From Acidobacteriota bacterium (lineage in GTDB: Bacteria > Acidobacteriota > Terriglobia > Terriglobales > Acidobacteriaceae), in the NCBI GenBank assembly GCA_013290025.1, contig JABCYV010000024.1:1-33342 (forward strand): DNA of 33,342 bases, in the 5' to 3' direction. Of the stretch, positions 1 to 33,342 are shown in pieces; the stretch's first letter is position 1, and the number at the start of each line of letters is the position of its first letter. Both the position numbers and the translations under genes were made by a program. The notes beneath the pieces are model-generated. The model was not told the DNA's origin. It worked only from the letters and a program-made list of their open reading frames with translations, and made no database searches.

Positions 1-173
1 GAACCCTGATAACGCAGAAACAGCAGCCTCCAGTCGACCTAACTCGAATGCGGCTTTGTCACGTGCAGCCTTTAACTGCGCGAGTATGTCCATGTATTCC
101 CCCTCGGGTTGGGATTGTAGCAAAATGCAGATGGGTTTCTAAGACTAGCGGCAGAAGGCGTCGTGGTCAAGAA

Positions 174-257
174 TGGTGCCGGGAACAGGAGTCGAACCTG
201 CACGCCTTGCGGCACACGGTCCTAAGCCGTGCGTGTCTGCCATTCCACCATCCCGGC
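174..257 (-). tRNA. tRNA-Leu (anticodon UAG), CCA encoded
   Basis: Reverse complement GCCGGGATGGTGGAATGGCAGACACGCACGGCTTAGGACCGTGTGCCGCAAGGCGTGCAGGTTCGACTCCTGTTCCCGGCACCA. It has a 7-bp acceptor (GCCGGGA/TCCCGGC), anticodon stem CACGG-CTTAGGA-CCGTG, a long variable arm, a GGTTCGACTCC T-arm and terminal CCA. Confidence 0.96.
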
Positions 258-414
258 GATCCTCGATTTGTCCTATTGTATCGCCTGGCAGATCAACGAA
301 GGCTGATTCAATTTGCCCAACAGCCTGATTAAATGCCCTTGTATTCGTGTGAGGCATGGACGAATCGCTCGGGATTTCGGCTGCGGGCTCTGGCTACGCT
401 ACACTGTCTAGCCT

Positions 415-711
415 ATGGCGAATCCAACGCAGCCCAACATCAAGCTGGTCAATCGGCCGGATTATCGTGAGAGCTACGCCAACAGCGTGCAGGTACGAGT
501 GAATGTCTGGGATTTCTTCCTAGTGTTTGGCACCCTACAGCAACAAAGCGAAACTCAGGTGGACGTACAGAACTTCCAGGGCGTTTATCTGAGCCCGCAG
601 CAGGCCAAGGCCTTGACCGCCATCCTGCAGCAGAACGTGGCCGGCTACGAAAGCACGTTTGGCGAAATCAAACTCGATCCGCGGATGATGTCGCCTGGGC
701 CGGTGCACTAA
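415..711 (+). CDS. DUF3467 domain-containing protein
   Basis: 98-aa ORF; the pattern YANSVQVRVNVWDFFLVFG...SPQQAKALTAILQQNVAGYESTFGEI is typical of DUF3467. Confidence 0.8.
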   Translation: MANPTQPNIKLVNRPDYRESYANSVQVRVNVWDFFLVFGTLQQQSETQVDVQNFQGVYLSPQQAKALTAILQQNVAGYESTFGEIKLDPRMMSPGPVH

Positions 712-2310
712 ATGGCGTCGGGGTCGCGCGCCGCGCTCTCAGCACCACAATTGAAGCCCATACTAGTTTTCGCGGTGCTCTTTCTTGCTGTGTTGGTACT
801 GCACCTGCCGCTCCTGCGTTTGCCCTACTTCTGGGACGAGGCCGGATATTACGTACCCGCAGCGCGTGATCTGCTGCTGACTGGAATCCTGGTTCCGTAT
901 TCAACTCCATCCAATGCGCACCCGCCCCTGGTGCTGGCATACCTGGCTGCGTGGTGGAAGATTGCTGGCTACTTCCCCGCAGTGACCCGTACGGCGATGC
1001 TGCTGCTCGCAGCATTTTCTCTGCTCGGTGTCTTCCGGCTGGCGCAAAGAGTCGCAAATATCGAAGTCGCCTGGGCTGCGACGGTGTGCACCGCACTTTA
1101 TCCGGTATTCTTCGCGCAAAGCTCACTCGCCCACCTGGACCTCGCGGCAGCGGGACTGACCTTTTGGGGCTTGCGCTCCTACGTGGACAAGCGTCTTACT
1201 GCAACGGCAGTTTGGTTCTCGACGGCTGCGTTCGCCAAGGAGACGGCGATCCTGGCTCCTCTGGCTTTGTTTCTATGGGAGTTCCTTTGTCCGTTGCTCA
1301 CTCACGAGGAGCAGAGTGAGCCCCTTTGTCTGACTCAGGAGCGCAGTTGGAAATCCGCGTTACTTCTCTTGCCGCTAATTCCGCTCGGATGCTGGTATGC
1401 ATATCACTACGAGCGCACCGGCTTTGTATTCGGCAACCCTGAATTTTTCCATTACAACGTAGAGGCCACCCTGCATCCTCTGCGCATGGTGCTCGCGTTT
1501 GGACTTCGGATATTTCAGGTGACGGGATATCTGAATCTGTACGTGCTCACATTGGCGGCGCTGCTGGCGATGTGGCTGCCGCCGTTGCATGATAGCGACC
1601 AACCCAATGGAGAGCGCCCGCGAATCGCGCTCGGGGTGCAACTTGCGTTCCTCTCGGTAGTCGTAACTTATGTGGTGGCAATGGCCTTGGTGGGCGGGGC
1701 CGTGCTGGCGCGTTACATGCTGCCGGTAGTTCCACTGGTGATTATTGTCTGCGTGTCCACCTTGTGGCGCAGAGTGCGGCTGTGGCGAGGTGTGATAGCG
1801 ATTGTTGTGCTGGCATTCGCAGCCGCGCTGTTCGTGAATCCCCCTTATGGATTTTCCCTCGAGGACAATCTCGCCTATCGTGATTACATTCGGTTGCATC
1901 AGGATGCGGAGACCCTGCTTGAGGCCCGTTATCGCACGGCACGAGTACTAACCGCGTGGCCGGCGAGCGATGAACTGACCTGGCCTTATCTCGGCTACGT
2001 GACACGGCCGATGCGAGTTCTCCGTATTGAAAACTTTACTGTCGAGCAGCTCGTGTCAGCTGCCGATCTCCGTTCCAGTTTCGACGTAGCGCTGGTTTTC
2101 TCCACCAAGTGGGAGCCCGCTCATCCATGGCTCGAGCATTGGGAACAGTGGCAGGAATGGAAGAGGCGCTTTTTTGGCTATCACAGCGATGTCCCCCCGG
2201 AGGCTGCAGCCCAGATCCTCGGGGGCCGGCTGATTTACGGCGAGAAGCGAAACGGCCAGTGGGCGGGAGTAATTGAGATGGAGCGGATCGTGGAAGCGCG
2301 GAAGCGCTAG
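712..2310 (+). CDS. Glycosyltransferase family 39 / ArnT-like polytopic membrane protein
   Basis: 532-aa ORF starting directly after the previous stop. It has many TM segments and an early acidic motif (LPYFWDEAGYYVPAARDLL) typical of PMT/ArnT-type GTs. Confidence 0.75.
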   Translation: MASGSRAALSAPQLKPILVFAVLFLAVLVLHLPLLRLPYFWDEAGYYVPAARDLLLTGILVPYSTPSNAHPPLVLAYLAAWWKIAGYFPAVTRTAMLLLAAFSLLGVFRLAQRVANIEVAWAATVCTALYPVFFAQSSLAHLDLAAAGLTFWGLRSYVDKRLTATAVWFSTAAFAKETAILAPLALFLWEFLCPLLTHEEQSEPLCLTQERSWKSALLLLPLIPLGCWYAYHYERTGFVFGNPEFFHYNVEATLHPLRMVLAFGLRIFQVTGYLNLYVLTLAALLAMWLPPLHDSDQPNGERPRIALGVQLAFLSVVVTYVVAMALVGGAVLARYMLPVVPLVIIVCVSTLWRRVRLWRGVIAIVVLAFAAALFVNPPYGFSLEDNLAYRDYIRLHQDAETLLEARYRTARVLTAWPASDELTWPYLGYVTRPMRVLRIENFTVEQLVSAADLRSSFDVALVFSTKWEPAHPWLEHWEQWQEWKRRFFGYHSDVPPEAAAQILGGRLIYGEKRNGQWAGVIEMERIVEARKR

Positions 2311-2352
2311 TGATGATATCGGCGTCTACTTGCGGTGTCTAGGCTTTGGATG

Positions 2353-3507
2353 TCAATTTGCCATCAGGTGGCAAGAGTGAGTCTTCAGCACGAGCCATAC
2401 TTCGCGTCCAGGCTGAAGATGAAGTGAATCTCGAGCCGCCAAAGTAAGGTGAACTTCTATTTCGACTCCACAATCGATCTTACCCACCACCATCACGTCG
2501 CGTTGCGCAAGAGAAACGATGCGGCCTTGAATCACGTTGCGTGCACTCAGCCCGGCTGGCGCGACGGTGGCCAGCAAGATGTCGCCGGCGCGGATTCCGA
2601 CGCGGAGTACCGAACCTACTTCCGACCGCACCAACGGCGTTTCCAACTCAACGCTGCTGCCCACAATCTGACAGGTCATGGTGCCACGATCCGGATGTGC
2701 GGCAAGTACCGTCGCGTCAAAAATATTCTCGAAGCCGGCGAGCTGCGCCACGGTTTCCTGACGCGGAGCCGTCATTACTTCATGAGGCGTGCCCTGCGCG
2801 ATAATCCGGCCATTTTCCAGGACCAGCACGCGCTCTCCGAGGGCAAAGACTTCGTCACGGCTGTGGGTCACATAAAGGATCGGAATACGATGGGCCTGGT
2901 TCCAAGCCCGCAAGTCATCGATAATCTTCGACTTGGTGGGGGCGTCGAGCGCTGCCAATGGCTCGTCGAGCAGAAGAATGCACGGCTCGGTCACGAGCGC
3001 ACGGGCCAGCGCCACTCTCTGGCGTTCGCCGCCGGAAATCTCGGCGGGCTTGCGACCGCGAAGCTGCGGGATGCGGAAAGATTCGAGGATCGCATCGGTT
3101 CTCAAACGCTTCGCGTTTTCATCCATGGCGGCAAGTCCATACTGAATATTTTTGTCGACACTGAGATGAGGAAAAAGCGCGAGGTCCTGGAAGACGTAGC
3201 CGACCCGGCGGAACCGCACCGCAAGATTTATTCCCTGCGCATCGTCCACAAGAATCTGGCTCCCAATTGCGATCTGGGCCGCGTCGGGTACGGTGAGTCC
3301 GGCTATGCAATCAAGCAGTGTTGTCTTCCCTGCCCCGGACGCGCCAAAAACGATGGTGATGCCTGATGGAATAGTGAACTCCGAGTTGAGTTCGAAACCA
3401 TCGGCAAACCGCTTGCGAACTTGTACAGAAAGAACCTGGGAAGATGCGGCCGTGGATACCAATGGGACTGTCTCTATCGAATCGGCGTGGGCTTTCGCCA
3501 TGTCCAT
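2353..3507 (-). CDS. modC: Molybdate ABC transporter ATP-binding protein
   Basis: Walker A GASGAGKTT, signature ISGGERQRVALARAL, Walker B LLLDEPLAALD, H-loop VTHSRDE, and a C-terminal Mop/TOBE-like region (SARNVIQGRIVSLAQRDVMVVGKIDCGVEIEVHLT). Confidence 0.88.
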   Translation of the reverse strand: MDMAKAHADSIETVPLVSTAASSQVLSVQVRKRFADGFELNSEFTIPSGITIVFGASGAGKTTLLDCIAGLTVPDAAQIAIGSQILVDDAQGINLAVRFRRVGYVFQDLALFPHLSVDKNIQYGLAAMDENAKRLRTDAILESFRIPQLRGRKPAEISGGERQRVALARALVTEPCILLLDEPLAALDAPTKSKIIDDLRAWNQAHRIPILYVTHSRDEVFALGERVLVLENGRIIAQGTPHEVMTAPRQETVAQLAGFENIFDATVLAAHPDRGTMTCQIVGSSVELETPLVRSEVGSVLRVGIRAGDILLATVAPAGLSARNVIQGRIVSLAQRDVMVVGKIDCGVEIEVHLTLAARDSLHLQPGREVWLVLKTHSCHLMAN

Positions 3508-3540
3508 ATCAGTCTAGAGCGCAAAAACCCCGGCTTGTAG

Positions 3541-3600
3541 AGATCCTTCGACTCCGTCGAGCAATTCGCGAGCGAATCGCTCGACTACGCTCAGGATGAC
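3541..3600. repeat. REP-like imperfect palindrome between modB and modC
   Basis: gtcgagc-a-attcgc-ga-gcgaat-c-gctcgac forms a stem (7+6 bp with one A/C mismatch), flanked by the inverted ends atcct...aggat. Confidence 0.65.
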
Positions 3601-3607
3601 AAACAAG

Positions 3608-4282
3608 CTATTTCCAGCGCCATATCACCCACACTCTGCGGTTCAGAGCGTACACCACCGACAGGATCGCAAATGAAATCATGAGCAACAGCAGCGCGGT
3701 CAGATTGGCAGCTGTGAAGTTGAAGGCTTGCACCTTATCGTAGATATCGATCGAAACTGTGCGTGTGACGCCGGGGATGTTGCCGCCGACCATCAGCACC
3801 ACGCCGAATTCTCCCATGGTGTGAGCAAAGCTTAACGCCACACCGGTCACGACCCCGGAGACGGATAAGGGCAGAATTACGCGAAAGAAAGTCCGCAGCC
3901 TGGAGGCGCCCAGGGTTGCTGAGGCTGCGATCAACCTCGGATCGATTGCGGAAAACGAGGAAGCGAAGGGCTGCACCGCGAAAGGCAGGCTGTAGATAAT
4001 CGATCCAATAACCAGGCCTTCGAAGGTAAACGCCAGGGTGTGGCCGGTTAGAGTTTCCCACCAGCGGCCCAGCGGACTGCGAGGGCCGAGCGCTACCAAA
4101 ACGTAAAAACCGAGCACAGTGGGCGGCAGAACAATAGGCAGCGCGACCACCGCTTCGGCCAGAAATTTCCAACGCCAACGCGAATACGCCAGCCAGTAGG
4201 CGATTGGCAGCCCCAGTACCATCAGAATTGCGGCCACCAATACCGCCAGCCGAATTGTGAGTGCAAATGCCTGCCAATCCAT
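3608..4282 (-). CDS. modB: Molybdate ABC transporter permease
   Basis: Product MDWQAFALTIRLAV... with ModB-type permease motifs (LPIVLPPTVLGFYVLVALGPRSPLG, FAHTMGEFGVVLMVGGNIPGVTRTVSIDIYDKVQAF). The ORF track starts at 4330; the start at 4282 is preferred because its Met begins the conserved N-terminus. Confidence 0.88.
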   Translation of the reverse strand: MDWQAFALTIRLAVLVAAILMVLGLPIAYWLAYSRWRWKFLAEAVVALPIVLPPTVLGFYVLVALGPRSPLGRWWETLTGHTLAFTFEGLVIGSIIYSLPFAVQPFASSFSAIDPRLIAASATLGASRLRTFFRVILPLSVSGVVTGVALSFAHTMGEFGVVLMVGGNIPGVTRTVSIDIYDKVQAFNFTAANLTALLLLMISFAILSVVYALNRRVWVIWRWK

Positions 4283-4509
4283 GGAGTTGAGTTCTTCGTT
4301 CCCGCGCGAACCAATATACGTAAATTTCACACTTGCGTCTTCTGCCTTTCTCGGCGACCTTCGCGGGTTCTTCGCGAGCTTTGCGGTTAAAGGTTCAAGA
4401 GTGTAATCGCAGAGAATCTGTGATTCCCAAAACGGGCGTTCCGAGTGGCGGCATGTTCGCGGATCACAACGGCAGCAGACTTACCAAGGCTACGCTCGAG
4501 CCAAAGGAG

Positions 4510-4866
4510 ATGCGACCGATGGAGATTCAGGAGGCGTTGAAGATCATGCGAGCGCTGGCGAATGGAGTGAACCCGCAAACCGGGGAAGCCCTAGAAGCCA
4601 ATTCGGTTTGCCGGCAGGCGGAGACCGTAAAAGCTTTGAACCGTGCCCTAGGAGCGCTCGCCCAACTGGAGCAGCGGGAGCGGACGCGTCCGGTCAATGC
4701 GGGCAGGACATGGACTCGAACCGAAGACACTCAGGTCTGCGAAGAGGTCCGGCGCGGCATCGACTTTCACGAAATCGCCAAGACTCACAGTCGCACGGTC
4801 GGATCAATAGTGGCGCGCCTGGTCAAGCTGGGGAAGATTGCATCCCTTCCAAACAAAGCAGCCTGA
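4510..4866 (+). CDS. Small protein with C-terminal Myb/SANT-like or HTH-like module
   Basis: From ATG 4510: MRPMEIQEALKIMRALANGVNPQTGEAL...WTRTEDTQVCEEVRRGIDFHEIAKTHSRTVGSIVARLVKLGKI. The C-terminus matches the WTxxED...L...IA..H.RT.GSI.ARL.KLG pattern. Confidence 0.65.
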   Translation: MRPMEIQEALKIMRALANGVNPQTGEALEANSVCRQAETVKALNRALGALAQLEQRERTRPVNAGRTWTRTEDTQVCEEVRRGIDFHEIAKTHSRTVGSIVARLVKLGKIASLPNKAA

Positions 4867-4910
4867 CTAAAACTCATGTCGTCAATACCGACAGCGCTCC
4901 GTCAGAAGGG

Positions 4911-6365
4911 TCACAGCGAGCTCAAGAAGGCGACGAGGTCCGCTTCTTCCTGTGGCGTGAAGACGACGCCAAAGCGCACTTCATAAAAATGGACGACGTC
5001 TAGCAGGCTCTGAGCCGACCCGTTATGAAAATACGGGGCGCGGGCGGATAGACCGCGCAGAATCGGTCCCTTGATCTTGCCGACGTGGTCGAACCTACCA
5101 TCAATCAATGCCTGCCCGAGGTCGCTGGTGGTCTTCTCTTCGCCCGTGACATTGCTGCGAACCGTGATCTTCGGCAGATAGCTTAGGTCGAGGCCCCCTA
5201 AGTTAATGGACTGATTTGCCGGGGTGGGCTCACCGGTGCCAATATTCAAGGGCGTGGGGAAGGAATGATTGCCAACATTCGGCGTGTCGTGGCACGTGCC
5301 GCAGAATCCGGCGATCACGGGAATGCCGCCGGTGACAAGCCCGCCGGCCGCCTTATCGTCATTCAACCCAGCCACTCCGGTGATGCTGATGGGCTTGGAA
5401 TTGAATACAAGCTGTCCGCGCGCAACCGCTGCGCGAGGATCGTTATAGGGTAGCCCCGCCCAAGCGTCGAAGGTGTTGAAGATCGCTGGATTGAACGGGC
5501 CACTGGCTGGATTCTCGAACACGGGGATTTGCGAATTGGTCCCGATGAAGAACGGTTGACTGATGAGCGGCTTTGGACCACCAGTGGCACCCCGCGCGTC
5601 CAAGTTGCCGGTACCGCGGCCGGTAGCCTGCGCCGTGAACAACGCCATCTCAAAGTCCACTATTTGCTGTTGCTCGGCGGGGGTGGGCCTGGTGCCGTCT
5701 CCTTGTGCATGCCCCGTCGTTGCGTCCACCGACTGGTGCAGGAGATCGCTGCGCAGGGACTGCGGATAATTCGTGGGAAGGATTTTGATTGTGCCCGTAA
5801 GCGGGGACGATTCCCGACCGTCAAACATCACCGCGCTCAAGAAACTGAGATTAGTGGACGGCAACGGGCGCCGGTATTGCGAAATGGTATCGGTCTCGCC
5901 GCAAGCGTACGGATTATCCACGGAAACGACAGCGAAATCCGCATTGGCGGGAACCTGTATCGCAATCCGGATAAGACCGCGCGTCCGCAACAGGCTATAC
6001 GCGGCGCTCCGTGCTTCGACCGTGGAAACGTCGATGTCGTGGTTACAGTTGGAACCGTCGACCGTACGGAAAATAGGGTCCAGGCCCTGGGTCGTATCGA
6101 ATCGCTGCTGCACATGGGCAGCGGAAACTGACATCCCATCGCTCGGCTGATGACAGGACCCGCAGGAGCGGCCGTTAGTTCCCATACTTTGAAAAAACGG
6201 CCCGGTCAAATCAATGCCGCCGGCTGTGCTGTAAGTGCTCGAGGTGCCACCGGGATTCGGGAAATGTGCCCCATTAGGGACGATCGCAGGGCCACGCTGT
6301 CCACTTCCCGCAACCGCCAGAAAAATCAGCATTGCGATCCAAATCGCCTTGTACTCTATGGTCAT
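4911..6365 (-). CDS. Cytochrome c peroxidase / MauG-like di-haem protein, exported
   Basis: Two CxxCH motifs (CGSCHQP, CGTCHDTP), an N-terminal hydrophobic segment MTIEYKAIWIAMLIFLAVAGSG, and the C-terminal GRFDHVGKIKGPILRGLSARAPYFHNGSAQSLLDVVHFYEVRF typical of CCP/MauG. The ORF track start is 6419; ATG at 6365 is preferred because it begins the signal peptide. Confidence 0.85.
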   Translation of the reverse strand: MTIEYKAIWIAMLIFLAVAGSGQRGPAIVPNGAHFPNPGGTSSTYSTAGGIDLTGPFFQSMGTNGRSCGSCHQPSDGMSVSAAHVQQRFDTTQGLDPIFRTVDGSNCNHDIDVSTVEARSAAYSLLRTRGLIRIAIQVPANADFAVVSVDNPYACGETDTISQYRRPLPSTNLSFLSAVMFDGRESSPLTGTIKILPTNYPQSLRSDLLHQSVDATTGHAQGDGTRPTPAEQQQIVDFEMALFTAQATGRGTGNLDARGATGGPKPLISQPFFIGTNSQIPVFENPASGPFNPAIFNTFDAWAGLPYNDPRAAVARGQLVFNSKPISITGVAGLNDDKAAGGLVTGGIPVIAGFCGTCHDTPNVGNHSFPTPLNIGTGEPTPANQSINLGGLDLSYLPKITVRSNVTGEEKTTSDLGQALIDGRFDHVGKIKGPILRGLSARAPYFHNGSAQSLLDVVHFYEVRFGVVFTPQEEADLVAFLSSL

Positions 6366-6519
6366 ACGACACCTCTCGCCGGCAAATAGGGGCAGCAACC
6401 TATCTGGCCCTCTATACACTAATATCGAAAACGGCTGCGAAAAGACGACACTCAGCAGGGAAATACCATCGACGGCTCCACAGTCTTCGGCGAGGTCGTC
6501 TGGTGAGGGCCCTGGTGAG

Positions 6520-7227
6520 TTATTGCAGCGACTTCGGCTCGGAGTGATTCTTGGGGCTTTTCCTGTCGAGAAGAGCTACTAACTCCTGGGCACAAGCGGG
6601 AGTCTTCACCTTGCCCAGTCGAATGATGTCTTTCGCACTTAGCTTCCGACCATACAGCTTTTCGTTGGCGCCGCCGTCGGAGCGCAAGGTCGAACCTTCG
6701 AGCGAGATGCCCGCGAACAATCCTTTGGCGCGGGAGTAAGAGAGAATTTCGGCGTTCATGACGACGTCGGTGGCGGCTTCGCCGGAGCGTCCCTTCGGGC
6801 CAGCAGCAGCGGAGGCATCGGCGCCAAGCTTGACTTTACTGCTCAGCAGCGACCGTGCTCCTTTGGGATTCATCACCAGCAGGACGAAATCGGTGGCTTC
6901 GCCGCCCAGCTGAAAGCCGATGTTAACGCCTTCAAGCGCGTACATGGCGGGCGGTCCCCATGGGCCAGTATAGTGCTGTCCGCTGCGGCAGATCATGACG
7001 CCCCGGCCGAAGCTACCGCCGATTCCGAACGCGCCCTTCTTGACTGAAGGTAAAACGACCAGGCACTCGGCTTTGTCTAGCAGATCCTGAGGAATGTCGT
7101 CGGGGATGTTGAGGATTTCTTTCAGGACTGCCCCAGACTCTTTCACCCGCTCCTGCTCCTTCTCGTTGTCGGCAAGGGCTAGGGGCAAACAAGCACACGC
7201 CAAGAGCAATGTCAGAAGCGTTTTCAT
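6520..7227 (-). CDS. Lipid-binding SYLF domain (YSC84/DUF500) protein, secreted
   Basis: Signal peptide MKTLLTLLLACACLPLALA, then IPDDIPQDLLDKAECLVVLPSVKKGAFGIGGSFGRGVMICR...LGADASAAAGPKGR..., typical of SYLF. Confidence 0.88.
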   Translation of the reverse strand: MKTLLTLLLACACLPLALADNEKEQERVKESGAVLKEILNIPDDIPQDLLDKAECLVVLPSVKKGAFGIGGSFGRGVMICRSGQHYTGPWGPPAMYALEGVNIGFQLGGEATDFVLLVMNPKGARSLLSSKVKLGADASAAAGPKGRSGEAATDVVMNAEILSYSRAKGLFAGISLEGSTLRSDGGANEKLYGRKLSAKDIIRLGKVKTPACAQELVALLDRKSPKNHSEPKSLQ

Positions 7228-7331
7228 GGACTGTCTCCTTTTGGGTTGGGCCAGGTTATCTTAAGTAATATTCTGTTCACCGACAACTAATGTAAACGTG
7301 ATTTCAGCAACTGAGAATCACTGGCGTTACG

Positions 7332-7709
7332 TCACGATGCCCTGTCGTTGACCATCGATCGCTGCTCACGACGGCTCTGATCGGCCGATGACTGAATGAC
7401 ATCTCGGAGCCTGCGCTCATGGTTTTCATCGATCGCAACAAATCGGAACGGCTGCAGGGAGTCTGAGACCGAAGGCAACATTTCTGCTGTGCCAAGAACT
7501 GTCCCCGCGTCCGTCAGGAACATCAATTTGACGCGAGAGCCCTGTTCCAGGAGGCTCGACAAATTCAGCAGTCCGCCGCTGATGGAAATGACTTGCAACT
7601 TGCCCCGTATGCGGCGTCCATTCTGGAAGCGAAGGACGGCCGGAGTCGTATGTGCAAACTGCATTCGCGGCGGTCTATTATTGGCTTCAGTCTGCAAGAG
7701 TTGAGTCAC
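7332..7709 (-). CDS. PilZ-like domain protein (degenerate c-di-GMP motif)
   Basis: 125 aa; the pattern RFQNGRRIRGKLQVISISGGLLNLSSLLEQGSRVKLMFLTDAGTVLGTAEMLP...PFRFVAIDENHERRLRDVI resembles a PilZ fold but lacks clear RxxxR and D/NxSxxG motifs. Confidence 0.6.
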   Translation of the reverse strand: MTQLLQTEANNRPPRMQFAHTTPAVLRFQNGRRIRGKLQVISISGGLLNLSSLLEQGSRVKLMFLTDAGTVLGTAEMLPSVSDSLQPFRFVAIDENHERRLRDVIQSSADQSRREQRSMVNDRAS

Positions 7710-8011
7710 CCGTGTAACCCATTATGTTCCCATGTTGGGAAAATAAGACGTTACCGAAGGACCTGACCAAAGAATTGCAATCATCCAAGCATGCGGTGTG
7801 GGCTGGCGGGGTCACCGATTACTGCTGTAGGCAACCGATTTCACCGATTGAGAGCCGCTGGAAGCGCAATTTTCCGCGAACGAATTGCTCTTGCCACGAA
7901 CATCAATGCTCCGACTCTTGCAGAAAGCATCCACCCCGAGCCCATCCAACGAAGCTCTTTACTAAACCTCCCCATCTGCTTAAGATGACACGCAACGTGA
8001 CAGGAGGGTCT

Positions 8012-8227
8012 ATGTCTCAACCCAATTGGCGCGAGCTGTACGAAGCGGCTCTGCTGGAATATAACCCGACCGAACTAGATAAACGCATTGATGCTGCTCA
8101 CAAGGCCATTCATAGGCGGTTGACCCAGGATGAGTACATCAGTCCCGAGGAACGGCGGAAAATCGATGACGCGCTGTCAGCTTTGTTTCGCCTGACAAGG
8201 GAGCGAAATGCTGGTCATGGGACATAG
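8012..8227 (+). CDS. Small hypothetical protein
   Basis: Good SD (caggaggg) about 4 nt upstream of ATG 8012; product MSQPNWRELYEAALLEYNPTELDKRIDAAHKAIHRRL... The longer ORF start at 7724 is not supported. Confidence 0.65.
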   Translation: MSQPNWRELYEAALLEYNPTELDKRIDAAHKAIHRRLTQDEYISPEERRKIDDALSALFRLTRERNAGHGT

Positions 8228-8423
8228 CGTGGCTTCCACGTTCAACTCTGGGAGAGATTGAAGGCGAGCAACTGGCGCCTGTCAAGTCAACTTTCGTGTA
8301 GCCCTCTACTATCCACCTGGTCTTCCCGTTTAGACACAGAAACGAAAATTGTGCGTTGCCGAGGGTTCCAGTCCTGAGTGACGCATGGTAGTCGTTGACT
8401 AGACGGGTCTCCCAGATGGCCAT

Positions 8424-11400
8424 TTGCGTCCCCAGGTCTTTCTCTGTTTTCGCATTCTCATTCCTAATTCTCGCCAGCGCCGCTTCTTCGGACAGGGCGC
8501 AAAGGCTCGAGCGCAAGGCGCGTCGCCGAGCGATTCCGACCAAGACCAGGCTGGCCGGCGCAAACAATGGTTCATGCACGGACGCGTCGTCCCTGGACGG
8601 TCGGCGGCCTCACTACGCTATCGCGCTCACCTGCAGAAGATGCAGTTGCGAGCCGCGCGCCTTGCCGCGGAGCAGAACACGGGGGCCAATGCATTCTCCA
8701 CCGCCGCCGGATGGACATCCCTGGGACCGGCGCCACTGGCATCCGATGCGACCGGATTCGGCGGCCAGGATTACAACTGGGTTTCTGGGCGCGCCACGGC
8801 CGTTGCGGTTGATCCAGCCGACACTACCGGCAATACGGTTTATGTTGGCGGCGCGTACGGCGGGCTTTGGAAGTCTCTCAACGCTGGCCCGCTTAGCTCG
8901 AATCCTTCAAGTGTTACTTGGAGTCCGCTCACTGACACGCAAGCCACGCTGGCCATCGGCTCGATAGCAATCCAGCCAGGAAATACTGATCCTGGGAAGA
9001 GTGTTGTCTTGGTGGGTACGGGAGAAACCGACAGCTCGGCAGATTCCTACTACGGCTTAGGCATTCTGCGTTCCACCGACGCCGGCAATACTTGGACTTT
9101 GACTACGCAGGACAGCACGGGCACGCGCTCGTTCGCGGGGCTGGGCTTCAGCAAAATAGCTTTCAGCACGGCGACTCCCAGCCTGGTGGCGGCTGCGGCG
9201 GCAGGCGCAACCCAGGGCGTGATTGAAGGGCTGGAGAATCCAGTTTCCGCCAACCGCGGACTCTACTATTCGACCGACGGTGGTCAGTCCTGGACCTACG
9301 CGAATATCAAAGACGGAGGGCTTACTATCGCGCCTGATTCAGCAAGCTCGGTAGTCTACAACGCGGTCGCCGGAGTGTTTTTTGCGGCGCTGCGTTATCA
9401 CGGCTTTTATTCGTCGAGTGACGGAATCAATTGGAGCCGCCTCGCCAACCAACCGGGTGGGCTGAGCCCGTTCGTTTGTCCGGCCAATCCCACCTCGCTG
9501 GCTTGTCCGATTTACCGTGGAGAGATTGCCGTCGTGCCTGGCCGTAACGAGATGTACATGTGGTATGTCGACAGCAGCGACAACGATCAAGGCATCTGGC
9601 GAACAAATGACGGCGGCAATTCCTGGACCGAGCTCACCGATACTGGCATCACCGCCTGCGGCGACGCTTTTGGCGGCTGCGGAACTTCCCAGGGAACCTA
9701 CAATCTTGAACTCGCGGCCGTACCCGATGGAGCGACTGCGACCGATCTCTATGCCGGCGCAATCAATCTCTACAAATGCGTGGTCTCTAATACGTTCCCT
9801 ACCTGCAGTCCGAATGTCACGCCCGCTCCTCCTCCCGATGCCACATTCCTGAACCTGACCCATGTTTATGGCTGTCCGCCTGATTTCGGTTCGATCGCGC
9901 ACGTTCATCCTGATCAGCACGACTTGGCATTCATGCAGGTCAACAACAACACGCAGGTCGTCATGTATTTCGCCAATGACGGGGGAATCTACCGCGCACT
10001 GGACGGTTATACCGGTCTGACGTCCGGAACCTGCGGCGGCAGCAATCAATTCGACAGCCTGAATCAGACGCTGGGCTCGATGACGCAGTTCGTTTCCTTC
10101 TCGCAGCATCCTAACGATCCGCAGACGATTCTAGGAGGAACGCAAGATAACGGCTCGCCGGCTACGGCCACGTCGGAAAGCGGCAGCAATTGGCTGAATG
10201 TAAACTCGGGCGACGGCGGTTACAACGCAATCAATCCCAACAACCCGACCGAGTGGTTCACCGCCAACACTGATGTCAGCGTTCAGCGATGCAGCTCCGG
10301 CATCGCCTGTCATGCGCAGGATTTTACCGAGGTGGTCAGCAACGCCACGGTGGGCGGGGACTTCGGCGCGTTTTACACGCCATATATTTTGGATCCGCAA
10401 AATTCCGGTGAGCTGATCGTGGGTACGTGCCGAGTGTGGCGCGGAACAACGGCCGGCATGAGTTTCACAGTCTTGACCAATGACTTCGAAACTGGAGGCG
10501 CTGGCAGCTGCACCGGAAACGAAGTCAACCTGGTGCGTTCGGTGGCCGCTGGAGGGATCAAGGATTCGAACGGATTCTCCAACGTGATCTACGCCGGAAC
10601 AGACGGCCTCGGACCGCTGATGCCTACGGGGGGACACATCTGGATTACTCCTAACGCCAGCGTTGGCGCCGGAAGTTGGCTCGACCGCACGGGTGCGATA
10701 AATCCGGGAGGCTTTCCCGTCTCCGCAGTCGCGATCGACACCTCGGACGGAACCGGCGCCACCGCATACGTCACGATCATGGGCTTTCACGTCTCCCATG
10801 TGTGGAAGACGAGCAACGCGGGCGCGTCGTGGATAGACTTCACCGGCACCCTGCCAAACAATCTGCCCGATGCGCCGGCCAACGCGCTGTTGGTCGACGG
10901 CGGCTCCACTCCGACAACGGGAACGGTGTACGTCGCTACCGACGTGGGCGTGTTCTCCAGCAGCACCGCCAGCCCGAGTTGGACTGAAGTGGGACCGGCC
11001 CCCATCAGCGGGAACGCAGGATATCTGCCAAATGTGGCCGTCACGGCTTTGGGCATGTTCAACTCTGGCGGGACCAAGAAACTACGGGCTTCGACCTACG
11101 GCCGTGGAATGTGGGAATTCACACTCGTCGCTGCTCCGGATTTTGAGTTTGCCGTCTCCAATAATCCGCTGACCGTATTTGCTGGCCAGCCCGCGGTTTT
11201 CAATGGAACCCTCAAGGCGCTGAATGGATATAACAGCCCGGTCAACTTGAGCTGCGTCAGTGGACCCACGTTGCCGCCGCTGGGATGCTCAGCGACGCCG
11301 CCTAGCCTCACGCCGAGCAACTCCGGCACGACCTTCACCGTGAACGCCAGCAGTCCGACGGCGACCGACTGTCAGTTCAATGCGCACGGAGTTGGGACCG

Positions 11401-12650
11401 ATACGAACACGGTAACGCGCGATTTCCTGCTCACACTGCACGTAGTCGACTTCAATTTGACTGCGCCATCTCCAGCGAGCGTGACGGTCAGTCAGTCAGC
11501 TACTTCCGCTCCGGTAAATTTCCAAGTGACGGGCCTGGGATCGTTTAACGCAGCCGTGGCGCTCTCCTGCACCGGCTTACCGGCGGGAGCGACTTGTAAT
11601 TTCCAGCCTTCGAATTCGGTCCATCCGACTTCGACGACTCCGGTTGCAGTCACGATGACCGTGAGCACCAGCGCGAGCACACCTACGGGAACATTTCCAA
11701 TCGCTATCGCGGCGAACGCGACGGGAGCGCCGTCGCCGAAAACGCAGAATTTGTCGTTAGCGGTCGTGGGAACGACCGGTTTCTCGATCACCAACAATTC
11801 CGGGCCTCAAACGGTGAATGCTGGTGGAACGGCGGCATACACTCTCGGGGTCTCGCCGACTGGATCTTCCACCTTCGTCAGCACTGTGACGTACTCGTGC
11901 GCAACCGCCGGTCTGCCTCCGCTAATCAATTGCTCGTTCAGCCCAACGCAAATTGCAGCGGGCAGTGCAGCCACCAATGTCACCCTAAAGCTCGCAACCA
12001 CTCCGCCCCCGGGAGGCACCGCTCCGGGAACTTACACGATCACGGTGAACGCGAAGTCAGGCTCTGTCACCCAGACTGTGACTGCGACGCTGACGGTCAT
12101 TCCTGGCAGCACGTTCGATTTCACAATCTTCAACAACACGAGTCCGGTGACGATCACGGCTGGTCAAATCGCCACCTACAGTCTCGATGTGGATCCGACT
12201 GTCCTTGGAAACAGCTTTCCCAGCAATGTGACTTTTTCCTGCTCCGGATTGCCTGCCGTGAGCACCTGCGCCTTCGCCCCGATCCAGGTGGCGAGTGGCA
12301 GCGGCAATACGAATGTGATCCTTACGATCCAAACCACCGGTGCTATTCCAGCTTCCGCGCGAGTACTGCGGAAGCTCACAGCGTCGCTCTATTGGCCGTG
12401 GCTGCCACTGCCGGGGATCGTGTTTGCCGGTTTTGCCCGGAATAATTCTCGCCGGAAAAAGATCGCGGGTTGTGCAGCCCTTAGCCTGGTCCTGTTGCTC
12501 ATGGTTCTCCAGGTTGCATGCGGCGGAGGCCTAAGTGGTGGAGGCTCTGCCCAGCCCGGCACACCGCAGGGAAACTATCAAGTCACAGTGACCGCGGCAA
12601 TGGGGTCTCTCAGTCACAGCGCGCTGGTGACGCTGAACGTGAAGCCCTGA
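8424..12650 (+). CDS. Large secreted BNR/sialidase-type beta-propeller protein with C-terminal Ig-like repeats and membrane anchor
   Basis: Open frame of 1408 aa. Repeated propeller signatures (LRSTDAGNTWT, YSTDGGQSWTY, RTNDGGNSWTEL, KTSNAGASWIDF) are followed by several Ig-like repeats (LSCTGLPAGATCNFQPS, YSCATAGLPPLINCSFSPTQIAAG, FSCSGLPAVSTCAFAPIQVASG) and a hydrophobic anchor. The true N-terminus is uncertain (see findings). Confidence 0.8.
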   Translation: MRPQVFLCFRILIPNSRQRRFFGQGAKARAQGASPSDSDQDQAGRRKQWFMHGRVVPGRSAASLRYRAHLQKMQLRAARLAAEQNTGANAFSTAAGWTSLGPAPLASDATGFGGQDYNWVSGRATAVAVDPADTTGNTVYVGGAYGGLWKSLNAGPLSSNPSSVTWSPLTDTQATLAIGSIAIQPGNTDPGKSVVLVGTGETDSSADSYYGLGILRSTDAGNTWTLTTQDSTGTRSFAGLGFSKIAFSTATPSLVAAAAAGATQGVIEGLENPVSANRGLYYSTDGGQSWTYANIKDGGLTIAPDSASSVVYNAVAGVFFAALRYHGFYSSSDGINWSRLANQPGGLSPFVCPANPTSLACPIYRGEIAVVPGRNEMYMWYVDSSDNDQGIWRTNDGGNSWTELTDTGITACGDAFGGCGTSQGTYNLELAAVPDGATATDLYAGAINLYKCVVSNTFPTCSPNVTPAPPPDATFLNLTHVYGCPPDFGSIAHVHPDQHDLAFMQVNNNTQVVMYFANDGGIYRALDGYTGLTSGTCGGSNQFDSLNQTLGSMTQFVSFSQHPNDPQTILGGTQDNGSPATATSESGSNWLNVNSGDGGYNAINPNNPTEWFTANTDVSVQRCSSGIACHAQDFTEVVSNATVGGDFGAFYTPYILDPQNSGELIVGTCRVWRGTTAGMSFTVLTNDFETGGAGSCTGNEVNLVRSVAAGGIKDSNGFSNVIYAGTDGLGPLMPTGGHIWITPNASVGAGSWLDRTGAINPGGFPVSAVAIDTSDGTGATAYVTIMGFHVSHVWKTSNAGASWIDFTGTLPNNLPDAPANALLVDGGSTPTTGTVYVATDVGVFSSSTASPSWTEVGPAPISGNAGYLPNVAVTALGMFNSGGTKKLRASTYGRGMWEFTLVAAPDFEFAVSNNPLTVFAGQPAVFNGTLKALNGYNSPVNLSCVSGPTLPPLGCSATPPSLTPSNSGTTFTVNASSPTATDCQFNAHGVGTDTNTVTRDFLLTLHVVDFNLTAPSPASVTVSQSATSAPVNFQVTGLGSFNAAVALSCTGLPAGATCNFQPSNSVHPTSTTPVAVTMTVSTSASTPTGTFPIAIAANATGAPSPKTQNLSLAVVGTTGFSITNNSGPQTVNAGGTAAYTLGVSPTGSSTFVSTVTYSCATAGLPPLINCSFSPTQIAAGSAATNVTLKLATTPPPGGTAPGTYTITVNAKSGSVTQTVTATLTVIPGSTFDFTIFNNTSPVTITAGQIATYSLDVDPTVLGNSFPSNVTFSCSGLPAVSTCAFAPIQVASGSGNTNVILTIQTTGAIPASARVLRKLTASLYWPWLPLPGIVFAGFARNNSRRKKIAGCAALSLVLLLMVLQVACGGGLSGGGSAQPGTPQGNYQVTVTAAMGSLSHSALVTLNVKP

Positions 12651-12976
12651 GCGACCCGGAAGGACTCTCGGCTGTACGAACTCCGACCCCAGGTGCTAAA
12701 GCCAACGTTATTCGGAATCCCTACGCGGGCCTGGAAGGCCCGCGCTTCCACGGTTGTCGTACGGGTGATCGCGCGCGAAACTTATCCTGAAACCATGCAG
12801 ATTCGCACGCCGGATCCCTCGCGAACCTCGCGATGACGTAGTGTGGCTGCAACTGCATCGTTTACCTCCCTCGACTTCGCTCCCGACTCCCACCCTCACT
12901 CGCACAGAGTGCGGCTGCAGTGTATCTTCACTAGCAACGTCTTCCTACACAAAAAGGCAGAATCGGAGGCACGCAG

Positions 12977-13801
12977 ATGGGGTTTGATCTTTCAGGAAAG
13001 CGAGTGGCAGTTCTCGGCACGGGCAAGATTGGCAGCATTCTGCTGAAGGCTCTCCTGGAAAAAGGGCAGCTCACGCCACAATCGACGTTCGCGACGGTCC
13101 AGCACGAGGAGCGTGCCCGCGCCCTGACTGAAAAATTAGGGATCCCGGTGGGCACGGACAATCTCGCCGCCGTCCCCGATGCGGACATCATTTTAGTTTG
13201 CGTGAAGCCCCAGGTGGTTCAGGAAGTGATCGAGCAGATTCGCCCTAATATTTCCAAGAAACAGCTGATCATCTCCGTGGCGGCGTCGGTTCACACCAGC
13301 CAAATTGAAAGAGCGTTGGCCAGCGAAATAGCCGTGGTGCGGGCAATGCCCAACACACCCTGCGCCCTGGGTTGTGGGATGACCGCGGTGTGCAAAGGGA
13401 AGTTTGCCGATACCGCCCACGTAGCAGCCGCGTGCGCATTGTTCGACGTCGTGGGAAAGACGGTAGTGGTCGATGAAAAGCACATGGACGCGGTCACTGG
13501 ACTCTCGGCCAGCGGGCCGGCATTCATCTATATCATCCTGGAATCGCTGGCCGAAGCTGGAGTTAAGGTGGGCTTGCCTCGCGATATCGCCACACTGCTC
13601 GCAGCGCAAACCACCCTCGGAGCGGCCACCGTAGTTCTCGAGACTGGAGACCACCCAGCGCTGTTGAAAGACGCAGTAACTACGCCAGCCGGCTGCACAA
13701 TTGACGGCATCATGGAGCTCGAGGAGGGCAAGCTGCGAGTAACGCTGATCAAGGCGGTGGTGAAAGCCGCGCAGCGCGCGAAAGAGCTGGCGAACGGATA
13801 G
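12977..13801 (+). CDS. proC: Pyrroline-5-carboxylate reductase
   Basis: VAVLGTGKIGSILLKALL Rossmann motif, VRAMPNTPCALGCGMTAV, and the signature LSASGPAFIYIILESLAEAGVKVGLPRDIATLLAAQTTLGAA...HPALLKDAVTTPAGCTIDGI; SD ggaggcacgcag. Confidence 0.95.
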   Translation: MGFDLSGKRVAVLGTGKIGSILLKALLEKGQLTPQSTFATVQHEERARALTEKLGIPVGTDNLAAVPDADIILVCVKPQVVQEVIEQIRPNISKKQLIISVAASVHTSQIERALASEIAVVRAMPNTPCALGCGMTAVCKGKFADTAHVAAACALFDVVGKTVVVDEKHMDAVTGLSASGPAFIYIILESLAEAGVKVGLPRDIATLLAAQTTLGAATVVLETGDHPALLKDAVTTPAGCTIDGIMELEEGKLRVTLIKAVVKAAQRAKELANG

Positions 13802-13812
13802 ACATCCATCAA

Positions 13813-15468
13813 CTAATTTTGCGGCAGCGTGAAGTTCACGGTGATCCGGGTCTCAAATTCCCGGAGCTGGCCGTCTTGCTGGTAGGGTTTGAAGCGCCAT
13901 TGGCGAACAGCAGCTGTGGCGGCAGTAGCCAATTGAGTGTCACCGCTGATGACCTTCAGTTTACGAATCCCGCCATCTTTTCCGACCAGAGCTTTTAGAA
14001 CTACCGGGCCCTGAAGGTGTTTCTGTCTGGCCTGCTCGGGATAATCAGGCTCGACTCGCAGCGCGAGATGTTCCCATGCAGTCTCGGTTGAAACGGCTAC
14101 CGGATTATTACCAGCCCGAGCTTCGTTCTCCGTTTTCTCTGCTGTTTCATCCGACCGCAAGCCGGCGAGCTCGGTTCCGGCGTCATGGGATTTCTGTGTC
14201 GGAGGCATTGTGTAAATGAGCTTGCCGTTCTTGTACACCGTCAGTCCGCCCGGGGCGGCTCCAGCCTTCTTCGAGGGAGTAGAAAACGGGTTGGCCGCCG
14301 GAGCGTCAACTGCTTCTTTCTGGAGAGGCGGCTGGGCACTAACAACGGTCGGATCGGGAGTCGGCATTGCTTGCGGCGTGGTCGCTATTTCCTGCTCAGG
14401 AGAAGTCGCAATCGCTTGGTCTCCAGCCAGGCTTGCGGTCCTCTGCCGTCCTACTCGGCCAACCATCCAACCCAACAGCAAAGCCAGCATTACCACGATG
14501 CCGATCAGAATCCCCGTCCAATAATCTCGCCGACGGATTCTGGTAACGGGCGGCTCCGGCCCCCCGAAGAGAATTCCGGGCGAAGCGAACTCCGCCTCAG
14601 GATGCACCGCAGCGACAGTTGCTCGTAAGGGCCTAATCTCGACTGGAGCGGCTGGCTTGGCTTCAGCGTAACGTAGATTCTCAACGATCCGGCGGGAAAG
14701 TCCTTGCATGAGCCGAATGTCGCGTTCTCCGAAGGCTGTGAGCTGCGTGGAAAAGATCTCGAAGACTCCCAGTAGTTCCTCGTCATGCAAAACCGGAACC
14801 ACCAGGATGGAGCGGACATCAAGCTCGCGACAGGCAGTGGCATCCACCCGCGGGTCGTTCTCGGTGTCATCACAGAGCTGTGCTTCTCTGGTCCGAAAGC
14901 AGGCGCCGGAAAGGCCTGAACTGGTATTCAAGCGGACGCCGAGACCCGGGGCATTGACCCCGGTGGTAGCGCGACAGACCATCTCGCGATCACGGGCCAG
15001 CGCGATAGCGGCTCCGCTGGCATTCGTCGCCAGACACGCCTGTTCCACGACTTCATTGAGCAGCAGATCCAAAGCAAGATCGGCGGACAAGGCGCCTCCG
15101 CCATGAGACGCCAGAGTGGCGGCCAGCTCTGCCAGATAAAGCCCGGATTCGTCGTCTAACCACTCTGGTCCCCGATCGGTCGAAGAGATAGGCGGAACGC
15201 TGGGCCGGGAAGGCGGGGATGGATTGGGCCGAAATATCGGTTGAGGAGGCACTATTAACCCTTTGCGATCAGAGGGTTGGTCGCTTACCGTCGCCGGGGC
15301 AGTGGGGCCCACGAAAATAAACTCCGGTACTAGTTCTTTTAGTGTAAGTGAGCGGAGTTTCCCCCGAAAAGGGCCACTTGTCAACAGAAATGGAGGGGCC
15401 GATGGGGTCTGGACTTGCCGTATTCGGATCAGCCAAATGCTCCCCCTGCGTTTGCACAGGCGGTCCAA
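13813..15468 (-). CDS. GAF domain - TM - TonB C-terminal domain protein
   Basis: GAF-like region (LLLNEVVEQACLATNASGAAIALARDREMVCRATTG...GLSGACFRTREAQLCDDTENDPRVD...RSILVVPVLHDEELLGVFEIFS), TM helix YWTGILIGIVVMLALLLGWMVGRVG, and TonB C-term (PDYPEQARQKHLQGPVVLKALVGKDGGIRKLKVISGDTQLATAATAAVRQWRFKPYQQDGQLREFETRITVNF). The exact start is uncertain and probably lies downstream of 15468. Confidence 0.8.
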   Translation of the reverse strand: MDRLCKRRGSIWLIRIRQVQTPSAPPFLLTSGPFRGKLRSLTLKELVPEFIFVGPTAPATVSDQPSDRKGLIVPPQPIFRPNPSPPSRPSVPPISSTDRGPEWLDDESGLYLAELAATLASHGGGALSADLALDLLLNEVVEQACLATNASGAAIALARDREMVCRATTGVNAPGLGVRLNTSSGLSGACFRTREAQLCDDTENDPRVDATACRELDVRSILVVPVLHDEELLGVFEIFSTQLTAFGERDIRLMQGLSRRIVENLRYAEAKPAAPVEIRPLRATVAAVHPEAEFASPGILFGGPEPPVTRIRRRDYWTGILIGIVVMLALLLGWMVGRVGRQRTASLAGDQAIATSPEQEIATTPQAMPTPDPTVVSAQPPLQKEAVDAPAANPFSTPSKKAGAAPGGLTVYKNGKLIYTMPPTQKSHDAGTELAGLRSDETAEKTENEARAGNNPVAVSTETAWEHLALRVEPDYPEQARQKHLQGPVVLKALVGKDGGIRKLKVISGDTQLATAATAAVRQWRFKPYQQDGQLREFETRITVNFTLPQN

Positions 15469-15478
15469 TCATGGTCTT

Positions 15479-16741
15479 ATGGCCGCATTCGAAATGACAA
15501 TTCCTACCGGCACGAGTCCCAATGCGGCGGTCTCACGCTCTGACCAGTGGCATGCGGTAACCGCCAGCTTCCTGGGTTGGACGCTGGATGCTTTCGACTT
15601 CTTCGTCATCGTGTTCCTGATCGACACGCTGGCAGTCCAGTTTCACGTCCCCAAGAGCGCAATCGTAGCGACCATTGGCTACACGTTGGCGATGCGGCCC
15701 GTGGGAGCGGTGGTTTTTGGTCTGCTCGCGGACCGCTACGGCCGGCGTAAGCTGCTCATGGCGAACGTGGTTTTCTTCTCCGTAGTCGAACTTTTGTGCG
15801 GGTTCGCGCCAAATTACGCGGTATTTCTGCTCTTGCGCACGATCTATGGAATCGGCATGGGAGGCGAATGGGGAGTGGGTGCGTCGTTGGCCATGGAGAG
15901 CGCACCCACCAAATGGCGAGGCATTTTGTCTGGAGTGGTGCAGAGCGGATATTCCATCGGCTACCTGCTCGCAGCCGTGGCCGCGCGCTTTGTGCAACCA
16001 GCGTGGGGATGGCGGGCCATGTTCTGGGTGGGCGGCGCACCTGCGCTGCTGGCGTTTTACATTCGATCCAGAGTCCGCGAATCGGAAGCCTGGCAGCAAC
16101 ATCGCGCCCCGACCGTCGGAGCCATCTTGCGCACAGCCAGCGGGCACTGGAAGACATTTGCCTATCTCGTCCTGCTGATGACCCTGATGATGTTCCTCTC
16201 GCACGGCACACAGGATCTGTATCCTGACTTTCTGAAATCAGCACGGGGCTTCTCGCCGGCCGTGGTCTCCTACATTGCAATTCTGTTCAATATTGGCGCT
16301 GTGCTGGGCGCCATTACGTTCGGATATTTTTCGGAGAGATTGGGGCGGCGTCGCAGCATGATTGCCGCACTGGCGGTTTCTCTAGCTGTAATTCCCGCCT
16401 GGGCGTTCGGCGGATCGCTGGCCGTGTTGGCGATAGGCGCGTTCGTGATGCAGGTGGGCGTGCAAGGCGCCTGGGGAATTATTCCCGCGCATCTCAACGA
16501 ACTTTCTCCCGATGCGGCGCGGGGGCTGATGCCCGGCTTGGCCTATCAACTCGGCATCCTGTTTGCTGCGGGAACGAATACCATTGAGTACGCGCTGCGC
16601 GACCGGCTCGGCTACGCCTGGGCTCTAGCCGCATTCGAAATCACGAACATCGCATTGCTGATGACCGTGGTGGCGCTAGGTTCGGAACGCAAGGGAAAGA
16701 GTTTCTTGCGGACGGAGGAGGTTCAGAGTTCCACCACCTAG
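15479..16741 (+). CDS. MFS transporter (aromatic acid/sialate-type H+ symporter-like)
   Basis: ATG 15479; FLGWTLDAFDFFVIVFLIDTLA, LLADRYGRRKLLM and RTIYGIGMGGEWGVGASLAMESAPTKWRGILSGVVQSGYSIGYLLAA are classic MFS motifs; about 12 hydrophobic segments. Confidence 0.85.
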   Translation: MAAFEMTIPTGTSPNAAVSRSDQWHAVTASFLGWTLDAFDFFVIVFLIDTLAVQFHVPKSAIVATIGYTLAMRPVGAVVFGLLADRYGRRKLLMANVVFFSVVELLCGFAPNYAVFLLLRTIYGIGMGGEWGVGASLAMESAPTKWRGILSGVVQSGYSIGYLLAAVAARFVQPAWGWRAMFWVGGAPALLAFYIRSRVRESEAWQQHRAPTVGAILRTASGHWKTFAYLVLLMTLMMFLSHGTQDLYPDFLKSARGFSPAVVSYIAILFNIGAVLGAITFGYFSERLGRRRSMIAALAVSLAVIPAWAFGGSLAVLAIGAFVMQVGVQGAWGIIPAHLNELSPDAARGLMPGLAYQLGILFAAGTNTIEYALRDRLGYAWALAAFEITNIALLMTVVALGSERKGKSFLRTEEVQSSTT

Positions 16742-16857
16742 TCTATGGTTCTCGGCTTTCATTTTCGATTCCCATTTTGCAATTTCACACTTCGTTGCGC
16801 TTGGCGCTCCGCTCCGGGGCGCGGAAAAGCTGGTAAAGTATGGGTCGGAGCACTGCC

Positions 16858-18270
16858 ATGCGCATTGCAGTAATTGGATCAGGATACGTGGGTCTGGTGG
16901 CGGGGGCGTGCCTCGCCGATCTGGGCCACGACGTTATCCTGGTGGACAACGATCGCGAAAAATTCGCGGCCTTGCAGGCTGGGCAAGTTCCCATTCACGA
17001 GAAGTTTCTGCCTGAGTTGGTACAACGCCATCGGGGAGGCAAGTTGCAGTTCTCCGATGACATACGAGAGGCGGTTCGCGTTTGCGAGGTAATCTTCATT
17101 GCTGTGGGCACGCCTCCCACGGAACAGGGAGAGGCGGACCTTTCCTATGTGGAATCGGTGGCGCGAAGTATTTCCGGAGCCATCAACCGTTACAAGGTGG
17201 TGGTGGAGAAGAGCACCGTCCCGGTCTATACCAGCGATTGGATTCGCAAGATTATCCTGCGCAACGCGGTCCCTCCAGATTCGTTTGATGTGGCTTCCAA
17301 TCCGGAGTTTCTACGCGAAGGGACGGCAGTTACCGACTTCCTATATCCCGATCGGATTGTGGTAGGGGCCGACAGCGAGCGGTGCGCTGCGGTTCTGCGT
17401 ATGGTCTATGCGCCGCTCACCGACGGCAGCTATTATCGGCAGTCGGATGCCATTCCCCAGCCGGATCGGACCAGCGTTCCTCCTCCTCTACTCATTACCA
17501 GCGCCAAGAGCGCGGAGTTGATCAAGCACGCTTCCAACGCATTTCTGGCGATGAAGATTTCATTCATCAATGCCGTGGCATCGATCTGCGAGGCGGTGGG
17601 AGGGAACGTGCAGCAGGTTTGTCAGGGCATTGGTACCGACAGCCGTATCGGGCCGCGTTTCCTGAATCCCGGCATTGGATACGGCGGTTCCTGCTTCCCT
17701 AAGGACCTGATGGCCTTTCGGTCGGTGGCGCGAGAGTGCGGATACGAGTTCCGCCTGCTTGATGAAGTCATGCGCATCAATGAAGATCAGCGGCAACGTT
17801 TCTTGCGCAAGGTGAGGAGCGCACTTTGGACCCTGCGTGGGAAGCGGCTGGGAGTACTGGGTCTGGCTTTTAAAGGCGGAACAGACGATATCCGGGAGTC
17901 CCCGGCGATTCTGCTGGTGCAAGCTTTGTTACAGGAAGGTTGCCAGGTCGTCGCCTATGATCCGGCCGCTATCGGGCGGGCGCGTGAGGTTCTTCAATCG
18001 AACGTGGAGTTCGTGGGCAGTGCGTATGACGCGGCCCGTGACGCGGACGCTCTCCTGATCCTGACCGAGTGGGAAGAATTTTCCGCTCTGGATCTAGATC
18101 GCCTGCGTAAGCAGTTGAAGTATCCCATTGTGATCGATGGCCGTAATCTTTACGACCCTGAGACGATGGCGAGGTGCGGATTTACCTACTACAGTGTGGG
18201 CCGACCAGCCACGGCATCTGAACCGCAGCCGGGCGCAGCCGCCGCTCGCTCGGGGAAACTCAAGAAATGA
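16858..18270 (+). CDS. ugd: UDP-glucose 6-dehydrogenase family protein
   Basis: [71 protein letters not shown], catalytic [34 protein letters not shown] 16858 is preferred over 16840. Confidence 0.92.
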
Positions 18271-19232
18271 CCGATCCGCGACGTGCCCTGGTGACCGGAG
18301 GAGCCGGATTCCTCGGTTCGCACTTGTGCGATGCCTTGGTGGCCGAAGGCCACAACGTCATCGCGATCGATAATTTGCTCACTGGAAAAGCTTCCAACCT
18401 GGACCACTTGCGCAACGATGCTCGCTTCGAATTTCGGCGGCTTGATATCAACCAACCTTTTGACTGTGGCGAGGTGCATTATGTGTTTCACTTCGCCTGT
18501 CCTGCCAGCCCCGTGGATTATATGGCTCACGGAATTGCGACCCTGAAAGTTGGTTCGCTGGGCACTTTTCATGCGCTCGACGTGGCGCGGAAATACAACG
18601 CAAAATATCTCGTCTCCTCTACCTCGGAGTGCTACGGCGACCCTCTGGAGCATCCGCAAAAAGAAACTTATTGGGGCCACGTGAATCCGATTGGACCGCG
18701 TTCGGTTTACGACGAGGCCAAGCGCTTTACCGAGGCCACAACCATGGCTTATTACCGTACTCATAAAGTGGACACGCGCATTGCGCGTATCTTTAACACT
18801 TATGGGCCGCGCATGCAGCTTAATGATGGTCGCGTCATCCCCAATTTTATGAAGCAAGCGCTCCGCGGTGAGGACCTGACTGTCTATGGCGATGGCAGTC
18901 AGACTCGTAGTTTTTGCTACGTCAGCGACGAAATCGAAGGCTTGCTACGCTTGGCGAAATCCTCGGAGCATCTGCCGGTTAACATTGGGAATCCGACGGA
19001 GTTCACTATTCTGGAATGCGCGAAGCGCGTGCTGGCGGTGACCGAATCGAAGAGCAAGTTACGCCATGAGCCGTTGCCGCAAGATGATCCTAAGCAGCGG
19101 CGGCCTGACATTACTAAGGCCAGAACCCTGCTGGGATGGGAACCAAAGATTGATCTCGAGACGGGGCTGCGGCTGTCGCTAGATTATTTCCAGAAAGCTG
19201 CAGAAGAGAACACAATATCCGCGCAGCGCTAA
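18267..19232 (+). CDS. UDP-glucuronate decarboxylase-type NAD-dependent epimerase/dehydratase
   Basis: [100 protein letters not shown]. Overlaps the end of ugd by 4 nt (ATGA), suggesting an operon. Confidence 0.9.
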
Positions 19233-19242
19233 CGCCGATGGT

Positions 19243-20319
19243 TTACACTTCTACCTGGCAAGCAATCAGTTGTTGAACCTGCTCGCGCTCATACGGGCTC
19301 TTCAAACTGAACTCCACTCCCATGCCAAAGCCTGGATGCATCGCTAGCACTGTGCCTAATACTTGCACTTTCATCTCGAGCGTGCGCACTACAATTTGGA
19401 CGGTGGTGCCGGCCGGAAACGGCGCTGGTGACTCCACATAGCAGCCGCCGGTACTGATGTCGCTTAGCGTACAACGGTGAGGAACTTTCTCTCCTGCGCG
19501 GTAAATGTCGGCGCCCAAGCGGCAGGCATAACGAGATTTCTCTCTGCGGTTGGAGGAGGACGCGGACAACAAACCAAATCCGGCATTGGCCCGTGTCGCG
19601 GGCTGCTGTGAAACGGGAGGCAGGCTTGGCTCAACTTTCACCTGTTGGGACAAGTTGGTTTTGATCCACTGGCTCAGTATCCGGCGTGAAGCCTGTGGCA
19701 CATCGGCAAAACGGATGCCGACGCGCCCGGTAGCATCCTGCCAGACTACCTCGCCAGAGAGGCGAACCGCGGGCGTTTTTCCCGGCAACGTGAACTGGAA
19801 ATACACCTTGCAACGAGGCGGCAGCTTGCGCTCTGACTGTAACGCCAGGCCGTCTTCACTCAAGTCCAGCAAGATAGCAGCAACATCTTCAGTGTTAGCG
19901 TAGGCAATGGAAGCCTGCGCGTGCACAGAAACCCGCTCCTTGCCGCGCTTTTCCCGCCGCATCAGGCTCCGGGCGGCTCGCAGACTGCTGCCCGCGCGCT
20001 CCGCCGTGATCGGTTTATATAAAACAAAGTTGGCGCCTTTGGCAAAGACGTCACGCACTTGATCTCGTGTGTCCACGATAGCGATGATAAGAGAGCTCCG
20101 GTTAATGGGAGTGGAACGCGCCGCAGAGATTAATTCGAGTGCCGCCTGTTGATCCTGGCAGTCGACCAGAATCGCGTCAAAAGGCTGCGCAAGCACACGG
20201 GACGCAGCCAGCTGCGCCTCGCCACAGTGCTCGGCCCCGATGCTCAACTCGGAAAGAAGCTGACCAAGGACCTGAACTGCTTTTGCGTCCGCACACACCA
20301 CAAGCGATCTAAGCGCCAT
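19243..20319 (-). CDS. Receiver-like domain followed by two PilZ domains
   Basis: N-terminal receiver-like fold (AILVDCQD, ANFVLYKPI). Two PilZ modules follow, with RREKR...DLSEDG and RREKSR...DISTGG (RxxxR and D/NxSxxG). Confidence 0.8.
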   Translation of the reverse strand: MALRSLVVCADAKAVQVLGQLLSELSIGAEHCGEAQLAASRVLAQPFDAILVDCQDQQAALELISAARSTPINRSSLIIAIVDTRDQVRDVFAKGANFVLYKPITAERAGSSLRAARSLMRREKRGKERVSVHAQASIAYANTEDVAAILLDLSEDGLALQSERKLPPRCKVYFQFTLPGKTPAVRLSGEVVWQDATGRVGIRFADVPQASRRILSQWIKTNLSQQVKVEPSLPPVSQQPATRANAGFGLLSASSSNRREKSRYACRLGADIYRAGEKVPHRCTLSDISTGGCYVESPAPFPAGTTVQIVVRTLEMKVQVLGTVLAMHPGFGMGVEFSLKSPYEREQVQQLIACQVEV

Positions 20320-20510
20320 ACTCGCAGCATGTTAGGTCTCCGAGTAAGCTGCGACAAGTTACCACGGTCATCGCTGGGAAAATCGCAGTGAGATGTCAGA
20401 GTGACTTTCGTCATCTGGAGATCAACCTGACAACGGGATATGGTTGGGTTTGGCGGTTACGAGTGGGTTCCTGGTAACAAAATCTTGGCCGTTGCCGTAA
20501 GGAATTAAGC

Positions 20511-20939
20511 ATGACGTCACGGGCTGGCAACTGGATCATCGCGGCGGGGGCGTTGGCGGTGCTTTGCGGAATTTGTGTCCTCCCCGCTGCTCTGGGCGAG
20601 CATCACGATGCCTCTCTATTGGGTTTAGGCGCATCCCTGTTGTCGATCGGCGCGTTTTTGGCCGCTGTGGGAATCTATTCGAAGGCCCGAGCGTTGCAAT
20701 CCAAAGAGGCAGGGGGGACCCCGGGGAACGAAAGCAAATCCTCGAACCGGCGGGCTCGTGGCGGTTGTGAGCTATGTGCCAGCGAAACCCCTGTGATTCA
20801 GTGTCGTGTGCACCAACTTCAGTTGTGCCCCGCATGCTTGGCGGAGCACTATGACTCGCGCTCCTGCGCCTATGTGCCACCACCGCGCAAGCCGGCCAAG
20901 AAATTGGGCAAAAGTATGGCCGCGAAACGTGGCGCCTGA
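20511..20939 (+). CDS. Membrane protein with C-terminal Cys/His-rich (B-box-like) module
   Basis: Two hydrophobic segments, then CELCASETPVIQCRVHQLQLCPACLAEHYDSRSC. Confidence 0.65.
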   Translation: MTSRAGNWIIAAGALAVLCGICVLPAALGEHHDASLLGLGASLLSIGAFLAAVGIYSKARALQSKEAGGTPGNESKSSNRRARGGCELCASETPVIQCRVHQLQLCPACLAEHYDSRSCAYVPPPRKPAKKLGKSMAAKRGA

Positions 20940-21250
20940 AATTCGCCGGAAGAACTGCCCTAACTGCTTCCGGTCGGCGAAGTGCCAAAGTGACCAGAGT
21001 TATTTCCCTCGATTACGTTACGTAGGTCCAACGGTGCAATCTCCTACTTTGGTGCTTTGACGCCTCCCCACCCACTCCATACGATGAGCGTTGATGCGGG
21101 CAGACCGCAGGCCCGCCGATTGACGTAGAACCTCCCTCTGATCTGCGGTTAGGAAGCCTAGCTCACCCCCGGGGCGATGGCAGAGTGGAATTCTTCATGA
21201 CCTCTTTTCATCAACTCGATGGCGGCAGAAGTTCTCCCCAGAAAGGGCAC

Positions 21251-21865
21251 ATGCTATCCAGCAAGAGCCGTGGCTTCACTCTGATTGAGCTGCTTATCGT
21301 TTTGAGCATTTCGTTTGTAATTAGCGCATTCGCGATCATGAGCATCCAGGGGGCGCTGAGGGACGGCCGCGTGACGACGGCTTACAACCTGACCTTGGAG
21401 ACAATGCGAAATACGAGACAGTTAGCCGTCGACAACCGTAAGACGTACTTCGTGACCTTTGCCCTGCCACAAACCATGCAGGTATGGCGTCAGGATCAGG
21501 GTACGCCGGCATTGCCACCGCCTGTATTGCTTAATACGTACCAGCTCCCGTTTGACGTCAATTTCGACACCGAACCAGGGATTCCAACCACGGCGACGAC
21601 TACTCCGGACGGTTTCGGCACTGCCCTCTCGCCGCTCGACTTCGATCAGGGAAGCGGAGGTGGAGGTACAACGGTCTACTTCACGCCGGACGGCGGAGCC
21701 TACGATCTGGCCGGCAACGTTAACAATGGCGTCGTCTACTTGGCGCATCCGGGTGACCTGTACACCTCACGCGCTATCACGCTGTATGGCCTGACGGGAC
21801 GCATGCGCGGCTGGCGTCTTTACAAGAACAATGTCTCCGGGACATCACAATGGCAGACCAATTGA
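21251..21865 (+). CDS. GspH/FimT-type pseudopilin (minor pilin)
   Basis: Prepilin motif SRGFTLIELLIVLSISFVISAFA, with a downstream FimT/GspH-like region. The start is ambiguous (21185, 21197 or 21251). Confidence 0.82.
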   Translation: MLSSKSRGFTLIELLIVLSISFVISAFAIMSIQGALRDGRVTTAYNLTLETMRNTRQLAVDNRKTYFVTFALPQTMQVWRQDQGTPALPPPVLLNTYQLPFDVNFDTEPGIPTTATTTPDGFGTALSPLDFDQGSGGGGTTVYFTPDGGAYDLAGNVNNGVVYLAHPGDLYTSRAITLYGLTGRMRGWRLYKNNVSGTSQWQTN

Positions 21866-22467
21866 TCATGGCAAACAAATTTCGGCGTAGTTCGGCGGCT
21901 CGCACAGCGCAGCAAGGCTTCACCTTGATTGAGGTCATGATCTCGACCGTAGTTCTGACGGTTGGCCTCGTCTCCATGCTGGCTGTTTTTGGCTTGTCGT
22001 TGGCTTCCACTCAGACTGCTCAGGAAGACATGATTGCCAAGCAATTGGCATCGCAGACCCTGGAGAGCATCTTTACAGCACGCGACACTGCACAGATCCA
22101 ATGGAGTCAAATCCAGAACGTGGCGAACGGCGGCATCTTTGTAGATGGCTTCAATCAGATCTTGGATCCGGGACCGGATGGCTTGGAAGGCACGGCGGAC
22201 GATTTAAATGCCAACCCACTTTGTCCGGGACCCAGCAAGTGTCTGATCAGCCCTGGCCCGGATGGAATCCTGGGAACCGCCGATGACGTGTACTGGCCGC
22301 TCAACAACTACTCGCGGCAAATCGTAATCGGGCCCCTGAACGACGCTAGCGGGAACCAATATTCCTCTCTTCGTTCGGTCACGATCACTGTGCAGTACAA
22401 CGCGAGTACAGGCAACAAAGCCCCAAAGAATTACGTGATGACTGCTTACATTTCGCAATACCGGTAG
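21850..22467 (+). CDS. PilV-like type IV minor pilin
   Basis: Prepilin motif QQGFTLIEVMISTVVLTVGLVSMLAVFG; overlaps the preceding gene (alternative ATG at 21868). Confidence 0.82.
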   Translation: MADQLIMANKFRRSSAARTAQQGFTLIEVMISTVVLTVGLVSMLAVFGLSLASTQTAQEDMIAKQLASQTLESIFTARDTAQIQWSQIQNVANGGIFVDGFNQILDPGPDGLEGTADDLNANPLCPGPSKCLISPGPDGILGTADDVYWPLNNYSRQIVIGPLNDASGNQYSSLRSVTITVQYNASTGNKAPKNYVMTAYISQYR

Positions 22468-22476
22468 AGACTAAGG

Positions 22477-23592
22477 GTGAATATGCGACGTACACGAACC
22501 ATGCAGACTCGCGGTTTTACCTTGGTGGAATTGATGATCGCCATGGCAGCAGGGCTCATTCTGATTGCCTCCGCGACGGAACTGTTCACGCAAGCCCTGA
22601 ATGCGACCTACGTGGTCAGCCAGCGGGCGGAGATGCAGCAGAACGGCCGGGCAGCAGTCGGCCTATTGTCTCAAGACATCAGCCTGGCCGGCGCCGGTCT
22701 TCCTACTGGCGGAGTGCAATTGCCCATTGGCGGCCCCACTAACCCAATCTATGGTTGCGATCAAACGAAGTGTTACGTCGCAGGCACCGCGCCGGCGGGC
22801 ATCGCCTATCCCAGCCAACATCTCGACGGAATAGTTCCTAGCCCTGGAGCGGGCATACCGCTCAGTGCTGGCGGCGCGAATACGGACGTTATCACCATCG
22901 CTTACGCTGACACCACTGCTTCCATTAATCAATACAAAGTGACGGCGTTTGGGCCCGCGGGCAACAGCATTACCCTGGCCCAAATCACTCCCGGTCCGAG
23001 CGTTCCCGCTCTTAACGATCCCGCGATCGGAATCAAGGTCGGTGATTTGATCATGGTGACCAACGGCGGCTCCGCTATCGCGGAAGTAACCGGCGTGACC
23101 AGCACGGTCATTAGTTTCGCCGACCTGGACGCTCTGCATATCAACCAGAGTACTGCGCCCAGTGGCAACATGAACGCAATCAGCACTCCACCCCCGCCCG
23201 GGCCACCGAGTACGATCGTTGTTCCTGCTGTCCGGATTCTGGTGATCACTTACTACATGGATCTTAACCCCGGGCCGGACGGAATTCGCTACACCGCGGA
23301 CGACCTGCCCCCTCGCCTCATGCGCCAGGTGAATGGCCAGACTCCCACGCCTGTCGCAGAGAACATCGCTGACCTGCAGTTCAGTTATGACGTGAGTAAC
23401 AGTGCGACCATCGACGCCTCCAACATAAAAGACATCATTGCCCTAGGGTACGCCCCCAGTGACATTCGCAAAGTCAACATTGCCAGCATGTCGGCACGCA
23501 GCCAGATGCACGGCAAACCGGGGTTCCAGGGCATGGACCTGTCGACTTCGGTGAGCGTGCGGGACATGAGTTTTCGCGACCGTTATCAGTGA
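22477..23592 (+). CDS. PilW-like type IV minor pilin
   Basis: Prepilin motif TRGFTLVELMIAMAAGLILIASATELF, then RAEMQQNGRAAVGLLSQDISLAGAGLP, as in PilW. Confidence 0.85.
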   Translation: MNMRRTRTMQTRGFTLVELMIAMAAGLILIASATELFTQALNATYVVSQRAEMQQNGRAAVGLLSQDISLAGAGLPTGGVQLPIGGPTNPIYGCDQTKCYVAGTAPAGIAYPSQHLDGIVPSPGAGIPLSAGGANTDVITIAYADTTASINQYKVTAFGPAGNSITLAQITPGPSVPALNDPAIGIKVGDLIMVTNGGSAIAEVTGVTSTVISFADLDALHINQSTAPSGNMNAISTPPPPGPPSTIVVPAVRILVITYYMDLNPGPDGIRYTADDLPPRLMRQVNGQTPTPVAENIADLQFSYDVSNSATIDASNIKDIIALGYAPSDIRKVNIASMSARSQMHGKPGFQGMDLSTSVSVRDMSFRDRYQ

Positions 23593-23627
23593 GGACGGAA
23601 GAGGAGAAATTGAGGAGACCAGCAACT

Positions 23628-26252
23628 ATGGACGCTAAACAACATCGGTCACAAGGATTCACCCTGATTGCAACCCTGCTATTGCTGCTCTTGCTGTCCG
23701 GGGTCGCACTGGGCCTGATGTATATGGTAAATACCGAGACCCGGGTGGGCGGCAACGACCTGGAAAATGGTCTGGCCTACCACGCCGCCGAAGGCGGCAT
23801 GGAAAAGATGACCGCTGATCTGGCCAACCTGTTCTCCTCCAGCCAGGCGCCCAACGCGGGCAATATCGCGGCATTGCAGGCTTTTCCTCCGACCATTCCC
23901 GGCGTCACCTATCCGGAATACACCATCACCCCCACGAACGGCACGAATCCGGACGGTAGCTACGTGAGCACCACCAACACGATCTCCTCCGGCAACAACA
24001 AAGGTCTGTATGCTCAGATCATCCCTATAACGCTTGCTGTGACCGCGCAGCGGCCCCTGGGCGATGAAGTGCGCATGGTCCGCGGCGTCGAAGTGGCTCT
24101 GATTCCGGTATTCCAGTTCGGTGTGTTCTGTGACGGCGATTGCAGCTACTTCGCCGGGCCCGCCTTTGATTTCGCGGGCAGAGTCCACGCCAACGGCAAC
24201 CTCTTCCTCGCGGGCGGAGCCACCCTCACCATGGAGGACCAAGTTGCCGCCGCGGGTGAAGTGATTCGCGAGCAGCTAGCCAATGGCTACCCCACTGCTG
24301 TCAACTACACCGGGTCGGTTTTGATTCCGAACGCCCCAAGTGGTTGTAGCCCTCCAGGACCCAGTTGCCTGAACCTGGGATTGAACCAAGGCAGCAAGGT
24401 GGCAGGCCCTACTAGCGCGACTAACAACGGTGCGTGCCCTGGTGGCCCCGCGTGCTGGTCGCCCTGGGTCGTGAACAACTACCACGGCTACCTTCTTAAT
24501 GGCAGCGCAGGAGCTAAACCTTTGACCCTGCCTTTTGTGGGCGCTGGCGTCGGCGCAGTTCAAATCATTCGCCGCCCTGCGCCGGGCGAGGTTTTGGGCT
24601 CGACCTTATCTGCATCGAGACTGTTCAATCAGGCCCAGATACGGATTCAGATCAGCGACGATCCAGCCGAGAACCACAATGGCGACGTCACTAAAATCGA
24701 CGCTCAGGACATCCAACTGGCGAGTCTCGAGGATGCCAACTTGCTTCCCCTCCGTCCCGCCGACATCGGAAGCGCTGGCACGGCGCAGGCCGGTATCGCC
24801 GTAACGGGAGTAGGCACCAGCTACTTCGGCGAAGCCAAAACAGCCACGGACCCCAACTTTGTAGCCCCGCTTCACATTTATGGGAACAATTTGTATGCCG
24901 GCACTGGTGCTACCCACTGGCCGCTGGTTGACGGTTGGCTGAGAGTGGAGATCCAGAAGGCAGACGGAACCTGGCTACCAGTGACGGCAGAGTGGCTATC
25001 CCTTGGATTCGGCCGCGGCACTACCATCCCGAACACAGCTATTGGCGCGCCCAACACCGCACACCAGAGGGCAATCCTGATCTTCCAGCAATTGGCGGTT
25101 CGCGGTAACGGCGCAGGCGTGAGCGCGCTTGCCGCCACCGGAGCCAACTCGCAATACAATTGGTACCCAATCAATTTCTACGATCCGCGTGAAGGCGAAG
25201 TCCGTGACACTGCCCAAGCGGGTTGCACCCCCAATGGCGTCATGAATGCCGTCGAGCTGGACGTGTGGAACCTGAGGCAGTGGTTGAATGGCACGTTCGG
25301 CGGAAACGGCGCCTTGACCGATAACGCCAAAGAAAACGGGTACGTGCTCTATTTCTCGGACCGTCGGGGTATGCTCCCTGACGCGAACGTCGTGCCACCC
25401 ACCAAGACGGGAGAATCCGGCTTAGAGGATGTGATCAATTCCGCCGACCCGACTGGCACGCCCAACGGAACACTCGAGCTGGCTGAGGACGTGGACGGTA
25501 ACACAAAGCTCGACAACTGGGGGGGAGCCAATATCGGTGATGGTTTTGGGGTCAACACCAACGTCGTCCCCGCCAAGCCCAATCCTTTCTTACCGCGCAT
25601 TGCTTGCTCAACCTTCGCCCGAGCCAACAGGGTGTCGGGTGCCCGCCACGTGCTTCGACTGATAAACGGCACGCGCGGCAACCTGCCCACCAGGTCTGGC
25701 TACACCGGCGGCTTCACCGTAGCGTCGGAGAACCCCGTGTATATTTTGGGCGACTACAACGCTTCCCTGGCCGATCACGGTTGGAACGACACCAGCCACG
25801 CCGCCGGTGCCGTAGTTGCGGATGCAGTCACTCTGCTTTCAAATAGTTGGAGCGACGTGAACGGCTTTACTAATCCCACCAGCCCCGGCAGTCGCCCCGG
25901 AACCGAGACCTACTATCGCCTCGCTGTCGCCGCCGGTAAGAACATCGACTTTCAGCAGCCGACGACCTGGGGCGCAGCCAACGACTATGGAACCGATGGT
26001 GGAGTACACAACTTCCTGCGCTACATCGAGGCTTGGGGAGCTCCGCTGCACTATCGGGGTTCGCTGGTCAGCTTGTATTACGCGCAGTACGGCACCGGGA
26101 TCTTCAAGTGCTGTACTACGGTCTACTCGCCGCCCACGCGTGACTATTCTTTTGACAAGCTGTTCCTGATCCCGTCGAACCTGCCGCCAGGAACGCCCAT
26201 GTTCAGGGACGTAGACAACACGAGTTTCCGTCAGGACTTCCGTCCTTACTAA
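23628..26252 (+). CDS. PilX/GspK-like large minor pilin
   Basis: N-term MDAKQHRSQGFTLIATLLLLLLLSGVALGLMYMVNTETRVGGNDLENGLAYHAAEGGMEKM is PilX-like. Very long protein; ATG at 23628 is preferred over GTG 23589. Confidence 0.8.
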   Translation: MDAKQHRSQGFTLIATLLLLLLLSGVALGLMYMVNTETRVGGNDLENGLAYHAAEGGMEKMTADLANLFSSSQAPNAGNIAALQAFPPTIPGVTYPEYTITPTNGTNPDGSYVSTTNTISSGNNKGLYAQIIPITLAVTAQRPLGDEVRMVRGVEVALIPVFQFGVFCDGDCSYFAGPAFDFAGRVHANGNLFLAGGATLTMEDQVAAAGEVIREQLANGYPTAVNYTGSVLIPNAPSGCSPPGPSCLNLGLNQGSKVAGPTSATNNGACPGGPACWSPWVVNNYHGYLLNGSAGAKPLTLPFVGAGVGAVQIIRRPAPGEVLGSTLSASRLFNQAQIRIQISDDPAENHNGDVTKIDAQDIQLASLEDANLLPLRPADIGSAGTAQAGIAVTGVGTSYFGEAKTATDPNFVAPLHIYGNNLYAGTGATHWPLVDGWLRVEIQKADGTWLPVTAEWLSLGFGRGTTIPNTAIGAPNTAHQRAILIFQQLAVRGNGAGVSALAATGANSQYNWYPINFYDPREGEVRDTAQAGCTPNGVMNAVELDVWNLRQWLNGTFGGNGALTDNAKENGYVLYFSDRRGMLPDANVVPPTKTGESGLEDVINSADPTGTPNGTLELAEDVDGNTKLDNWGGANIGDGFGVNTNVVPAKPNPFLPRIACSTFARANRVSGARHVLRLINGTRGNLPTRSGYTGGFTVASENPVYILGDYNASLADHGWNDTSHAAGAVVADAVTLLSNSWSDVNGFTNPTSPGSRPGTETYYRLAVAAGKNIDFQQPTTWGAANDYGTDGGVHNFLRYIEAWGAPLHYRGSLVSLYYAQYGTGIFKCCTTVYSPPTRDYSFDKLFLIPSNLPPGTPMFRDVDNTSFRQDFRPY

Positions 26253-26266
26253 GCACTCGAGCAAGC

Positions 26267-26301
26267 GCCCCGACTCTGCTACGCAGAGTCGGGGCTTTTT
26301 T
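26267..26301 (+). terminator. Rho-independent terminator of the minor-pilin operon
   Basis: Perfect 13-bp stem GCCCCGACTCTGC / GCAGAGTCGGGGC, 3-nt loop TAC, followed by TTTTTT. Confidence 0.93.
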
Positions 26302-26407
26302 CTTTGTCTGATATAAATCAATTATTGCGATTCGATCCAGCGTTCTATATTTTTGCTGATTGCTGCAGGCGGAGCCCCGGCGAGTGGTACGGAGACGAAG
26401 GATCTGA

Positions 26408-27637
26408 ATGGAACTCGTCGATAGCGGCGCGGTGAAGACGAAGAGCGGACGCATGATTCCCAGCCTGGGGTTTGCGCTGCTCGTTGCCGCCAGCTCCAGC
26501 CTTTTTCTTATTCCGGCTTTCATCATCCGCCCGTTCCGGTTTCAATCTCCTCGTGGACTGATTTTGGCGATGGCCTTGCGTCAAAACGCCCCACTCTGGA
26601 CAGCCGTGTTCACTGCAGGGGCGATCGTGTTCGCTATCTTCTTGTGGCCGCGCATCTCGATCTGGAAACGAATTCCGCTGGTGCTGGGCCTGTGCCTGGC
26701 TTGCGGTGCCGCGGTGATGTCGCGGATCGATTATTTCGAGTGGATGTTCCATCCCGTGCCGGTCCCCGGATTCGAATCCGCGGATCACACAGGGTTGGAC
26801 TCCTCGGAGATGGTGATTGCGGTGCGATTCGGCAATGACGCTCGTGCCTACCCGATTCGCGAAATGGCATATCACCACGTGGTGAACGACGTCGTGGACG
26901 GAGTGCCCCTCGCGGTGACATATTGAACGCTCTGTCACACCGGTCTGGTGTGGAAACGGACCCTGAACGGAAGGCCACTGCACTTCCACCTGGCCGGAAT
27001 CAACAATCAGAACTTCCTGATGCGCGACGACGAAACCGGAAGCTGGTGGCAACAGATCACTGGGAAGGCCATCTTTGGGCCACTGAAAGGCCGGCAGCTT
27101 GATGCCGTACTCAGCGATGAACTGACCTTCGGTCTGTGGAAGCAGGAGTCGCCCGCGGGAAAGGTGCTCGCTCCGGTGACTAAATACCAGGATGAATACG
27201 AAAGCGAGTGGGAACCAAAGGTGGCCAAGTTGCCAGTCGTCATCAACTTCCCTCGAACTCCGCTACAGTCGCGGGATATCTTGATTGGGATGGAAATCAG
27301 CGGCGCCAGCCGGGCCTATCCTATGCCCGCGGTGCTGGCACAATCGCCAGTTCAGGACCGGCTCGGCGGAACTCCCATCCTGCTGGTGGTTGGGCCTGAC
27401 GGAAAATCGGTGCGCGCTTTTGTGAGCCGTCTGGACGGAAAAGATATTGAACTGTTCCGCAAGAGTGGAAGTGAATGGGTGATGGTGGATTCGACCTCTG
27501 GGAGCGAATGGAATTTTCAAGGGTGCGCCATAACTGGCCCGGCCCAAGGAAAATGCTTGCAGCCACTGCCCGTCCTCAAAGATTACTGGTTTGATTGGCG
27601 GAATTACCACCCCGAGACCAGCGTATACCGTCACTGA
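26408..27637 (+). CDS. DUF3179 domain-containing membrane protein, candidate selenoprotein with in-frame TGA (Sec173)
   Basis: ORFs 26408..26926 and 26948..27637 are in the same frame and separated only by TGA at 26924..26926. The readthrough product ...HHVVNDVVDGVPLAVTY-U-TLCHTGLVWKRTLNGRPLHFHLAGINNQNFLMRDDETGSWWQQITGKAIFGPLKGRQL... is colinear with DUF3179, where the TGA occupies the first Cys of CxxC. An SD-like ggagacgaagg lies upstream of ATG 26408. Confidence 0.82.
26936..26952 (+). promoter_or_regulatory. Putative bacterial SECIS apical stem-loop
   Basis: CACACC-GGTCT-GGTGTG, perfect 6-bp stem with loop GGUCU, starting 9 nt after the in-frame TGA. Confidence 0.65.
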
Positions 27638-27879
27638 CCTCGGCCTGCGGCCCCGTGCTCCTTGACGTTCTGACCTTGCCCTTCCGACTGAGCAATACAT
27701 CTTGCCGTGATCACCACGCCGTTGCAGATGAACTTGCCATCCGCCTGTTGCATGCATGGCTGGGTAAAGCTATGAACGCTGATACCGATGCAACCGGTGG
27801 GTATAACCAGCTTCGTACGTCGAACAGGGGCGCATCCAACCGACGAAAGCAGAACGACCAGGAGCACGGTCTTCCTCAT
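27631..27879 (-). CDS. Small Cys-rich lipoprotein, hypothetical
   Basis: MRKTVLLVVLLSSVGCAPVRRTK... with lipobox LSSVGC. ATG at 27879 is preferred over 27972. Convergent 7-nt overlap with the DUF3179 gene. Confidence 0.55.
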   Translation of the reverse strand: MRKTVLLVVLLSSVGCAPVRRTKLVIPTGCIGISVHSFTQPCMQQADGKFICNGVVITARCIAQSEGQGQNVKEHGAAGRGQ

Positions 27880-28081
27880 TGCGATAACGCTCCCACGTTC
27901 TTTTTCGCGGTCACAATTATCTATCCACTGCAAGAATTCATCGGCAGCACTTATGCTTCCTTTAGTCCACAACGTTTAGTGTGGCAGGCCCGCGAACCAG
28001 CTTCTCCCGAGGCGGACCTGTGCAGCCAGCCCGTGTATGATCAACTCACTTCGGTAAAAGTGAGTCGGGGGGAGGATCCTG

Positions 28082-28696
28082 TTGCCTCATATCAGCGCAA
28101 TTTTTTGGGATGTGGGCGGCGTGCTTCTGAACAATGCCTGGGACCGTGAAGAGCGAGAACGAGCCTTTCGTCAGTTCAACCTGGACGAGAAAGAGTTTGC
28201 CGACCGTCACGAAATGGTGGTGTCGTCGTTCGAACGTGGCAAGATTAGTCTCGACGAATATCTTGACCGGACGATTTTCTATCGACCGCGGCCCTTTGCA
28301 CGGGAGGTTTTCAAAGAATACATGTTCTCCCTGTCGCAGCCTTACCCCGATACGCTGGCCCTGGCGCGAGAGTTGGCGAAGTCGGGCAAGTATCTGATGG
28401 CAACCATCAACAACGAATCGAAGGAGCTGAATCACTATCGGATTCAGACTTTCGGCTTGCGCGAGGTCTTCACTCTTTTCGTGAGCTCATGTTTCGTGGG
28501 ATTGCGGAAACCGGAACAGGAAATCTACCTTCTGGCGCTCGAAGTGACCCAGAAGCCGGCGGAAGAGTGCTGCTTCATCGACGATCGTGCTCTGAATCTT
28601 GAATGCGCCCGCAAACTGGGCATGCACACAATTGAGATGAAGAACGCGAAGCAACTGCGAGAAGATCTGAGCAAGCTCGGAGTGGGCGGCGCATGA
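28082..28696 (+). CDS. HAD-superfamily hydrolase
   Basis: TTG start after a purine-rich gggggaggat. Motifs FWDVGGVLLNN, TINNESKELNHYRIQTFGL, GLRKPEQEIYLLAL and CCFIDDRALNLECARKLGM correspond to HAD motifs I-IV. Confidence 0.85.
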   Translation: MPHISAIFWDVGGVLLNNAWDREERERAFRQFNLDEKEFADRHEMVVSSFERGKISLDEYLDRTIFYRPRPFAREVFKEYMFSLSQPYPDTLALARELAKSGKYLMATINNESKELNHYRIQTFGLREVFTLFVSSCFVGLRKPEQEIYLLALEVTQKPAEECCFIDDRALNLECARKLGMHTIEMKNAKQLREDLSKLGVGGA

Positions 28697-28720
28697 CTTG
28701 GCTAAATCACGCTGCCGTCG

Positions 28721-29710
28721 TCAGGGCTTGCGCGGTAGCCGGGGCGTTGCGCTGCTCGGATTCGGCGCACTGGGCTTCGCCGCGGGCTCACTCGCGATCC
28801 CCAAACTGAGATCGCTTGACCAGCAGTCCGCGACGATCTTCCATTCGCCACCGGCTAGGCGGTTGAGGATAACCAGGTACTTCCCCCGCTCTTCGCGCCG
28901 TTTTCCCATGGCAACTGGGACTAGCATCTGGCAGCGACCGGCTTCGTAAGCGAGATCGCCAAAAAGTTCGACCCGCAATGGCTCCAGTTCCACCTCGCCC
29001 AATCCAGCATCGAGCACGGCAAAGAAGAATTCACGAATAGCTGCCGTCCCGCGCACCGCCGGGACATTGGAGCGCAACACCAGCGCGTCGGCTACGTAGA
29101 GTTCCACCAGATCATCCAGTTGTTTGGTGTTGCAGGCCTGGACCCAATCCTGGCTCAATTTGCGAACGGCAGCTTCAGCCCGGCTCAAGCCGACAGCACC
29201 CGCAGGAGCCCGCCCTCGGGCGGCCGGTTCGCGCCCAACGGCATCGGCAGCAACGCGGGGCTCAGCGCTCGCAGGCCGCGAAGCGCCGTCGGGCGCGGGA
29301 AAATAATGGTGATGATAATGATGGTGGTAGTGATGCTGCCCTGGGGCAGGCGCCACGTTCGACTTGAACTGTGCTGGCGCGGATGACGGTTCTTCCCCTG
29401 CTTCCACCAGCGGGACGCCGCAGGTGGCACAGAACTTGTGCTCCGCGCGGTTCGCGCTCCCACAGGCAATACAGGTGCGTGCCGCTGCTTGGAAGTCGGT
29501 GTGGTCCACGGATTCTTCGCTCTCAGCCTCAAGCGCCATTCGTTGAACGACCTGGAGGGCGGCAGCAATCGACTCCGTCCCCGGCCGGGGATGACGCATG
29601 TCTTGTTTCAGTCGTGTCAAAAACTCATCGACCGCCGGGTCAGGAATAAGTTCTCCCTTCGGACCGATTGGCGAATTTTTGGGCGGCCCGGATTTTTCTT
29701 TGTGATCCAC
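28721..29710 (-). CDS. Zinc-ribbon protein with His-rich linker and C-terminal NTF2/SnoaL-like (DUF4440-type) domain
   Basis: CIACGSANRAEHKFCATCGVPL; HHYHHHYHHHYFP; and VRKLSQDWVQACNTKQLDDLVELYVADALVLRSNVPAVRGTAAIREFFFAVLDAGLGEVELEPLRVELFGDLAYEAGRCQMLV...GKYLVILNRLAGGEWKIVADCWSSD. Confidence 0.8.
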   Translation of the reverse strand: MDHKEKSGPPKNSPIGPKGELIPDPAVDEFLTRLKQDMRHPRPGTESIAAALQVVQRMALEAESEESVDHTDFQAAARTCIACGSANRAEHKFCATCGVPLVEAGEEPSSAPAQFKSNVAPAPGQHHYHHHYHHHYFPAPDGASRPASAEPRVAADAVGREPAARGRAPAGAVGLSRAEAAVRKLSQDWVQACNTKQLDDLVELYVADALVLRSNVPAVRGTAAIREFFFAVLDAGLGEVELEPLRVELFGDLAYEAGRCQMLVPVAMGKRREERGKYLVILNRLAGGEWKIVADCWSSDLSLGIASEPAAKPSAPNPSSATPRLPRKP

Positions 29711-29743
29711 GAAGGTATGTGCTCATTTTAGTCGAAAAATTTC

Positions 29744-30193
29744 TTAGCGGCTGGAAAACTCGACCTTCGCCTCAGCGTCGGTAGGAACTCCGTTGCACAT
29801 TGCGGGGCGATACCGCCAGGTGCGCACCGCGTCCAGTATGGTTCGGTCCTCCGAAGAACCAGCGCTCGCTAGAACCAGCGGACTGTGGACCCGACCGTCG
29901 GTGCCCACAATGAAACTGACGGTGACTTTTGCATTCGACTTTGGTTCGTCTAAGAGCGGATCGGGCGTGGCCAACGCTTGCGGCAGCTGTGTGGCTTCGC
30001 AACCTGGACGTGCGGCGGGGTGCTGCAAGGCGGCAAATTGGGAATCATGCGGCGCTGAAGTCCAGACTTGACGCTCGTGACCGGAAATCGATGGTCGAGC
30101 CAATCCCTGGGGCGACAGACTCTTTACGGAAGCCAAACCTACTGCCGAACCGATCACCACAAGCAGAAAAGACCTCAGACCGCGAAGCAGCAT
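29744..30193 (-). CDS. TonB C-terminal domain protein
   Basis: N-terminal hydrophobic segment, then KVTVSFIVGTDGRVHSPLVLASAGSSEDRTILDAVRTWRYRPAMCNGVPTDAEAKVEF. Confidence 0.75.
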   Translation of the reverse strand: MLLRGLRSFLLVVIGSAVGLASVKSLSPQGLARPSISGHERQVWTSAPHDSQFAALQHPAARPGCEATQLPQALATPDPLLDEPKSNAKVTVSFIVGTDGRVHSPLVLASAGSSEDRTILDAVRTWRYRPAMCNGVPTDAEAKVEFSSR

Positions 30194-30504
30194 ATTTCAT
30201 CCTCGGGAGCGCAGGTGAAACGCGAGAGACCACTCCCAATATGCCAAGCAAAAGGGCAATCAGCATACCAGGCGGACAGCTCGTACCTAATTCACAGCAT
30301 GGTATTTATGGAGTCGACTCTAGCGTGCGTCCCAAGGCGAAGTGAAAAACATTGCAGTTAAAGGCATTGTGAAGGAACCAACGTCCAAGGGTGCTGAAAG
30401 AGCCGCGACCTCAACTAGCGGGGAGCATCGTGATTTGTTGAAGAGATGCGTGTTCTGCCCACATAAGGATAGGTGTAATATCGGCGGCGGAATCGGCATA
30501 ACCG

Positions 30505-31200
30505 ATGTCTAAAACTTCACTCGAGACTCTGACCCACTCGCATCGCTCGTCGGCCTTGGCCGCGCGCAGGTTCTTTCTGCTGTTTCTCTTCCTGTTGGGA
30601 TCTCTGATTCTCTATCCTTATGCGGAAACCAGCGCTTTCGGTTACTACTCCTTCCGCGTGCTTGGAAGCGCCGCTATTCTGTTCAGCGTGTACGCGGTCA
30701 GCTTCCGGCGGGGCCTCATCGTTTTCGCCCTACTTCTAGCAGTTCCCGCATTTCTGCACCGCATCATGAATTTCCGTGCTGACGCCAGTTCCCTTTCGAT
30801 CCTTAACATCGTCCTCAGCTTTGTGTTTGACGCGTTTGTTGTCGTTGTCATTTTCCGCCGCGTCTTTTCCCATGACCAGCCCAACTCGGAAACCATCTTT
30901 GGAGCACTCTGCGTCTATCTGCTGGTGGGATTCGGCTTTGCCAGCCTCTACGGGATGGTGGCCACGCTCCAGCCACACGCCTTCTATCTCGATCCGGTGG
31001 CAAATCTTCACATGGTTCCCGAACGCATGGATTTCATTTACTACAGCTTTGGAACCATGACCGCACTGGGAGCGGCGGGGATTACTCCTGTCTCGGCTGA
31101 GGCACGTTCTCTTTCTGTGATTGAAGCCATCCTCGGTGTGCTGTACCTGGCAGTTCTGATTTCAAGACTGGCCGGCGCCTACCGGCGCCCAGGGGCTTAG
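30505..31200 (+). CDS. K+-channel-like membrane protein with degenerate selectivity filter
   Basis: Polytopic; the C-terminal pore-like segment MDFIYYSFGTMTALGAAGITPVSAEARSLSVIEAILGVLYLAVLISRLAGAY has the architecture of 2TM ion channels. Confidence 0.72.
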   Translation: MSKTSLETLTHSHRSSALAARRFFLLFLFLLGSLILYPYAETSAFGYYSFRVLGSAAILFSVYAVSFRRGLIVFALLLAVPAFLHRIMNFRADASSLSILNIVLSFVFDAFVVVVIFRRVFSHDQPNSETIFGALCVYLLVGFGFASLYGMVATLQPHAFYLDPVANLHMVPERMDFIYYSFGTMTALGAAGITPVSAEARSLSVIEAILGVLYLAVLISRLAGAYRRPGA

Positions 31201-31235
31201 CGGCAATCGCCAATCGTCGCGCTTCCGAAGTAGAA

Positions 31236-32270
31236 TCAGGCGCGTACCGGAACTCGCTTGCGCCGCTCTTTCACGCTCACCGGATTGAGGAAAGTCATCA
31301 TAGCGCGCAAGCGCCCGCCCACTTCCTCGATCTGGTGTTCCTGCTCGTGTTCGCGGGTAGCTTCAAACCATTCGCGGCCGGACTCGTTTTCCGCAATCCA
31401 CTTGCGAGCGTAGGTTCCATCCTGGATTTCTTTCAGCATCTGCCGCATGGTTCGGCGCGTCTCGTCGGTGATAACGCGAGGGCCGCCGGTGTAATCCCCG
31501 TGCTCGGCGGTATCACTTACCGAGTAGCGCATGTAGTTCAGGCCGCCGCGATACATGAGGTCCACGATAAGCTTCAATTCGTGCATGCACTCGAAGTACG
31601 CGATTTCCGGTTGGTAGCCAGCCTCGACCAAAGTCTCGAAACCCGCCTTCACCAGCGCACTCACACCGCCGCACAGTACCGTCTGCTCGCCGAAGAGATC
31701 GGTTTCAGTCTCTTCCGCAAATGTGGTTTCGATGACACCGGCTCGGGTCGTGCCCAACGCTTTGGCATAAGACAGCGCCAATTCCTTGGCCAAACCGCTG
31801 GTGTCCTGATGAATTGCCAGTAACGCTGGTGTGCCACCGCCCTCAACAAATACCTCGCGCACACGGTGACCCGGCGCCTTGGGGGCAATCATAGAAACGT
31901 CGACGTTAGTCGGCGGCTTGATGGTCCCGAAGCGGATATTGAAGCCGTGAGCGAACATCAACGTCTTCCCTGCCGATAAATGAGGAGCGATGTCCCGCTT
32001 GTAAACTTCGGGCTGTGTCGTATCTGGCACCAGCATCATGATGACGTCGGCCCAGGCTGCGGCGTCAGCGATCGAACTCACACTCAGTCCAGCCGCCTGC
32101 GCTTTAGCTCGTGACTCACTCGTGCTTGGCAGCCCGACGCGAACTTGCACTCCGCTGTCCTTCAAGTTCAGTGCGTGCGCATGTCCCTGGGAACCGTAGC
32201 CGATGATGGCCACTTTCTTCGCCTGGATGAGGCCTAGATCAGCAGAACTATCAAGATAGATTTTTGCCAT
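31236..32270 (-). CDS. ilvC: Ketol-acid reductoisomerase
   Basis: [114 protein letters not shown]. Confidence 0.97.
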
Positions 32271-32303
32271 GGGAATCCCTTTCGTCCAAAAATTGTTATT
32301 TGG

Positions 32304-32855
32304 TTACACCGAGTATGAGACGTCGTCGTCGAGCGCAACCTGCGGCATCGTCTGAGTTGGTGAGACTCCAACCGAAGACTTGCTTCCGCGGCGCATGGCT
32401 ACAATACCGGTGCGCACCATCTCCAATACGCCATAAGGACGCAGCACCTCGAGCAGCCCGTCGATTTTATCTTCCGCCCCGGTGATTTCGATGGTCAGCG
32501 ATTCAGGCGCAACATCCACCACGCGCGCGCGAAATACGCTGGCCAACTCCAACACGTGGGAGCGTCCCTCCTGGGTTGCGGCCACTTTAATCATTGCGAG
32601 ATCGCGTACGATCGACGGCTGATGCGTAATGTTTTCCACCAGCAGGACGTTGACCAGTTTGTAGAGGTTGGCCTCGATGCGGCGGGCCTGATCGCGGTCG
32701 GCATCAACCGTAATGGTCATGCGCGAGACCTCGGGCTTTTCCGTTCGTCCCACGGTGAGCGAATCGATGTTGAAGGCGCGGCGGCGAAATAGCGATGCCA
32801 CCCGGGTCAGCACGCCCGGCTTGTTTTCTACGTAGACGACAAATGTGTTCATCAT
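32304..32855 (-). CDS. ilvN: Acetolactate synthase small (regulatory) subunit
   Basis: TFVVYVENKPGVLTRVASLFRRRAFNIDSLTVGRTEKPEVSRMTITVDAD..., ACT domain; ITGAEDKIDGLLEVLRPYGVLEMVRTGIVAM. Confidence 0.95.
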   Translation of the reverse strand: MMNTFVVYVENKPGVLTRVASLFRRRAFNIDSLTVGRTEKPEVSRMTITVDADRDQARRIEANLYKLVNVLLVENITHQPSIVRDLAMIKVAATQEGRSHVLELASVFRARVVDVAPESLTIEITGAEDKIDGLLEVLRPYGVLEMVRTGIVAMRRGSKSSVGVSPTQTMPQVALDDDVSYSV

Positions 32856-33001
32856 GTTCGTTTTAGTCCGCGACTCGACCTCTACAGCTCATCGGCCAAC
32901 TTCGTGTACCTTCGTGTCCTTAGTGGTTTAAGTCTTTTTTGTCGAGCTAACCACACAGGGCACGACGAAGGATCACGAAGGAATCCAACGCCCCTACCGT
33001 C

Positions 33002-33342
33002 TCATTCGTCGCTCGCAGTTTCGACGATCGGACTTGGGCGGCGAATCATTTCATGCAAGGACGCTCCCGCTGCCACCATGGGGTAGACCGTGTCCTCCTG
33101 CTCGACCTGGAAATTAATCAACACCGGCCCATTGTGTTTGCGTGCCGATCGCACCGCTGGAACAACCTGAGAGCGTTCGGTCACGGTAACACCCTGGATG
33201 CCGTAAGCCTCGGCCAGCTTGGCGAAATCAGGATTCAGCAGAGGTGTTGCCTGATAGTTGCGCTCGTAAAAGAACTCCTGCCATTGCCGCACCATCCCCA
33301 AATATCCGTTGTTGATGATGGCGATGTTAATTTTGAGGTTCT
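33002..33342 (-). CDS. ilvB: Acetolactate synthase large subunit, C-terminal part (runs off window end)
   Basis: KINIAIINNGYLGMVRQWQEFFYERNYQATPLLNPDFAKLAEAYGIQGVTVTERSQVVPAVRSARKHNGPVLINFQVEQEDTVYPMVAAGASLHEMI is the TPP-enzyme C-terminal region of IlvB. Confidence 0.93.
   Translation of the reverse strand, partial: NLKINIAIINNGYLGMVRQWQEFFYERNYQATPLLNPDFAKLAEAYGIQGVTVTERSQVVPAVRSARKHNGPVLINFQVEQEDTVYPMVAAGASLHEMIRRPSPIVETASDE

Follow-up and report, generated by a model that had tools for sequence, protein, structure and literature searches.

The gene at positions 26408 to 27637 of an Acidobacteriota contig very probably encodes a selenoprotein of the DUF3179 family, in which an in-frame UGA at codon 173 is read as selenocysteine (Sec); the product would be a membrane-anchored, periplasm-facing selenol/thiol redox protein. 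The reading as Sec best explains the evidence assembled here: the TGA occupies an otherwise invariant Cys position, the source genome carries the Sec machinery, a SECIS-like hairpin follows the UGA and covaries among relatives, and the TGA form co-occurs with Sec machinery across genomes, from which we conclude that UGA173 is decoded as Sec. The window, i.e., the whole stretch of DNA that was analyzed, spans 33,342 nt, and the features of the gene within it are as follows.

26408..27637, plus strand: candidate DUF3179 selenoprotein gene of 409 residues, with an ATG start and a TGA stop; its orthologues are of equal extent.
26453..26719, plus strand: three predicted N-terminal membrane helices (residues 16-39, 48-82, and 85-104), from AlphaFold, hydropathy, and charge count.
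26792..27172, plus strand: DUF3179 repeat 1 (residues 129-255), which contains UxxC, from hhalign and conservation.
26924..26926, plus strand: in-frame UGA, codon 173, first residue of U-T-L-C; TGA or TGC only in orthologues, at an invariant Cys column.
26933..26935, plus strand: Cys176 codon, second UxxC residue and putative resolving thiol, from alignments.
26936..26952, plus strand: putative bacterial SECIS hairpin (CACACC, GGUCU loop, GGUGUG), kept in Sec orthologues and with covarying stems in paralogues.
27260..27631, plus strand: DUF3179 repeat 2 (residues 285-408), without CxxC and resembling the Rieske profile minus its ligands, from hhalign and a profile match.

When TGA is translated as U, the only interior stop is the TGA at 26924-26926, and residues 120 to 404 of the 409-residue product match the Pfam family DUF3179 (PF11376) with an E value of 1.9e-63 (215 bits against a curated cut-off of 27); no NCBIfam model matches the product. 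No second DUF3179 copy was detected in the source genome, which is a fragmented 4.9-Mb draft in 327 contigs, 82% complete. The original prediction, made from the sequence alone, described a single frame interrupted solely by TGA, a gene cut in two by automated calling, a TGA in place of the first Cys of a CxxC motif, and about three N-terminal transmembrane segments. Translation bears out the frame and the position of U173, and under table 11 it does break into two open reading frames (ORFs), 26408-26926 (172 aa) and 26948-27637 (229 aa); alignment places U173 in the invariant Cys column of the family, and the AlphaFold helices and hydropathy agree on the membrane region.

The AlphaFold model (mean pLDDT of 87.1) consists of three helices followed by a beta-rich domain. 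The odd number of helices and the basic N-terminus suggest that the DUF3179 domain lies outside the cytoplasm, an assignment that is weakened by the Arg-rich stretch at residues 40-50 (Arg/Lys are present in both 40-50 and 77-88 by charge count) but that would fit with the apparent signal peptides at the N-termini of distant paralogues. Repeats 1 and 2 match one another in hhalign with a probability of 99.8 (E = 1.5e-29); by this sequence comparison, the domain is internally duplicated, and only repeat 1 contains the Sec motif. Across 77 diverse sequences, A147, U/C173, D207, W214, and G224 never vary, and Y148 and H156 hardly do.

A Foldseek comparison of both models to solved structures ranks Rieske proteins first or among the leading hits (probabilities of 0.91 to 1.00; TM scores by target of 0.5 to 0.65), albeit with nonsignificant E values of 0.05 to 0.6, and a sequence search of solved structures with the product yields noise only. 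Compared with a Rieske profile from Acidobacteriota, repeat 2 gives a match probability of 84, the best of 59 permuted controls reaching 1.3. Among known structures, the predicted fold may be like that of the Rieske ferredoxins (PDB accession numbers 2qpz, 3gce, and 5cxm), but the C-x-H ... C-x-x-H ligands of the Rieske [2Fe-2S] cluster, which acidobacterial Rieske proteins possess, are absent from the DUF3179 alignments. The models are thus no more than suggestive of a Rieske-like fold, and by the ligand residues in its alignments, DUF3179 would not be classed as a Rieske protein. We rejected the idea that UxxC stands in for the second Rieske ligand loop, in that repeat 1 alone has no match to the Rieske profile and, when repeat 2 is aligned, the equivalent of UxxC falls in an earlier hairpin.

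This resemblance to metalloproteins, along with a near-invariant His156 and an invariant Asp207 that could serve as ligands, lends some plausibility to a protein that contains Sec but in which Sec173 would serve as a ligand for a metal or cofactor, or would not turn over, instead of belonging to a redox pair. We consider such a role unlikely: the Rieske ligand motifs are missing, and UxxC is a typical redox motif of selenoproteins, in which Sec is used mainly in redox sites.

Were the TGA a genuine stop, the gene would yield two proteins, the first a membrane stub of 172 codons and the second a soluble product beginning at 26948, in exact agreement with the two ORFs obtained with table 11. This arrangement is very improbable, as the division would fall within a beta hairpin of a single domain, for which the model has a pLDDT of 94.7, and beside invariant residues, the second ORF would begin inside the SECIS hairpin, and the Cys orthologues are unbroken. 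The reading of one continuous selenoprotein has a practical corollary: under the standard code, this gene and its relatives each break in two, and the commonest Acidobacteriota form of the family can hide as fragments.

We compared codon 173 across 200 genomes of the same order, 52 of which match. It is TGA in 30 of the readable loci (the window included) and TGC in 18, with no other codon; the 29 TGA loci besides the window include three distant paralogues (group f2), and a frameshift suspected in f2 relatives from unequal open-frame lengths proved to be an in-frame low-complexity linker. The 80 named loci, which are in part the same genes as the order set, likewise have no codon here other than TGA or TGC. 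Relatives with names are Acidobacteriota, mainly Terriglobia metagenome-assembled genomes (MAGs). Across the phylum, 87 of 297 genomes have DUF3179 matches, and 58 PF11376 matches contain exactly one in-frame TGA; neither TAA nor TAG is reported within the phylum-wide matches listed, and L227 is the sole fetched case in which the TGA lies elsewhere than at this motif position. Sec is the commonest form of DUF3179 sampled in Acidobacteriota. Distant Sec paralogues have the second Cys of the motif replaced by A, T, S, or other residues (UPLA, UPLT, UPLS), which points to Sec as the attacking residue. Some Acidobacteriota carry several TGA-bearing DUF3179 paralogues per genome (L180-L234), many of them of the UxxA, UxxT, or UxxS type.

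Single errors could occur in an assembly as incomplete and fragmented as this one, and the TGA might then stem from faulty sequencing or from a nonsense mutation acquired by a Cys gene in decay. But relatives at 62 to 69% identity have TGA, not TGC or TGT, at codon 173, which therefore is not a base-call error, and dozens of other assemblies carry the same TGA in full-length genes with no further lesion. Moreover, the codons 3' of the TGA are frozen for a hairpin in TGA genes only. In the window, the sequence 3' of the UGA is ACGCUCUGU-CACACC-GGUCU-GGUGUG, and in this subfamily, the loop starts 15 nt past the UGA. Codons 177 to 181 are nearly invariant in 95 Sec orthologues (CAC in 95/95, GGT in 95/95, CTG in 94/95, and GTG in 93/95), whereas the 18 Cys orthologues encode a nearly identical peptide with GGG, GGC, GGA, CAT, ACA, GTC, and other codons. 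An NGUNN loop closed by a stem of 6 bp or more, in either of two registers, is present in 120 of 135 Sec genes versus 0 of 49 Cys genes and in 3.9% of synonymous shuffles, under a criterion that was set after the data had been seen and for which the Cys genes and covariation are the fairer tests.

The covariation is pronounced. In a second paralogue group, with loops such as CGUGU, GGUCU, or AGUUU, the loop begins 20 nt after the UGA, as it does in the DUF3179 subfamilies other than that of the window gene. Among 33 divergent Sec sequences of this group, 97.8% of cells are paired, and two-sided changes occur in all seven stem pairs; no measure is reached by any of 500 shuffles, and slid controls are 25 to 44% paired. 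One locus (L033) has the double change CACACG/CGUGUG. In two orthologues (L086 and L111), the hairpin lies 5 nt further downstream, as CGGGUCU-GGUCU-GGACCCG, and the peptide UTLCHTGLVW is unchanged. Conservation and covariation already refute sequencing error or gene decay, which we regard as having almost no standing as an explanation for this TGA. With its strong covariation and the two displaced hairpins, the family provides a natural collection of SECIS elements.

The minimum free energy of the window hairpin (-12.3 kcal/mol) is unremarkable relative to shuffles (z = -0.91), so the case for a SECIS element rests on conservation and covariation. The published bacterial model specifies an apical loop of 3 to 9 nt, an upper stem of 4 to 16 bp, a G within the first two nucleotides of the loop, a free energy of no more than -7.5 kcal/mol, and a UGA-to-loop distance of 16 to 37 nt, this distance range covering most but not all elements (PMC13188914). 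The window hairpin fits in energy, in its 5-nt loop (GGUCU) with its leading G, and in its stem (6 bp, or 7 if a U-G pair is counted); its spacing of 15 nt, by count, is just under the published distance.

The machinery for decoding such an element is present in the source assembly, which contains a tRNA-Sec (71 bits; called by ARAGORN as SeC with anticodon TCA), SelA (544 bits), SelB (377 bits, above the cut-off), and SelD (362 bits; L067, G000:C45:9180-10106). The selD gene has its own in-frame TGA, in AAG-U-ASKLSP, at what we take to be the place of the SelD catalytic Cys, and its product is probably also a selenoprotein; with TGA in both selD and the DUF3179 gene, the source genome would therefore encode at least two selenoproteins. 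Weaker tRNA-Sec matches in this genome are ordinary tRNAs wherever checked, and the following gene also scores weakly with the tRNA-Sec model.

174-257, minus strand: tRNA-Leu (TAG) gene.

Recoding of UGA to Trp is known in some bacteria, but that a suppressor or an altered genetic code inserts Trp or Cys at codon 173 is hardly conceivable, as the gene's own terminator is TGA, the interior TGA aligns with Cys only, and that TGA accompanies SelA, tRNA-Sec, and a covarying SECIS-like hairpin.

Decoding as Sec is what the original prediction had put forward, for a candidate UxxC selenoprotein, and its sequence-based proposals for checking it have been answered favorably: all four Sec genes are in the source genome, close relatives share the TGA, the homologous position never holds anything but Cys or Sec, and an error or nonsense mutation is, as it had judged, unlikely. 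None of the three outcomes that it had named as contrary (a genome devoid of Sec machinery, an ordinary Cys codon in close relatives along with a base-call error, or a homologous position other than Cys/Sec) was encountered.

In the ortholog tree (106 rows), all 21 Cys forms fall into one clade (SH-aLRT of 100) opposite the 85 Sec forms, with a single Sec/Cys change, and when distant Sec paralogues serve as the outgroup, the Cys clade is nested among Sec forms. This nesting suggests that Cys took the place of Sec once, although change counts alone give no direction. A wider tree of 176 sequences, inferred by a quick method and with weak deep support, has at least seven Sec/Cys changes. Of the 29 sampled genomes of the order that carry the TGA form, 25 have a tRNA-Sec at an E value of ≤1e-10, and every one has tRNA-Sec or SelA; the four TGA genomes in which tRNA-Sec was not recognized (G117, G101, G015, and G025) all have SelA, and assembly gaps or an unusual tRNA-Sec may be the cause. 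Both tRNA-Sec and SelA are missing from 17 of the 18 genomes with the Cys form. The co-occurrence is strong but not phylogenetically independent, as the Cys orthologues constitute one clade. One switch on the ortholog tree and the lack of SelA in all but one Cys genome make for a clean Sec/Cys exchange. The remaining genome, that of Edaphobacter lichenicola X5P2 (G156; L044/L115), has a Cys-form DUF3179 gene and a tRNA-Sec adjoining selA (C7:219750-222513), and since its relatives have no SelA, its Sec machinery was either retained or regained.

Directly upstream of the DUF3179 gene, at 21185-26252, are minor-pilin-like genes (N_methyl and PilX_N domains), a cluster that is found again at roughly 20 of 81 loci. 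The cluster and the DUF3179 gene are separated by the following feature.

26267..26295, plus strand: intrinsic terminator, a 13-bp stem and then a T run.

Because of this terminator, the DUF3179 gene is probably its own transcription unit, and despite the recurrence, we did not adopt a functional tie to the minor-pilin-like cluster.

In the mechanism that we propose, SelB and tRNA-Sec decode UGA173 as selenocysteine under the direction of the short SECIS hairpin situated 15 nt downstream with its GGUCU loop, as the comparative evidence shows. The three helices would anchor the product in the inner membrane, with the two-repeat DUF3179 domain outside the cytoplasm, where Sec173 would attack and Cys176 resolve, the pair cycling between selenol/thiol and selenenylsulfide, perhaps with the assistance of the conserved His156 and Asp207. 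Its most likely role is probably that of a thiol-type reductase or peroxidase of the cell envelope. More tentatively, DUF3179 may represent a duplicated Rieske-type fold that lost its Fe-S ligands and gained a Sec/Cys center in a hairpin, making it an envelope-facing selenol oxidoreductase and a common cause of the retention of selenocysteine in Acidobacteriota, a scenario that we consider possible rather than probable. With a redox residue, an internal repeat, and a candidate fold named, this uncharacterized domain becomes testable.

The Escherichia coli fdhF SECIS element, like that of the window, has a GGUCU apical loop that presents G-U to SelB, but the window loop is about 3 nt nearer to the UGA, and its stem differs in sequence. 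Ordinary members of the family also offer comparisons: the Cys-type DUF3179 of Edaphobacter lichenicola has the same domain with TGC for TGA and no SECIS-like hairpin, acidobacterial Cys-type proteins share the N-terminal membrane region of the window protein, and the plasmid copies of Haloferax larsenii and Deinococcus deserti, with the same domain, are annotated as ordinary DUF3179 proteins. A 2006 survey counted four selenoproteins of three families in Acidobacteria, and we found no function for DUF3179 in the literature searched, where three papers name it. Two reviews list DUF3179 as a selenoprotein family of the UxxC/T type (PMC9312934, PMC13188914), and in the listed proteins, which share the Pfam family of the window product, Sec likewise replaces the leading Cys of this motif. 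The DUF3179 entry of the 2022 review cites Zhang and Gladyshev 2007 on the Olavius algarvensis symbiont (PMC9312934); the case in that entry traces to a marine deltaproteobacterial symbiont, whereas in Acidobacteriota Sec prevails among the forms sampled, and the subfamily of the window protein has a predicted three-helix membrane anchor. The selenoprotein status of DUF3179 was therefore known already, and what is added here is a lead, suggestive only, toward a Rieske-like fold, the internal duplication of the domain, and the predominance of the Sec form among the Acidobacteriota sampled.
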